Assembly (NCBI GenBank): GCA_016875915.1
Contig: VGOM01000009.1
Span: 1 to 64,000, forward strand
Source: Chloroflexota bacterium
Lineage (GTDB): Bacteria; Chloroflexota; Dehalococcoidia; UBA2247; RBG-13-53-26
Direction of reading: 5' to 3'
DNA: 64,000 bases
Shown here: positions 1 through 64,000 of the stretch, in pieces
Position numbering within the stretch: position 1 is the first letter of the stretch
Layout of the letters: the number at the start of each line of letters is the position of its first letter
Made by a program: the position numbers and the translations under genes
Notes under the pieces: generated by a model
Told to the model about the DNA's origin: nothing
The model's input: only the letters and a program-made list of their open reading frames with translations
Database searches by the model: none

Positions 1-1
1 C

Positions 2-922
2 CTCACCAACCTGCTGGAGCAGGGACACCGGGTCGGGTGCCTCGATCTCGACACGAAGCGCAACCGGAGGGCCGCCAGGGCCTACCGGGGACGCGTGGAT
101 CTGTTCTGGGGCGACCTACGCTGTCCCGGGGACGCGGCCGCCGCAGTGCAGAGCCAGGAGGCTGTAGTGCACCTGGCCTTTGTCCTGCCGCCGGCCAGCG
201 AGGACCGTCCCGAGTGGGCATACCAAATAAACGTGGGCGGCACCAGGAATCTGCTTCAGGCCATGAAGGCCCTGCGGCGGCCGCCGCTGATGGTCTTCGC
301 TTCATCCTTCAGCGTGTTCGGCGAGACCCAGCACCTGCCGCCGCCCCGGACCGCCTCCGACCCTGTTCAGCCGATGGACAACTACAACCGGCACAAGGTG
401 GAATGCGAGGGGCTGGTCCGGGACTCGGGGCTGGAGTGGACCATCCTCCGCCTGGGGGTGGTGCCACCGGCGACCCTGGGTGGATTCAGCCCCAAGATGT
501 TCGATATCCCTCCGGGCTCCCGAGTGGAGTTCGCCCATCCCCGGGACGTGGGCCTTGCGCTGGCCAATGCCCTCGTCTGCTCCGGGGCCCGGGACAGGGT
601 CCTGCTCATCGGCGGCGGGCAGGGCAGCCAGCTCCGCTACCGCGATTTCGTGGGCCGGATGATGGAGGCCCTAGGGGTGGGCCGGCTTCCCGACAGCGCC
701 TTCGCCCCCTCCGCCTCCGCCTACACCGACTGGCTGGATACCGCCGAGAGCCAGAGGCTCCTCAGCTACCAGCAGCACACCTTTGAGGACTTCGTCCGGG
801 AGGTGGCCGCTTCGCTGGGATGCCGGAGGCACCTGATACGCCTGCTGGCGCCGCTGGTCCGCCGCTGGATGCTGAGTCAGTCGCCCCACTACCGGGCCGG
901 CAGACCCGCCTCGGCTGGCTGA
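2..922 (+). CDS. NAD-dependent epimerase/dehydratase family (extended SDR), 5' end outside window
   Basis: Frame open from base 2 (LTNLLEQGHRVGCLDLD...) into the listed ORF; motifs NVGGTRNLLQAM, FASSFSVFGE and YNRHKVECE (YxxxK-like) fit extended SDR epimerases. Confidence 0.85.
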   Translation, partial: LTNLLEQGHRVGCLDLDTKRNRRAARAYRGRVDLFWGDLRCPGDAAAAVQSQEAVVHLAFVLPPASEDRPEWAYQINVGGTRNLLQAMKALRRPPLMVFASSFSVFGETQHLPPPRTASDPVQPMDNYNRHKVECEGLVRDSGLEWTILRLGVVPPATLGGFSPKMFDIPPGSRVEFAHPRDVGLALANALVCSGARDRVLLIGGGQGSQLRYRDFVGRMMEALGVGRLPDSAFAPSASAYTDWLDTAESQRLLSYQQHTFEDFVREVAASLGCRRHLIRLLAPLVRRWMLSQSPHYRAGRPASAG

Positions 923-974
923 GGCCCCCGCGGCCGTTGGGCGAATTCCGCTCGGGGTTGCCGGCTGCCCCGGC

Positions 975-1679
975 TCATCTCCTCCGGAACAGATCGAGGA
1001 ATCTGTCCTGGTACTCCTCGAACAGGCCCCACCTCCTCAGCTCCGTCTCCAGTTCGGACACCCTGGACCTTTCGCGTCTGGCCTCTCTGAAGAGGTGTTC
1101 GATCTGCTGGCGGGTATGCCTGGGAATGCCGCCGCCGTCTACGTCCAGCAGCCCTCTCATGCCCAGCTCCATCACGTTGCCGGTCAGGGAGCGCTGGGTC
1201 ATGTCGTAGATAAACTTCATCAGCGACACATCCCACATCTCGTCGATGCCCTTGATGATGGTCACCAGGCGGTTCTCTCCGCTGTCTATCCTCTGGTTCA
1301 GGTTGTCGATCACTGATCCCACGGGACTGGACAGTATGCTGGTCTCCCCCGGCTCGTTCCTGTAGCGGTAGAGCAGGCCCGGCTCATTCGCGCCGTAGTG
1401 ACGCAGCAGGTAGTCGGCGTACTCCCTGCCGTGTTCAAAGCCTTGAAAGAGGTTCAGCAGGTAGTAGGGAGTGACGATCTTGGGCCTCTCGGCCACCACT
1501 CTGCCCTCCCTGACCACCGTCTCGTCCTCCCCCTTGGTGTCCAGCATCTGGCTGTACACCGGCTGGGTGAGCAGGTAGTAGTAGATGTCGGTGATCCCGA
1601 AAGTGGCCAGGTTCTGCTTCGGAGGCCTCACCAACTCCGTGTGCTCGATGGCGTACTGTATCCGGCTGTCGATCTCCAT
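975..1679 (-). CDS. conserved hypothetical protein (234 aa)
   Basis: Long uninterrupted ORF with normal amino acid composition, ATG start; no family recognised. Confidence 0.7.
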   Translation of the reverse strand: MEIDSRIQYAIEHTELVRPPKQNLATFGITDIYYYLLTQPVYSQMLDTKGEDETVVREGRVVAERPKIVTPYYLLNLFQGFEHGREYADYLLRHYGANEPGLLYRYRNEPGETSILSSPVGSVIDNLNQRIDSGENRLVTIIKGIDEMWDVSLMKFIYDMTQRSLTGNVMELGMRGLLDVDGGGIPRHTRQQIEHLFREARRERSRVSELETELRRWGLFEEYQDRFLDLFRRR

Positions 1680-1805
1680 CTTCCTCGTATCCGCCCGGGC
1701 AGGTGAGCCCGGCCCGCGGCAGCCCTGTCTGCTTCGTGCCGGGTACCCATTGTATGTGCAAACGGCGCCTTCCTGTCAAGCAACGGGCCTGTAGCCAAAA
1801 CCGTC

Positions 1806-1834
1806 TTGACACCCACTACATATTGTGTCACTAT
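1806..1834 (+). promoter_or_regulatory. putative sigma70-type promoter with overlapping dyad
   Basis: TTGACA (1806-1811), 17-nt spacer, CACTAT (1829-1834) preceded by TG; dyad TGACAC-N12-GTGTCA (1807-1812/1825-1830). Confidence 0.45.
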
Positions 1835-1909
1835 CTACTTGGTTTCAAGATATGGGGCTCCTCTGAGGTCTGGGTCCTGCAGTTCTGGAGAGGGCAACAG
1901 GGAGGGACC

Positions 1910-2101
1910 ATGGACAACGGGTGTGCAACTCCGGCTGCCAGAGAGCGCAAGGACAGGAAGCATGCCGCGTCCCTTTCAGACAAGGACCTGGAGGCGCTGT
2001 GGGAATGCCTCAACCGGAGGATCGCCACTTGGGAGAGAGAGCTCGGCTGGGGCGGGTCTCCCGTGCCGGACTCCAATGCGAATGCCATTGGCAAGAGCTG
2101 A
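1910..2101 (+). CDS. small hypothetical protein (63 aa)
   Basis: ATG preceded by GGAGGG, promoter-like sequence ~75 nt upstream; charged helical composition. Confidence 0.45.
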   Translation: MDNGCATPAARERKDRKHAASLSDKDLEALWECLNRRIATWERELGWGGSPVPDSNANAIGKS

Positions 2102-2124
2102 TAGCAGTTGAACAGAGGTCAGGC

Positions 2125-2234
2125 GGCCGTGATGGGTTATCTTCCTTACCCTCTACAAAGGCTTTGTCCCCCCAAAGCTGACTGACTGAGGCACTCATCC
2201 AGGCACAACCAATCCAACCTAACCCATCACGGCC
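2125..2234. repeat. 15-bp perfect inverted repeat enclosing ~80 nt; structured convergent intergenic region
   Basis: GGCCGTGATGGGTTA (2125-2139) and TAACCCATCACGGCC (2220-2234); nested GCTTTG...CAAAGC hairpin inside. Confidence 0.7.
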
Positions 2235-2261
2235 TCTGCCCTTCCGGCAGCTTCCTGGATT

Positions 2262-3242
2262 CTAGAGGGCTGAGAAGGGATCCCACGGCAGGCAGCCCGG
2301 CGAGTAGAGCTTGATCCAGGCATAGCACAGGCAGGCCACTGAGATCAGGCCCAGCGCTGGAAAGACCCAGCGCCTCCGCGAGACAACAGGCAATTGCATC
2401 CTCGGGGGTCGCAGGAATCTCCAAACCACGGCTGTCAGGGCCACTGCGCCGGCGGCAGACAGGAGAGCGACATACCTGGTACCGACCGGGTAGTAGCCCT
2501 TGAAGACAAGAACTGCCACTATCGAGCAGATCAGAGAGGAAACCAACATGGCCTTCAGCGCTCCGGCCTGCCCCAGCCAGACTACCGTGGTTCTCAATCC
2601 GGCCTTTCGATCGAACTCGAAATCGCTCATCACTGAAGCGATGTAGCCGGTGGCCGTGAAGAAGAACCACAGGAGCATCGTCAGCCCCCGGGGCAGTGCC
2701 CCGTAGCCCAGCAGGAAGCCCGCCGAGGGGATTACCACCCCAACAACGGACATGCAGAGGACATCCCCCACGGGCTTCGCCTTGTACCTGATTCTGGGGT
2801 GAGAGTAGAGGATGCCGCCAAACAGGCATGCAATGGCGACAAGCAGGGCAAACAGCCAACTGACGGCCAGGGCCAGTCCGACTGCTGCCATGAAGGTCGC
2901 CGAGCAGAATGCCAGGCATTCCCTGTCGCTGACTTCGCCGGTGACCATCGGCTGCCGGCCCAGGTCGAAGTCCTTCTGCTTGCCGTCGTGGAACCTGTCC
3001 GTATCCATGTCGGAGTAGAAGTTCAGGGCGAAGGCGAAGGCCGCAAACATGAACAGCGCCAGGAAGCCCGCTGCCACCTTGAACCAGCCTATCGGCTCGC
3101 ACACCCCGGCCGTGAAGGGGATCACGAACGCCAGCGAGTAAGCCGGCCAGGCGGTGATTCTTGCCAATCTCAGGAACCTTCCCACTGATGCATCCTCTGC
3201 GCGGTATGCCCGCCTTGACCCTGAATCTTGGTTGTCCCGCAA
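2262..3242 (-). CDS. UbiA family prenyltransferase
   Basis: Polytopic membrane protein with Asp-rich motifs NFYSDMDTD and SDFEFDRKAG typical of UbiA. Confidence 0.85.
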   Translation of the reverse strand: MRDNQDSGSRRAYRAEDASVGRFLRLARITAWPAYSLAFVIPFTAGVCEPIGWFKVAAGFLALFMFAAFAFALNFYSDMDTDRFHDGKQKDFDLGRQPMVTGEVSDRECLAFCSATFMAAVGLALAVSWLFALLVAIACLFGGILYSHPRIRYKAKPVGDVLCMSVVGVVIPSAGFLLGYGALPRGLTMLLWFFFTATGYIASVMSDFEFDRKAGLRTTVVWLGQAGALKAMLVSSLICSIVAVLVFKGYYPVGTRYVALLSAAGAVALTAVVWRFLRPPRMQLPVVSRRRWVFPALGLISVACLCYAWIKLYSPGCLPWDPFSAL

Positions 3243-3311
3243 CTACCCTGGGGGTCCGCGTCGCAAACACGAAGGGCGGGGCCGAAGCGCAGGAGGCCTC
3301 TCCCTGCGAAC

Positions 3312-5525
3312 TCAGGCTGGGTCTGCGCCTCGTCTCCTTGTCCTTCGACGGATCAGCACTGTCAACGCTGCCAGGGCGGCTGCAGCAAAGACCAACACGG
3401 CAAGCTTCTGCCAGAGTGTTGTCGATACGAAGAAGGCACTCATTCCAAGCAAGGGCAGGAGTCCCACCCTGACCGCTGCCCTGAGGGAGTCATGCCTGGC
3501 GATGAAATCGGCAGCCGGTGGGCTGTGTCTGTAGTACAGCCGTACCAGTGCTCTGCCCGGAGGGTTGGGCATGAGGTACTGATCCCTGAAATCGCGAAAT
3601 GTCTGCAGACGAGGGTCGAGAGACGAGCCGTAGGCCGCTGTGGCTATGAAGCAGGCGGCCACGCTTCCTATGCCATCGTCCACCCAGACCCACTGGCCTC
3701 CGATGAAGAACCAGGAGAAGGAGGTCACCTCACCATAGGCCATCTGCTCGGCGGCGTCCACCGTTGTAGTTACGTCCGCCCAGTGCCCATCTTCCCAGTG
3801 GAACAACCTCAGGTTCTGCGGTTCGGCAGTTCCTGGCGCGTAGCTGATACCCACAATGACAGGCGGGCCGTACACCGCGGTGGTGGTGATGTCCACGAAC
3901 TGACCCTGCATCTCGACCCCTTCGGGCAGAGTGTCGTAGGGGTTGGTGGGCGACAACGAGTAGCTCGTGTTGCCGGCAGCAGTGACGTCACCGAAGCTGA
4001 CAGTCACGCCGTGAAGCGCTGCCGTCACCGATCTGAACCATTTCCCGTTGGCTTGCACGTGCGGCAGGAGGCTGCTTCTGCCATCGGCGTCGTAGGCCAG
4101 AACCCACCAGTGGTACTTCGTGCCATCGCCATCATACCCTGAGTCGGTGTAGGAGGTGACACCGCCCACCCGCTCATTGAACTTGTGACTGGCCTCCTCC
4201 ATGATGTCGGGGCTGGTGCTCACGATCAGCCGGTAGTCCACGGCTCCGGGCACAGGAGCCCACTCAAACGCTACGGAAGTGTCGATGACTGCAGTCCTGC
4301 CGGCCGGTGAGAGCAGCGCGGGAGCGATGGGCGTGCTGTTCGGTGACACCACCGGAGGCACCGTCCCAAACCAGTTGTCGTACACCAACATGTTGACATA
4401 AGGAGTGAGCCGGAGTCTCTCCAGGCGTTGCTTGAAAGCGGTGGAGAATTCGGCGGAGGACCAGTATGTCCAGTTGTTGTAGACCATGCAGACATTTGTT
4501 GGCACGCCCCTTATGCCCACCGAGATCTGCGACCTGGACTTGAAGGTGTTGTGATGGATGAGGATGGTTCCCCCAGCCGGCACGCTGCGGTCCGGGCCAT
4601 TGTCAAATCCCCAGGACGGGTCATCATTGCCGCCATGCATGTCAAACATGGTGTTGGTCATGTGGGGTTCAACGATGTTGAAGCGGGCTTCATAGTTTGA
4701 AGCAGGGTATCCCCTCTCCCCGGCGATGGCATGACGGCAGTAGTCGAAGATGTTGGCCTCGATCAGGGCGGAAGAGGCGCCAATCTGCACCCCATATCCC
4801 AGACCTGATCGGCGGCAGTGGTGGATGTAGTTGTGGTGGATATAGGCTTTGGATGGACTGCCCAGCCCGGGCAGACGGTCGGAGTAGTAGGCGATCCCGG
4901 CATACGGCCAGTTGTAGATCTCGCAGTTCTCCACAACCAGGCCGGTCTTGCCTGCGGAATAGATGCCGTCGATCAGTGGAGCGCTGCCGCTAGAGCCGAT
5001 GTTGCCGTCCGGCCCCTGGAGTCTTATGCCGTTGAAGGTGACATTCTTCCCCGCCACAAGGAAATGGTCGAAATGGGGCAGTACGCTGGGCATAGACCAG
5101 TAGATGCGTCCACCGGCGGACCCCTTCCAGCCTCGATTGGAGGCAATGGTTGTGCCACTGGGGACCGACAGGTTGAGGGTCCCGTAGGTCCCGCCGCCCA
5201 TGTCGATATTGGCACTCTGTTCAATGTAGATGATCTTCCCGGCCCTAGCGCTTTCGCTCATGCCGGAAAGACTGGAGAGAGCCGCCAGGAACTGGTCCCG
5301 GCTGCCGACGGCATAGTCCCCGGAGGTGATGATGTTCGAATAGCCGGCGCCACCTCCAGTGGGATTGCCGGTGGGATTGGCCTCCGCCCCATATCCGGGA
5401 TTGATGTCCTCGTCCCAGGCGGGTGCGGACTGGACAACAGGCGACGCCGTCAGCAGCAGTATCAGAGCCGCCAAGGCGGTCAGGAGTGTCCTAATTCCCC
5501 ATCCCCCCGTCTTGAACTCCCTCAT
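3312..5525 (-). CDS. secreted right-handed beta-helix (pectate-lyase-like) protein with CFI-box-type C-terminal domain
   Basis: Signal peptide-like N-terminus, beta-helix repeats ([40 protein letters not shown]), C-terminal [27 protein letters not shown] plus TM helix and basic tail. Confidence 0.8.
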
Positions 5526-5649
5526 CTCACCCGCGAAACCAGACGGACAAGCAAAACGGGTCACAGTGAGGAGAGGGGATGGTGCTTGAGGTATCCCTGT
5601 GGCTCCTGACAGCGGCCCAGCAACACTCTAGCCCAAGCGACCAGAGGTG

Positions 5650-6414
5650 TCAAACGAGAAGCTTCACGGCGCTGAAGTTGCGCTCCACCTTGTCCTTGCC
5701 TTCGATGACGCTGCCAAACTCGGTGGAGTGGCCGGGGAGCAGGTACTCCACGTCCAATGCCGACAGCCTGTCGATGCTCTGTTTGAGGGTGATTATGCTC
5801 CCGCCAGGGAAGTCGGTTCTGCCCACCCCGCCGTAGAAGATCAGGTCGCCGGTGATCAGCGTCTTCTTCTCGGGCCAGTAGATGCTGACGGAGCCCGGGG
5901 AATGGCCCGGCGTGAGGAAGACCTCCAGGCTGACCCTCTTCTCATCGCTGCCCAGGTCTAGTGTGCCTTCGGCGAGGTACATGAAGGGTTCCAGCCGGGC
6001 TGCCTTCATGCCGAACATGCCGAACATCCTCTCTCCCACCGTCCGGTAGTACTCTTCCTCTTCCCGGGACAGGGCCGTGATGGCCTGACTGACTCTGCCC
6101 TTCGATTCCTTAGCCAGGCTCATCTCGACAATGCTCTCTGTGGCCTGGCAGTGATCGGGATGGGTGTGGGTGTTCACAATCAGGCCCACGTCCTGTGCCT
6201 CGTAGCCGTCGCGGCGCATGGCCGCGGTGATGGACTCGAAGCAGCGTTCGCCAGTCTCGTTCACCAGGAAGCCGGGATCGATGAGCACGTGGGGCCGGTC
6301 GCCCCGCAGGACGTTGGGGAGGAGGTAGCTATTGGCGTTGTTTCCCCTGCCCTGCCAGATGTAGCAGATCAGGTTGTCGAACAGCTTCCTCGATTGATGC
6401 AGCCTGTTGAGCAC
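5650..6414 (-). CDS. MBL-fold metallo-hydrolase
   Basis: NTHTHPDH (HxHxDH) motif, LTPGHSPGSVSIY, ITGDLIFYGGVGRTD. Confidence 0.93.
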   Translation of the reverse strand: MLNRLHQSRKLFDNLICYIWQGRGNNANSYLLPNVLRGDRPHVLIDPGFLVNETGERCFESITAAMRRDGYEAQDVGLIVNTHTHPDHCQATESIVEMSLAKESKGRVSQAITALSREEEEYYRTVGERMFGMFGMKAARLEPFMYLAEGTLDLGSDEKRVSLEVFLTPGHSPGSVSIYWPEKKTLITGDLIFYGGVGRTDFPGGSIITLKQSIDRLSALDVEYLLPGHSTEFGSVIEGKDKVERNFSAVKLLV

Positions 6415-6466
6415 GTCGGTCGCCTTCTGGAGCGGACAACAGTATAGCCCAAATGCATGATGAGGA

Positions 6467-9400
6467 CTAACCGGCGCCCGGGCTCCGCCCCTCAGATTCC
6501 CGGATCAGCCCTGCCAGGGTCTCCTCCAGAGCCTGCTGCCACCTGCCGCCTAGGCGCTTCGTGTCCAGTTGCACCTGGCATGCCTGGACCGCGGCGGAGC
6601 GGCGGGCGGTCCCGGCCCCGTCGGCGGCGGGTTCACGGCCCTCGGCGAACCTGATCACTATCCGGCCGTCTTCTCTGGCTATCGACCGCGCCCCGGCCCG
6701 GGCGGCAGACAACTTGACTCTCACCAGGTAGAGCAGGTTCTGAACTGATAGGGGCAGTGCCCCGAACCTGTCCCTCAGTTCCTGCCGCAGTTCCTCAACC
6801 TCGTCGGTGACGGTCAATCTGGCCAGCCTCTGGTACAGGGCCACCCGCGTGGTGGGGTCGGTCACGTAGTCCTCCGGGATATAGGCCGAGAGGGGGAGGT
6901 CCACGGTGACGCTGGCCGCCGGCATGGGTTTGGCGCCGGGCTCGCCGCCTCCCTCCTGCCTGGCCTTCAACTCCTGCACTGCCTCGGCCAGCAACTGGCA
7001 GTAGAGTCCGAATCCCACGGCGGCTATGTGCCCGCTCTGTTCGGAGCCAAGCAGGTTCCCCGCCCCCCTGATCTCCAGGTCCTTCATGGCGATGCGGAAG
7101 CCGGCGCCCAACTCGCTGGACTCAAAGATGGTCTGCAGCCTCTTCTCGGCGGCGGGAGTCAGCCGCTTGCCCTTGCCGTGAAGGAAGTAGGCGTAGGCCC
7201 GGTTGCTTCCCCGGCCCACCCTGCCCCGCAGCTGGTAGAGTTGAGCCAGCCCCAGCCTGTCGGCATCGTTGACGATCAGGGTGTTGGCATTGGGCATGTC
7301 CAGACCGGACTCGATGATGGTGGTGCAGAGCAGAACATCGACCCTGCCCTCGGCGAAGTCGATCATGGTTATCTCCAGCTCTTCCTCGTCCATCTGACCG
7401 TGGGCCACCGCCGTGTTGGCCTCCGGCACCAGCTCCCGGAGCCTGTGGGCCACGTGGTTGATGGTCTCCACCCGGTTGTGCACGAAGAAGACCTGCCCGT
7501 TCCTCTCCAACTCCCGGATGATCGCCTCGCGGATGAGCGGTTCATTGTACTCGGCGACATAGGTCTTGATGGGCAGGCGCTCCTCGGGAGGCGTCTCCAG
7601 GGTGCTCATGTCCCTCACCCCCACCAGGGCCATGTGCAGGGTGCGGGGGATGGGTGTTGCGGTCATGGTCAGCACATCCACCTCCTGGCGGAGCTGCTTC
7701 AGCCGCTCCTTGTGCCCCACGCCGAACCTCTGCTCTTCGTCCACAATGACCAGCCCCAGGTTCTTGAAGACGACGTCCTTCTGGAGCAGCCGGTGGGTGC
7801 CGATGCAGATGTCCACGCTGCCGTCCTTCAATCCCTCGACGATGGCCCGCTGCTCTCTGTCCCCTCGGAACCGGCTGAGCATCTCCACCTTCATGGGGAA
7901 CGATGCCAGTCTCTGGGTGAAGGTGGTGAAGTGCTGCTGCGCCAGCACGGTGGTGGGTACAAGGAAGGCCACCTGCCGGCCGTCGCTCACGGCCTTGAAG
8001 GATGCCCTGATGGCGATCTCCGTCTTGCCGTAGCCCACGTCGCCGCAGACCAGCCGGTCCATGGGCTTGGCCTTCTCCATGTCCTCCTTCACCTGTCTCA
8101 CGGCCTCCATCTGGTCCGGGGTCTCCATGTAGGGGAATGATGCCTCCAGTTCCTGTTGCCAGGCACTGTCCGCTGAGTAGCTGAAGCCACGGACCACCTC
8201 CCTCGTGGCATACAGCTTGAGCAGACTCTGGGCCATCTCTCGGGCCGAGTCTCTGACCCGCCGCTTCACCCTGTCCCACTCCTGGGTCCCCAGGCGGCTG
8301 AGCGCCGGCGGCCCGCCCGCCGCGCCGATGTAGTGGCTCACCCGGTCCGCCTGATCGGTGGGGACGTACAGCAGATCCCCGGCGGCGTATTCCAGGGTAA
8401 GGTACTCCCGCTCCGCCTGGTCCAGGCTTATCTTCTTCATGCCCACGAAACGGCCGATGCCGTGATCCACATGGACCGCGTAGTCGCCGGGGGACAGGTC
8501 CGGTATGATGCCTTTGCCCTGGGCCGGCCTTGGCCTTGTCTGCCGGGACTGCCTGACGAAGCCGAAGATCTCGGCGTCCGTGATCACGACCATCTCCTGG
8601 CCCATGATCCACCCCGCTGAGAGGGAGCCGTGGACCAGGGTGAGGGAACCCTTCTCCGGGACCCGGTCCAGGCCTGGCAAAGAGGGGGTGATGATGTCCT
8701 TCTCCTGGAACAGCTCGCTGAGCCTGGCTGCCTGCTGGGAGACCACGATGACACTGCATCCGTGCTCCAGAAGCAGCCTGGCATCCTGGACGAAGCTCTC
8801 CAGTTGTCCCCCGTAGCTGCGGGGAGAGGTGAACAGCGGCGGCCTGTCCCGGCTGTCATTGCCTTGCCAGGGGGGCAGCTCCAGATGGTGCTTCAGCCCG
8901 GCCAGGCTGGCCGCCAGCTCGGCATAGGTCAGGTAGGGCACGGGGGAGCTGTCCGGCAATGCCCCTTCCTCCGTCATTTGCCGGCGGAGCAGCCTTGCCT
9001 CCGCATCGAGTTCGTTCACGGCGGCCTCTATGCCTTCGGGATGGGACAGGACTACCAGGGACTCCGGGGCCAGGTGGTCGACAAGCGTGGCGGCGGCCGG
9101 CCCCGCCGACTCCCGGGCAGCCACCAGTGTCAGTGAAGACGCCGGCTTCAGGGAGCGCTGCGACAGCGGGTCGAACAGCCGGATGCTCTCTATCCGGTTG
9201 CCCAGGAACTCGATCCTGGCGGGCATCTCGCTGTCGGGGGAGTAGACATCGATGATGCCTCCCCGTTGGCTCATGTTGCCCGGCGTCTCCACCAGGCTGA
9301 CCCTCTCATATCCCATACCGGTCCACCTGGTCAGCAGCTCGATGGGGTTGACCGTCATCCCCGGCTCCAGCGTATGAACGGCGGCCCTGAACTCGCTGAC

Positions 9401-9823
9401 CGGGGTGGTCTTTCTCACCAGTGAAGCGGCGGCGCAGACCACCATGGGCTGTGAGATGCCCGGTTCCGGTCCGCCTCCGGCGCCAGCCAGCCTGGTGAGT
9501 ACCCTCAGCCTCTCCTGTTCCTTCGAGGGGTCGGCCGGCAGGCTCTCGTAGGGCAGGGCGTCCGGCTTGGGATAGAGCAGCACTGCGGATGGATCGCCGT
9601 GCCAGACCTGGAGCTGTTCGTAGAATGTCCTGGCTTCCTCGGCGCTGGGCACAACCACCAGCAGCGCCGTGCGCAGTTCCTGGTGCAGCGCTGCCGCCAG
9701 GTAGGGCTGGGCGGCCCGCAGGACGGGCATGGCCAGTCCCCCGTCCCCCTGGCGGGCCGCGTCGACCAGGTCACGGTAGACCGTTGTGTCAGATATTGCC
9801 GACGTCAGACGATGCAGGTCCAT
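6467..9823 (-). CDS. mfd: transcription-repair coupling factor
   Basis: 1118 aa; VDHGIGRFVGM, GDVGYGKTEIAIRA, DEEQRFGVGHKERLK, RGRVGRGSNRAYAY. Confidence 0.97.
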   Translation of the reverse strand: MDLHRLTSAISDTTVYRDLVDAARQGDGGLAMPVLRAAQPYLAAALHQELRTALLVVVPSAEEARTFYEQLQVWHGDPSAVLLYPKPDALPYESLPADPSKEQERLRVLTRLAGAGGGPEPGISQPMVVCAAASLVRKTTPVSEFRAAVHTLEPGMTVNPIELLTRWTGMGYERVSLVETPGNMSQRGGIIDVYSPDSEMPARIEFLGNRIESIRLFDPLSQRSLKPASSLTLVAARESAGPAAATLVDHLAPESLVVLSHPEGIEAAVNELDAEARLLRRQMTEEGALPDSSPVPYLTYAELAASLAGLKHHLELPPWQGNDSRDRPPLFTSPRSYGGQLESFVQDARLLLEHGCSVIVVSQQAARLSELFQEKDIITPSLPGLDRVPEKGSLTLVHGSLSAGWIMGQEMVVITDAEIFGFVRQSRQTRPRPAQGKGIIPDLSPGDYAVHVDHGIGRFVGMKKISLDQAEREYLTLEYAAGDLLYVPTDQADRVSHYIGAAGGPPALSRLGTQEWDRVKRRVRDSAREMAQSLLKLYATREVVRGFSYSADSAWQQELEASFPYMETPDQMEAVRQVKEDMEKAKPMDRLVCGDVGYGKTEIAIRASFKAVSDGRQVAFLVPTTVLAQQHFTTFTQRLASFPMKVEMLSRFRGDREQRAIVEGLKDGSVDICIGTHRLLQKDVVFKNLGLVIVDEEQRFGVGHKERLKQLRQEVDVLTMTATPIPRTLHMALVGVRDMSTLETPPEERLPIKTYVAEYNEPLIREAIIRELERNGQVFFVHNRVETINHVAHRLRELVPEANTAVAHGQMDEEELEITMIDFAEGRVDVLLCTTIIESGLDMPNANTLIVNDADRLGLAQLYQLRGRVGRGSNRAYAYFLHGKGKRLTPAAEKRLQTIFESSELGAGFRIAMKDLEIRGAGNLLGSEQSGHIAAVGFGLYCQLLAEAVQELKARQEGGGEPGAKPMPAASVTVDLPLSAYIPEDYVTDPTTRVALYQRLARLTVTDEVEELRQELRDRFGALPLSVQNLLYLVRVKLSAARAGARSIAREDGRIVIRFAEGREPAADGAGTARRSAAVQACQVQLDTKRLGGRWQQALEETLAGLIRESEGRSPGAG

Positions 9824-10014
9824 CGATGCTCTCCAAACACCTATAGGGCCAGCTCCGAGAGACTGGCCCAGCCTGTCGATTGTGATGCAGTACCTGGACT
9901 AGATTCTACCGTGCCGCCCCGCGCCGGGCAACACTTTGCAAACCAGTGGTGGTACGTTATCATAAGTAGGCACTCTCAGCGAGGCAGCAGTCTGTGGAAA
10001 GGGGTGAGCCGGTC

Positions 10015-11676
10015 ATGAAGAGCGATGCCGTGAAGTCAGGCGTGGAGCGCGCCCCGCACCGTGCTCTGCTGCGGGCCCTGGGGTGCACCGAGGAGGAGAT
10101 TGGGCAGCCATTCATCGGCATCGTCAACAGCTACAGCGAGGTGGTGCCCGGACACACTCACCTGCGCAGCATCGCCGACGCGGTCAAGGCCGGGGTGCGG
10201 CAGGCCGGAGGCACCCCCTTCGAGGTCAACACCATCGCCGTCTGCGACGGCATCGCCATGAACCACTTCGGGATGAGATTCAGCCTGCCCAGCCGGGAAC
10301 TCATCGCCGATTCGGTGGAGATCCTGGCCCAGGCACACGGCTTCGATGCCCTGGTGTTCATCCCCAACTGCGACAAGGTCATCCCGGGCATGCTCATGGC
10401 GGCGGCCAGGCTGAACCTGCCCTCCATATTCGTCAGCGGCGGTCCCATGATGGCCGGCAGGCTGGGCTCGGAGTCAGTGGACCTCAATTCCGTCTTCATG
10501 GCCGTGGGCAAGGTGACCCGGAAGAAGATGAGCCTGTCGGAGCTGAGGGAACTGGAGGAGGCGGCCTGTCCCGGCTGCGGCAGCTGTGCCGGGATGTTCA
10601 CCGCCAACACCATGAACTGCCTCACCGAGGCGCTGGGGATGGCCCTGGGCGGCAACGGCACCATCCCCGCCGTGGATTCCCGTCGGGTCCGGCTGGCCAA
10701 GAAGGCCGGGTCTATGATCATGGATCTGCTGCACAGGGATGTCCGTCCCCGCAGCGTCATTACCCGGGACTCCATCTACAATGCCCTGGTGGTGGACACC
10801 GCGCTGGGCGGCAGCACCAACTCCATCCTTCACCTCATGGCCATTGCCCATGAAGCCGGGGTTCGTTTCCCGCTATCCATGATGAACGACATCAGCGACC
10901 GGACCCCCTATCTGTGCAAGCTCAGCCCGGCCGGGGACTACCATATCGAGGATTTCGATCTGGCTGGCGGCGTGCCCGCTTTGATGGCGGAACTGTCCAG
11001 GGCCAGGCTGCTGAAGACCAGGGTGGCCCGGGTGTCGGGCAGATCGCTCAGCGAGGAGAATGCCGCCGCCAAGAACAGGAATGAGGGCGTCATCCATCCG
11101 CTGTCCGCCCCGTATTCGGCCAAGGGAGGGCTGGCCATCCTGTTCGGCAATCTCGCCCCTGAAGGTGCCGTGGTCAAGGCCGCCGCAGTCGCTCCCGAGA
11201 TGCTCTCCCATCAGGGTCCGGCCAGGGTCTTTGACTCCGAGGAGAGCGCCACCAAAGCCATTATGGGCCGGAGCATCAAGGCCGGCGAGGTGGTGGTTGT
11301 CCGCTACGAGGGGCCCAGGGGAGGGCCGGGCATGCCGGAGATGCTCACGCCGACCTCGCTGCTCACCGGCATGGGCATGGACGGCAAGGTGGCCCTGATA
11401 ACTGACGGACGGTTCTCCGGCGCTACCAGAGGGGCGGCCATCGGTCATGTCTCCCCCGAGGCGGCGGCGCGGGGCCCTATTGCCGCCGTACGGGATGGTG
11501 ATATAATACGCGTAAACATCGCCCGGCGCACGGTTGACGTTGACCTCTCCGACCGCGAGTTGAAGAGCCGGCTGTCGAAGCTGCCTCCGTTCCAGCCCAA
11601 AGTAGCCACAGGCTATCTGAAGCGGTACTCTGAACAGGTCGGTTCGGCCAGCACCGGGGCGGTCTTCGTATCTTAG
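10015..11676 (+). CDS. ilvD: dihydroxy-acid dehydratase
   Basis: [60 protein letters not shown]. Confidence 0.97.
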
Positions 11677-11685
11677 GGGGCGGGA

Positions 11686-13398
11686 ATGAAGCTGACGGGT
11701 GCCCAGATAATCTGTGAGAGCTTCGCCAAGGAAGGCGTGGAAGTCATCTTCGGCTTCCCCGGCGGATCTCTCCTGCCCTTCTACGACACACTGCCCCAGT
11801 ATCCCCAGCTGCGGCATATACTGGTCCGCCATGAACAGGGCGCGGCCCACGCCGCCGACGGCTATGCCCGGGCCTCGGGAAGGGCCGGGGTGTGCTGTGC
11901 CACTTCGGGGCCCGGCGCCACCAACCTGGTCACGGGGATCGCCAACGCTTACCTTGATTCCTCGCCCGTCATCGCGCTGACCGGCCAGGTGGCCCGGCCG
12001 TTCATCGGCAAAGACGCCTTCCAGGAGATAGATATCACCGGCATCACGCTGCCAATAACCAAACACAACTACGTGGTGATGAGCGCTGCTGAGATGGCCG
12101 GCGTTATCAAGGAGGCCTTCCATATCGCCACCACGGGCAGGCCGGGGCCGGTGCTCATCGATGTCCCCCGTGACGTCTTCGTTGAGGAGGCGGAGTATCA
12201 CTATCCGGCCAGGGTGGATCTCCCCGGCTACAAGCCCGTCATCCGGGGCCACTCCGCCCAGATCAAGAAGGCGGCCCGGCTGATCAACGAGTCCCGGCGC
12301 CCGGTGATCATATCGGGCAGGGGCGTGGTCATCTCCAGGGCCTATGAGGAGCTGCGGGAGTTGGCGGAGAAGGCCCAGATCCCGGTGATCACCACATTGC
12401 TGGGCATCAGCTCTTTCCCCGAGAACCATATGCTGAGCCTGGGCATGCTGGGGATGCACGGCATGGCCCACGCCAACAAGGCGGTGAACGAGGCTGACCT
12501 GGTCATCGCCGTGGGGATGAGGTTTGACGACCGGGCCACGGCCAAGGTCAGCGCCTTTGCCCCCAAGGCCCGGATCATCCATGTCGATATTGACCCCGCT
12601 GAGATCGGGAAGAACGTCAGGGTGGACGTCCCCATCGTGGGGGATGCCCGGGATGTCCTCAGGGACCTGAACAAAGAGGTGGTCACGCTGAGTCGCGTGG
12701 AGTGGATCAGCCAGATGGACGAATGGCGCGGCTGTCACATGGCGGCGGCCATCAGGGACGGGGAGGACCTCATCCCTCAGTATGTCATCCACAGCATCTG
12801 CGAGGTCACCCAGGGCAACTCCATCATCGTCACCGGCGTGGGACAGCACCAGATGTGGTCGGCGCAGTGCTTCTGCTACAAGAAGCCGAACACCCTCATC
12901 TCCTCCGGCGGACTGGGGACCATGGGCTTCGAGCTGCCGGCAGCCATCGGGGCCAAGGTCGGCTGTCCGGACGAGACGGTCTGGTGCGTGGCCGGAGATG
13001 GCGGTTTCCAGATGACCATCCAGGAGTTGGCCACCATCACCCAGGAGCGGACGGCGGTCAAGATCGCCATCATCAACAACGGCTACCTGGGCATGGTCCG
13101 GCAGTGGCAGGAGCTCTTCTACGGGCGTCGCTACGTGGCCACGCCTCTCAGCAGTCCGGACTTCGTCAAGATCGCCGAAGCCTATGGGATTGCGGCCGTC
13201 AGGGTGAGGACCAGGCTGGAGGTTGTCCCCGCCATCCAGAAGGCCATGGAGCACGACGGGCCGTTTCTGATCGATTTCGTGGTTGAGCCGGAAGAGAATG
13301 TCTATCCCATGGTGCCGCCCGGGGCGGCGCTGGCGGACCTCATCGAGGCGCCGAGGACCCAACTGGTCGCCCCCGGCAGCGACCGTGTCAGCGAGTGA
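11686..13398 (+). CDS. ilvB: acetolactate synthase large subunit
   Basis: FGFPGGSLLPFYD, ATSGPGATNLVTGIANAY, TPP motif GDGGFQMTIQELATI...NNGYLGMVRQWQ. Confidence 0.97.
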   Translation: MKLTGAQIICESFAKEGVEVIFGFPGGSLLPFYDTLPQYPQLRHILVRHEQGAAHAADGYARASGRAGVCCATSGPGATNLVTGIANAYLDSSPVIALTGQVARPFIGKDAFQEIDITGITLPITKHNYVVMSAAEMAGVIKEAFHIATTGRPGPVLIDVPRDVFVEEAEYHYPARVDLPGYKPVIRGHSAQIKKAARLINESRRPVIISGRGVVISRAYEELRELAEKAQIPVITTLLGISSFPENHMLSLGMLGMHGMAHANKAVNEADLVIAVGMRFDDRATAKVSAFAPKARIIHVDIDPAEIGKNVRVDVPIVGDARDVLRDLNKEVVTLSRVEWISQMDEWRGCHMAAAIRDGEDLIPQYVIHSICEVTQGNSIIVTGVGQHQMWSAQCFCYKKPNTLISSGGLGTMGFELPAAIGAKVGCPDETVWCVAGDGGFQMTIQELATITQERTAVKIAIINNGYLGMVRQWQELFYGRRYVATPLSSPDFVKIAEAYGIAAVRVRTRLEVVPAIQKAMEHDGPFLIDFVVEPEENVYPMVPPGAALADLIEAPRTQLVAPGSDRVSE

Positions 13399-13461
13399 TT
13401 CGCGCCGCATCTGTCCAGCTGCGGCAGGCCCTGCGGCTGCCAGCCGCGGTCTGAAAGGGGG

Positions 13462-13962
13462 ATGGTGATGACCTCCGACAAGCATATCCTGGTTGCCCTG
13501 GTGGCCAACAAACCCGGCGTGCTCAATCGAGTGGCCAGCCTCTTTCGGCGCCGGGGCTTCAACATCGAGAGCATCACTGTGGGGCATACCGAGAAGGAAG
13601 GCATTTCCCGGATGACCATTGTGGTCAATGGCGACCCGGCCACGGTGGAGCAGGTCCGGAAGCAGCTCGACAAGGTCATCGACGTGGTTAAGGTCCACGA
13701 TATCACCCAGGACAGCGTGGTGGACCGGGAGTTGGCCCTGATCAAGGTGAAGACCACGTCCACTAATCGCAGCGAGATCATCCAGATCGTGGACATCTTC
13801 AGGGCCAATATCGTGGATGTGGCCGCCGACTCCCTCATCGTGGAAGTGACCGGCGATGAGGACAAGCTGAACTCCCTATTCCGGCTGCTCAGCAGCTTCG
13901 GCATCAGGGAGATCGCCCGCACCGGCCGGCTGGCCATGACCCGGGGCGTTCCTCCTGGCTAG
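13462..13962 (+). CDS. ilvN: acetolactate synthase small subunit (ACT domain)
   Basis: ALVANKPGVLNRVASLFRRRGFNIESITVG; directly follows ilvB. Confidence 0.95.
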   Translation: MVMTSDKHILVALVANKPGVLNRVASLFRRRGFNIESITVGHTEKEGISRMTIVVNGDPATVEQVRKQLDKVIDVVKVHDITQDSVVDRELALIKVKTTSTNRSEIIQIVDIFRANIVDVAADSLIVEVTGDEDKLNSLFRLLSSFGIREIARTGRLAMTRGVPPG

Positions 13963-15375
13963 GGGACAGGCGCGGCACCGGTGCTCGGCGCAGAAGGCCC
14001 GGTGCAGCTGGATCAGGCCCTGCTGGTAGCACGCCCTGCGCCGCATCGCCGGCACGGCACCGAAGATCTGCCCCTCCATGTGCCTGGTGATCCAGTTCTC
14101 CTGGAGCCCCGGGCAGTTTACATAAAGTTCCCGGACCCGCTTCCGAAGCCATCGGTCGTCCCTGGCCTCCGCCCAGGCGAGGCAGAAGGGGAGTATCACG
14201 TTCACTGCGACGTCTCTGGCCCTGTCCCGTCCGACGAGGCTGGGGGCTTTCCGCCTGACCCCAGGTGGGGACAGAGACGCCGGGTGGCACCTGGCTCCCA
14301 CGGTGAAGGTCCGCTCCAGTTCCCTCCGGGCTTCCCCCGCTGAGGGCTGTCTCACGCAGGCCAGCACCGTGGTGAGCAGCTCCCCCCTGTTCCTGGCCAG
14401 CACATGGCTGGCGGCGGCGATGCGGCGGACGGGATGATTCTCCGGCCTGACCCTGAACAGCCGCCAGTCGCTGCGAGACATGGTCTTCCTGATGCCGGCG
14501 AGCCGCCGCGGTCTCTCGACGCGCACTCCCCTGGCCTTGTCACGTCTGCGTGGCCCGGTCCGGGCTGCCGCTGGCCGTGAGTGGGATGGCGCCAGGCCGG
14601 ATGCGGCCAGCATCAAAGCCTGGATCTCCGCCGCCGATCCTCTGCTGGCGAAGCCGTACACTGACCGCAGCGGCAGCAGCCGGGCCAACTGCTCAAAGGA
14701 CTCCCTGTTCTTGGCGTAGCCCAGGGCCGCGAGAAGGGCTTCATAGAGCACCTGCTCCGGGTCGTTCCGTGCCAGGACGTCCCTGAATCGCGCCGCCCTG
14801 GCACGGAAGCGCCTTGCCCCTGCCCTGTCTATCGCGGCCAGCACGCGCGGCTTGCCTCCCTGCCTGACCACCCGACGGCACGGCTCTTCGGGAGCCGGTG
14901 CCAGGCTCAGCAGGCCGCCGGGGGCCACCAACGACGCTTGGAGATGCGGGGCTAGGGCCAGGATGGGGATTCCCTCGCCGCTCCTGACAAGGCTGGTCTC
15001 CCGGCCTTCGTCCCACATCACCACATGGAGGATGACGTTGTTGAAGCCTGGATTCCGGTGGTGTCCGTGAGATCGCCAGTGCCGGGCTCTGACATCGACC
15101 TCGATGTCCCCCCTCAGGCGCCTCCGGCCCATGGCGATGAGCGCATCGCGGAAGTCCGGACCGCTGTCCGTGTTCTTCCTGCCAGGGTGCAGGATGCGGA
15201 TCATCTTGCCGCCGCTGGTTGCCAGGGACGCCCCGCCCGGCAGCCGCTGCCAGGCCTTGACCAGGAAGCTCTCGGTTATGGCTGTCTCCTGGCCTCGCTG
15301 GGTGTCGCAGGCGCCGGGAACGCGCCTCGCCTGCCTCCGGCACACCCCGGGAGGTGCGGAATCCGCCGCCGCCAT
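13876..15375 (-). CDS. DUF2851 family protein
   Basis: ESFLVKAWQRL...ILHPGRKNTDSGPDFRDALI...GDIEVDVRARHWRSHGH; CYQQGLIQLHRAFC...CRACPL near C-terminus; start codon uncertain. Confidence 0.8.
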   Translation of the reverse strand: MAAADSAPPGVCRRQARRVPGACDTQRGQETAITESFLVKAWQRLPGGASLATSGGKMIRILHPGRKNTDSGPDFRDALIAMGRRRLRGDIEVDVRARHWRSHGHHRNPGFNNVILHVVMWDEGRETSLVRSGEGIPILALAPHLQASLVAPGGLLSLAPAPEEPCRRVVRQGGKPRVLAAIDRAGARRFRARAARFRDVLARNDPEQVLYEALLAALGYAKNRESFEQLARLLPLRSVYGFASRGSAAEIQALMLAASGLAPSHSRPAAARTGPRRRDKARGVRVERPRRLAGIRKTMSRSDWRLFRVRPENHPVRRIAAASHVLARNRGELLTTVLACVRQPSAGEARRELERTFTVGARCHPASLSPPGVRRKAPSLVGRDRARDVAVNVILPFCLAWAEARDDRWLRKRVRELYVNCPGLQENWITRHMEGQIFGAVPAMRRRACYQQGLIQLHRAFCAEHRCRACPLARRNAPGHGQPAGAGDLPDAEAAEQPE

Positions 15376-15407
15376 CGGCTTGATCTTACACGGTTACGTG
15401 TATGACG

Positions 15408-15653
15408 TCAAGCCTTCCGGCGCTTGGTCTTCCCGGCGGGACTGGCTTCGTAGCTGAAGCCCGCCCTCTCTGCAACCATGGTCAGTAGCGTTGAGGAAGT
15501 GCCTCGTGGCTGGTACATCCCCGTCTCCCACTCGCTGACTGTCTGCTGCCGGATGCCCAGTTCATCGGCCATCTGCTGCTGGGTCAGCCCCAGATGCCGT
15601 CGCAGGGCGCGGACCTGAGCCCTGTCCCACTTGCGCTTCGCCTTGCTGGACAT
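15408..15653 (-). CDS. XRE-family helix-turn-helix regulator
   Basis: VRALRRHLGLTQQQMADELGIRQQTVSEWETGMYQPRG. Confidence 0.88.
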   Translation of the reverse strand: MSSKAKRKWDRAQVRALRRHLGLTQQQMADELGIRQQTVSEWETGMYQPRGTSSTLLTMVAERAGFSYEASPAGKTKRRKA

Positions 15654-15713
15654 GCTATGCCGGACAGAAAGGTCCGCCCCCCCCAATCTGAAGGTTCCTG
15701 TGTCGCATACGAT

Positions 15714-17447
15714 TCATGCCTTCGCTTCGCCCCTGCCGCGCAACCATGCCAGCAGTTCTTCTACTGGCATGGTGTTCAGGAAGTGCCTGGCTTCGCCCCA
15801 GCCGCGGCGGGCCATGCCCACGGCGAAGCGCACGTTGCTCAAGTGCTCCGTGCCATGGGCATCTGTGCCCAGGGCCAGTCTGACCCCCAGTTCCCGCGCC
15901 CGGAAGATGTGGATGTCCCTCAGATCGAGGCGGTCCGGCATGCAGTTGATCTCCAGGGCCGTCCCGGTCCGGGCCGCGGCGCGGAAGATAGCCTCCATGC
16001 CCAGGGCGACGGGCTCCCGCTGCCCCAGCAGCCTGCCGGTGGGATGGGCGATGATGTCCACGTGGGGGTTCTCCATGGCCCCCAGGAGTCTCCGGGTCAT
16101 CCGGTCCTCGTCCTGGCTCAGGGCGGAATGGACAGCGGCGATGACCACATCGAGGTTCGCCAGGATCTCGTCGGGAAGGTCCAGGCTGCCGTCGGCCCGG
16201 ATGTCCACCTCTGTGCCGGAGAGCACCCGGATGCCATGCAGATTCTCATTGAGCTTCCTGATCTCGGACGTCTGGGCCCTCAGCCGTTCCTCGTTCAAGC
16301 CGTGGGCGATCCCCAGGCCCCTGGAATGGTCGGTCACCGCGATGTACTCATAGCCCAGGCCCCTGGCCGCCACGGCCATGGCCTCTATGGAGTCCCGGCC
16401 GTCGCTCCAATCGGAATGAAGATGGAGGTCGCCCTTCACATCGGCCGGCTCCAGCAGTCGCGGGATGCTGTGCTCCTCCGCCCTTTCGATCTCATGCTGT
16501 CCCTCACGCAGCTCCGGGGGGATGAACTCCAGTCCCAGCCGCCCGTAGAAGCCCTCCTCCGTTGAGAACCTCTCCAACCGGCCGTCATCGAGGGTGGTGA
16601 TGCCATATTCGCTGAGCTTCAGCCCCTGGCGCTGCCCCCTTTCCCTCAGGGCTATGTTGTGCTGCTTGCTGCCCGTGAAGTACTGCAGCAGTGAGCCGAA
16701 GTCGTCGTGCTCCACCACCCGCAGGTCTGCCTGCAGGCCTCGGTGGGTGACCACGCTGGCCTTGGTGCCGCCTCGGGCCAGAACCTCCTTGACCAGCGGC
16801 AGCCTGGTGAAGGACTCGATGACCGCCTCGCCGTCGTCGGCGGTGCCCATGAGATCGATGTCGCCTATGGTCTCCCTGAAGCGGCGGAGGCTGCCCGCAG
16901 GGGTGAGATTCCGTATCGGGGAGGTCTGCCGCAGAGAGGCCATGATCTCCTCGGCCAGGGGCAGAGCCGTGCCGATGGGGATCCTCTGCTCCTTGGTCCG
17001 CATCGACCGGAGGTGGTGCAGGATGTTCTCGGCTGTCTTCTCACCCAGCCGGTACAGCCCCTCTACCCTGCCGTCGATGATCGCCCCCTCCAGTTCCTCC
17101 AGTGACCTGATCCCCAGCTCCGTGGAGAGCCTCATGGCTGTCTTGGGGCCGATGCCGGGGACCTGGAGAAGGGAGATGACGCCGGGGGGGAATTCAGACC
17201 GGAGCTCTTCGTAGTACTTCAGGCGACCCGTGGTCAGCAGCTCGACGATCTTCTTCTCGATGGCCTCGCCCACCCCGGGGACGTCCCTCAGCTTGCCTTC
17301 CTGCCTCAGCTGGTCCAGTCCCACCGGCAGTTGCTCGATGGAGCGGATGGCCTTCTGGTAGGCCCTGATTTTGAACGGGGTTTCTCCCTTGAGTTCGAGG
17401 AGGTCGGCGATGTCCTGGAACACCCGGGCGATGTGGCTGTTGTTCAT
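15714..17447 (-). CDS. polX: family X DNA polymerase with PHP domain
   Basis: Helix-hairpin-helix (LLQVPGIGPKTAMRL), GDIDLMGT polymerase motif, PHP motif DLHLHSDWSDG...AVTDHS. Confidence 0.94.
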   Translation of the reverse strand: MNNSHIARVFQDIADLLELKGETPFKIRAYQKAIRSIEQLPVGLDQLRQEGKLRDVPGVGEAIEKKIVELLTTGRLKYYEELRSEFPPGVISLLQVPGIGPKTAMRLSTELGIRSLEELEGAIIDGRVEGLYRLGEKTAENILHHLRSMRTKEQRIPIGTALPLAEEIMASLRQTSPIRNLTPAGSLRRFRETIGDIDLMGTADDGEAVIESFTRLPLVKEVLARGGTKASVVTHRGLQADLRVVEHDDFGSLLQYFTGSKQHNIALRERGQRQGLKLSEYGITTLDDGRLERFSTEEGFYGRLGLEFIPPELREGQHEIERAEEHSIPRLLEPADVKGDLHLHSDWSDGRDSIEAMAVAARGLGYEYIAVTDHSRGLGIAHGLNEERLRAQTSEIRKLNENLHGIRVLSGTEVDIRADGSLDLPDEILANLDVVIAAVHSALSQDEDRMTRRLLGAMENPHVDIIAHPTGRLLGQREPVALGMEAIFRAAARTGTALEINCMPDRLDLRDIHIFRARELGVRLALGTDAHGTEHLSNVRFAVGMARRGWGEARHFLNTMPVEELLAWLRGRGEAKA

Positions 17448-20042
<2,595 letters not shown>

Positions 20043-20052
20043 GTCTTCTCGG

Positions 20053-21006
20053 CTACGCCTCGAACTCCTCGAACATAGCCCCCATGGAGAGACCGGTGTG
20101 TATCCTGTGGATGGCCTCTCCCAGCAGAGGGGCCACCGACAGCACGGTGATCTTCTTCAGCTTCCTGTTGGCGGCAATGGGGATGGTGTCGGTGACCACC
20201 ACCTCCTTCACCGGGCAGGACTGGATGTTCTCCATGGCCGGTCCGGATAGGACCGGATGGGTGCAGCAGGCGTAGACCTCCTTGGCTCCCTGCTGGTGCA
20301 GGGCGGCCACCGCGCCGACCAGCGAGCCCGCCGTGTCGATCTCGTCGTCGAGGGTCAGGGCCCGCATCCCCTTGACGTCCCCGATGACGTTGAGGGTCTC
20401 GGCCTTGCCGGTGTTCCCGATCCGCCTCTTCTCAATGATGGCCAGTGGGGCATCGAGCCTCTCCGCCAAGTCGCGCGCCCTCTTGGAGATGCCGATGTCG
20501 GTGGCTACCACTACCAGGTTGTCTATGGCCTTCTTCTTGAAGTAGCGGGTAATGAGGTGGAGCGCGGTCATCTCATCCACCGGAATCTGGAAGAAGCCCT
20601 GGATCTGTCCGGCGTGCAGGTCCATGGTCAGCAGCCTGTTGGCCCCCGCCACCGTGATCAGGTCGGCGATCAGCCTGGCTGTTATCGGCACGCGGGGCTG
20701 ATCCTTCTTGTCGGTCCGGCCGTAGCCGTAGTAGGGGACCACCGCGGTGATCCTCCCCGCCGAGGCGCGCTTCACGGCGTCGAGCATGATCAGCAGTTCC
20801 ATCAGGCTCCTGTTCACCGGGGAGCAGACGGGCTGGACCACGAAGACATCCCGCTCCCTGACGCTCTCCAGCAGCCGGACGAAGGTGTTCTCGTTGCTGA
20901 ACTCGCTCACCTCGGCCTTGCCCAGAGGTATGCCCAGATAGTCGGAGATCCCTTGGGCCAGCGCGGGGTGGGCGTTGCCGGTGAATACCTTCAGTTCGTC
21001 AATCAT
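20053..21006 (-). CDS. prs: ribose-phosphate pyrophosphokinase
   Basis: [56 protein letters not shown]. Confidence 0.96.
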
Positions 21007-21039
21007 GCGGCTCCCCTCCAGATCGGCTGTCGTCTGCCC

Positions 21040-21048
21040 AGTATAGCA
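21040..21048 (-). promoter_or_regulatory. extended -10 promoter element upstream of prs
   Basis: TGCTATACT on minus strand; weak TTGTTG -35 at 18-nt spacing. Confidence 0.5.
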
Positions 21049-21092
21049 CAGCGATTTTCGCGCCAACAACGAGATCGGAAGCAGGGAAAACG

Positions 21093-21122
21093 CGAAGGGC
21101 CCCGCCTGAGCGGGACCCTTCG
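21093..21122 (-). terminator. rho-independent terminator downstream of enoyl-CoA hydratase gene
   Basis: CGAAGGGcCCCGC-CTGA-GCGGGaCCCTTCG stem-loop; followed on the minus strand by CGTTTTCCC. Confidence 0.75.
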
Positions 21123-21170
21123 TCGATCTGCCTCCGTCTGCTCGCTGGAAAGGGCCAGCCTATGCGGCTG

Positions 21171-22052
21171 CTACAGCCCCAGGCTCTTGTAGCGCGCATC
21201 CCTGGCGTGGAAGGCATCTTTGGCGGTGCCCCTGTCTCTCCTCTCCTTGAAGAAGTTGAACTCATCGTCCTCCCACCTCAGGTTGGTGAACAGCGTGTGC
21301 GAGATGTAGGCCGGGACGAAGTCGCTGATCAGTCCTATCCGATCGAAGATGATGTGGCGGGTGGCCTTCCCGATGGCGATGCCGTCGCGGGGGAGCAGGG
21401 TCATGGCCATGGCCAGCTTGCGGGTCTCTTCGTCCAGCTTGTCTGCCGGGACGGCCTTGTTCACCAGTCCGATCTCCGCTGCTTCCTTGCCCGATATCGT
21501 CTTGCCGGTGAGCAGGAGCTCCATGGCCCTCTTCATTCCCACGTGGTAGATCAGGTGGGTGATGCCCAGCACACCGCTGCCTGAGAAGCCCAGCCGCTGC
21601 TCGGTCAGGCCCAGCTTGGCATCCTCGGCTGCCACGGCCAGGTCGCACAGCAGGGGGAAGTACACCCCGCCGCCGATGCAGTAGCCGTGAAGCTGGGAGA
21701 TGGTGATCTTGGGATTGAGGAAGACGTGCATCATGTTGTCGTCCATGCCCATCTTGTCGTACTTCAGCCTGATCCTCTGGCTGGGCTTGCGCTCGCCGGC
21801 CTTGCCGGTGCCCATGCCGTAGATGAAGCCCACCTTGGTCAGGTCATGGCCCACGGTAAAGGCCTTCCCGGAGCCCCTGAGGATGATCACTTTGACGTCG
21901 TCGTCGTCCGCCGCCTGATCGAACGCCCGCCATACCTCCTGGGCATCCTCACCCCGCCCGATCCACTGGAAGGCGTTCATCTTGTCCGGCTTGTTCATGG
22001 TGATGGTGGCGATCTGGTCCTTCACTTCGTAGATGATGTACTTGTAGCTCAA
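21171..22052 (-). CDS. enoyl-CoA hydratase/isomerase family protein
   Basis: Crotonase motifs GSGKAFTVGHDL, LHGYCIGGGVYFPLLCDLAVAAEDAKLGLTEQRLGFSG; TTG start preceded by AAGGAGGAG. Confidence 0.9.
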   Translation of the reverse strand: MSYKYIIYEVKDQIATITMNKPDKMNAFQWIGRGEDAQEVWRAFDQAADDDDVKVIILRGSGKAFTVGHDLTKVGFIYGMGTGKAGERKPSQRIRLKYDKMGMDDNMMHVFLNPKITISQLHGYCIGGGVYFPLLCDLAVAAEDAKLGLTEQRLGFSGSGVLGITHLIYHVGMKRAMELLLTGKTISGKEAAEIGLVNKAVPADKLDEETRKLAMAMTLLPRDGIAIGKATRHIIFDRIGLISDFVPAYISHTLFTNLRWEDDEFNFFKERRDRGTAKDAFHARDARYKSLGL

Positions 22053-22180
22053 ATCTCCTCCTTCAACGATTGTTTGTCGCAGGGGTCGGCATTCGCAGCC
22101 CTTCCCCTGGTTGCGGCTTCGTCTTCCCGGTACGCGTCTCTCTCGATACCCTCTCACTCCTCTCCGGTGCCATGTCTTGC

Positions 22181-24637
22181 CTATTTCACCACGAGGTTGA
22201 CCAGCTTCTGAGGCACGTAGACCACGCTGGCCAACTGCTTCCCCTCGAGGAAAGCCTTCACCCGCGGTTGTGACAGGGCTAGATCCCGGGCCTCCGCTTC
22301 GCTGATGGAGGCGGGGACCATGACCTTGTCTCTGACCTTGCCGTTGATCTGGATGACGAAGGTGATCTGCTCTTCGGCGGCCAGCTCTTCATCCCACTGG
22401 GGCAGGTGTTGCTGATGGATGCTGTAGGCGTGGCCTGTCCTGTCCCACAGCTCCTCCGCCAGGTGCGGCGCCGTAGGGGCCAGGAGCAGCAACAGGGCAT
22501 CGCTGGCTTCCCGCCAGGACTGTGCATCCGCGTATCCCTCCGCCAGCACCTTCCCCAGGTGGTTGCTGAACTCCATGAGGCAGGCCAGCATGGTGTTGTA
22601 GCGGAACTTGCCCAGGTCCTCGGTGACCTTCTTGATCGTCTTGTGCGTTCGGTGGCGCAGCTCCCTGGCTGCCCCCTGGTCCGGAGCCACCCCAGGCAGG
22701 GCCGTCTCTTGGCCCTGGAGGACCAGATGCCACACCCGGTTCAGCCACCGGCTCATGCCATTGATCCCCCTGTCGTCCCATTCCCCGCCCTGCTCCCATG
22801 GGCCGATGAACATCAGGTAGGCCCGGACCGTGTCCGCGCCCAACTCGGAAACGTAGCTGTCCGGGTTGACCACGTTGCCCCGGGACTTGCTCATCTTGTG
22901 CTTCTGGGCCACGATGATCCCCTGATTGAACAGGCGGGTGAAGGGCTCGCCGAAGGGGACCAGCCCCAGATCGCGGATGGCCTTGATGAAGAAACGGGCG
23001 TAGAGAAGATGCATCACCGCGTGCTCGGCCCCGCCCGTGTACTGGTCCACCGGCAGCCAGTAGTCCAGCGCCTTGGCATCGAAGGGGCCCCGATCATAGC
23101 CGGGGCTGGCGTAGCGCAGGAAGTACCAGGAGGAGCACATGAAGGTGTCCATGGTGTCCGTCTCCCTGCGGGCCGGGCCCTTGCACCGGGGGCAACTGGT
23201 GTTGACGAAGGACCGGCAGTAGAGAAGCGGTGATTCGCCCGTGGGCCGGAAGTCAGCGTCGGCGGGCAGAAGCACCGGCAGGTCCGTCTCAGGCACGGGC
23301 ACGATGCCGCAGGCGTTGCAGTAGACCACCGGGATGGGCGCTCCCCAGTAGCGCTGGCGGGAGATCAGCCAGTCCCGCAGGTGATAGCTGACCACCCGCT
23401 TGCCGTAGCCCTTCTTCTCCATGAAGTCGGCGATGGCCTCTTTGCCGCTCTCGCTGGGCAGGCCATCGAACTGGCTGGAGTTGACCATGGTGCCCGGCTC
23501 GATGTGGGCCGTCTCCAGTTCCTCGCCCGACCAGCCGGGCGGCGCGACGACCACCCGGATGGGCATGCCGAATCGCTTGGCGAAGTCGAAATCGCGGCTG
23601 TCATGCGCTGGAACCCCCATCACCGCCCCGGTTCCGTAGCTGAGGAGGACGTAGTCCCCGATCCACAGCGGGATCCGCTCGCCGCTGAGTTTGTTGATCA
23701 CGTAGGCGCCGATGAATGTCCCCGTCTTCTCCTTCTCGGTGGAGAGCCGTTCGATCTCCGTCTGGCGCCTTGAGGCGGCGATGTACTCCTCCACCTGGGT
23801 CTTGCGTTCCGGGGAGGTCAGCTTGGCCACCAGGGGATGCTCCGGGGCCAGCACCAGGAAGGTCACCCCGAACACGGTGTCGGGCCGGGTGGTGAACACC
23901 CGGATCTCCTTTTCCTCCACACCGCTCCGGTCCAATCCGAAGGATATCTCCACGCCATCGCTGCGGCCGATCCAGTTCTTCTGCATGATGCCGATTCTCT
24001 CCGGCCACTCGATGCGGGAGTGGTCAGCCAACTCGTCGGCGTAGCGGGTGATCCGGAAGAACCACTGTTCTCTGTCCTCCCGGGTCACCGCCGTGTCGCA
24101 GCGCTCGCAGCGTACCCCTTCGATGACCTGCTCGTTGGCCAGCACCGTCTGGCAGTTGGGGCACCAGTTGACCGGTGCCTTGGCCCGGTAGGCCAGCCCG
24201 CCTTCGAGCAGCTTGAGGAAGAGCCACTGCGTCCACCGGTAGTATTCCGGCAGACAGGTGACCACTTCGCGGCTCCAGTCGTAGCACGCCCCGATGCTCT
24301 TCAGCTGGCGGCGCATGTTCTCCACGTTCTGCATGGTCCAGGTGAGCGGGTGGATACCCCGCTTGATGGCGGCATTCTCAGCCGGCAGTCCGAAGGCGTC
24401 GAAGCCCATGGGATGGAGGACGTTGTAGCCCTGCATCCGCTTGAAGCGGGCGTGAACGTCGGAGGGAGCCATGGCGTACCAGTGCCCGATGTGGAGGTCC
24501 CCCGAGGTGTAGGGGAACATGGTCAGGGCGTACCACTTGGGGCGGCTAGTGTCTTCGGTTACCTTGTGGAGTTGGTCGGCAGCCCACTTCTCCTGCCACT
24601 TGGGTTCGATCTCGCTGGGGGTGTATCTCGGTATCAT
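22181..24637 (-). CDS. leuS: leucyl-tRNA synthetase
   Basis: HIGH motif (DLHIGHWYAM), KMSKS (HKMSKSRGN), editing domain. Confidence 0.97.
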   Translation of the reverse strand: MIPRYTPSEIEPKWQEKWAADQLHKVTEDTSRPKWYALTMFPYTSGDLHIGHWYAMAPSDVHARFKRMQGYNVLHPMGFDAFGLPAENAAIKRGIHPLTWTMQNVENMRRQLKSIGACYDWSREVVTCLPEYYRWTQWLFLKLLEGGLAYRAKAPVNWCPNCQTVLANEQVIEGVRCERCDTAVTREDREQWFFRITRYADELADHSRIEWPERIGIMQKNWIGRSDGVEISFGLDRSGVEEKEIRVFTTRPDTVFGVTFLVLAPEHPLVAKLTSPERKTQVEEYIAASRRQTEIERLSTEKEKTGTFIGAYVINKLSGERIPLWIGDYVLLSYGTGAVMGVPAHDSRDFDFAKRFGMPIRVVVAPPGWSGEELETAHIEPGTMVNSSQFDGLPSESGKEAIADFMEKKGYGKRVVSYHLRDWLISRQRYWGAPIPVVYCNACGIVPVPETDLPVLLPADADFRPTGESPLLYCRSFVNTSCPRCKGPARRETDTMDTFMCSSWYFLRYASPGYDRGPFDAKALDYWLPVDQYTGGAEHAVMHLLYARFFIKAIRDLGLVPFGEPFTRLFNQGIIVAQKHKMSKSRGNVVNPDSYVSELGADTVRAYLMFIGPWEQGGEWDDRGINGMSRWLNRVWHLVLQGQETALPGVAPDQGAARELRHRTHKTIKKVTEDLGKFRYNTMLACLMEFSNHLGKVLAEGYADAQSWREASDALLLLLAPTAPHLAEELWDRTGHAYSIHQQHLPQWDEELAAEEQITFVIQINGKVRDKVMVPASISEAEARDLALSQPRVKAFLEGKQLASVVYVPQKLVNLVVK

Positions 24638-24681
24638 GCTCGCTTGGCCGTCTAAGTTTATCAGAAAACCCCGAACACAAA

Positions 24682-24714
24682 CAAACCCCGGAGACGGAAG
24701 GTCCCCGGGGTTTG
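24682..24714 (-). terminator. rho-independent terminator downstream of HMG-CoA-synthase-like gene
   Basis: CAAACCCCGG...CCGGGGTTTG stem-loop; T-rich sequence follows on the minus strand. Confidence 0.7.
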
Positions 24715-24739
24715 CCCCGTTCGTACGTCCGCTGTCGCC

Positions 24740-25756
24740 CTAGTAGGGGACGCGTCTGAGGTTGCCCATCAGCCTCAGGTAGGCCGGGTAGTCCACATAG
24801 GTCTTGCGGGCGATGTACTTCTCCAGTGTAGTGGTCCTGCCCCTCTTCTTCTCGATGGCTTCATTGGCCACAATGCTGAAGGCAGTGGCCGTGCCCGACC
24901 CGTAGGAGGCGACCAGCAGCCTCTCGCCCGGCTTGGCCTGGTCCAGGGCGCCTGTCAGGCACAGGAAGGGAGACACCCCGCCTACGTCACCGATAGCCCC
25001 TGTGAGGTCAGGGAACACGTTCTTCATCCCCAGAGCCTTCCCTGCCCCGGCGGGCACCCTGGCGTCCACCTGCGGGAATATGGCCAGCTTGTAGTCAGCC
25101 GTCTTCTTGTTGATCTTGGCCATGACGGCCTTGGACGCTTCCTCTATGTGTTTCGCATAGCCATCGTCCCGGTAGAAGCGCTGGTCAAAGAGGTTGCTGA
25201 CCCAGGGGTCTTTGGCGGCTCTCCACCTGTCCAGGAACAGGGTCCGGTATGACTGCACTCCTTCGATATCGGCTATCGTCCCCTGGTTGCCGATGACCAT
25301 GGCCACGGCCGCGGCACCGAAGCTGACCTCTCCGTCCGATCCCGGCCCCACCATTCTGTTCTCGGTTCCCACCACAATGCCGCAGTCTATCCTCTTGGCC
25401 TCGACGGCCATCATGCACTGCGACAGCGCCGTACCCACTGCGTTCACGCTGCCCATGAAGTCCAGCACGGAAGCATGTGGCGACAGGTTCAGGGTCTCGG
25501 CCAGTACAGGGGAAAGGTGGGTCTCAATCATAGGCGAGGAAGCCGTGCCCATGTACAGCGCACCGACATCTGCAGCCTTGACGCCGGAGTGCTTCACGGC
25601 GTTGTCCAGGGCCTCGGCCGCCATGCTGATGATGTCCTCGTCCCAGCCGCAAACGGCCTTCTCTCCCATTGCCCATCCGCCCCAGGGGATGGCTGCGTCC
25701 TGCTGCTTTATTCTGTACTTGGGGACGTAAGCACCGTATCCAATGATTCCAATCAT
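24740..25756 (-). CDS. hydroxymethylglutaryl-CoA synthase family protein (archaeal-type, catalytic residues apparently substituted)
   Basis: N-terminus MIGIIGYGAYVPKYRIK, DEDIISMAAEALDNA, C-terminus GERLLVASYGSGTATAF match archaeal-type HMGCS; expected catalytic motifs absent (see findings). Confidence 0.85.
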   Translation of the reverse strand: MIGIIGYGAYVPKYRIKQQDAAIPWGGWAMGEKAVCGWDEDIISMAAEALDNAVKHSGVKAADVGALYMGTASSPMIETHLSPVLAETLNLSPHASVLDFMGSVNAVGTALSQCMMAVEAKRIDCGIVVGTENRMVGPGSDGEVSFGAAAVAMVIGNQGTIADIEGVQSYRTLFLDRWRAAKDPWVSNLFDQRFYRDDGYAKHIEEASKAVMAKINKKTADYKLAIFPQVDARVPAGAGKALGMKNVFPDLTGAIGDVGGVSPFLCLTGALDQAKPGERLLVASYGSGTATAFSIVANEAIEKKRGRTTTLEKYIARKTYVDYPAYLRLMGNLRRVPY

Positions 25757-25770
25757 CGCTCCCTCCTTAC

Positions 25771-26979
25771 CTATGGCTCACGACCGATGATGTTGACGGA
25801 GGATACCCCGAATCCGTTGCCACCAACGTTGTGGCTCAGGGCGATGCCCTTCTTCAACTTCACCTGCCTCACTGGTTCTATCTGTTCCCGCAGTTGCCAG
25901 AAGTTCTCGCAGATCTGGCCCAACCCTGTGGCGGCAATTGGATGTCCGTGTGCCTTCAGCCCTCCACTGGGGTTGATGGGTTTGTGCCCATCCTCTCGGT
26001 TCCAGTAGCCTTCCTTGAGGAGCTTGTGTGCTTCGCCCTTCTTGCAGAAGCCGATGTCCTCGATGTTCAGGAGTTCGGTGTTGGTGAAGCAGTCGTGAAC
26101 CTCAGCCAGGTCGACGTCCTCTGGCTTGATCCCGGCCATGTCCATGGCCATCTTCGCTGCGAACTTGGTGGCCGGCATCTCGATGAAGTTCTCTTTGTCC
26201 CACATGTCCTTGTAGTCTACCCCGGTGGCGCTTCCCAACACGTAGACCGGCTTGTCGGTGTACTTCTTGGCCAGATCGGCGCGGCAGACTATGGCGCAGG
26301 CAGCACCATCAGTCTGCGGGCAGCAGTCCAGCAGGTGCAGTGGCCAGCAGACCACCGGGCTGCTCAGCACTCTCTCCACCGTAACCTCGAAACGGTACTC
26401 CGCATAGGGACATGCCACGCCGTTGTGATGGTTCTTCACCGCTACCCGGGCGAAGTCCTCCATGGTGCAGCCCAGTTCGTGCATCTGTCTGGTGGCGTAG
26501 AGCGCCTGAAGCACCGGGCCGCCCATGCCCATCATCCAGGAGGGATGCAGGCCCAGGATGCCGCCGCCGGCTCCTCCACCAGCCGCTACCAACGATTCCA
26601 CTCCGGGCTTGTCCCTCATCTTCTCTGCGCCCAGGGCCAGAACGACATCGTAGGCACCGGAGGCGACGCCCAGCACGGCATTCCGGAAGACATCGTTGCC
26701 CGTTGGGCAGCCGTTCTCCAGCCTGCTGATGGGAATGCCCCGCAGTCCAAGGACGGTCCCCAGGGTCGTGCCCTCACGTGAGCCTTGCCCGATCATGCCA
26801 CCACCGCTCCACTGACCGAACCAGGCTGCCTTGATGTCCTTCGGGTCGAACCCCTTGTCGACGCTCTTCACGCAGCTCATGAAGGCTTCCTGGATCATAC
26901 TCTCCAGGCCCTTGTGGAAGAGTTCCCCGAAGGGGATCAAGCCCACGCCGATTATGGCTACCTTGCCCCTGACGCTCAT
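25771..26979 (-). CDS. thiolase family protein (SCP-x/archaeal acetyl-CoA acetyltransferase type)
   Basis: ENGCPTGNDVFRNAVLGVASG (nucleophilic Cys), EVHDCFTNTE, NPSGGLKAHGHPIAATG. Confidence 0.93.
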   Translation of the reverse strand: MSVRGKVAIIGVGLIPFGELFHKGLESMIQEAFMSCVKSVDKGFDPKDIKAAWFGQWSGGGMIGQGSREGTTLGTVLGLRGIPISRLENGCPTGNDVFRNAVLGVASGAYDVVLALGAEKMRDKPGVESLVAAGGGAGGGILGLHPSWMMGMGGPVLQALYATRQMHELGCTMEDFARVAVKNHHNGVACPYAEYRFEVTVERVLSSPVVCWPLHLLDCCPQTDGAACAIVCRADLAKKYTDKPVYVLGSATGVDYKDMWDKENFIEMPATKFAAKMAMDMAGIKPEDVDLAEVHDCFTNTELLNIEDIGFCKKGEAHKLLKEGYWNREDGHKPINPSGGLKAHGHPIAATGLGQICENFWQLREQIEPVRQVKLKKGIALSHNVGGNGFGVSSVNIIGREP

Positions 26980-26980
26980 G

Positions 26981-27409
26981 CTAGGCCTCCTCTACCAGTC
27001 TGAACTTGTAACCGTAGAAGTCCAATCCGCTGTCGTTCAGCAGTCTCCGGAGCACCATCTCCACCTTGGTGCCGATCTTGACTTCTTCCGGGTTGGCGAC
27101 TTCTGTGATCAGCCCCACATATCGGCCCCCGCCGTCCAGGTCAACGATGACATTGACGGTCGGCGGCTCCAGGCCGGGTGGCGGCGTCCAGTTGATGCAG
27201 AAGGTGTGCACCTTTCCCGTCTTGGGCAACTGGTGGTCCTTCTGATTGAAGCTGCCGCACTTGTGGCAGATCTTGGTCTGCGGGTAGGTTATGTGACCGC
27301 AGTCGGAACACTTCGAGCCCAGTAGGTGGTAGACGGTTGGGTTGAGTCTCCAGAACAACGGCGATGCCGGTCTCGGGGATTGCATCCTTTCTCTTTCCCA
27401 CATGGTCAT
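26981..27409 (-). CDS. Zn-ribbon/OB-fold DUF35 protein
   Basis: CSDCGHITYPQTKICHKCGS zinc ribbon followed by OB-fold; adjacent to thiolase gene; SD AGGAGG. Confidence 0.92.
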   Translation of the reverse strand: MTMWERERMQSPRPASPLFWRLNPTVYHLLGSKCSDCGHITYPQTKICHKCGSFNQKDHQLPKTGKVHTFCINWTPPPGLEPPTVNVIVDLDGGGRYVGLITEVANPEEVKIGTKVEMVLRRLLNDSGLDFYGYKFRLVEEA

Positions 27410-27585
27410 CTGCTATCTCCTCCTTCTGCTCCAGAACATCGTTTCTTCTGGTGCTGGTTCAGTGCGCGTGGATGCCTCCTTCTCTCAGAACAACTGTACT
27501 GCAGACGGCCCTCGTGTGTCAAAACAGAACGACCCCTCGCGGGCCCCTCAACTGATGGCCTGTTTAGACCTGCTGCCCCTGCCTC

Positions 27586-27594
27586 TGTTATACT
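27586..27594 (+). promoter_or_regulatory. extended -10 promoter element
   Basis: TGTTATACT ~70 nt upstream of the acyl-CoA dehydrogenase ATG. Confidence 0.45.
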
Positions 27595-27661
27595 TCTTGC
27601 AGTGTCCCATCGCCCCGGTTCCGGCCTGGGCAGAGAGCGGAAAGAGAGGTAGAGTTCTACT

Positions 27662-28804
27662 ATGGACCTGAGTCTGTCTGAACAGCAAGAGATGCTCCGC
27701 AAGATGGCGCGGGATTTCCTGACCACCGAGTGTCCCAAGAAGCTGGTCAGAGACATGGAAGAAGACCCCAAGGGCTACGTGCCGGAGCTCTGGCGCAAGA
27801 TGGCCGAGCTCGGCTGGCAGGGGTTGCCCTTCCCCGAGCGATATGGCGGTGGGGACGGGAGCTTCCTGGACCTGGTCATCCTGCTGGAGGAGATGGGCCG
27901 CGCCCTTCTGCCCAGCCCCTTCTTCTCCACGGTGGCCGTCTGCGGACTGACCATCCTGGATGCCGGCACTGAATCGCAGAAGAAGCACTTTCTGACCGCA
28001 ATAGCCAACGGCGACATGATCCTCACCCTCGCCCTGGCCGAATCGGCCGGCGGATACGACGCGGCGGAGATCACCGCCCAGGCTGTCAAGCACGACGGGA
28101 AGTACGCCCTCAGCGGGACGAAGCTCTTCGTTCCCGATGCCCATGTCGCCGACTGGATACTCTGCGCGGCCAGGACCTGCAAGGGTCAGGACCTCGAGGA
28201 GGGGGTCACCGTCTTCATGACCGAACGGGCAGGCCACGGACTGACCTGTTCCGTGATGCCCTCTCTATCCAAGGAGAAGCTGTGCGAGGTGGTCCTCGAC
28301 CACGCTGCTGTGCCTGCGGAGAGCATTCTGGGCCATCTCGATCAGGGCTGGCCGGTGCTGCACCGGACTCTGCAGCGGGCGGCGGTGGCCAAGAGCGTGG
28401 AGATGGTCGGTGGGGCACAGCAGGTCCTGGAGATGACGGTCAACTATGCCAAGGAGAGGGTGCAGTTCGACAAGCCAATCGGCAGCTTTCAGGCCATCCA
28501 GCACCACTGCGCCAACATGGCCATAGACGTAGACAGCTCGCGGTATCTGGCCTATCTGGCTGCCTGGAAGATGAGCGAAGGCCAGCCGTGCGAAACGGAA
28601 GTGGCCGTGGCCAAAGCATGGGCGAGCGAGGCCTACAAGCGCATCTCCGTGCTGGGCCACCAGGTTCACGGGGCCATTGGCTTCACCCTGGATCACGACA
28701 TGCAGCTCTACTCCAGGCGGGCCAAGGCGGCGGAGGTCATCTTCGGGGATGCCGATTTCCATCGGGAGGCGCTGGCCCGGCAGTTGGAAGCTCAGCACGT
28801 CTAG
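27662..28804 (+). CDS. acyl-CoA dehydrogenase family protein
   Basis: LSEQQEMLRKMARDFL, PERYGGGDGSFLDLVILLEEMGRAL, YAKERVQFDKPIGSFQAIQHHCANMAIDV, HQVHGAIGFTLDHDMQLYSRRAKAAE. Confidence 0.95.
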   Translation: MDLSLSEQQEMLRKMARDFLTTECPKKLVRDMEEDPKGYVPELWRKMAELGWQGLPFPERYGGGDGSFLDLVILLEEMGRALLPSPFFSTVAVCGLTILDAGTESQKKHFLTAIANGDMILTLALAESAGGYDAAEITAQAVKHDGKYALSGTKLFVPDAHVADWILCAARTCKGQDLEEGVTVFMTERAGHGLTCSVMPSLSKEKLCEVVLDHAAVPAESILGHLDQGWPVLHRTLQRAAVAKSVEMVGGAQQVLEMTVNYAKERVQFDKPIGSFQAIQHHCANMAIDVDSSRYLAYLAAWKMSEGQPCETEVAVAKAWASEAYKRISVLGHQVHGAIGFTLDHDMQLYSRRAKAAEVIFGDADFHREALARQLEAQHV

Positions 28805-28912
28805 GCTTGGAGCGGCCTTTGGCATACCGCGTGCTACTGCATGCGGCCTCAAGCCTCGGGGCCTGTCCCGGCATGAGGGGCATGTGATCAAGTCACCCGT
28901 CGCGGATGGCCT

Positions 28913-30448
28913 ATGCACACGTATGACTACGCAATCGTCGGCACCGGCATAGCCGGACTCTACACCGCCCTGCTGGCGCAGCGGCGGGGCAGCGTCCTGA
29001 TCCTCACCAAGGGCAGCATTGACGACTGCAACACCAAGTATGCCCAGGGCGGCATCGCCGCTGCCATTGGCGAGGGGGACTCCCCGGATCTCCACTTCTG
29101 GGACACCGTGGCCGCCGGTGCCGGCTTGTCCAACAGAGATACGGTGCGGCTGCTGGTCAGCGAGGCGGCCGACCGGATCGCCGAGCTGATAGAGTTGGGC
29201 GTCCCCTTTGATACCGTCAACGGGGAGGTAGCCCTGGCCAAGGAGGCGGCGCACACCATGCCCCGCATCCTGCATGCCGGTGGGGATGCCACCGGGGAGC
29301 ACATCGAGGTCACCCTAGGTCACAGGGTGCGCCAGTCCCGGATCGAGGTTCTAGAGCACTGTCTGGCCACCGAGATCCTGGTTGAAGACGGCGTTGTCAG
29401 AGGCGTGGAGGCCCTCGACTGCCGCACTGGCTCCAAGGAGCAGTTCGGCTGCAAGAGGCTGGTCCTGGCCACCGGGGGCGCCGGCCGCCTCTTCAAGTAC
29501 ACCACCAACTCCGAGGTGGCCACCGGAGACGGAGTGGCACTGGCCTTCCAGGCCGGGGCGGAGATCATGGACATGGAGTTCTTCCAGTTCCATCCCACTG
29601 CCATACGCCTGCCGGGGGTGCATCCCTTTCTGATATCCGAAGCCGTCCGCGGTGAGGGCGGACTGCTGCGCAACGTGGAGGGCCATCGCTTCATGCCGGA
29701 CTACTCCGCCGAGAACGAAATGGCGCCCCGCGATGTGGTCACCCGGAGCATACTCTACGAGATGCAGAAGACCCGGAGTGACCGGGTGTTTCTTGACATA
29801 ACCCATCTGGCCCCGCGCGTAATCACCACCCGTTTCCCCCATATCTACCGCTTCTGCATGGATCATGGGCTGGATATCACCAGGGGGCTGATACCGGTGG
29901 CCCCGGCCGCGCACTATATGATGGGCGGGGTCAAGACCAACTCCTGGGGTGAGGCCAGCATCAAAGGGCTCTTCGCCGTCGGAGAGACGGCCTGCACCGG
30001 ACTGCACGGTGCCAACAGACTGGCCAGCAACTCGCTGCTCGAAGTGCTGGTCTTCGGCAAACGGGTGGTGGAGAAGGAGATCGACAAGACCGGCGAAGAC
30101 GGTCCCGGTGTGGGTGAGCTGGGCTACTACTACCTGCCCGACCGGGGTGCCTCGGGCATGCCCCTGGTGGGCTGCACCGCGCTGCAGTCGCTGATGTGGG
30201 AGAGCGTGGGCATCATTCGCAGTGGAGATGCCCTGGACAAGGCGGCGAACACCGTCTCGGCTTGGGAGAAGTGCCTGGAGAAGCCTTCCGACCGCAGCTC
30301 CTATGAGTTGGACAACCTGGTGCTCACCGGAAGGCTGGTGGCCGAGGCCGCCCTGATCCGGGAGGAGAGCCGGGGGGCCCACTTCCGCACCGACTACCCG
30401 GAGCCGTCACCGGACTGGGTGAGGCACATCGTTCTGAGGAGGAATTGA
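28913..30448 (+). CDS. nadB: L-aspartate oxidase
   Basis: YDYAIVGTGIAGLYTALLA, TKYAQGGIAAAI, APAAHYMMGGVKTNSWGEAS, ACTGLHGANRLASNSLLEVLVFG. Confidence 0.96.
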   Translation: MHTYDYAIVGTGIAGLYTALLAQRRGSVLILTKGSIDDCNTKYAQGGIAAAIGEGDSPDLHFWDTVAAGAGLSNRDTVRLLVSEAADRIAELIELGVPFDTVNGEVALAKEAAHTMPRILHAGGDATGEHIEVTLGHRVRQSRIEVLEHCLATEILVEDGVVRGVEALDCRTGSKEQFGCKRLVLATGGAGRLFKYTTNSEVATGDGVALAFQAGAEIMDMEFFQFHPTAIRLPGVHPFLISEAVRGEGGLLRNVEGHRFMPDYSAENEMAPRDVVTRSILYEMQKTRSDRVFLDITHLAPRVITTRFPHIYRFCMDHGLDITRGLIPVAPAAHYMMGGVKTNSWGEASIKGLFAVGETACTGLHGANRLASNSLLEVLVFGKRVVEKEIDKTGEDGPGVGELGYYYLPDRGASGMPLVGCTALQSLMWESVGIIRSGDALDKAANTVSAWEKCLEKPSDRSSYELDNLVLTGRLVAEAALIREESRGAHFRTDYPEPSPDWVRHIVLRRN

Positions 30449-30451
30449 GCG

Positions 30452-31306
30452 TTGGACACAGCCTGGAGGCAGAAGATTGAGGAGACTATTGACCGGGCTC
30501 TGGCCGAGGACTGCGCCTGGGGCGATGTCACTACCCAGGCCTTGATCCCCCCTAACGCTCTGGGAAAGGCCACCGCCGTGGCCAAGTCCCCCGGCGTGCT
30601 GGCTGGCCTGGAGGTGGCCCGGACGGTCTTCGAAAGGGTGGATCATTCCCTCACCTTCCGGGCGCTCCTGGCGGACGGGGACAGGGTCCAGGCCGGGGCG
30701 CGGATGGCCGTGGTCGAAGGCAGGGTGGCGAGCATTCTGCGCGCCGAGCGGGTGGCCTTGAACTTCCTCCAGAGGCTGAGCGGCATCGCCTCCGAGACCA
30801 GCCGCTATGTGGAGGCCGTACGCGGCACCGGCGTCCGCATAGTCGATACCCGCAAGACCACGCCGGGGCTGAGGTTCCTGGAGAAGTACGCCATCAGGGC
30901 CGGAGGCGGCCACAATCACCGGGTCCACCTCGGCGACGGCATCCTGGTCAAGGACAACCACCTGGCTGCTCTGCGCGCGCGGGGCATCGGCCTGAAGGAA
31001 GCCGTGGCCCTGGCCCGGAAGAACGCCCCCCACACCCTCAAGGTCGAGGTGGAGGTGACCAGCGTTGAGGAGGCCGCCGAGGCCGCCGAGGCCGGGGCGG
31101 ACATCGTCATGCTGGACAACATGACCGTGGATGACATGCGCCGTGCCGTGGGCCGTGTCAGAGGGCGGGTCCTGCTGGAAGCCTCGGGCGGCATCACTCT
31201 GGGCAACATCAGGGCGGTTGCGGAGACCGGGGTTGACCTGATCTCGGTCGGTGCCCTGACCCACTCGGTCAAGGCGCTGGACATCAGCCTGGAGCTGGAG
31301 TTCTAG
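30452..31306 (+). CDS. nadC: nicotinate-nucleotide diphosphorylase (carboxylating)
   Basis: AEDCAWGDVTTQALIP, DTRKTTPGLRFLEKYAIRAGGGHNHR, LEASGGITLGNIRAVAETGVDLISVGALTHS. Confidence 0.97.
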   Translation: MDTAWRQKIEETIDRALAEDCAWGDVTTQALIPPNALGKATAVAKSPGVLAGLEVARTVFERVDHSLTFRALLADGDRVQAGARMAVVEGRVASILRAERVALNFLQRLSGIASETSRYVEAVRGTGVRIVDTRKTTPGLRFLEKYAIRAGGGHNHRVHLGDGILVKDNHLAALRARGIGLKEAVALARKNAPHTLKVEVEVTSVEEAAEAAEAGADIVMLDNMTVDDMRRAVGRVRGRVLLEASGGITLGNIRAVAETGVDLISVGALTHSVKALDISLELEF

Positions 31307-31331
31307 GCTGCCCCCGGGCGCAGGCCGGGCC

Positions 31332-32042
31332 TCACAGCCCCAGGAACTTGATGGCGCCGCCGCAGAGGAAGATCGATAGGCCGGCGAAGGCGTGGGAGTA
31401 TCTCTCCAGCCTGCGAAGCGGCAGCTTCGACAGCCCAAAGGATGACGCCATGACGACGGCCAGCATGGTAGCCATAGTCACCACCCCGAAGATAGAGGCC
31501 ACTATGGCCACGCCCACCATGTTGTGCTCAGCCGCGGGGTACATCACCAGGGGTATCAGCGGCTCGCAGGGGCCGAAGACGAAGATCGTGAACAGGATCC
31601 AGGGGGTCAGGCTTCGATAGCTGGCCACATGGACGTGGGCGTGCTCCTGGAAGTGCTTGTGGGGATGCGAATGGTCCAGCCCTTCATCATGAGGGTGAGC
31701 ATGCTCGTGACGCCGTCCCCGGATGGCCTTGCGCACTCCCCAGACGAAATACGCTAGGCCGAATCCAATAAGCAGCCAGGCAGCTATCTCTCCCCTTGAT
31801 GACTCGATTGCCTCCAGCCTGAACACCGCAATCCCCAGGGCTATGCCCACGAAGCCCATGGCGATGGAGCTGAGCACATGGCCCAGGCCGCAAAGCAGCG
31901 TGACCACGGCTGTCTTGAGGTGGCTCCAGTTCCTGGCTCTGGCCAGCACCACGAAAGGGAGGTAGTGATCCGGCCCGATCAGTGTGTGAACGAGCCCCAG
32001 GCTTGCTGCGGTTCCCGCCAGGACGACGATCTCGTTTGACAC
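31332..32042 (-). CDS. membrane metal (probably nickel) transporter, UreH/HupE-like, His-rich loop
   Basis: VHTLIGPDHYLPFVVLARARNW, cytoplasmic-type loop RRHEHAHPHDEGLDHSHPHKHFQEHAHVH, FGPCEPLIPLVMYPAAEHN. Confidence 0.82.
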   Translation of the reverse strand: MSNEIVVLAGTAASLGLVHTLIGPDHYLPFVVLARARNWSHLKTAVVTLLCGLGHVLSSIAMGFVGIALGIAVFRLEAIESSRGEIAAWLLIGFGLAYFVWGVRKAIRGRRHEHAHPHDEGLDHSHPHKHFQEHAHVHVASYRSLTPWILFTIFVFGPCEPLIPLVMYPAAEHNMVGVAIVASIFGVVTMATMLAVVMASSFGLSKLPLRRLERYSHAFAGLSIFLCGGAIKFLGL

Positions 32043-32117
32043 GGGCGACTCCTTTGCCGGTTTCAGGGCGCTCTACGCTGCCCGATACCCCCGGTTCCCC
32101 GACTTCCCTGCCAACAG

Positions 32118-32139
32118 ATGCAATTGCAACTAGTTGCAT
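32118..32139. promoter_or_regulatory. palindromic operator, candidate Fur-family (Nur/Zur/Fur-like) box
   Basis: Perfect 14-bp palindrome TGCAACTAGTTGCA (32125-32138) overlapping a second dyad ATGCAA...TTGCAT (32118-32123/32134-32139). Confidence 0.65.
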
Positions 32140-32166
32140 TATGGCACAAGAAGAAGGGGCGGTCAA
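32138..32166 (-). promoter_or_regulatory. sigma70-type promoter for the transporter gene
   Basis: Minus strand TTGACC (32166-32161), 17-nt spacer, TGC-extended CATAAT (-10 at 32143-32138). Confidence 0.7.
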
Positions 32167-32573
32167 CCCTTGCAGCGCAGGCAGTGACCCTGTATGCCCA
32201 GATGCCTCAGGTCCGCCTGGAACCTGTACTTCCGGCGCAGGGTGTCTTCCAGGGGAGAGAAGAAGCTCTCATCGATGTCGATGACCCGCTGGCACTTCTG
32301 GCAGATGAGGTGGTGATGGTGCCCCTTCTCGGCGTGGTGGTAGTACAGCCTGTCCCCGCCGAGTTCGGTCTCAGTGACTAGGTCCAGTGTCTTCAAGAGC
32401 TCCAGCGCCCGATAGACGGTGGACTTGTTGATCCAGGGATACTTCAGCCGGACGCGGTTGTAGATCTCCGGGGCGGTGATGTGTTCCTTGGCTTCGTGCA
32501 GGGTCTTCAGAACCATCAGGCGCTGCGGGGTGAGCCTGTATCCCTTGGCCTTCAGGTCTTCGAAGCAGGTCAT
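32163..32573 (-). CDS. Fur-family metal-responsive transcriptional regulator
   Basis: GYRLTPQRLMVLKTLHEAKEHITAPEIYNRVRLKYPWINKSTVYRALELL; two CxxC zinc sites (CQKCQ, CLRC); HHAEKGHHHHLIC. Confidence 0.93.
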   Translation of the reverse strand: MTCFEDLKAKGYRLTPQRLMVLKTLHEAKEHITAPEIYNRVRLKYPWINKSTVYRALELLKTLDLVTETELGGDRLYYHHAEKGHHHHLICQKCQRVIDIDESFFSPLEDTLRRKYRFQADLRHLGIQGHCLRCKG

Positions 32574-32585
32574 GGCCTCGTAGGT

Positions 32586-32777
32586 TCACCCGGCCCTTTC
32601 CAGAATAATCCTGGAGCTCTGGAAGTCTATCTCCCTCAGGCTGGCCTCGATCTCCTTCTCTTCACCGAACAGGCTGGACAGGCGGAGCTTCTTGCCCCGG
32701 ACCTCCACCAGCGCCACCGACTCCAGGACCAACTCCCTCTTGCCCTCTCCCTCAAGGTACGCCTTCCCCAGACACAT
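32586..32777 (-). CDS. CooT-like small nickel-binding protein family
   Basis: 63 aa starting MCLGKAYLEGEGKRELVLESVALVEVRGKKLRLSSLFGEEKEI, matching the Met-Cys start and beta layout of CooT-family proteins. Confidence 0.75.
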   Translation of the reverse strand: MCLGKAYLEGEGKRELVLESVALVEVRGKKLRLSSLFGEEKEIEASLREIDFQSSRIILERAG

Positions 32778-32778
32778 G

Positions 32779-32991
32779 TCACTTCTCCTTCAGCCGCTTC
32801 AGGGCCGCCAGCAGGTACTCGTTGGCCTTGGTGATCTGCTTCACCGCCTGGGTCATGTCATCGTGGACCGCCGGCTGGCCGAAGCCCCTGGCCTTCTCCG
32901 CCCACTCGGTGAACTCCTCGGCATGTTCCCGGTTGTGTTCTATCCAGTGATCCAGCAGTATCCCCAGCTTGGCCTTCTCGTCCTTCGCCAT
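32779..32991 (-). CDS. small conserved helical protein with HxxxHxxxH motif
   Basis: 70 aa, LGILLDHWIEHNREHAEEFTEWAEKA; 1-nt gap to the CooT-like gene. Confidence 0.75.
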   Translation of the reverse strand: MAKDEKAKLGILLDHWIEHNREHAEEFTEWAEKARGFGQPAVHDDMTQAVKQITKANEYLLAALKRLKEK

Positions 32992-33030
32992 ATCTCTTCC
33001 TCGTCGTACCGGGCAGTATTGTTCGATCCG

Positions 33031-33039
33031 ATTATAGCA
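33031..33039 (-). promoter_or_regulatory. extended -10 promoter element for the metal cluster
   Basis: TGCTATAAT on minus strand ~40 nt upstream of the 32991 start. Confidence 0.55.
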
Positions 33040-33086
33040 CAGGCCCTCCGCGTTCAGGAAAGGGCCTCGACGCCCGTTCCCTCAGA

Positions 33087-33114
33087 TTGACAATGATTCC
33101 GCCGTGCTTATACA
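33087..33114 (+). promoter_or_regulatory. putative promoter of tldD operon
   Basis: TTGACA (33087-33092), 16-nt spacer, TATACA (33109-33114). Confidence 0.5.
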
Positions 33115-33204
33115 CTGTTCGTGGTTGTGCGTGGGGCCGCGTCATTCTGTCTCCCCCGAAGAGGCAGTGCTTTGGCCGTTGTCCCTGAACAGAGGTGAAC
33201 CGGA

Positions 33205-34566
33205 TTGCAGCGGGACCTGATTGAGAGTGCTTTGAAGGGGCACGAGGCCGACTACGTCGAGGTGCGCCTCGAAGAGAGCCGGTCTACCTCGGTCCGGTAT
33301 CGAGGCAAGGAACTGGAGGAGATCAGCCAGCCGGTCAGCTCGGGGGGCAACGTCCGGGCGCTGGTCAGGGGAGGATGGGGATTCGTCAGCTTCAATGAAC
33401 CTGGCCACCTGCGTGAGAAGGTGGGGCTGGCCGTGGCCCATGCCAGGCATGTGGGCAGGGGCGCCACCAGCTTTGCCGCCACGGAGCCGGCCGTCGATGT
33501 CCTGAACGAGACGGCGGCCAAGGACTGCTCGGCCATCGCCTTGGCCGAGAAGAAGCGGCTTGCCGAGGAATACAACGAGATCGTTCTGAGCACCCCCCGC
33601 GTCGAAACCTCCGTCGTTGCCTACAGAGACCGCCGGAGGAGGGTGGTGTTCGCCAGCTCCGAAGGGAGCTACATTGAGCAGAGCAACAGCGACCTCGCCC
33701 TCCGGGTGGCCGCCATGGCCAGGGATGGCGGCGATGTGCAGCAGTCAGGCCTGAGCACCGGAAGCAGGGGCGATTTCGGCCAGGTTGAAGGACTGCACCA
33801 GCAGGTGCGGGAGACGGCGCTTCGGGCGGTGGAACTGCTGTCCGCCCCCCGGGTGAGCAGCGGCGAGCACTGGGTGGTTTTGGATCCCATACTAGCCGGC
33901 GTCTTCGTCCATGAGGCCTTCGGCCACCTTTCCGAGGCCGACTTCACCTACGAGAATGAGCGGATGCGCCAGATCATGGTCGTGGGACGCAGATTCGGTG
34001 GCGACCACCTCAACATCGTCGACGGCGCGGCTGTGCCCGGCTTGAGGGGCAGCTACCGGTATGACGACGAAGGGGTGCCTGCGGCGAGGACCTACCTTGT
34101 CAAAGAAGGGGTCCTCGTCGGCAGGCTCCACTCCCGCGAGACGGCGGCCAAGATGGCCGAGCCGGTCACGGGCAACGCCAGGGCGGTGGACTATCACCAC
34201 CCCCCCATCGTGCGTATGACCAACACCTTCATCGAGGCCGGTCAGGCATCCTTCGATGGAATGGTCGGCGAGATCAAGGAGGGCGTGTACGTCAAGAACT
34301 GGTATGGCGGGACCACCAGCATGGAGATGTTCACCTTCTCCGCCGCCGAGGCCTATGCCATCCGGAATGGCCGGGTGGCCGAGCTGCTCCGTCCGGTGGT
34401 GCTCAGCGGCAATATCTTCACCACCCTGGAGAACGTGGATGCCATCGGAGATGATCTGCAGATGAATCAGGGCGGCGGCTGCGGCAAGAGCGGCCAGGCT
34501 CCCCTGCCCGTATCCAACGGCAGCCCACACATTCGGATTCGGCGCTGTCTCATTGGTGGAGCATGA
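33205..34566 (+). CDS. tldD: TldD-type metalloprotease
   Basis: FVHEAFGHLSEAD (HExxxH), NTFIEAGQASFDGMVGEIKEGVYVKNWYGGTTSMEMFTFSAAEAY; TTG start. Confidence 0.94.
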   Translation: MQRDLIESALKGHEADYVEVRLEESRSTSVRYRGKELEEISQPVSSGGNVRALVRGGWGFVSFNEPGHLREKVGLAVAHARHVGRGATSFAATEPAVDVLNETAAKDCSAIALAEKKRLAEEYNEIVLSTPRVETSVVAYRDRRRRVVFASSEGSYIEQSNSDLALRVAAMARDGGDVQQSGLSTGSRGDFGQVEGLHQQVRETALRAVELLSAPRVSSGEHWVVLDPILAGVFVHEAFGHLSEADFTYENERMRQIMVVGRRFGGDHLNIVDGAAVPGLRGSYRYDDEGVPAARTYLVKEGVLVGRLHSRETAAKMAEPVTGNARAVDYHHPPIVRMTNTFIEAGQASFDGMVGEIKEGVYVKNWYGGTTSMEMFTFSAAEAYAIRNGRVAELLRPVVLSGNIFTTLENVDAIGDDLQMNQGGGCGKSGQAPLPVSNGSPHIRIRRCLIGGA

Positions 34567-34601
34567 ACCAGGGCTGTGCGCAGCCCGTCGGATAGGCGGA
34601 G

Positions 34602-35927
34602 ATGAGTGATCCCCTGAAGTCCCGGATTGAACAAGTCCTTCTCATGGCCGGGAAGCGGGCCCAGGAGGCTGAGGTCTTCGTCGGCTCCGTGGATGACACG
34701 CCGGTGGTCTTCGAGGCCAACCGCCTGAAGCAGTTGCAGACCAATCGCGGCATGTTGGTGGCCCTCAGGATCGTCAGGGACGGCAAGCTTGGCTTCGCCA
34801 CAGCCACATCGCTGGATGACATCGGCTCTCTGGTTGACCGCGCCGTGGACATCTCCCACTTCGGCGCGCCGGCCCGGTTCGAGCTGCCCTCCGGGCAGGA
34901 GTACCCCCGGGTGTCGGTGTATGACCGGGAGGCCGAGACCTTCGACGTCGACGCTATGGTTGAGCTGGGGCAATCGCTCATCGCCCGGGTGCGGGAGCAT
35001 ACCCCCGATCTGCTCTGCGACGCCAGCGTGGGCAGGGGCGCTGCCCTGGTGCATGTCATGAACTCCCGGGGAGGGGAAGCCAGCTTCACCCGGAGCTACT
35101 TCGGCCTGGCTCTGGAGGGCACTCTCATCCGGGGCACGGACATACTGTTTGTCGGTGACAGCGAAAGCTCCTGCCATCCCATCAGGGATGTCGACTGGCT
35201 GGTCAAGTCCACCGTCAACCAGCTGGAGCTGTCCCGGAGGCAGGCGGCCTTGACCACCGGCCACATGCCGGTGATCTTCACCCCCCATGGGGTGGTCAGC
35301 GCTCTGATCGCTCCCCTGGCGGCCGCCTTCAACGGCCGGGTGGTTCTCCAGGGCGTGTCTCCCCTGATGAACCGGACCGGAGAGCAGGTCTTCAGTCCAG
35401 AACTGTCGCTGCGTGACGATGCCACCGTGGCCTATCGGCCCAGGAGCCGCCCCTGCGACGACGAAGGGATGCCCAGCCGGGTCATACCCCTTGTCGAGCA
35501 CGGCGTGGTATCGGGCTTCATCTACGATCTGCAGACGGCTGCTCTGGCCGGCACCCGGAGCACAGGCAGCGGCGACAGGGCCGGGGCCAGCCTGCCTTCT
35601 CCCTCGGTGAGCAACTTGGTGGTCCAGACGGGGAAGACCGGCTTCGAGGACATGGTCCGGGGTCTGGACGAGGGACTGGTGGTGGAGCAGCTCATGGGGG
35701 CGACGCAAACCAATGTCCTCGGCGGCGATTTCAGTGGCAATGTCCTCCTGGGCTACAAGGTGGAGAAGGGTGAGATGGTCGGCCGTGTGAAGGACACCGT
35801 GGTCTCAGGCAACGTCTACCAGGCGCTCTCCGCCGCCATCGCTGTGGGCAGGGAGGCGCGCTGGGTCGGGGCGGTTCACACCCCGGCCATCCTCTGCCCC
35901 GATCTGGCGGTGGGGGTCAAGGGGTGA
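34602..35927 (+). CDS. TldE/PmbA family metalloprotease subunit
   Basis: VIFTPHGVVSALIAPLAAAFNG, DEGMPSRVIPLVEHGVVSGFIYDLQTAALAGTRSTG, FSGNVLLGYKVEKGEMVGRVKDTVVSGNVYQAL. Confidence 0.93.
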   Translation: MSDPLKSRIEQVLLMAGKRAQEAEVFVGSVDDTPVVFEANRLKQLQTNRGMLVALRIVRDGKLGFATATSLDDIGSLVDRAVDISHFGAPARFELPSGQEYPRVSVYDREAETFDVDAMVELGQSLIARVREHTPDLLCDASVGRGAALVHVMNSRGGEASFTRSYFGLALEGTLIRGTDILFVGDSESSCHPIRDVDWLVKSTVNQLELSRRQAALTTGHMPVIFTPHGVVSALIAPLAAAFNGRVVLQGVSPLMNRTGEQVFSPELSLRDDATVAYRPRSRPCDDEGMPSRVIPLVEHGVVSGFIYDLQTAALAGTRSTGSGDRAGASLPSPSVSNLVVQTGKTGFEDMVRGLDEGLVVEQLMGATQTNVLGGDFSGNVLLGYKVEKGEMVGRVKDTVVSGNVYQALSAAIAVGREARWVGAVHTPAILCPDLAVGVKG

Positions 35928-36478
35928 GCGAGGAGATACGGGGGAAGAGGGTGCTCCTTCGGAAGAAGAAGCTGGAGGATGCCTGGATCGACTATGCTTG
36001 GAAACGGGACCCGGAGCTGGCCCGGCTCGATGCCACCATCCCTCTCGACCTGCCCTTCTCCATGTACCTCATCGGCTACGCCGAAGAGCTGAACCAGTAT
36101 GACGGCAGAACTCACACCTATGCCATCGAGACCCTCGACGGCAAGCACATCGGCAACTGCAGCTACTACAACCTGGACCGGGACAGAAGGGAGGCCGAGC
36201 TGGGCATCCTCATCGGAGAGGCCTCCTGCTGGGACTCGGGATACGGCACCGATGCCGTAGCCGCGCTGGTTCAACATGCCTTCAGGAAGGAGAGCCTGAA
36301 GCGGATGTATCTTCATACCCTGGTGGAGAACATCAGGGCGCAGCGCTGCTTTCGGAAGTGTGGCTTCGTTCCCTGCCGGAGGGTGACCCGGGCGGGCTAT
36401 GACTTCATCCGCATGGAGATCACCGAGCAGGAAGTCCGTTCCGCCTGGGACTCGGCGCACGAAACGGAGCCAATCTGA
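35924..36478 (+). CDS. GNAT family N-acetyltransferase
   Basis: AELGILIGEASCWDSGYGTDAVAALVQHAFRKESLKRMYLHTLVENIRAQRCFRKCGF; overlaps tldE stop by 4 nt. Confidence 0.93.
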   Translation: MSEEIRGKRVLLRKKKLEDAWIDYAWKRDPELARLDATIPLDLPFSMYLIGYAEELNQYDGRTHTYAIETLDGKHIGNCSYYNLDRDRREAELGILIGEASCWDSGYGTDAVAALVQHAFRKESLKRMYLHTLVENIRAQRCFRKCGFVPCRRVTRAGYDFIRMEITEQEVRSAWDSAHETEPI

Positions 36479-36564
36479 ATCCGGTTCCCGGGCCATATTC
36501 TGACGCTTGCCCTTTGATTCCTTCACGTGGACAGAGGAACTGAACACGCTGGGAGGTGAACAGG

Positions 36565-38379
36565 ATGAAGAACACCATGCACAGAGCGATGATGGCTGGA
36601 CTGCTCCTGCTTCTGGTTCTGACGCTTGCTCCAAATCAATGGCTTCACCAGAACGCCAGGGCCGAAACAACGCAGGAAGATGGCGGAGTAATGGAGGTTG
36701 ACATCAATCCCAACGGGACTTACCTGCACGCTGTCAACTGGTACGATCAATGGGGGCCGGGACCGTCTGACTTGACTCCAACGATCGTCGATCTTGAATC
36801 CTGTGGAATCGCTTCTGGAGATCGGGTCATCCTGAGCATATCCGGTCGGTGGTCTCCGTGTGCGAAGTGGGGACTCCCAGAGACGGAGTGCGGCTGGTAT
36901 GATGCAAGCAACGTGAAGTTGCTGGCCGTTTTCAGCGCGAATTCGAGTCTGGGGCCGCTCACTGGTCTGCACAGGGTTCCAGGTGCGATTGACTTCGGGG
37001 AAGACTATGCTACGCCTCCAACCGTTCCTGCCCCCCCCGACTATGATCCGCCCCTGACAGGAGGGGGCGAGCCTACGGACATCCCCGAGGACTTCAGGAT
37101 AAGCCCCAACGAAGGAATGTCCATCGAGATCCCGAAGAATGCGAAGTTCCTGATGTTCTCCTTTGCCGAAGGAATCTTCTACGCCCCCGACAACGATGGG
37201 AACCTCAAAGTCACGATTGACAGAGACTCTGACGGTGACGGACTGCTTGACTCGTGGGAGCAAGACGGCATCGACTTCGACAAAGACGGAGAGGTAGACC
37301 TGGACCTGCCCATGCTGGGCGCGGACTGGGAACACAAAGACATATTTCTGGAAGCCGACTACATGAGCGGTTATGCGCCAGACCAACTCGCAATCGATGA
37401 CGTCAAAGCTTCCTTCGCCAATTCTCCGGTTGCCAATCCTGACAACATCAACGGAATCAACCTGCATGTTGTGGTCAATGAGGTTGTGCCCTGGAAGGAA
37501 CTGCTGAACGTCTGGGCGGACTACTACAGCCTGAAGAGTACCTACTTTGGCAAGGAGGACGAAAGAACGGACATCAACGCAATTCAGGCCAAGAAGATGG
37601 TCTTCCGCTACTGCCTGTTTGTAGACAAGATGAGCTTCGATCCAAAGTGTCCAGGAGTTGCAGAGGGCATTACCTGTGACGATTTCGTCCTGGCCTTTGG
37701 CGCGTTCAAGGTTGGACATGGTGGTCGTGAAGACCAAGCCGCGGTATTCATGCATGAACTGGGGCACGCGCTTGGTCTGCATCATGGCGGAAACACCGCA
37801 GTTAACTTCAAACCCAACTACTTGAGCATCATGAACTATGCCTTTGAGTTCAACACTTGGAAGCCGACCAGACCCCTCGACTACTCGCACGGCTCGTGCA
37901 TTGACCTCAAAGAAGACAGGCTTGACGAAACCCAGGGGATCGGCTACTCCGAGGTGACGGTGTGGCGTGCACCGGGCGGAGTACTATGCACGAATAGTCT
38001 CGGATTGTATATCAACTGGGACGATGACTCTGACGTGGATATGGGAACGGCCAGGGTGAACCTGAACAACCACCCGGACTTCCCTAGTCCTGACGGTGAA
38101 ACCTTGAAAGACTACAATGATTGGGCCAATCTGGTATACAGTTTCAGGGGCACGAGCCTCTCTGCCGCCAGCGCCACCCCCGAAGACTACCATGTGGAAC
38201 TGACAGTAGACCAGATTGAAAGGATGCGAGAAGAGGCCAAGGACATGGTTGAGGTCTCTGTGCCTGAACTTGCAGACACCGGCTCCGGACTGCCCTGGGC
38301 AGTCTATGCAGCCATCGGAGCTGGTGTTGCCGCGATAGCGGTTGCGGCCGTCTTGTTCCTGAGGAGGAAACGCAGCTAA
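36565..38379 (+). CDS. secreted zinc metalloprotease with Ca-binding Asp-rich repeats and LAxTG-type C-terminal sorting signal
   Basis: Signal peptide MKNTMHRAMMAGLLLLLVLTLAP, metzincin-like HELGHALGLHH, DRDSDGDGLLDSWEQDGIDFDKDGEVDLD, C-terminus ELADTGSGLPWAVYAAIGAGVAAIAVAAVLFLRRKRS. Confidence 0.88.
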   Translation: MKNTMHRAMMAGLLLLLVLTLAPNQWLHQNARAETTQEDGGVMEVDINPNGTYLHAVNWYDQWGPGPSDLTPTIVDLESCGIASGDRVILSISGRWSPCAKWGLPETECGWYDASNVKLLAVFSANSSLGPLTGLHRVPGAIDFGEDYATPPTVPAPPDYDPPLTGGGEPTDIPEDFRISPNEGMSIEIPKNAKFLMFSFAEGIFYAPDNDGNLKVTIDRDSDGDGLLDSWEQDGIDFDKDGEVDLDLPMLGADWEHKDIFLEADYMSGYAPDQLAIDDVKASFANSPVANPDNINGINLHVVVNEVVPWKELLNVWADYYSLKSTYFGKEDERTDINAIQAKKMVFRYCLFVDKMSFDPKCPGVAEGITCDDFVLAFGAFKVGHGGREDQAAVFMHELGHALGLHHGGNTAVNFKPNYLSIMNYAFEFNTWKPTRPLDYSHGSCIDLKEDRLDETQGIGYSEVTVWRAPGGVLCTNSLGLYINWDDDSDVDMGTARVNLNNHPDFPSPDGETLKDYNDWANLVYSFRGTSLSAASATPEDYHVELTVDQIERMREEAKDMVEVSVPELADTGSGLPWAVYAAIGAGVAAIAVAAVLFLRRKRS

Positions 38380-38415
38380 CTTGGCGAGAAGATAGCCCCT
38401 ACACCGGGACAATGG

Positions 38416-38442
38416 AACGGGCCACCCTCAGGGTGGCCCGTT
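38416..38442. terminator. hairpin terminator between convergent genes
   Basis: AACGGGCCACCC-TCA-GGGTGGCCCGTT perfect 12-bp stem, 3-nt loop. Confidence 0.85.
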
Positions 38443-38482
38443 TGATGTTCGTCTGGATAGTGATTGGCCGGCCGGAGAAGCC

Positions 38483-39418
38483 TTACTTCTTGTCCTCGGG
38501 CGGGGCCGGATTGACGTAGCCCTTGAGCAGGTTGGGCATGCACTTCTCCACTTCGTCCACGGTCCACTTGCCGTAGGTGTCCCAATCCCGGTTGTAGATC
38601 GCGGTCTCCTTGGACGGCGCCCAGTAGGAGAAGAAGGCCCCCGCCGTGCCGAAGATGCAGCCATTGACGTGACCGGCCTTGTCGCTGGCCAGGTAGGCCG
38701 GGATGGCTGCCAGGTAGTCGGCTGTGGCCACATGGGTCACTTCATCATACTTCTCCTTGGTCCACAGTCCTGACTCCACTCGCTTCTTGTATCCCGCCAG
38801 GACGTCCGGTCCCAAGGTCATCCTGGTGGCCGCCCTGGGGCAGATGGCATTGCAGGTCACCCCGTACCGGCCCAGCTCCCAGGCCACGGCGTAGGTCAGG
38901 CTGGCGATGCCGCCCTTGGCCGCGCCGTAGTTCACGTGACCCACGGTGCCCACGAAGGCTTCGGAGATGGTGTTCACGATCCGGCCGTACTTCTGCTCTC
39001 TCATAAGGGGGGCGGCATGGCGGATGGTGTTGAAGGTACCCTTGAGGTGTACCGCTATCACTACGTCCCAGTCCTCTTCCGAGAGGTTCCAGATCATTCT
39101 GGCCCTGTCGATGCCGGCCACGTTGACCAGGATGTCTATCCTGCCGAAGTTGCTGACGCAGGCCTGGATCATGGCCTCGGCGGCCTTGAAATCGGCCACG
39201 CTGCCATACTGGGGTATGGCCTGGACGCCTAGCTTCTTGCACTCCTCAACGGTGGCGTCGGCCAGAGTGGTGCTGGCTCCCTTGCCGTCAACGCCCCCGC
39301 CCAGGTCGCAGACCACGATGTTGGCTCCCTCGGCGGCCAGCGCCACGGCCACTGCCTTGCCGATGCCGCTGCCGGCACCAGTGACTACTGCATTCCTGCC
39401 CTTCAGTCTGTCAGCCAT
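38483..39418 (-). CDS. SDR family oxidoreductase (MFE-2/HSD17B4-like), paralogue 1
   Basis: VVTGAGSGIGKAVAVALAAEGANIVVCDLGG, NVAGIDRARMIWNLSEEDWDVVIAVHLKGTF, YGAAKGG. Confidence 0.95.
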   Translation of the reverse strand: MADRLKGRNAVVTGAGSGIGKAVAVALAAEGANIVVCDLGGGVDGKGASTTLADATVEECKKLGVQAIPQYGSVADFKAAEAMIQACVSNFGRIDILVNVAGIDRARMIWNLSEEDWDVVIAVHLKGTFNTIRHAAPLMREQKYGRIVNTISEAFVGTVGHVNYGAAKGGIASLTYAVAWELGRYGVTCNAICPRAATRMTLGPDVLAGYKKRVESGLWTKEKYDEVTHVATADYLAAIPAYLASDKAGHVNGCIFGTAGAFFSYWAPSKETAIYNRDWDTYGKWTVDEVEKCMPNLLKGYVNPAPPEDKK

Positions 39419-39451
39419 GATGTCGAATCCTCCTTATCGAATCAACTGTCT

Positions 39452-40396
39452 CTACTTCTTCTCTTCCGGCTTTGGTGGAGCCGGGTTGACATAGCCCTTG
39501 AGCAGCTTGTCCGCTGCGAAGGCCGCCTTGATGGCCTCCACGGTCCACGGCCCTTCACTGGGGTTCTCCGCCTGGGCCACCGGTTCCGGCTTGCTGTATC
39601 GGGCCACGGTCAGGGCCGTGGTCAGGAACACCTGCCCGTTGACCAGGGCAGCATCATCGCTGGCGAGGAAGGCCACGATCCCGGCAAATGCCGAAGGGTC
39701 AACCATCTCCCGGTCCATCCTCTTCAGCACCGAGGCATCCATCAGCCCCTTCTCCACCCGCTTGACCACCATCTCCCGCACCTTGGGGTCATCCGTCATC
39801 CGCGTCTTCGCCCGGGGGCAGATGGCGTTCACGGTTATCCCCGACGGACCCAGTTCCTGGGCCGCTCCCCAGGTGAGGGTGACGATGCCGCCCTTGGCTG
39901 CACCGTAGTTGAGGTGGGTCACGCCGCCCAGCCAGGCTTCCGAGGTGCAGTTGATGATCCTGCCGTATCGCTGCTCCCTCATCAAAGGAGCGGCCTGTCT
40001 CATGAAATTGAAGGTGCCCTTCAGATGGACGGCGACCACCTGGTCCCACTCCTCCTCGGACATGTTCCAGATCATCTTGGGCTTGTCTATTCCGGCGATG
40101 TTGCACAGGATGTCGATCCTGCCGAAGTTGTCCACGCAGGCCTTGACTGCTGCCTCGGCATCGCTGAACTTGGCCACGTTGCCGAACTGGGCGATGGCCT
40201 TGACGCCATGCTTCTTGCACTCGGCCACCGTCTCGGCGGCTGGACTCTGATCGGTCCCTGAGCCGTCCACGGCCACGCCGAGATCGCAGGCCACCACGTT
40301 GGCACCCTGCTCGGCCAGGGCCACGGCCACTGCCCTGCCGATCCCCCTCCCCGCACCGGTCACCACCGCGTTCTTGCCCTTCAGTCTATCACCCAT
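39452..40396 (-). CDS. SDR family oxidoreductase, paralogue 2
   Basis: VVTGAGRGIGRAVAVALAEQGANVVACDLG, NIAGIDKPKMIWNMSEEEWDQVVAVHLKGTF, YGAAKGG. Confidence 0.95.
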   Translation of the reverse strand: MGDRLKGKNAVVTGAGRGIGRAVAVALAEQGANVVACDLGVAVDGSGTDQSPAAETVAECKKHGVKAIAQFGNVAKFSDAEAAVKACVDNFGRIDILCNIAGIDKPKMIWNMSEEEWDQVVAVHLKGTFNFMRQAAPLMREQRYGRIINCTSEAWLGGVTHLNYGAAKGGIVTLTWGAAQELGPSGITVNAICPRAKTRMTDDPKVREMVVKRVEKGLMDASVLKRMDREMVDPSAFAGIVAFLASDDAALVNGQVFLTTALTVARYSKPEPVAQAENPSEGPWTVEAIKAAFAADKLLKGYVNPAPPKPEEKK

Positions 40397-40479
40397 GAAT
40401 CGGTCCTCCTTTGTTCTAGTCTGTGCAGTCCGTCATCTGACGATTCATCGACACCACCCGTCGGCAGCAAGGCGGTCAC

Positions 40480-41424
40480 TCAGGCCTTCGCCGGCGCGGG
40501 ATTCACGTATTCTGACAGAAGCTCCGACGGAACCCGCTTCTCCAGTTCCGCGATGCTCCAGGGCTCCTCGATCTCCCAGTCCCGGGTGAACTTGTGGATG
40601 ATGGCCGGGTGGTTCCACACCCCGATGGTGGCCCTGGAGGCCACAAAGACGCAGCCGTTCACATTGGCCGCCGCGTCGCTGGCCAGGTAGGCCACGAAGG
40701 GAGCGAAGTGCTCCGGGTCGGCCCCCTCCCTCCTGGTCTCCTCCATCCCCTGCAGGCGTTCCTCCGAGATGAGGCCGGCCTCCATCCGCTTCTGCAGTCC
40801 CTGATCCTGGTCGTCTCCCACGCTCAGCCTGGTTCGCGCCCGCGGTGCGAAGGCATTGCAGGTCACCCCGTATCTGCCCATCTCCCTGGCCACGTCGTAG
40901 GTCAGGCTGACGATGCCGCCCTTGGCTGCGGCGTAGTTGGAGTGGCCCACGGTCCCGGCGTAGGCCTCGGAGGTGCAGTTGACGATCCGGCCGTACCTCT
41001 GCTGTCTCATGACCGCGCACGCGTGTCTGCAGAGGTTCCAGGTTCCCTTGAGGTGGACGGCCAGCACCCGGTCGAAATCCTCTTCCGACATGTTGAAGAT
41101 CATCCTGGGTCTGAGGATGCCGGCTATGTTGCACAGGATGTCCAGGCTGCCGAACCGGCTGACGCAGGCCCGGACCATCTCTTCGGTGGCCTTGAAGTCG
41201 GAGACATCGGCGGAGTATGCACTGGCCTCGACGCCGAGCTTGCGGCATTCCCCGGCCGTGTCTTCGGCGGGACCCTGGTCGCTGCCCGTCCCGTCCATGG
41301 CCACCCCCAGATCGCAGACCAGAACGTTGGCTCCCTCCCTGGCCAACGCCAGGGCCACTGCCCTGCCGATTCCCCTGCCGGCACCGGTCACCAGCGCACT
41401 TCTGCGCCTTAGCCTCTGCCCCAA
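40480..41424 (-). CDS. SDR family oxidoreductase, paralogue 3
   Basis: LVTGAGRGIGRAVALALAREGANVLVCDLG, NIAGILRPRMIFNMSEEDFDRVLAVHLKGTW, YAAAKGG. Confidence 0.95.
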   Translation of the reverse strand: MGQRLRRRSALVTGAGRGIGRAVALALAREGANVLVCDLGVAMDGTGSDQGPAEDTAGECRKLGVEASAYSADVSDFKATEEMVRACVSRFGSLDILCNIAGILRPRMIFNMSEEDFDRVLAVHLKGTWNLCRHACAVMRQQRYGRIVNCTSEAYAGTVGHSNYAAAKGGIVSLTYDVAREMGRYGVTCNAFAPRARTRLSVGDDQDQGLQKRMEAGLISEERLQGMEETRREGADPEHFAPFVAYLASDAAANVNGCVFVASRATIGVWNHPAIIHKFTRDWEIEEPWSIAELEKRVPSELLSEYVNPAPAKA

Positions 41425-41446
41425 CCTCTGGTCCCTCTGGTGGCTT

Positions 41447-41872
41447 CTACTTGGAGGGTACGGCTACCACGGCGGTCCCTGGGGTGATCCTCTGGCCGGC
41501 GGGATTCTCCACCCAGATCTCTGCCTCGACGAGATGCTGCCCGTCCTTGACGTACTTCTTGGTCACCTTCCCTTTGCAGAGCAGCTTCTCGCCCGGGAAA
41601 GCGTTGCCGCGGTACTGGACGCTGATCTTCTTGATCTCGCCCTTGGGCCCGATCCAGTCGGTCAGCAGTTGGGTCAGATAGGCGGCCTCCAGCCTGCCGT
41701 GGACCAGCACATTGGGGAACCCCATGGACTTGGCGAACTCCTTGTCGTAGTGCAGCTCGAAGAAGTCACCCGAAGCCCCGGCCCACTGCACCAGCGTTCG
41801 GGTGGTGGGGGTCTTCTCCAGCGTGGGGATATCGGCGCCTTCGTGGATGTCTTCGTAGTGGATCTGTGCCAT
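41447..41872 (-). CDS. MaoC-type dehydratase/hydratase (C-terminal-type hot-dog)
   Basis: WAGASGDFFELHYDKEFAKSMGFPNVLVHGRLEAAYLTQLLTDW. Confidence 0.92.
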   Translation of the reverse strand: MAQIHYEDIHEGADIPTLEKTPTTRTLVQWAGASGDFFELHYDKEFAKSMGFPNVLVHGRLEAAYLTQLLTDWIGPKGEIKKISVQYRGNAFPGEKLLCKGKVTKKYVKDGQHLVEAEIWVENPAGQRITPGTAVVAVPSK

Positions 41873-41896
41873 ATCTCCTCTCTAGCCTCCTTCTCT

Positions 41897-42322
41897 CTAG
41901 TAGGTCATGATGGTGTTGGTGCTCACGGCCACGGTCTCACCCTTCTGGTTCTTGTGGGTTGACCGGTAGACCATCAGGGCGCGGGGCCCCTTGTCGCTGG
42001 ACTTGTCCTGAAGCTCGACGAATTCGTGTGAAGTGTGGATGACGTCGCCCTTCTTGATCGGCTTCACGAACTCCCAGTCGGCTCCCCCGGCCACGCTTCT
42101 CTTGAAGGGCAGCGGCACGCCCAGGAGCATGGCACCGCTGCTGATCATGGCGGTGGTCACCAGGCCGGGAGGGGCAATCCCCACCTTCCACTGGGGATTG
42201 GCGTCGCCGATGCACTCGCAGTAGGCTCTGATCACGGTCCCGTCGATCTCCATCGACTCCTCTCGCTTCCTGCCGATGTGGGACCTCACCTCATCCAGTG
42301 TCGCCAGTTTCTTCTCGGTCAT
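41897..42322 (-). CDS. MaoC-like N-terminal-type (FAS1-type) dehydratase domain protein
   Basis: VIRAYCECIGDANPQWKVGIAPPGLVTTAM...GADWEFVKPIKKGDVIHTSHEFVEL; ATG 42322 preceded by AAGGAGGG. Confidence 0.9.
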   Translation of the reverse strand: MTEKKLATLDEVRSHIGRKREESMEIDGTVIRAYCECIGDANPQWKVGIAPPGLVTTAMISSGAMLLGVPLPFKRSVAGGADWEFVKPIKKGDVIHTSHEFVELQDKSSDKGPRALMVYRSTHKNQKGETVAVSTNTIMTY

Positions 42323-42468
42323 AGACCCTCCTTGTCCAGACGATTGTGCTGCAAGAAAAGGATATCTGAAAGCCCGTTGGTAAGTCAAAACTGTTCGCGT
42401 TGCCGCAACCATCCTGTGTGATAGACGGGATGGCCCCGGACGGCCGTGCTCCGGGGGCTGGCTCCCGG

Positions 42469-43167
42469 CTAGAACTCCACGCCGAACAGGCGGAGGAGGT
42501 AGGACAGCAGTCCGTAGCCCACCAGGGCGATGACCGTCCACTTGACGGTCTTCCCGGCCCAGACGATGAGGAAGAACTTCCACGCCGGGAAGCGCAATGC
42601 CCCGGCGGTAGCCCCGATCACGCTGAAGAAGGGATTGAACACCGCCGATGAGAGGAACAGGGCCAGGGCCCCTCGGGTCCTGATCCATTTCTCCAGCTGG
42701 TAGTACAGACCCTCGGTATTGCCGGTGATGGTGGACCGGCCCTTGATGAAGAAGGCGTGGCCGCTGCGCCCTGCGAAGTAACCCACCAGCTCGCCCATGG
42801 CCTCGCCCACGCCGGCGGTCAGGCCGACCAGGAACGGATTCAGCACGCCGCCCAGGGCGAACATCACCGGAACGCTGGGGACGAAGGCAATCACCGTGGC
42901 GGAAGCCGTCAGGCTGATCAGGAACACCCCCAGGTAGCCGTACTGCTGGAAGTCGGCGATGTGCTCCCTGAAGACCACTATGGACACGGTGGTGCCGGTG
43001 ATCAGCAGGGCTGCCACCACAAACCACTGCCAGCGCTCCTTGAACCAGTGCCGCTTCTTCCCGGGGGTGGAGCTGACAGCCTGGGTGTCATGGGCGCCCT
43101 GAGTCTGCCCGGCAGCCTGGCTGTCCTGACCGCCTGTTACCGGGGTATCCTGGTTTGTCTGATCCAT
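42469..43167 (-). CDS. VTT-domain (DedA/TVP38-like) membrane protein
   Basis: YGYLGVFLISLTASATVIAFVPSVPVMFALGGVLNPFLVGLTAGVGEAMGELVGYFAGRSG. Confidence 0.85.
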   Translation of the reverse strand: MDQTNQDTPVTGGQDSQAAGQTQGAHDTQAVSSTPGKKRHWFKERWQWFVVAALLITGTTVSIVVFREHIADFQQYGYLGVFLISLTASATVIAFVPSVPVMFALGGVLNPFLVGLTAGVGEAMGELVGYFAGRSGHAFFIKGRSTITGNTEGLYYQLEKWIRTRGALALFLSSAVFNPFFSVIGATAGALRFPAWKFFLIVWAGKTVKWTVIALVGYGLLSYLLRLFGVEF

Positions 43168-43344
43168 TGCCTCGCCTATGGACGCCTCATCCCAATAGAG
43201 GGCGCTGGCCCGGACCTGCCGCAATCGCCCAAGCCCCCGCCCGCTGCGTCGGAGGCTTCGCTCCGGGCTGCCGAATTATAGTCCACACTGCTTCCCCATT
43301 CCACCGCGCCATCGATGCCGCCATGCCCGGGGTCGGCACTATCC

Positions 43345-43947
43345 CTACAGAAACGGTATGAAATCCGACAGCTCGGTGAAGAAGTAGATGATGATCACAT
43401 ACTTGGGAAACTTGCCCAGGAAGCAGGCCAGGAGGAACTTCGATGCCCGCATCCGCGAGGCTCCCGCCACCAGCCCGGCCATATCGAAGGGTATGATCGG
43501 CTGAAAGGCCAGGGCCGATATGGCCCACATTCCATAGCGCTTCACCCACCCCGTCACTCTATCATAGGCCTCGGGGTACTCCTTGAAGAGCACCTGCTTC
43601 CCCAGTGAGCCGGCATAGTAGCCACCGAGTTCCCCCAGGGTCCCCCCCGCCGCGCCAAACAGGGCAATCAGGGCCGGATGGTACATCTTGGCCGCGGCCA
43701 GCATGATGGCCGTGCCCACCGAGACCGGGGCCAGCACCGTCAGGTTCGACAGCAGGTTGGTGGCGAAGACGATGAGGTAGGCCAGCCAGGCGAAGGACTC
43801 AAGCTCATCCTCGAGAGGCGCCAGGAGCCAATCGAACAGCCATGCCAGAGCGAAGCTGAAGATGAGGAGGATGACCAGCAGTATCCCCAGTTTCACCCAT
43901 CTGTTCTTCCTCAGCTTGCCTAGCCTGTCCGGGTGTTCTGCTCTCAT
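43345..43947 (-). CDS. VTT-domain (DedA/TVP38-like) membrane protein
   Basis: NLTVLAPVSVGTAIMLAAAKMYHPALIALFGAAGGTLGELGGYYAGSLG; FQPIIPFDMAGLVAGASRM. Confidence 0.85.
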   Translation of the reverse strand: MRAEHPDRLGKLRKNRWVKLGILLVILLIFSFALAWLFDWLLAPLEDELESFAWLAYLIVFATNLLSNLTVLAPVSVGTAIMLAAAKMYHPALIALFGAAGGTLGELGGYYAGSLGKQVLFKEYPEAYDRVTGWVKRYGMWAISALAFQPIIPFDMAGLVAGASRMRASKFLLACFLGKFPKYVIIIYFFTELSDFIPFL

Positions 43948-44066
43948 CTCTTCGAGGCCGTCGCTGCTTGCGTCCTATCATAGCAGCAGCGGACACGGGG
44001 CACAAAGCGGCGTGCTCAACAGGTCCCCGCTGCCGGTGGCCGGTTTGGCGTTCGGCGCCGAAGCGA

Positions 44067-44075
44067 TGCTATAAT
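44067..44075 (+). promoter_or_regulatory. extended -10 promoter element upstream of MoxR gene
   Basis: TGCTATAAT. Confidence 0.55.
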
Positions 44076-44157
44076 GAATCCTTGTGTTGCCGGCCGGACC
44101 CGCCGCTGCGGATGCCTGACGGCCCTGCAGCCGAGTAACGTCTCTTGGAGGTTCACA

Positions 44158-45030
44158 TTGGCCAACAGTGACTTTGACAGGTTCCAGGGAAGCGCCGACT
44201 ACGTTACCGACGAGGCTCTGCGAAATGCCGTCAATGTGGCCATCGCCCTGAAGAAACCCCTGCTGGTCCGCGGCGAGCCCGGCACGGGCAAGACCATGCT
44301 GGCCCACAGCATTGCCAGGGGACTGAGCAAGCGTCTCCTCATCTGGAACATCAAGTCGACCACCAAGGCCCAGGAGGGGCTCTACGTCTATGATACTGTT
44401 CAGCGGCTGAACGACAGCCGCTTCGGTGACAAGGACGTGTCCGACATCAGCCGCTACATCAAACTGGGCAAGCTGGGCCAGGCCTTCATCTCCGAGGAGC
44501 AGGTGGTGCTGCTCATCGACGAGGTGGACAAGGCCGATCTGGAGTTCCCCAACGACCTGCTCAATGAGCTGGACGAGATGACCTTCTACATCGCCGAGAC
44601 CAACGTCACCATCAAGGCGGTCCACCGTCCCGTGGTGATCATCACCAGCAATGCCGAGAAGGAGCTTCCCGACGCCTTCCTCAGACGCTGCGTCTTCCAC
44701 TATATCGAGTTCCCCGATCCCACCCTGATGGAGGAGATCGTCAGGGTCCACTTCCCCGATATCCAGGGGAACCTCCTCCGTGAGGGAATGAAGACCTTCT
44801 ACCTGATGAGAGGGATGGACGACCTCCGCAAGAAACCGTCAACTTCGGAGCTGATAGACTGGCTCCAGTGCCTCATGGCCGGTGGTGTGTCCCACGATCG
44901 CGTTCTCAAGGAAGTGCCCTTCGTGGGGACACTGCTGAAGAAGGAAGTGGACTACGACTACTTCGTGTCCCGGTACATGAACAAGCAGCGGCCGGGGCGC
45001 AAGGCTGACGTCTACCAGATGCTGCACTGA
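44158..45030 (+). CDS. MoxR-type AAA ATPase
   Basis: PLLVRGEPGTGKTMLAHSIARGL, VVLLIDEVDKADLEFPNDLLNELDEM, FLRRCVFHYIEFPD; TTG start preceded by GGAGG. Confidence 0.92.
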   Translation: MANSDFDRFQGSADYVTDEALRNAVNVAIALKKPLLVRGEPGTGKTMLAHSIARGLSKRLLIWNIKSTTKAQEGLYVYDTVQRLNDSRFGDKDVSDISRYIKLGKLGQAFISEEQVVLLIDEVDKADLEFPNDLLNELDEMTFYIAETNVTIKAVHRPVVIITSNAEKELPDAFLRRCVFHYIEFPDPTLMEEIVRVHFPDIQGNLLREGMKTFYLMRGMDDLRKKPSTSELIDWLQCLMAGGVSHDRVLKEVPFVGTLLKKEVDYDYFVSRYMNKQRPGRKADVYQMLH

Positions 45031-45048
45031 TCTCCGGCTAGGCCGCCT

Positions 45049-46218
45049 ATGTTCACCGACTTCTTCTACCTCCTGAGGAAGAAACGGGTCCCCGTGTCCT
45101 TCACGGAATGGATGACCCTGATGGAGGCCCTCTCGCAGGGGTTGGCCACCAACCTGGACGACTTCTACTACCTGGCCCGGGCCACCCTGGTGAAGAGCGA
45201 GGCCTACTTCGACCAGTACGACGTCGCCTTCCAGGAGTACTTCAAAGGCATTCAGGGACCGGCGGACATCACCGACATGATCCGGGAGTGGCTCAAGGAC
45301 CCCCTGGACAAGATGGGCCTGACCGAAGAGGAGCGGGCCATGTTCGACATGATGGACCTCGACGAGCTTCTCCGTGAGTTCGAGAAACGGCTGGCGGAGC
45401 AGACGGAACAGCACGACGGAGGCAACTACTGGATCGGCCGGGGAGGGACCAGTCCCTTCGGACACTCGGGCTCCCATCCCGCCGGGGTGCGGGTGGGTGG
45501 CCAGTCACGGGGAAGGGGGGCCATACAGATCGCCCAGGAGCGCCGGTTCCGCAACTACCGCAGCGATCTCACCCTGGACGTGCGCCAGGTCAAGATCGCG
45601 CTGAGGCGGGTGCGGCAGCTCAGCCGCATCGGCGCCGAGGATGAGCTGGACCTGGACAGGACCATCGACGCCACGGCCAGGAACGCCGGCGACATCGAGC
45701 TGCTCTGGATGCGCAGCCGGAAGAACGCCGTCAAGCTGCTGCTGTTGATGGACGTCGGCGGTTCCATGGAACCCTTCGCCGAGCTGTGCAGTCTGCTCTT
45801 CTCGGCGGCCCACACAAGCTCCCACTTCAAGGACTTCCAGTACTACTACTTCCACAACTGCATCTACGAGAACGTCTATCGTGACGTGGAGACCCAGGAG
45901 CAGGTGGCCACCGAGCACTTGCTGCGCACCCTGGAGCCGGACTACAAGGTCATCCTGGTGGGCGACGCCCGGATGGCCATCTCCGAGCTGACCGAGCGGT
46001 TCGGGGCCATCTACTACTACCAGCGCAACGACACCCCGGGCGTCCTTTGGCTGAAGCGGATCGCTGATCACTTCACCCACTGCATCTGGCTCAATCCGGA
46101 GGGGGCCCACTACTGGAACCACCCCACGGTGTCCATGATCGGCAGGCTGTTCCCCATGTACGGACTGAACATCGACGGCATCGGCGACGGCGTGAAGAAG
46201 TTGGTCAGCAAGAGGTGA
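45049..46218 (+). CDS. VWA domain (CoxE-like) protein
   Basis: Downstream of MoxR; VKLLLLMDVGGSMEPFAELCSLLFSAAHT; LVGDARMAISELTERFG. Confidence 0.88.
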   Translation: MFTDFFYLLRKKRVPVSFTEWMTLMEALSQGLATNLDDFYYLARATLVKSEAYFDQYDVAFQEYFKGIQGPADITDMIREWLKDPLDKMGLTEEERAMFDMMDLDELLREFEKRLAEQTEQHDGGNYWIGRGGTSPFGHSGSHPAGVRVGGQSRGRGAIQIAQERRFRNYRSDLTLDVRQVKIALRRVRQLSRIGAEDELDLDRTIDATARNAGDIELLWMRSRKNAVKLLLLMDVGGSMEPFAELCSLLFSAAHTSSHFKDFQYYYFHNCIYENVYRDVETQEQVATEHLLRTLEPDYKVILVGDARMAISELTERFGAIYYYQRNDTPGVLWLKRIADHFTHCIWLNPEGAHYWNHPTVSMIGRLFPMYGLNIDGIGDGVKKLVSKR

Positions 46219-46227
46219 GTTCCGTCC

Positions 46228-47250
46228 ATGACTGACGCCCCGTCCGGCCGCGGCCGCAGCAGCCCGCCAGGCATCTGGCGGACCAGGATCACCGAGATGC
46301 TGGGGATCGAGTACCCCATCATCGAGGGCGCCTTCGGCACCTTCGGCACCTCGGCCCTGGCTGCCCCTGTCTCTGAAGCCGGCGGGCTGGGAATGATCAC
46401 CGCCACCGCCCTGCGCACCCCCGAGGGACTGCGCCAGGACATCCGCCGGGCCCGATCTCTCACCGGCAAGCCCATCGGCGTGAACCTGACCGTCATGACC
46501 TGCCCCGGCATCGACGAGATGTGTCAGGTGGTCATCGAGGAAGGCATCCCCGTCGTGGAGACCGCCTCCTACCGGGCCGATGCCTATGGCAAGCGACTGC
46601 AGGCCGCCGGCGTCAAGTGGATCCACAAGGTGGCCACCGTCAAGCACGCGCTGGCCGCCGAGCAGCAGGGCGTTGACGCCGTGGTCATCGTCGGACTGGA
46701 GGGTGCCGGATTCAAGAGCATCCTGCAGCTTCCCACGCTGGTCTCCATCCCCTGGGCGGTGAAGCAGTTGAAGATCCCGGTGATCGCCGCCGGCGGCATC
46801 GGCGACGGCCGCGGCTTCATGGCCGCTCTGGCCATGGGCGCCGAGGCGGTCTACCTGGGCACTGCCTTCATGGCTACCCGGGAGTGCCCCATCTCGGAGC
46901 GCCACAAGCAGTCCATGGCCGCCGCGGACCCCACCGAGCCCCGGTACCGGGAGCGCTGTCTGGCCCCGCCCCGGCCCGAGGAGTTGGCCCGGGTCATGGC
47001 GGAGAGGGACTCCGAGCCGGTGGACAGTTGGCTGAGGAAGCTGGAGAGGGTCATGCTCAAGGATCCGGCCGATGTCCCCGATCTGATGGGGGACGGCCTG
47101 ACCGAGGAGGCTGTGGAGGAGGAGATACTGCGCAGCCTGCCCGGATCGCTGGCCGTGGCCGCCATCGACAGAGTGGTCAGCGTCAGGGAACTGATGGAGA
47201 ACATGATCAGCGAGGCTGAGGACATCCGGCGCCGCTGGTCCATCTGCTAG
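46228..47250 (+). CDS. nitronate monooxygenase / FabK-like flavoprotein
   Basis: EMLGIEYPIIEGAFG, ALAAPVSEAGGLGMITA, VIAAGGIGDGRGFMAALAMGAEAVYLGTAFMATREC. Confidence 0.93.
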   Translation: MTDAPSGRGRSSPPGIWRTRITEMLGIEYPIIEGAFGTFGTSALAAPVSEAGGLGMITATALRTPEGLRQDIRRARSLTGKPIGVNLTVMTCPGIDEMCQVVIEEGIPVVETASYRADAYGKRLQAAGVKWIHKVATVKHALAAEQQGVDAVVIVGLEGAGFKSILQLPTLVSIPWAVKQLKIPVIAAGGIGDGRGFMAALAMGAEAVYLGTAFMATRECPISERHKQSMAAADPTEPRYRERCLAPPRPEELARVMAERDSEPVDSWLRKLERVMLKDPADVPDLMGDGLTEEAVEEEILRSLPGSLAVAAIDRVVSVRELMENMISEAEDIRRRWSIC

Positions 47251-47263
47251 AGAGGAAGTGAGT

Positions 47264-47704
47264 ATGCAACCGAAGGGCGTCAACAGGGTGGTCATCGCCG
47301 TCAAGGACATCGACGGGGCCGTGGAGAAGTACACCAGGCTCCTGGGCGGCACCTTTCACGACTTGAGCACTGGCGCCGAGCCCTATGGGGCCAGGGTATT
47401 CATCAACTGGGAAGCCGGCATCGAGCTGTGCTCGCCGCTGCCCGGCCGCAACAGCTACATCGAGCAGATCATCAGCAAGCGGGGAGAGGGTCTGATGGGG
47501 GTGGTGTTCTGCGTCGATGACGTGGACGAAGCACACGCCAGGGCCAAGGAACTGGGCATTGGCATCGTGGCTCTCATCGAGTATGACCGGGACTACATCG
47601 AGCAGCATCTCGGCGGCAGATTCAGGAAGTACAAGGAATACATGCTGAAGTCAGGGGATCTGCACGGCGTCGGGGCCATCGTGGGCCAGATCGAGCCCAA
47701 ATAG
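47264..47704 (+). CDS. VOC (glyoxalase) superfamily protein
   Basis: VNRVVIAVKDIDGAVEKYTRLLGGTF...GIELCSPL...FCVDDVDEAHARAKELGI. Confidence 0.8.
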   Translation: MQPKGVNRVVIAVKDIDGAVEKYTRLLGGTFHDLSTGAEPYGARVFINWEAGIELCSPLPGRNSYIEQIISKRGEGLMGVVFCVDDVDEAHARAKELGIGIVALIEYDRDYIEQHLGGRFRKYKEYMLKSGDLHGVGAIVGQIEPK

Positions 47705-47719
47705 CCCGTCATTTCTGAA

Positions 47720-47757
47720 TGTCATCCGCCTCTGGCAGATCCAGGGCAGGGGAGAGG
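47720..47757 (+). repeat. REP-like palindromic repeat (GTCATCCGCCTCTGGCAGATCCAGGG variant)
   Basis: Shares GTCAT-hairpin-ATCCAGGG layout and G-rich tail with other copies. Confidence 0.6.
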
Positions 47758-47786
47758 GCCGCGATCAACTTCTGAGTCTGCTGATC

Positions 47787-47815
47787 TTGCCCGCCCTGTG
47801 TCAACTTGACATAAT
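47787..47815 (+). promoter_or_regulatory. promoter with overlapping 13-bp palindrome
   Basis: TTGCCC-N17-CATAAT with TG at extended -10; TGTCAACTTGACA palindrome 47799-47811. Confidence 0.6.
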
Positions 47816-47835
47816 ACCATCCTGGAGGTTGAGCC

Positions 47836-49260
47836 ATGAGAGAGCCATCCCAACTGCTCATCAACGGCCAGTTGGTCCCCGGCGAGGGCGGCACCCGGGT
47901 CAACGCCAGCCCCTTCGGCGGTGAGGCTGTCGCCGAGGTCGCTCTGGCCAGTCCCGTCCAGGTGGAGGCAGCCCTGTCCGCAGCGCGGACGGCCTTCCAG
48001 AGCTACCGCCGCGTCCCTGCCCACAAGAGGAGCGAGATGCTGCTCAAGGCCGGCAGTCTCATCGCCGCCAGCGGTGAGGAAATCGCCCGAACCATCACCC
48101 TGGAGAACGGCAAGCCCATCAGGTCGGCCCGGGCCGAGGTCAGCCGGGCTGTGACCACCTTCAACCTGGCGGCGGCCGAGGCCGGCCGCATCGGCGGTGA
48201 GATCGTGCCCGCGGACGCCGTGCCCGGCTCAGGCGAGCGCCTGGCCTTCTACACCCGCCAGCCCATCGGGGTGGTGTGCGCCATCACCCCCTTCAACTTC
48301 CCCCTCAATCTGGCCGTTCACAAGGTGGCTCCCGCCCTGGCCGCGGGCAACACCGTGGTCCTCAAGCCCTCGTCGCAGACCCCACTGACGGCCTGCCTCC
48401 TGGGCCGGATCATGATGCAGGCCGGCTTTCCCGCTGGGAGCATCAATGTGGTCCCCTGCGACAAGGAGACCGCCGACCTGCTGGTGACCAGCCCTCAGGC
48501 GGCCATGGTCAGCTTCACCGGCAGCGCCGCCGTGGGCCGGCTCATCCGGGACAGGGTCGGACTGAAGAGGGTCACCCTGGAGCTGGGCTCCAACTCCAGC
48601 AACATCGTCACCGAGCACGCCGACCTCGAGCGGGCCGCCGCCTCCTGTGTGGTCGGCGGCTACACCTACGCCGGCCAGGTCTGCATCTCCGTTCAGCGCG
48701 TCTACGTCCAGGAGTCGGTCATGGACGCCTTCCTGGGCCTCTTCCTGCCCAGGGTCAGAGCCCTCAAGACCGGCGATCCCCTGGAGGAGAGCACGGACGT
48801 CGGGCCGCTGGTCTCCGATGAGGCTGCCGAGCGGGTGGCCGCCTGGCTGGCTGAAGCCAGGGCCGGCGGGGCCAAGGTGCTGGCCGGAGGCACCATGAAT
48901 GGCCGGATGATGGCCCCCACTGTCCTCTCCGACGTGCGACCGGAGATGAAGGTGGTCTGCGAGGAGGTGTTCGCCCCCCTGGTCAGCCTCATGCCGTACC
49001 AGCGTTTCGAGGAGGCCATTGCCCTGGCCAACGATTCCCGGTATGGACTCAATGCCGGCGTGTTCACTCAGGATCTGGGGGAAGCCCTCAGTGCGGTGAG
49101 AGATCTCGAGGTGGGGTCGGTGATCATCAACGATAGCTCCGCCTACCGCGCCGACCATATGCCCTACGGAGGAGTCAAGGACAGCGGCCTGGGGCGGGAG
49201 GGGGTCAGGTTCGCTGTGGACGAGATGACCGAGGTCAAGGCCGCGGTCATCAGGTTCTAG
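47836..49260 (+). CDS. aldehyde dehydrogenase family protein
   Basis: TPFNFPLNLAVHKVAPALAAGNTVVLKPSSQTPLT, FTGSAAVGRLI, TLELGSNSSNIV, GYTYAGQVCISVQRVYV. Confidence 0.96.
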   Translation: MREPSQLLINGQLVPGEGGTRVNASPFGGEAVAEVALASPVQVEAALSAARTAFQSYRRVPAHKRSEMLLKAGSLIAASGEEIARTITLENGKPIRSARAEVSRAVTTFNLAAAEAGRIGGEIVPADAVPGSGERLAFYTRQPIGVVCAITPFNFPLNLAVHKVAPALAAGNTVVLKPSSQTPLTACLLGRIMMQAGFPAGSINVVPCDKETADLLVTSPQAAMVSFTGSAAVGRLIRDRVGLKRVTLELGSNSSNIVTEHADLERAAASCVVGGYTYAGQVCISVQRVYVQESVMDAFLGLFLPRVRALKTGDPLEESTDVGPLVSDEAAERVAAWLAEARAGGAKVLAGGTMNGRMMAPTVLSDVRPEMKVVCEEVFAPLVSLMPYQRFEEAIALANDSRYGLNAGVFTQDLGEALSAVRDLEVGSVIINDSSAYRADHMPYGGVKDSGLGREGVRFAVDEMTEVKAAVIRF

Positions 49261-49348
49261 AGGGGAGTGGCCACCGCAGGCATCTCCGTGATACAAATAC
49301 CGGTCAGGGTACCATCGCGCCCGGTCTACGGCAGCAAGCGAAGGGGCT

Positions 49349-50089
49349 ATGCCTGACATCACCATTGACGGACTGAACGTTCACTACCAGGTGGCCGGGC
49401 AGGGATATCCCTTCGTCCTGGTGCACGGCGGCCACCTCGACTCGTCCAACTGGCAGGCCCAGGTGGATTTCTTCTCGCAGAGATACCGTGTCATAACCTA
49501 CGACCTGCGGGGCCACGGCCAGTCGGAGATCCCGGCGGGGGACTACTCCCTGGGCGACTGCGTGGCTGACCTCGGCCGGCTGCTGGATCACCTGGGCGTG
49601 GAGCAGGCCTTCCTGGCTGGCCATTCCATGGGTGGCTACATCGCCCTCAGCTTCGCCCTGAACTGTCCCCGGCGCGTGCAGGCGCTGATCCTCACCGGCA
49701 CCAACTGCGGTCCGGTGGTGGAAACGCTGAAGGCCTGGGGAGATGAGAAGGCCGCCCGGCTGGAGTCCAGGACCGCCCCGGCCGCCAAACGGTTCGTCAA
49801 GGCCCACAAGGCCAATGCGGCCCGGCCCGACCTCACTCCCAGGCTGGCCGAGATCCGCCGGCCGGTTCTCATTGTCGTCGGTGACGGCGATACCGTGACC
49901 CCGCGCCGCATCTCCGAGGCTATGCTGAAGCAGATCCCGGGCTCCAAGCTGGAGGTCATCCCCGGGTGCGGCCACATGTGCCACCAGGAACAGCCCGACA
50001 CCTTCAACGCCATGGTGGCCGACTTCCTCGGCAGGGTCGAGGCGAGTCAGTTCGTACTTGACCATGGGCCGCAGGCCGACAGATGGTGA
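49349..50089 (+). CDS. alpha/beta hydrolase
   Basis: VLVHGGHLDSSNWQAQ, LAGHSMGGYIALSFAL (GxSxG), VVGDGDTVTP, GCGHMCHQEQP. Confidence 0.94.
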   Translation: MPDITIDGLNVHYQVAGQGYPFVLVHGGHLDSSNWQAQVDFFSQRYRVITYDLRGHGQSEIPAGDYSLGDCVADLGRLLDHLGVEQAFLAGHSMGGYIALSFALNCPRRVQALILTGTNCGPVVETLKAWGDEKAARLESRTAPAAKRFVKAHKANAARPDLTPRLAEIRRPVLIVVGDGDTVTPRRISEAMLKQIPGSKLEVIPGCGHMCHQEQPDTFNAMVADFLGRVEASQFVLDHGPQADRW

Positions 50090-51306
50090 GGCAAATGACA
50101 GACATGCCCGCGAGCAGTCACCAGGACTATATGTTCGGCCTTCTGAAGAAGGTCATTGACGAGATCGGCCCACGCCCAGCCTGCAGTGAGGCCGAGAAGA
50201 GACTGGGCCGCCTTCTGGTTGAGGAGTGGAAGCCTATCTGCGACATGATAGACGTGGAGCCGTTCACATGCAGTCCGACCGCGCTTGATGGCTCGATTCC
50301 CATCTCGGCGTTTCTCTTCCTGGCATCTGTCGTCCTCTACTGGTTTCTCCCACCCCTGGCGCTTGCATTGGCGGCAGCCAGTTGCGGCATTGTGGTTCTC
50401 GAGGTGTTCCGGTACAAGGAGTTCGTCGATTTCCTCTTCCCGCGCAAGCAGGGCGAAAACGTGATCGGGACAATTCAACCCAAGGGCAAACCCACGCAGC
50501 GGGTCATTGTCAGCGGTCACTTGGATTCGGCATACGAGTCCAATCTGTTCTTGTATCTGAAGAGCGCTTCATGGCCCGTAATAGCGGTCAGTGTGTTCGG
50601 GATACTTGTAGCTTGTGCCGGCAGTCTTGCGAAGACCCTAGCCTATCTAGGAGTCTTCTCCAATGACTCAGCTCTTGCCGGCGTCGGGATAGCCATGATT
50701 GCCTTCTGCCCTTCTGCGGCGCTCTTCCTCTTCTGGACTTCGTGGAAGCCGGTGCCGGGTGCCGTTGACAACTTGTCTGGGGTCAGTGTAGTCGCGGGCC
50801 TAGGCAGGTGCCTGGGCGAGGCAAGACAGAGCGGAGAGTGGTTTCCTGAGAGAACCCAAGTGGTGTTGTTGGCGACATCGTCGGAGGAGCCGCATCTGAG
50901 AGGCGCCATGCGATATGTAGGGCAACACCTGAAAGAGTTGAGGCTCATGCCAACGCATTGCCTCGTCCTGGAAATGATAAAAGATGAGAAGTCACTTGGG
51001 GTGTTGAAGGGTGAGTCTGCAACCGGGGCAAGACACGACCCTAGCCTGGTCAAGTTGGCTCAAGAGGCTGCCGCAAGTCACAATTGGACCATAGCCGCAG
51101 TGCAGAGTCAGCCGCCTCTTGGCACCGATGCTGCCATCTTCTCCCTGAAGGGAATCTCGGCCACATGCCTGTTCTCTCATGATCCCGATGGGTTTGACCC
51201 AACCTACCACACAAGGTACGACACGTATGAGCACGTGCGGCCCCAGGCGCTGTCCGTGATGCTGCAGTTGGTCATGGATATGATTCGGCGGATCGACGAA
51301 TCATGA
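50083..51306 (+). CDS. M28-family-like zinc peptidase with integral TM segments
   Basis: VIVSGHLDSAYES, PGAVDNLSGVSVV, LATSSEEPHLRGAMRYV, YHTRYDTYEHV; hydrophobic segments inserted in the peptidase domain. Confidence 0.85.
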   Translation: MVRQMTDMPASSHQDYMFGLLKKVIDEIGPRPACSEAEKRLGRLLVEEWKPICDMIDVEPFTCSPTALDGSIPISAFLFLASVVLYWFLPPLALALAAASCGIVVLEVFRYKEFVDFLFPRKQGENVIGTIQPKGKPTQRVIVSGHLDSAYESNLFLYLKSASWPVIAVSVFGILVACAGSLAKTLAYLGVFSNDSALAGVGIAMIAFCPSAALFLFWTSWKPVPGAVDNLSGVSVVAGLGRCLGEARQSGEWFPERTQVVLLATSSEEPHLRGAMRYVGQHLKELRLMPTHCLVLEMIKDEKSLGVLKGESATGARHDPSLVKLAQEAAASHNWTIAAVQSQPPLGTDAAIFSLKGISATCLFSHDPDGFDPTYHTRYDTYEHVRPQALSVMLQLVMDMIRRIDES

Positions 51307-51370
51307 CCGCGCTGGTATGTCCCCGGCCAGCCGGCCGCATCCGTCATCCACGCATCCGTGAACGGGTTTG

Positions 51371-51379
51371 TGGTATAGT
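51371..51379 (+). promoter_or_regulatory. extended -10 promoter element upstream of bipA
   Basis: TGGTATAGT ~160 nt before the start codon. Confidence 0.4.
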
Positions 51380-51537
51380 AGATGCAGCAGCCTATGTCCA
51401 TGCATGCCTGGCCATCCCGGTGACCCACCAGTTGTCCGCCTGAGCGCGGTGCGTCTTGCGCCGTCCGCAGCGGTGGAGCATCCAGTGTCTCCCTCCCGGA
51501 TGAGAAGACCGTGGCAGCGTGGCATGCCTGTTGAGAG

Positions 51538-53388
51538 GTGAAGTTGGCGCAGACCCATCGTCAGGACATCAGAAACATCGCCATAATCGCCCACGTGGAT
51601 CATGGCAAGACCACCCTGGTTGATGCCATGCTCAAGCAGAGCAAGATCTTCCGTGACACCGAGCAGATCGGTCAGTTCATCATGGACCGCAACCCGCTGG
51701 AGCGCGAGAAGGGCATCACCATCCTGGCCAAGAACACTGCAGTGATCTACCGCGGTGTGAAGATCAACATCATCGACACCCCGGGGCATGCCGATTTCAG
51801 CGGCGAGGTGGAGCGCGTCACCAACATGGCCGATGGCTGCCTGCTCCTGGTGGACTCTGTGGAAGGCCCCATGCCCCAGACCAAGTTCGTGCTCCGGCAG
51901 GCTCTAGAGGCGGGACTGAAGCCCATCGTGGTCATCAACAAGATCGACCGCGAGAACGCCCGCGTGGACGAGGCAGTCAGCCTCACTCAGGACCTCTTCT
52001 TGGAGTTGGCGACCAGCACCGACCAACTCGACTTCCCGGTGCTCTACGCCAGCGCCCGGGACGGCGTGGCCGTGACCGATCCCGAAGCGGAGGGCGGGGA
52101 CCTGGTACCACTCTTCGAATGCATACTCCGGCAGGTGCCCCCGCCGGCCATTGAGGAAGGCCCGTTTCAGATGCTGGTCTCGAATCTCGACTATGACAGC
52201 TACCGGGGCAAGATCGCCATTGGCCGCATCCTGCGGGGCAGGGTCAGTCCCCACGACCGCGTGGTCACCCTGAACAGCGAAGGAGAAGCCGCAACTTGGG
52301 AAATCAGCCAAGTGTTCACCTATCTGGGGCTGGAGCGCTTGGAGGTGGAAGAGGCCCGGGCCGGCGACATCGTGGCTCTCACCGGACTGGAAGAGGTCCG
52401 CATTGGCGACACCATAGCCAGCCCGGAACAGCCGCAGGCTCTGCCCGGCATAGAGGTGGGCGAGCCCACCCTGAAGATGACCTTCGGCGTGAGTACCTCG
52501 CCTCTCGCCGGCAGGGAGGGACAGTACTGCACCTCCCGTCATCTGCGGGCCAGGCTGTTCAGGGAACTGGAGACCAACATCAGCCTCAGGGTTGAGGAGA
52601 CCGGCAACGCCGACGTCTTCCTTGTCTGCGGCCGGGGCGAGCTGCATCTGGCCATCCTCATCGAAACCATGCGCCGTGAGGGCTACGAGTTCCAGGTCTC
52701 CAAACCGGAGGCCATCACCAGGACGGTCGACGGCGTGCTCCTCGAGCCCGTGGAGGCCTTGACCATAGACACCACGGCGGAGTACATCGGGGTGGTCTCG
52801 GAGATCCTCAGCCAGCGCCGGGCCCGGATGGTCAACATGCGCAATGAAGGAACCAGCGCCCATCTGGAGTTCCACATCCCCACCAGAGGACTGGTCGGCT
52901 TCCGCAGCGCCTTCCTCACCGCCACCCGGGGCGAGGGAGTGATGAACACGCTGTTCCTGGACTATGAGCCGTGGGCCGGCGAGATCGCCCCATTCCGTGG
53001 CGGGGTCCTGGTCGCCTCAGCGGGCGGAGTGGCCGTCACCTATGGACTGAACAACGCTCAGGGCCGCGGCATCACCTTCATCGAGCCGGGAGCGCAGGTC
53101 TATGAAGGCATGATCGTCGGTTCGACTGCGCACGGACGCGACATCCCGGTGAACGTCTGCAAGGAGAAGAAACAGACCAACATCCGCTCATCGACGTCCG
53201 ACATCGCCGTGAAGCTGGCCCCTCCCGTGAAGATGAGCCTGGAGGAAGCCCTGGGCTTCGTCAACAACGATGAGCTTGTTGAAGTGACCCCGAAGAACAT
53301 CAGGCTGCGGAAGAAGCTGCTCATCCAGCGCGAGCGGCTCAGGGCCAGCTACGCCGCAAGGCGGGGTCGGGACGAGGAGGCCGACTAG
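51538..53388 (+). CDS. typA: GTP-binding protein TypA/BipA
   Basis: [64 protein letters not shown]; elongation factor-like C-terminus. Confidence 0.97.
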
Positions 53389-53420
53389 GCGTTCGTCTGG
53401 ACACCCTGCTCGCCCATGAC

Positions 53421-53460
53421 GTGTCATCCGCCTCTGGCGGACCCAGGTGGGGTGGGGCAC
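53421..53460 (+). repeat. REP-like palindromic repeat (GTCATCCGCCTCTGGCGGACCCAGG variant)
   Basis: TCCGCC-TC-TGGCGGA hairpin with CCAGG/G-rich tail. Confidence 0.6.
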
Positions 53461-53491
53461 GCCCAATCCAGCCGAAGAAAGAGGTCCCGAT

Positions 53492-53962
53492 TTGACTGAC
53501 AAGGCCTTTCAGGACTACTACCCCGATCAGTTGAGCTACTGCTACGGCTGCGGCCGGCTCAACGAACACGGCCTGCATGTTCAGAGCCGCTGGGATGGGG
53601 AAGAGGCCGTCTGCACCTTCCAGCCGAAGTCCTATCACATCGCCATCCCCGGCTATGTCTATGGTGGCCTGATCGCCTCGCTCATCGACTGCCACTGCAC
53701 AGGCACGGCGGCCGCCGCCTCATACCGGGCCGAGGGCCGGACCATGGGCACGGAGCCTGCCCTCCGTTTCGTCACCGCTTCACTCCATGTGGACTACCTC
53801 AAGCCCACCCCGCTTGGCCTTCCCCTGGAGGTCCGGGCCACAGTCAAGGAGCTCAAGGGCCGCAAGGTCATCCTGTCGGCCACCCTCTCCGCTCAAGGCA
53901 CCGTCTGTGCACGGGGGGAAGTCGTCGCCGTCAGGATGCCGGAGCACCTAGTCACCGCCTAA
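53492..53962 (+). CDS. hot-dog thioesterase (PaaI-like)
   Basis: GYVYGGLIASLIDCHCTGTAAAAS, ALRFVTASLHVDYLKPTPLGLPLEVRATV; TTG start. Confidence 0.87.
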   Translation: MTDKAFQDYYPDQLSYCYGCGRLNEHGLHVQSRWDGEEAVCTFQPKSYHIAIPGYVYGGLIASLIDCHCTGTAAAASYRAEGRTMGTEPALRFVTASLHVDYLKPTPLGLPLEVRATVKELKGRKVILSATLSAQGTVCARGEVVAVRMPEHLVTA

Positions 53963-54028
53963 CCCCGGCCACGCTACAAGGGATTCCCCGCCGCTGTTTC
54001 GTGCGTCGTGCCCGCGGTCCCTCGACCA

Positions 54029-54077
54029 TGTGATGCCGCACTCGATGCGGCATCCAGGGCCGGAGCGGGGCGGCAAC
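54029..54077 (+). repeat. REP-like palindromic repeat
   Basis: TGATGCCGCACTCGATGCGGCATCCAGGGC + G-rich tail. Confidence 0.75.
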
Positions 54078-54117
54078 GCACCTGATCCTCATTCGCGGAT
54101 CAGCCATCTTCGCGAGT

Positions 54118-54147
54118 TTGACAACCCCCCCCGTGTTTCTCTATGCT
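54118..54147 (+). promoter_or_regulatory. putative promoter of a (near-)leaderless gene
   Basis: TTGACA (54118-54123), 18-nt spacer, TATGCT (54142-54147); ATG at 54157, no evident SD. Confidence 0.45.
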
Positions 54148-54156
54148 TTGCCCACT

Positions 54157-54630
54157 ATGGCATACAGTGAGCAACTGCGCCGCGGCCTTGCCTTCGGAGT
54201 CCTCGGTTTGTTGGTGGTTGCCATGGTGGCGCTTCCCGCTGCCTGCGGCTGCCGCGAAGACCACGTTGCGTACCTTTGTTTCACACCGGCCAGTGCGTCA
54301 CTGGTTGTTGGCAATTCGCTCCAGGTCACAGCCACGTTGCAGCCAGAGGACGAGCCTTCCGATAGGGCGTGTATCGAAAAGGAGAACTGGCAGTGGGTAT
54401 CATGGAGCAACGACGGCGGCGAGATCGAGTTCAGCCAGATTGAACTGGACTGGAGCGGTCCAGCCGAAGGGATCTACGTAGCTCAGGTTCTGTGCACGGC
54501 TAGGCAGGCAGGGACCGTCTCGATCAGGCCAAAGCAAGCTGGGAGCGAGCCCTGTCTCGGATTCACCGGCGGGTTGTCCTGCATTGATGTATGCACCATC
54601 ACCGTAACCACCAGCCCCTTCATATGGTGA
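54157..54630 (+). CDS. putative secreted/lipoprotein, Ig-like fold
   Basis: N-terminal hydrophobic segment FGVLGLLVVAMVALPAACGC; beta-rich remainder. Confidence 0.65.
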   Translation: MAYSEQLRRGLAFGVLGLLVVAMVALPAACGCREDHVAYLCFTPASASLVVGNSLQVTATLQPEDEPSDRACIEKENWQWVSWSNDGGEIEFSQIELDWSGPAEGIYVAQVLCTARQAGTVSIRPKQAGSEPCLGFTGGLSCIDVCTITVTTSPFIW

Positions 54631-54698
54631 GCCGGCAGGCCGCCTCACTGTTCGGCCCCTCCCGGATCAGCCCCCCTTCACCGGCGCCCGACGGCGCT

Positions 54699-55142
54699 TC
54701 ACCCCGCGCTCTCGAAGCTCACCCTGGAGGCATCGCTGGTCCCAGGCCAGAGCAGGCCTCTAATCTCCCGCTGCTCCACCGGATCGGTGATCGGCTCGAC
54801 CTCTGAGAGGGCCTCGCCGTTCTCATTCGATCCGTATCTCCAGCGCACCACGTAGCCCTTCACGCTCATGCTCCCCAGCCAGGAGACGCCCGTGCCGGTG
54901 CAGAAGGTGATATTGCTGGCCTCGGCGTAGTGGTAGAGCACCTTCCGCCCCTGGTAGTCCAGCAGTTCCTCATTCAGGGTAAATCGCTTCTCTTCCAGGA
55001 CCGGGTCCCGAATGGGATGGGCATACACATAGGCCATGGCTGTCGAACCCTGCTTGGCCTCCATAATACCGTCCCTCACGGCGGACATCAACCCGGCCGG
55101 CAGACCCTGGAACTGGGAACCGGAGCCCCCTCCATTTCGTCT
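54699..55142 (-). CDS. conserved hypothetical protein
   Basis: ORF from Met76 of the listed 222-aa ORF (MRRNGGGSGSQFQGLPAGLMSAVRDGIMEAKQGSTAMAYVYAHPIRDPVLEEKRFTL...). Confidence 0.6.
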   Translation of the reverse strand, partial: RRNGGGSGSQFQGLPAGLMSAVRDGIMEAKQGSTAMAYVYAHPIRDPVLEEKRFTLNEELLDYQGRKVLYHYAEASNITFCTGTGVSWLGSMSVKGYVVRWRYGSNENGEALSEVEPITDPVEQREIRGLLWPGTSDASRVSFESAG

Positions 55143-55413
55143 CATTGATTGGATGGCAAGGACTGCTTGCCACTTGCCGGAGTCACCATGAGCCGTCGAG
55201 TGAAGGAAGAGGCCACGGGGGCTGCCCCCGGTAGGTACTACTACCGCGGTCGCTACTGGTCGGGGCTGCACTGGTCCAAGCTGCACAGCCTGGCCGGCGC
55301 TGCCGAAGCATCTCCTTCCCCGGAAGAGGGGTTCGGCTCCGCTGGGGAGCCCGAGGTGGCGCCGCACGGTGACCGTCGCCGCGCGCCCGAACCCGCCACC
55401 CTAGACGTCGCTC

Positions 55414-56220
55414 TCATCCCTTCGCCGCTCTGATGGTGGCCCACCTCATCTTCCCCGTCACCACCGTCTTCTGTCCCTCTGTGGCGAAGGCGAAGTAGTT
55501 CCGCTCGAACCTCTGCACAAGTTCCTTCTGCCTCCGGAAGACCATGTTGCCCCGGGCCTGCGCCCAGTGGGCGCCCATGGGTATGCTCTCTATCCCCCTG
55601 CGGTCCACACTGAACTCATGCACGTGGTAGCTGTTGCTGGAAAAGCCCGCTGCCTCGTAGAGCCCCACCAGTTGCGACATGGTGAAGAAGCGGAACTGGG
55701 GGCCGTGAGCTTCCTGGAAGGCCTCTTCTATGGCTTCGTTCAGCTTCTCATCCTGGCTGTCCCCAGGTTCGAGCAGCACGGGGTCCAGGGAGAACAAATA
55801 GCCCTTCGGCTTCAGCACCCGGTGAAGCTCCACCGTGGCCTCTTCCGGGCTGGCGAAGTGATGAAAGCTCAACATCAGGCAGGCGGAGTCGAAGGATGCC
55901 TCCCGGAACGGCAGCTTCTCCGCAGCGCCCCTGACCAGGAGGAAGTTCTCGATGCCTTGTCTGACGGTCTTCTCCCTGGCCACCCTCAACATGCCCCGGC
56001 CGGAATCGATGCCCACCACGGACCCGCGGCGCAGCCTCTTGTACAGGACCATGGCCAGGCGGCCTGTGCCGGTGCCCACGTCCAGCACCCGGTCTCCCTC
56101 ATTGGGCTTCAGCCCGTCGATGACCACGCTGGTCAGATGGTCCAGCGCCTCCATTCTAGTCACCCGCTGGTCGAACTGAAGCGCCTTCTGATAGTCCTGA
56201 TAGTCCATCTCTTCGGCCAT
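55414..56220 (-). CDS. class I SAM-dependent methyltransferase
   Basis: GDRVLDVGTGTGRLAMVLYKRL, FREASFDSACLMLSFHHFASPEEATVELHRVLKPKGYLFSLDPV; ATG at 56220 with upstream GGAAGGG. Confidence 0.93.
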   Translation of the reverse strand: MAEEMDYQDYQKALQFDQRVTRMEALDHLTSVVIDGLKPNEGDRVLDVGTGTGRLAMVLYKRLRRGSVVGIDSGRGMLRVAREKTVRQGIENFLLVRGAAEKLPFREASFDSACLMLSFHHFASPEEATVELHRVLKPKGYLFSLDPVLLEPGDSQDEKLNEAIEEAFQEAHGPQFRFFTMSQLVGLYEAAGFSSNSYHVHEFSVDRRGIESIPMGAHWAQARGNMVFRRQKELVQRFERNYFAFATEGQKTVVTGKMRWATIRAAKG

Positions 56221-56332
56221 AGCGGTCAGTCCCTTCCAGATGGCGTCACGCCATCCACCCCGTCGAATCCGTCGGCTTCCTCGGACTGCGCTCAAGTATA
56301 TCACCGCCGCCACCGCCCCTCGCACGCGCGCC

Positions 56333-56400
56333 AAGTCCTTCCGCGGAAGGATCATGCCGCACTTGATGCGCCACCCAGGGGGCCGCGGGATGGGGGCAAG
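56333..56400 (+). repeat. composite REP-like repeat (TCCTTCCGCGGAAGGA palindrome + GCCGCACTTGATGC module)
   Basis: AAGTCCTTCCGCGGAAGGATCATGCCGCACTTGATGCGCCACCCAGGGGG. Confidence 0.7.
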
Positions 56401-56487
56401 CCGCCGCGCGGAGCCCTCCTTCTGCCATCACCCCCCCGCTTGAAGCCACCTGCCGCACCGTGCGACAATAAGGCAGCGGGCTTCAGC

Positions 56488-57081
56488 ATGACAGTCATAG
56501 GCCTCACCGGTGGCATATGCAGCGGCAAGAGCACCGTAGCCGACTTCCTGGCCCGCCTGGGCGCGGTTGTCGTAAGCGCCGACGCCATCGGGCACGAAGC
56601 CTTCAAGCCCCATTCGGAGATGTGGCAGCGCGTAGTGGATGAGTTTGGCCGGGGCATCCTCACTGACGGCGATCAGATCGACCGCCGGAAGCTCGGTGAG
56701 ATGGTCTTCGGCAACGGCGATGCCCTGGCCCGGCTGAACGGCATCATGCACCCCGGCATGCATCAGGTGGCCGTCGGCAGGATCGAGGAACTCAAGCGCC
56801 AGGGCGTGAAGGTGGTGGTCCTCGAAGCGCCCCTTCTCATTGAGGCCAACTGGCTGGACCTGGTCGATGAGATCTGGGTGGCTGTGGCTGGCGAAGAGAC
56901 CGTGCTGCGCCGTTGCCGCCAGCGCTCCGGCCTGTCCCAGGACCAGGCCAGGGCCCGCATCACGGCTCAGACCTCCGTCCAGGAGAAGCTGAAGCACGCC
57001 GATGTGGTCATTGACACCGATGTCACCCTGGCCGAGTTGGAGGCCAGGGTGAAGGGACTCTGGAAGGAGAAGTTTGCCTAG
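56488..57081 (+). CDS. coaE: dephospho-CoA kinase
   Basis: MTVIGLTGGICSGKSTVADFLARLGAVVVSADAIGHEAF; VLEAPLLIEANWLDLVDEIWVA. Confidence 0.95.
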   Translation: MTVIGLTGGICSGKSTVADFLARLGAVVVSADAIGHEAFKPHSEMWQRVVDEFGRGILTDGDQIDRRKLGEMVFGNGDALARLNGIMHPGMHQVAVGRIEELKRQGVKVVVLEAPLLIEANWLDLVDEIWVAVAGEETVLRRCRQRSGLSQDQARARITAQTSVQEKLKHADVVIDTDVTLAELEARVKGLWKEKFA

Positions 57082-57685
57082 CCTCTGCGGCAGGTTGGAC
57101 AAGGAGAGCATCCGCGGGGCCCTCTCTCGGCGTCTGAAGCACATCGAGAAGGCCCCCGGCTACACGCCATCCGCCGTTCTCATCCCCCTCTACGTCAAAG
57201 AGGGCGAGTGCTGCCTGGTCTTCACCAGGCGGACGGAGATGGTCAACCACCACAAGGGCCAGATCTCCTTCCCCGGAGGCGGACGCCACCCTGAAGATGC
57301 CACCCTGATGCACACCGCCATCAGGGAGTCCTGGGAGGAGATCGGCCTCAAGCCTGAACACATAGAGATCCTCGGCGAGCTTGACGATATCGCCACCTAT
57401 ACCACCAACTTTGTCATCTCCCCCTATGTGGCTGCCATCCCCTACCCCTACCAGTTCCGGCTCAACGCCTACGAGGTGGACCAGATCATCGAGGTCCCCC
57501 TGTCCGTTCTCTTCGACCCGAACAACTTCAGCCAGGAAGTGGTATCTCTGGGGGACAAGCTCATCCTGCAGTACTTCTACCGCCACGGCGACCAGGTCGT
57601 CTACGGAGCCACCGCCCGGATCCTGAAGCAGTTCCTGGAGATCCTCGCCGACGCGCCCCAAGCGCAAACCCTGGGCCCATCATAG
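57074..57685 (+). CDS. NUDIX hydrolase (CoA pyrophosphatase-like)
   Basis: GQISFPGGGRHPEDATLMHTAIRESWEEIGL; overlaps coaE. Confidence 0.92.
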   Translation: MPSLCGRLDKESIRGALSRRLKHIEKAPGYTPSAVLIPLYVKEGECCLVFTRRTEMVNHHKGQISFPGGGRHPEDATLMHTAIRESWEEIGLKPEHIEILGELDDIATYTTNFVISPYVAAIPYPYQFRLNAYEVDQIIEVPLSVLFDPNNFSQEVVSLGDKLILQYFYRHGDQVVYGATARILKQFLEILADAPQAQTLGPS

Positions 57686-57745
57686 GTAGTCTGTCCTTCA
57701 ACGCTTCCCCCGCCTCAAGCGGGTCTCGCCGCATACCCTAGTCAA

Positions 57746-57852
57746 TGATGTCATGCCGCACTTGATGCGGCATCCATGGCTGGTGCGGGGCGGCGCGGTG
57801 CCGCCAGGTCCTTCCGCGGAAGGATCATCCCGCACTTGATGCAGGATCCACG
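57746..57852 (+). repeat. double composite REP-like repeat
   Basis: TGTCATGCCGCACTTGATGCGGCATCCATGGC...CCAGGTCCTTCCGCGGAAGGATCATCCCGCACTTGATGCAGGATCC. Confidence 0.8.
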
Positions 57853-57901
57853 TCTCCGATAGCCTCAGCCTTCACAGCCCGTATCCAAACTGAGGTTGGG
57901 C

Positions 57902-57910
57902 TGCTATAAT
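57902..57910 (+). promoter_or_regulatory. extended -10 promoter element
   Basis: TGCTATAAT ~34 nt upstream of ATG 57944. Confidence 0.5.
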
Positions 57911-57943
57911 CTCGCACGAGACTGTTGTCAGAGGGAGGAAGAT

Positions 57944-58579
57944 ATGCTCTACTGCCCAAAATGTCGCGGTGAGTTCGAGGACTGGGTCAAGACGTGCCCG
58001 GACTGCCAGGTCGACCTCGTAGCCGAGGCACCCCCTCCACCGGATCGGCCAAGTCGACTCAACTCGCTCAGGGCACTTGGCCAATCCCTTGGCAACCCCA
58101 GGCTGCTGCTGATCCTGGCTGGCGCGACGACGCTCCTGGCCCTCTTTGCGTTGATATTCGTCTTTGTGGCAGCCCGAGTTGTGGAGAATGCGGGGGGATG
58201 GGGCTTGAGTATGACCATACTGATCTACTTGAGCGGAGTCGCATACTATCCGGGAGTGCTGCTCGGTCTGGCTGCCTTGGTAATACCAGCATGGACTGAC
58301 AGTCCTGCGGGTGCGCATCGCGTGTTTCGGTTGTTGGTGATCGGGGCTGTTGCCCTTGTCCTTCTGGGTATTGGTCAGGTGGTCACCTATGCCGCTCTAC
58401 ACCTCGGCCCAACCTATACCTATCCCGAATCAGGTTGGCGAATAGCCAGTGAGGTCTCCCGTATGCTGGCCGGTGCCCTGTTCAGCAGTGCCCTGCTGCT
58501 TGGCCTGGGCTATCTGTGCCTGCGTCGAGCCAGAGCCACCGACTCAACAGGGGAAGTGACTCAGCAGCCGGAACCCTAG
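57944..58579 (+). CDS. zinc-ribbon membrane protein
   Basis: MLYCPKCRGEFEDWVKTCPDCQVDLV followed by several TM helices; SD GGGAGGAA. Confidence 0.8.
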   Translation: MLYCPKCRGEFEDWVKTCPDCQVDLVAEAPPPPDRPSRLNSLRALGQSLGNPRLLLILAGATTLLALFALIFVFVAARVVENAGGWGLSMTILIYLSGVAYYPGVLLGLAALVIPAWTDSPAGAHRVFRLLVIGAVALVLLGIGQVVTYAALHLGPTYTYPESGWRIASEVSRMLAGALFSSALLLGLGYLCLRRARATDSTGEVTQQPEP

Positions 58580-58702
58580 TCATTCGTGCTGCGCACACTC
58601 AGGCGCCAAACGGGTTCTCTGCATCCGTTGACTTCAGCCCGTGGCATTCATGCCCAGTCCCGGCCCGGCATGGTACACTCAAGCAGGTGATCCGAACCCA
58701 CC

Positions 58703-59440
58703 ATGCCAGCCCTACCTCGAGTCGCCGCCACTCTGATCCTGCCGCGCCAAGCAGCCCCGCCCGCCGCCGGGATTGAGGTGCTCATGCTGCGCAGGCACGC
58801 CGGCAGCGCCTTCATGCCTGGGGCGTATGTCTTCCCCGGCGGGGTTGTGGAGGAGTCGGACTATTCCCCCGAAATGGAGCGTCTCTGCCGCGGGCTGACC
58901 TCTGCCCGGGCCCGAGACATCATCCCCGACGCCACTCCACCCCGGAAGGCCCTGGGCTTCTTCGTGGCCGCCGTCCGTGAGGCCTTCGAAGAGGCCGGGA
59001 TTCTCCTGGCCTGCACCGAAGCATCATCTCCCTCATCGCTCACCCATGAGCAGAAGGCCCGCCTTGCCTCCCACCGCCTCCCCGTCCACCGCAACCCCCG
59101 ACTCTTCGCCTCCATGCTTGCCGGCGAAGGCCTCAAGATCGCTGCGGACAGCCTCTCCTACTTCGCCCACTGGATCACCCCCGAGGCGTCCCCGATCAGG
59201 TTCGACGCCCGTTTCTTCGTGGCCGCGGCCCCTGAGGATCAGGAGGCCTCGTCAGACGACATGGAGACTACCGCTGCGCTGTGGATTGCCCCGCGGGCGC
59301 TGCTGGAGGCGCATCACAGAGGGGACCTCTACCTGCCCGTGCCCACGCTGGCCAGCGTGACCGCTCTGATGGAGTTCTCCAGCGTTGAGCAGGTGATTGC
59401 CTCGGCCCGGGCCAGGGCAATACGCGTCAGCTACGGATGA
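58703..59440 (+). CDS. NUDIX hydrolase (NUDT7/19-like)
   Basis: MPGAYVFPGGVVEESD...AAVREAFEEAGILLA. Confidence 0.9.
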   Translation: MPALPRVAATLILPRQAAPPAAGIEVLMLRRHAGSAFMPGAYVFPGGVVEESDYSPEMERLCRGLTSARARDIIPDATPPRKALGFFVAAVREAFEEAGILLACTEASSPSSLTHEQKARLASHRLPVHRNPRLFASMLAGEGLKIAADSLSYFAHWITPEASPIRFDARFFVAAAPEDQEASSDDMETTAALWIAPRALLEAHHRGDLYLPVPTLASVTALMEFSSVEQVIASARARAIRVSYG

Positions 59441-59458
59441 GGCCGCCCGGCCAGCCCT

Positions 59459-60442
59459 TCACTCGCCCTTGACCCTGCGCAGCCAGTGCTCCACCCACGA
59501 CACCAGTTCGCCGTGGCTCAGGATCTCCTCGGCGGCCGAGTAGGGGTCGAGGTCGCCCTTCTCCACCTTCTCCAGGTAGGCGTTGAGCTGCCCGTCGCTC
59601 TCCACCAGCCTCAGCACCTGGCTGGTGATCCTGTCCTCGATGGTGTGCAGCAGGTCAGCCCTCCGCTGCTTCTGCCGCTTCAACGACAGCCTGCCGCTGC
59701 ACTTTAGCGCCTCGTAGTGTTTCTCGATGTGCTGGTACAGCTCCCTGGTGCCCACGTCGTTGGTGGCTTGGGTGGCCACGATGGGCACCTCCCACCACTC
59801 ATTCTTGGGCTTCTGGTGGAGCATGGCCATCAGGTCGGCCACCACCAGGTCGGCCCCGGGCCGGTCGGCCTTGTTCACCGCGAAGACGTCGGCGATCTCC
59901 ATTAGCCCGGCCTTCATGGTCTGGATGGTGTCCCCGGCCTCGGGGACCAGCACCACCACCACTGTGTCCACCGTCTCCATGACGTCGATCTCCGTCTGGC
60001 CCACCCCCACCGTCTCCACGAGGATGACGTCCTTCCCTGAGGCATCCATCAGCTTGATCACGCTGGGCGCCGTCCTGGGCAGTCCCCCGTGGCTGCCCCG
60101 GGTGGCCATGCTGCGGATGAACACCCCCTCGTCCAGGAAGTGCTGCTGCATCCTGATCCTGTCCCCCAGCACCGCCCCTCCCGAGAACGGGCTGGTTGGG
60201 TCGACCGCCAGTACCCCGACCTTCAACCCCTTCTCCCTGGCGATCCCGGTCAGCCGGCCCACCAGCGTGCTCTTGCCTCCGCCGGGGGGGCCGGTGACAC
60301 CCACGCACAGCGCCTTGCCGGTGTGAGGATAGACGGCCCTCAGTATCTCGGGCGCCTCTGGGCTCTCTCTCTCCACCAGGGTGATCAGTCGGGCCAGCGC
60401 CTGCTTGTCGCCGGAGAGCATCTTCTCTACCAGTTCGGTCAT
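59459..60442 (-). CDS. meaB: MeaB/ArgK family G-protein chaperone of B12-dependent mutase
   Basis: GVTGPPGGGKSTLVGRLTGIAREKGLKVGVLAVDPTSPFSGGAVLGDRIRM, ETVGVGQTEIDVMETVDT, NKADRPGAD. Confidence 0.96.
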   Translation of the reverse strand: MTELVEKMLSGDKQALARLITLVERESPEAPEILRAVYPHTGKALCVGVTGPPGGGKSTLVGRLTGIAREKGLKVGVLAVDPTSPFSGGAVLGDRIRMQQHFLDEGVFIRSMATRGSHGGLPRTAPSVIKLMDASGKDVILVETVGVGQTEIDVMETVDTVVVVLVPEAGDTIQTMKAGLMEIADVFAVNKADRPGADLVVADLMAMLHQKPKNEWWEVPIVATQATNDVGTRELYQHIEKHYEALKCSGRLSLKRQKQRRADLLHTIEDRITSQVLRLVESDGQLNAYLEKVEKGDLDPYSAAEEILSHGELVSWVEHWLRRVKGE

Positions 60443-60501
60443 TCGGTCTCCTCGTTCCGTTCGGCGGCCGGGATGGCGGCACAATGCTGCAACCCTGAGT
60501 T

Positions 60502-60531
60502 TTGCAGTCGGGCCGTGCTTACTGATATTAT
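60502..60531 (+). promoter_or_regulatory. putative promoter of the mutase genes
   Basis: TTGCAG-N18-TATTAT, TGA immediately before the -10. Confidence 0.5.
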
Positions 60532-60578
60532 AGTTGGGAACGAATCGGATTCAAATCCGGCACTATCGAGGAGGCTCC

Positions 60579-62180
60579 ATGGCTGAGAACAAGGACGGGC
60601 AGGTCTATACCGCGTCAGGCATACCCGTCAAGGACATCTACACACCGGATGACGTCAAGAAGGTCGACTACAACCGGGACCTGGGCTCGCCCGGCCAGCC
60701 GCCGTTCACCCGCGGTGTCTATGCCAGCATGTACCGCGGCCAGCTGTGGACCATCAGGCGTCTCACCGGCTACAGCACTCCCGAGGACACCAACAAGCGC
60801 TACCGCGATGAATACGCCATGGGGCAGACCGGCTTCTCCATCGCCCCTGACATCTCCACCGCCGCCGGCATGGACCCCGACGACCCCCGGGTCTCGGCGG
60901 ACGTTGGCCATTCCGGCGTTCCCATCTACTCCATCGAGGACATGGAGGTCGTCTTCGATGGCCTGCCCATTGAGAAGTGCTCCACCTACCTCGCAGACCG
61001 TGTCGGTGGACTGCTAAGTCCGGCCTACTTCATCATGGCTGAGAAGCGGGGCATCCCCCTCAACTACGTCAGAGGCACTACCCCCAATGACCTGTTCACC
61101 TGGAGCTCCATGGACCTGGCCAACCAGCCCCCTCCCGATGCCTACGTCCGCTATGCCGTGGACTTCATCGAGTGGTGCACCGAGCACGCGCCCCGCTGGT
61201 ACCCCGTCTCATTCAATTCCTACAACCCGCGTGACAACGGCCTGAGCGCCGTCCAGGAGGTCGGCGGGCTCATGGCCACGGTCATCCAGTATGTTGATGA
61301 GGAGAAGCGCCGGGGCAGGATCCCCCTGAATAAGTTCGTCAAACGCTTCGCCTTCAATATGGCGGCCAACAACGACTTCTTCGAGGAGATCGCCAAGTTC
61401 CGCGCCGCCCGGCGGATGCTCTACCGGTTGATGAAGGACAGATACGGCATCGACGACCCCACTTGCGGCCAGTTGCGCGTTCACGTTCAGACCTCTGGCT
61501 CCACCCACACCCACCAGGAACCCCTGAACAACCTGGTCCGTATCGCCTACCAGGTGCTCGCCGGTGTCCTCGGCGGGGCCCAGTCAATCCACGCCAACGG
61601 CTACGACGAGGCCGTCTGCCTCCCCACGGAGGAGGCCATGCTCCTCGCCATACGCACCGAGCAGATCGTTGCCCTGGAGACCGGCGTCACCAACACCGTC
61701 GATCCCCTGGGCGGCTCCTACTACGTGGAGAGCCTCACCAATGAGCTGGAGGAGCGCGCCTGGGACTACGTCAAGAGGATTGAGGACGTCGGCGGTATGG
61801 CCGAGGCGGTCAAGTCGGGATGGATCCACAGAGAGTACAAAGCGGCCATCATCGACTATGAACGCAAGCTGGATGCCGGCGATGTCACCGTTGTCGGAGT
61901 CAACAAGTTCCGTCTGGAGAAACCGCCCTACAAGGTGCCTATCTTCAGGCCCGATCCCAAGTCCCCCGATCTGCTCATCGAGAGGATCAAGCTGCTCCGC
62001 AAGAACAGGGACAATGCCCGCGCCGCAGCCGCGCTGAAGGAGTATGAGAGGGCGGCCCGCAGCACCGAGAACACCGTGCCGGCCATCTTCGAGGCGGTCA
62101 AGGCCCACGCCACTCCCGGCGAGCTTGCCGAAGTTCAGCTCAGAGTCACCGGTGGCTGGACCTACCCCATCGCCGGATAA
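60579..62180 (+). CDS. B12-dependent acyl-CoA mutase, large (substrate-binding) subunit; divergent from methylmalonyl-CoA mutase
   Basis: PPFTRGVYASMYRGQLWTIRR, FFEEIAKFRAARRMLYRLM, VLGGAQSIHANGYDEAVCLPTEEAMLLAIRTEQIVALETGVTNTVDPLGGSYYVESLT. Confidence 0.93.
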   Translation: MAENKDGQVYTASGIPVKDIYTPDDVKKVDYNRDLGSPGQPPFTRGVYASMYRGQLWTIRRLTGYSTPEDTNKRYRDEYAMGQTGFSIAPDISTAAGMDPDDPRVSADVGHSGVPIYSIEDMEVVFDGLPIEKCSTYLADRVGGLLSPAYFIMAEKRGIPLNYVRGTTPNDLFTWSSMDLANQPPPDAYVRYAVDFIEWCTEHAPRWYPVSFNSYNPRDNGLSAVQEVGGLMATVIQYVDEEKRRGRIPLNKFVKRFAFNMAANNDFFEEIAKFRAARRMLYRLMKDRYGIDDPTCGQLRVHVQTSGSTHTHQEPLNNLVRIAYQVLAGVLGGAQSIHANGYDEAVCLPTEEAMLLAIRTEQIVALETGVTNTVDPLGGSYYVESLTNELEERAWDYVKRIEDVGGMAEAVKSGWIHREYKAAIIDYERKLDAGDVTVVGVNKFRLEKPPYKVPIFRPDPKSPDLLIERIKLLRKNRDNARAAAALKEYERAARSTENTVPAIFEAVKAHATPGELAEVQLRVTGGWTYPIAG

Positions 62181-62192
62181 CTGAAGGAGAGG

Positions 62193-62630
62193 ATGCTCAT
62201 GGACAAGAAGAGAGTCAAGATACTCATGGCCAAGCCCGGACTGGAGGGTCACTGGCGGGGCATGATCGCCGTCAGCAGCGCCTTCAGGGACGCTGGCTTC
62301 GAGGTGGTCTACGGCGGCAATATCCTCCCGCCGGAGATCGCTGCCACCGCCCTGCAGGAAGATGTGGATATCGTGGGGCTGAGCATCCTGTCGTCGAACT
62401 ACATGCGCCTGGTAGCCGAGACCATCAAGGAACTGAAGGCCCGCGGCAAGGGCGATGTCATGGTCCTCCTCGGTGGCATCATCTATGAAGAGGACTTCCC
62501 TGCCCTGAAGGAGATGGGCGTCGCCGGGATATTCGTCCCCGGAACTCCGCTGAAGGACATCGTGGACTTCGTCAACGAGAAGATGTCCGCTCCGGCCCAC
62601 AAAGGCCACAAGACCCACAGAGCAAAGTAG
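62193..62630 (+). CDS. B12-binding small subunit of acyl-CoA mutase
   Basis: RVKILMAKPGLEGHWRGMIAVSSAFRDAGFEVVYGG...EDVDIVGLSILSSNYM...VLLGGIIYEEDFPALKEMGVAGIFVPGT. Confidence 0.94.
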   Translation: MLMDKKRVKILMAKPGLEGHWRGMIAVSSAFRDAGFEVVYGGNILPPEIAATALQEDVDIVGLSILSSNYMRLVAETIKELKARGKGDVMVLLGGIIYEEDFPALKEMGVAGIFVPGTPLKDIVDFVNEKMSAPAHKGHKTHRAK

Positions 62631-62742
62631 TATTCGGGCGCGCCGCTCTGGGATCAAGACGGCGCGCCCATCTATGCCTCCCCACCCTCACCACCCTAGG
62701 CCTGTCTCCCGCCTCTAGCGCAGAACCCGCTTCAAGCTCTCT

Positions 62743-62790
62743 ATGTCATGCCGCACTTGATGCGGCATCCAGGGCAGAGGATGGGTGTGG
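62743..62790 (+). repeat. REP-like palindromic repeat
   Basis: ATGTCATGCCGCACTTGATGCGGCATCCAGGGCAGAGG. Confidence 0.8.
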
Positions 62791-62918
62791 CAGAGCCTCA
62801 TCGTCCTCCTGCCGCCGACCCTCGGGGGGCCCCGGTCCCATCACAATCATGGAGACGACTCGAACCCACGGACCCGGGCCCCCCCCTTCGTCCGGCCAGC
62901 CGCCCCTCAACGGCGAGC

Positions 62919-63239
62919 CTACTTCTTCGCCGCCAACTGCTGATACGCCCTGTCCAACTGCTTCTTCCAGGTATCCCACTCCACCAGGCCGTAGGCCTCA
63001 ATATCGCTGTAGTTGTACAGAGGGCTCTCCAGGCTCAGCCGGCTGGCCTCTTCGTCGCTTTCCACCTCAAGGAAGAACACGGTCTTGCCCCAGCCCGGCA
63101 TCACATGGATTTCGCTGAGCTTGCCTTCCTTCCGCAGCTTCTCCGTGTAGGTCATGGCTGCCCCCATGATCACCATGCGCTGCTCATCGGGCAGCATGTA
63201 GAATACGTCCTTGATCTTGCTGGTAACGAGATACTTCAT
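62919..63239 (-). CDS. muconolactone delta-isomerase-like small protein
   Basis: KYLVTSKIKDVFYMLPDEQRMVIMGAAMTYTEKLRKEGKLSEIHVMPGWGKTVFFLEVESDEEASRL; SD GGAGGGAG. Confidence 0.75.
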   Translation of the reverse strand: MKYLVTSKIKDVFYMLPDEQRMVIMGAAMTYTEKLRKEGKLSEIHVMPGWGKTVFFLEVESDEEASRLSLESPLYNYSDIEAYGLVEWDTWKKQLDRAYQQLAAKK

Positions 63240-63484
63240 GACTTCACTCCCTCCCTCGGTGCGATAGTCGGATTTTCGGTCTCTCCCGGAATGGGCCGGT
63301 CAACCGTCGTCGCGCTCAGTCAGTTCTGATCCATCATCAGCATCACCACGCTTCCTCGCGATCCCCCCGATTGATGCCTGATGCGCCAGGAGTAGGAGAA
63401 AAGGAGTGTATCTCCTATGAGCTATGGACATATATGATATTAGTGCCCCTGCCATGGCCTGTCAATAGCTTTTCGCCCATGCCG

Positions 63485-63640
63485 CAGGTCCGCCTCTGGC
63501 GGGCTGCCACGTCCTTCCCATCAGGGAGGTATCATCCCGCGCACCTTCTTCCGTGGTGTCATGCCGCACTTGATGCGGGATACGCACTCCCTAGCCATGT
63601 CATGCCGGACTTGATCCGGCATCCAGGGCAGGGGCGTGGC
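63485..63640 (+). repeat. cluster of REP-like repeats (at least two full hairpins plus degenerate modules)
   Basis: TGTCATGCCGCACTTGATGCGGGATAC (from ~63557) and TGTCATGCCGGACTTGATCCGGCATCCAGGGCAGGGG (from ~63599); degenerate GTCCTTCCCATCAGGGAGGTATCATCCCGC upstream. Confidence 0.75.
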
Positions 63641-63693
63641 GTGGCGGGTTGCCCCCTACCCACTCACAATTTGACAGGCCGTTGTTCCCACCG

Positions 63694-63702
63694 TGGTATT
63701 AT
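63694..63702 (+). promoter_or_regulatory. extended -10 promoter element
   Basis: TGGTATTAT ~73 nt upstream of ATG 63775; TTGACA at 63671-63676 is 20 nt upstream of the -10 (long spacer). Confidence 0.45.
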
Positions 63703-63774
63703 CATGCCGGAACAGAGCATCCAAGTATCCTGCACGGGCGCGCGATCAGACCGACGTCGACTAGGAGGGTTCAT

Positions 63775-64000
63775 ATGAAAGCACTGGTCACAGGAGCCAC
63801 CGGCTTCATAGGTTCATCACTGGTTCGGGAACTGCTCAAGGACGGCAAGGAGGTCAAGGTCCTGGTCAGACAGAGCAGCAACACCAAGAACATCGATGGC
63901 CTGGATGTGGAGAAAGCCTATGGTGATGTCAGGGACAAAGAAGCCGTCAAGGCCGCGCTCGAAGGATGTGACGTGTTCTATCAGACGGCCGCTCTGTTCG
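63775..64000 (+). CDS. NAD-dependent epimerase/dehydratase (HpnA/dihydroflavonol-reductase-like), 3' end outside window
   Basis: MKALVTGATGFIGSSLVRELLKDGKEVKVLVRQSSNTKNIDGLDVEKAYGDVRD; SD GGAGGG; open to window end. Confidence 0.9.
   Translation, partial: MKALVTGATGFIGSSLVRELLKDGKEVKVLVRQSSNTKNIDGLDVEKAYGDVRDKEAVKAALEGCDVFYQTAALF

Follow-up and report, generated by a model that had tools for sequence, protein, structure and literature searches.

The window, a stretch of 64,000 nucleotides of DNA from a Chloroflexota bacterium of the class Dehalococcoidia, carries a three-gene operon in which the genes for a DUF35 protein, a thiolase and, last, a protein resembling HMG-CoA synthase (HMGCS) follow one another, separated by 1 and 14 bases, respectively. 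The genes at the locus are as follows.

24740..25756, minus strand: HMGCS-like gene (product P0001), 338 aa, ATG at 25756, no Glu/Cys/His triad
25771..26979, minus strand: partner thiolase gene, 402 aa, NGCPTGN Cys, HDCF, GHP and HN motifs all kept
26981..27409, minus strand: DUF35 gene, 142 aa, zinc ribbon and OB fold, Cys34/37/48/51
27662..28804, plus strand: acyl-CoA dehydrogenase gene, divergent, upstream of the operon, with the same layout in the nearest relative (L010)

The open reading frame that the original prediction had placed at 24740-25756 is real, but the gene runs on the minus strand, from 25756 down to 24740. It is followed on the same strand by leuS. The closest named relative, with 83% identity, is L010, a contig of a Dehalococcoidia MAG. 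An enoyl-CoA hydratase/isomerase family gene (21171-22157, minus strand), which is a possible pathway member, was observed downstream of leuS and on the operon strand. Farther away, three open reading frames of approximately 311-314 aa lie in a row at 38483-41424 on the minus strand; they cluster into one family (F2), members of which were also seen near other thiolase cassettes.

P0001 was aligned with the HMGCS of Methanothermococcus (6esq) and with PhlA. The catalytic Glu, Cys and His fell opposite Ala72, Val104 and Pro228, respectively, at the following codons.

25541..25543, minus strand: Ala72 codon, position of the catalytic Glu by alignment to 6esq HMGCS
25445..25447, minus strand: Val104 codon, position of the nucleophilic Cys, preceded clade-wide by Ser/Thr103
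25073..25075, minus strand: Pro228 codon, position of the catalytic His by alignment to 6esq HMGCS

The three motifs quoted in the original prediction, GTASSPM (residues 70-76), LDFMGSVNAVGTA (residues 98-110) and IFPQVDARV (residues 226-234), were all found in the P0001 translation, and the alignment confirmed that Glu, Cys and His are missing; only the gapped placement of the Cys-site motif was slightly off, as no insertion is needed there. In the window clade, the triad columns were occupied by A/T/S (Glu), V/L (Cys) and P/Q/Y (His), with all seven rows non-catalytic, and E/C/H was present in 27/27 of the genuine HMGCS rows compared (26 Chloroflexota rows, one locus being represented twice, and the archaeal enzyme). 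The recurrence of non-catalytic residues at the same three positions in 7/7 clade rows indicates that the absence of the triad is not a matter of chance or sequencing error. No conserved Cys, His or Glu that might substitute from a shifted position was found in the clade alignment: the sole clade-wide His (residue 203) is also present in HMGCS, and Cys36 and Cys114 lie away from the site. Other HMGCS-invariant residues were lost as well, namely Glu101 and Phe102 from the window-type proteins and Tyr259, which was replaced by Gly in 27/27 window-type and 5/5 PhlA-type rows. A Ser or Thr one residue before the former nucleophile was found in 25 of the 27 window-type rows (Ser103 itself in 23/27), and Arg134, a nearly class-specific residue near the former active site, in 25/27, where HMGCS has Ala. 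The conservation of Arg134 and Ser103 near the old site could mean more than scaffolding.

The AlphaFold2 model of P0001, based on a 13-sequence alignment, showed the HMGCS fold (pLDDT 86.6, pTM 0.88), and its first ten Foldseek matches were all HMGCS-like subunits of three-part complexes (TMq of 0.90 for 6esq, 0.89-0.90 for PhlA 9skh/5mg5 and 0.88 for MucABC 9vbo). In an unrooted tree calculated with the catalytic columns removed and long branches left out, the triad-bearing, PhlA-type and window-type rows separated at 100/98, 100/99 and 100/99. All triad-less rows lay on one side of this tree (100/98), which is not by itself proof of a single loss, and an earlier tree with an outgroup was compatible with triad loss once or twice. 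P0001 was placed outside the PhlA clade, so the comparison with PhlA would be one of analogy and not of strict orthology.

The partner thiolase had been predicted to retain its Cys (NGCPTGN) and the GHP motif. Both were present (Cys91 and GHP at 345), together with HDCF at 295 and the HN motif. Among the sampled window-type partner thiolases, Cys, HDCF and GHP occurred in all and HN in nearly all, and the DUF35 protein retained its four zinc-ribbon cysteines. When 100 related genomes were searched with the thiolase (E <= 1e-130) and the HMGCS-like protein (E <= 1e-100), orthologues of both turned up in the same seven genomes, side by side; the HMGCS-like gene has been retained beside the thiolase in seven genera. 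The HMGCS-like gene had a dN/dS of 0.11-0.13, as against 0.05-0.07 in the thiolase gene and 0.08-0.09 in the DUF35 gene. The HMGCS-like gene is thus constrained, somewhat less than the catalytic thiolase, as expected of a structural part.

Among PDB entries, the archaeal acetoacetyl-CoA thiolase/HMGCS/DUF35 complex of Methanothermococcus (6ESQ/6ET9) was the best sequence match for all three window proteins, and its HMGCS (6ESQ) was the best fold match for P0001, the only window protein folded. This HMGCS has Glu/Cys/His and makes HMG-CoA, whereas the window protein is without the triad. PhlA (Pseudomonas protegens PpATase, 5M3K/5MG5; Chromobacterium CsATase, 9SKH) resembles P0001 in having the HMGCS fold with Cys and Glu gone and His changed to Gln, in sharing its locus with genes for a Cys-bearing thiolase and a DUF35 protein, and, as compared with HMGCS, in having Gly259, Ala150, Gly199 and a Gly-Asp motif in common with it. 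In PhlA, Cys aligns with Gly115 and Glu with Cys83, both catalytic residues being gone (PMC6392133). Catalysis by PhlABC involves PhlC residues only, PhlB links dimers of PhlA and PhlC in an A4B4C4 heterododecamer, and an active enzyme is obtained only when all three genes are co-expressed (PMC6392133); the C88S substitution in PhlC abolished activity (PMC12955522). The MucABC acyltransferase of Streptococcus macacae (9VBO/9VBT) likewise has three parts, one of them an HMGCS-like subunit without the triad, but it showed only 18-19% identity in structural alignment and is described as an acyltransferase complex. Benzoylsuccinyl-CoA thiolase BbsAB (7PXP) combines a thiolase with a zinc-ribbon/OB subunit and is catabolic, and both window partners match it. 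The identity of these partners as BbsAB was rejected, as they scored 40.4 bits with NF053627 and 181.2 bits with NF053628, far below the respective cut-offs of 250 and 750 bits. The BbsAB complex is described as made up of BbsA and BbsB and is not known to contain an HMGCS-like subunit.

In our judgment, P0001 quite probably belongs to a three-part thiolase complex as a non-catalytic subunit of HMGCS fold, the catalytic part being the thiolase. The original prediction had proposed such a non-catalytic structural or scaffold subunit, and this proposal is supported by direct observations: the fold, the operon, the clade-wide loss of the triad, the motifs of a live thiolase, co-occurrence and purifying selection. 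We infer the assembly, the structural role, the reaction direction and the substrate; contact with the thiolase would follow from homology and the operon. In such a complex, the reaction would take place in the thiolase; it would most likely be the CoA-dependent cleavage of a beta-ketoacyl-CoA by thiolysis, within a route of beta-oxidation type. DUF35 would bridge the thiolase and the HMGCS-like subunit. The HMGCS-like dimer would be required for assembly and would line a shared acyl-CoA cavity. By analogy, P0001 would work like PhlA. Because PhlA has been published without Cys and Glu and with a catalytic partner, the triad-less structural subunit is already known as a kind. The clade would provide a clear example of a pseudoenzyme that seems to have been retained for the assembly of a catabolic thiolase.

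P0001 exceeded the cut-off of NF003274 (PRK04262.1, hydroxymethylglutaryl-CoA synthase equivalog; 255.7 vs 244 bits), as might a working HMG-CoA synthase whose catalytic residues come from elsewhere in the sequence. However, its TIGR00748 score was 208 bits, below the cut-off of 353, no replacement Cys, His or Glu was seen, and residues 101, 102 and 259 (Glu, Phe and Tyr) are also gone. Furthermore, HMG-CoA reductase (PF00368) was not found in the window's genome (93% complete), whereas Dxr was, so that isoprenoids are not expected to be made by way of HMG-CoA and a role of P0001 in isoprenoid synthesis was ruled out. The TIGR00748 search made for the contrast set gave matches over the cut-off in 63 Chloroflexota genomes, 0 of them from the window's class, and there was none in the window's own genome. 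A working synthase is very improbable, and we do not regard P0001 as a member of HMG-CoA synthase. NF003274 does not discriminate the triad-less class, and under it P0001 would be misnamed HMG-CoA synthase; because it accepts a dead protein, genomes without the mevalonate pathway may be wrongly credited with this enzyme. Loss of all three catalytic residues would also fit a decaying pseudogene, but the frame is intact, and the dN/dS of 0.11-0.13 together with conservation beside the thiolase in seven genera ruled this out, leaving it a negligible probability.

Other readings leave the HMGCS-like subunit or the complex with a different activity. The site might have been remodelled, for example around Ser103 or Arg134, so that the subunit runs another reaction in tandem with the thiolase; both residues are almost invariant in the class but do not occur in HMGCS, and the pocket region is still conserved. 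We consider this decidedly unlikely, as the nucleophile column contains V/L/P/T/Q/I and the His column mostly P/Q/Y/D, with no conserved replacement Cys or His, and helix-capping would explain a Ser directly preceding the nucleophile position. The second option of the original prediction, new chemistry on the HMGCS fold, received no positive support, although it keeps a small probability. It is also unlikely that P0001 is a regulatory or substrate-binding pseudoenzyme, in which the old pocket would bind acyl-CoA and gate it or channel it to the thiolase: all three proteins of the archaeal complex contribute to one CoA site, and acetyl-CoA would fit into PhlA, yet PhlABC lacks CoA-binding residues there (PMC6392133). 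The three-part architecture and the triad loss, both as in PhlABC, would suit a CoA-independent C-acyltransferase in place of a thiolase. This alternative has a slim chance: the window thiolase has the SCP2/archaeal HDCF motif, which is absent from the PhlA-type cassette L042, P0001 belongs to a clade apart from PhlA, and its neighbours are catabolic, with no biosynthetic cluster and no setting of diacetylphloroglucinol synthesis.

The original prediction had implied that a protein of this sort is rare. This was wrong, as triad-less relatives are widespread, and seven more, of 476-522 aa and fused to DUF35, lie in the window's genome.

Contigs C3, C10, C15 (two), C16, C21 and C41 of G000: seven HMGCS-DUF35 fusions (L002-L008)

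All seven lack the triad as a set, as do plasmid relatives and the PhlA-type proteins, and most of the seven adjoin a Cys-bearing thiolase. In the fused relatives L035 and L036, Glu is retained, and Cys and His are both gone. The fusions resemble the window protein in that their HMGCS domain lacks the triad and accompanies a Cys-bearing thiolase, but DUF35 is fused at their C-terminus, whereas the window clade has it as a separate gene. They go under the names 'OB-fold domain-containing protein' or 'ACP synthase III C-terminal domain-containing protein', and a literature search found no papers on their function. At L032 and L034, a double cassette was observed, in which a fused HMGCS-DUF35 gene and a thiolase gene lie beside an unfused trio of DUF35, thiolase and HMGCS-like genes. 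A scan of genome contigs returned one relative only, and when sampled genomes from across the phylum were searched with P0001 (E <= 1e-75), nothing beyond the window turned up.

The reverse arrangement was observed at Chloroflexota loci with a genuine HMGCS (L047-L071 and L073), where in most cases the Cys of the adjoining thiolase is changed to Gly, Asp or Glu and GHP is often gone. At the readable loci, about 17 distinct thiolases beside a genuine HMGCS were Cys-less versus 5 that kept the Cys, and at L073, the one case checked, DUF35 is also adjacent to the genuine HMGCS and the Cys-less thiolase. These sequences support the idea that in this complex family either of the two sites can be lost without loss of its subunit, which would favour an assembly role for the dead half. 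The site lost would be that of HMGCS in the window-type, PhlA-type and fused complexes, and that of the thiolase in several mevalonate complexes of Chloroflexota. We tentatively raise the possibility, doubtful as it is at this stage, that the thiolase/DUF35/HMGCS complex is an ancient two-engine scaffold, either engine of which has repeatedly been shut down with the dead half kept, and that the dead half of the window clade may have gained a new role in handling the substrate around Arg134 and Ser103. With the mirror-image Chloroflexota complexes, the question of why dead halves persist becomes testable. A further locus, L072 (G166:C5:162533-163576), lies in a genome that also has a genuine HMGCS; it encodes a triad-less copy of PhlA type, next to a thiolase-like gene whose product bears the Cys.

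The surroundings of related cassettes were of beta-oxidation type. The L039 cassette, a beta-oxidation operon, comprises ECH, 3HCDH, an HMGCS-DUF35 fusion, thiolase and ACAD, the L016 cassette comprises an HMGCS-DUF35 fusion, thiolase and ACAD, and on named plasmids related cassettes lie among similar beta-oxidation-type genes. In two related genera, the operon adjoins genes for MeaB and a B12-dependent acyl-CoA mutase with its B12 subunit, and a CoA-transferase gene is nearby. The window contains the corresponding genes listed below.

59459..60484, minus strand: MeaB GTPase gene, part of the mutase module that adjoins the thiolase operon in two related genera
60534..62180, plus strand: acyl-CoA mutase large subunit gene, sharing 81% identity with the G005 copy that adjoins the operon
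62193-62630: 145-aa open reading frame, located where relatives have the B12-binding subunit

Our best guess is that the substrate is an unusual acyl-CoA and the thiolase a degradative one. The window mutase reads NSYNPRDNG at a motif that we take to be SGYHxREAG in methylmalonyl-CoA mutases. Judged by this motif, the usually invariant His may be Asn in the window mutase, which is possibly a new mutase subtype.
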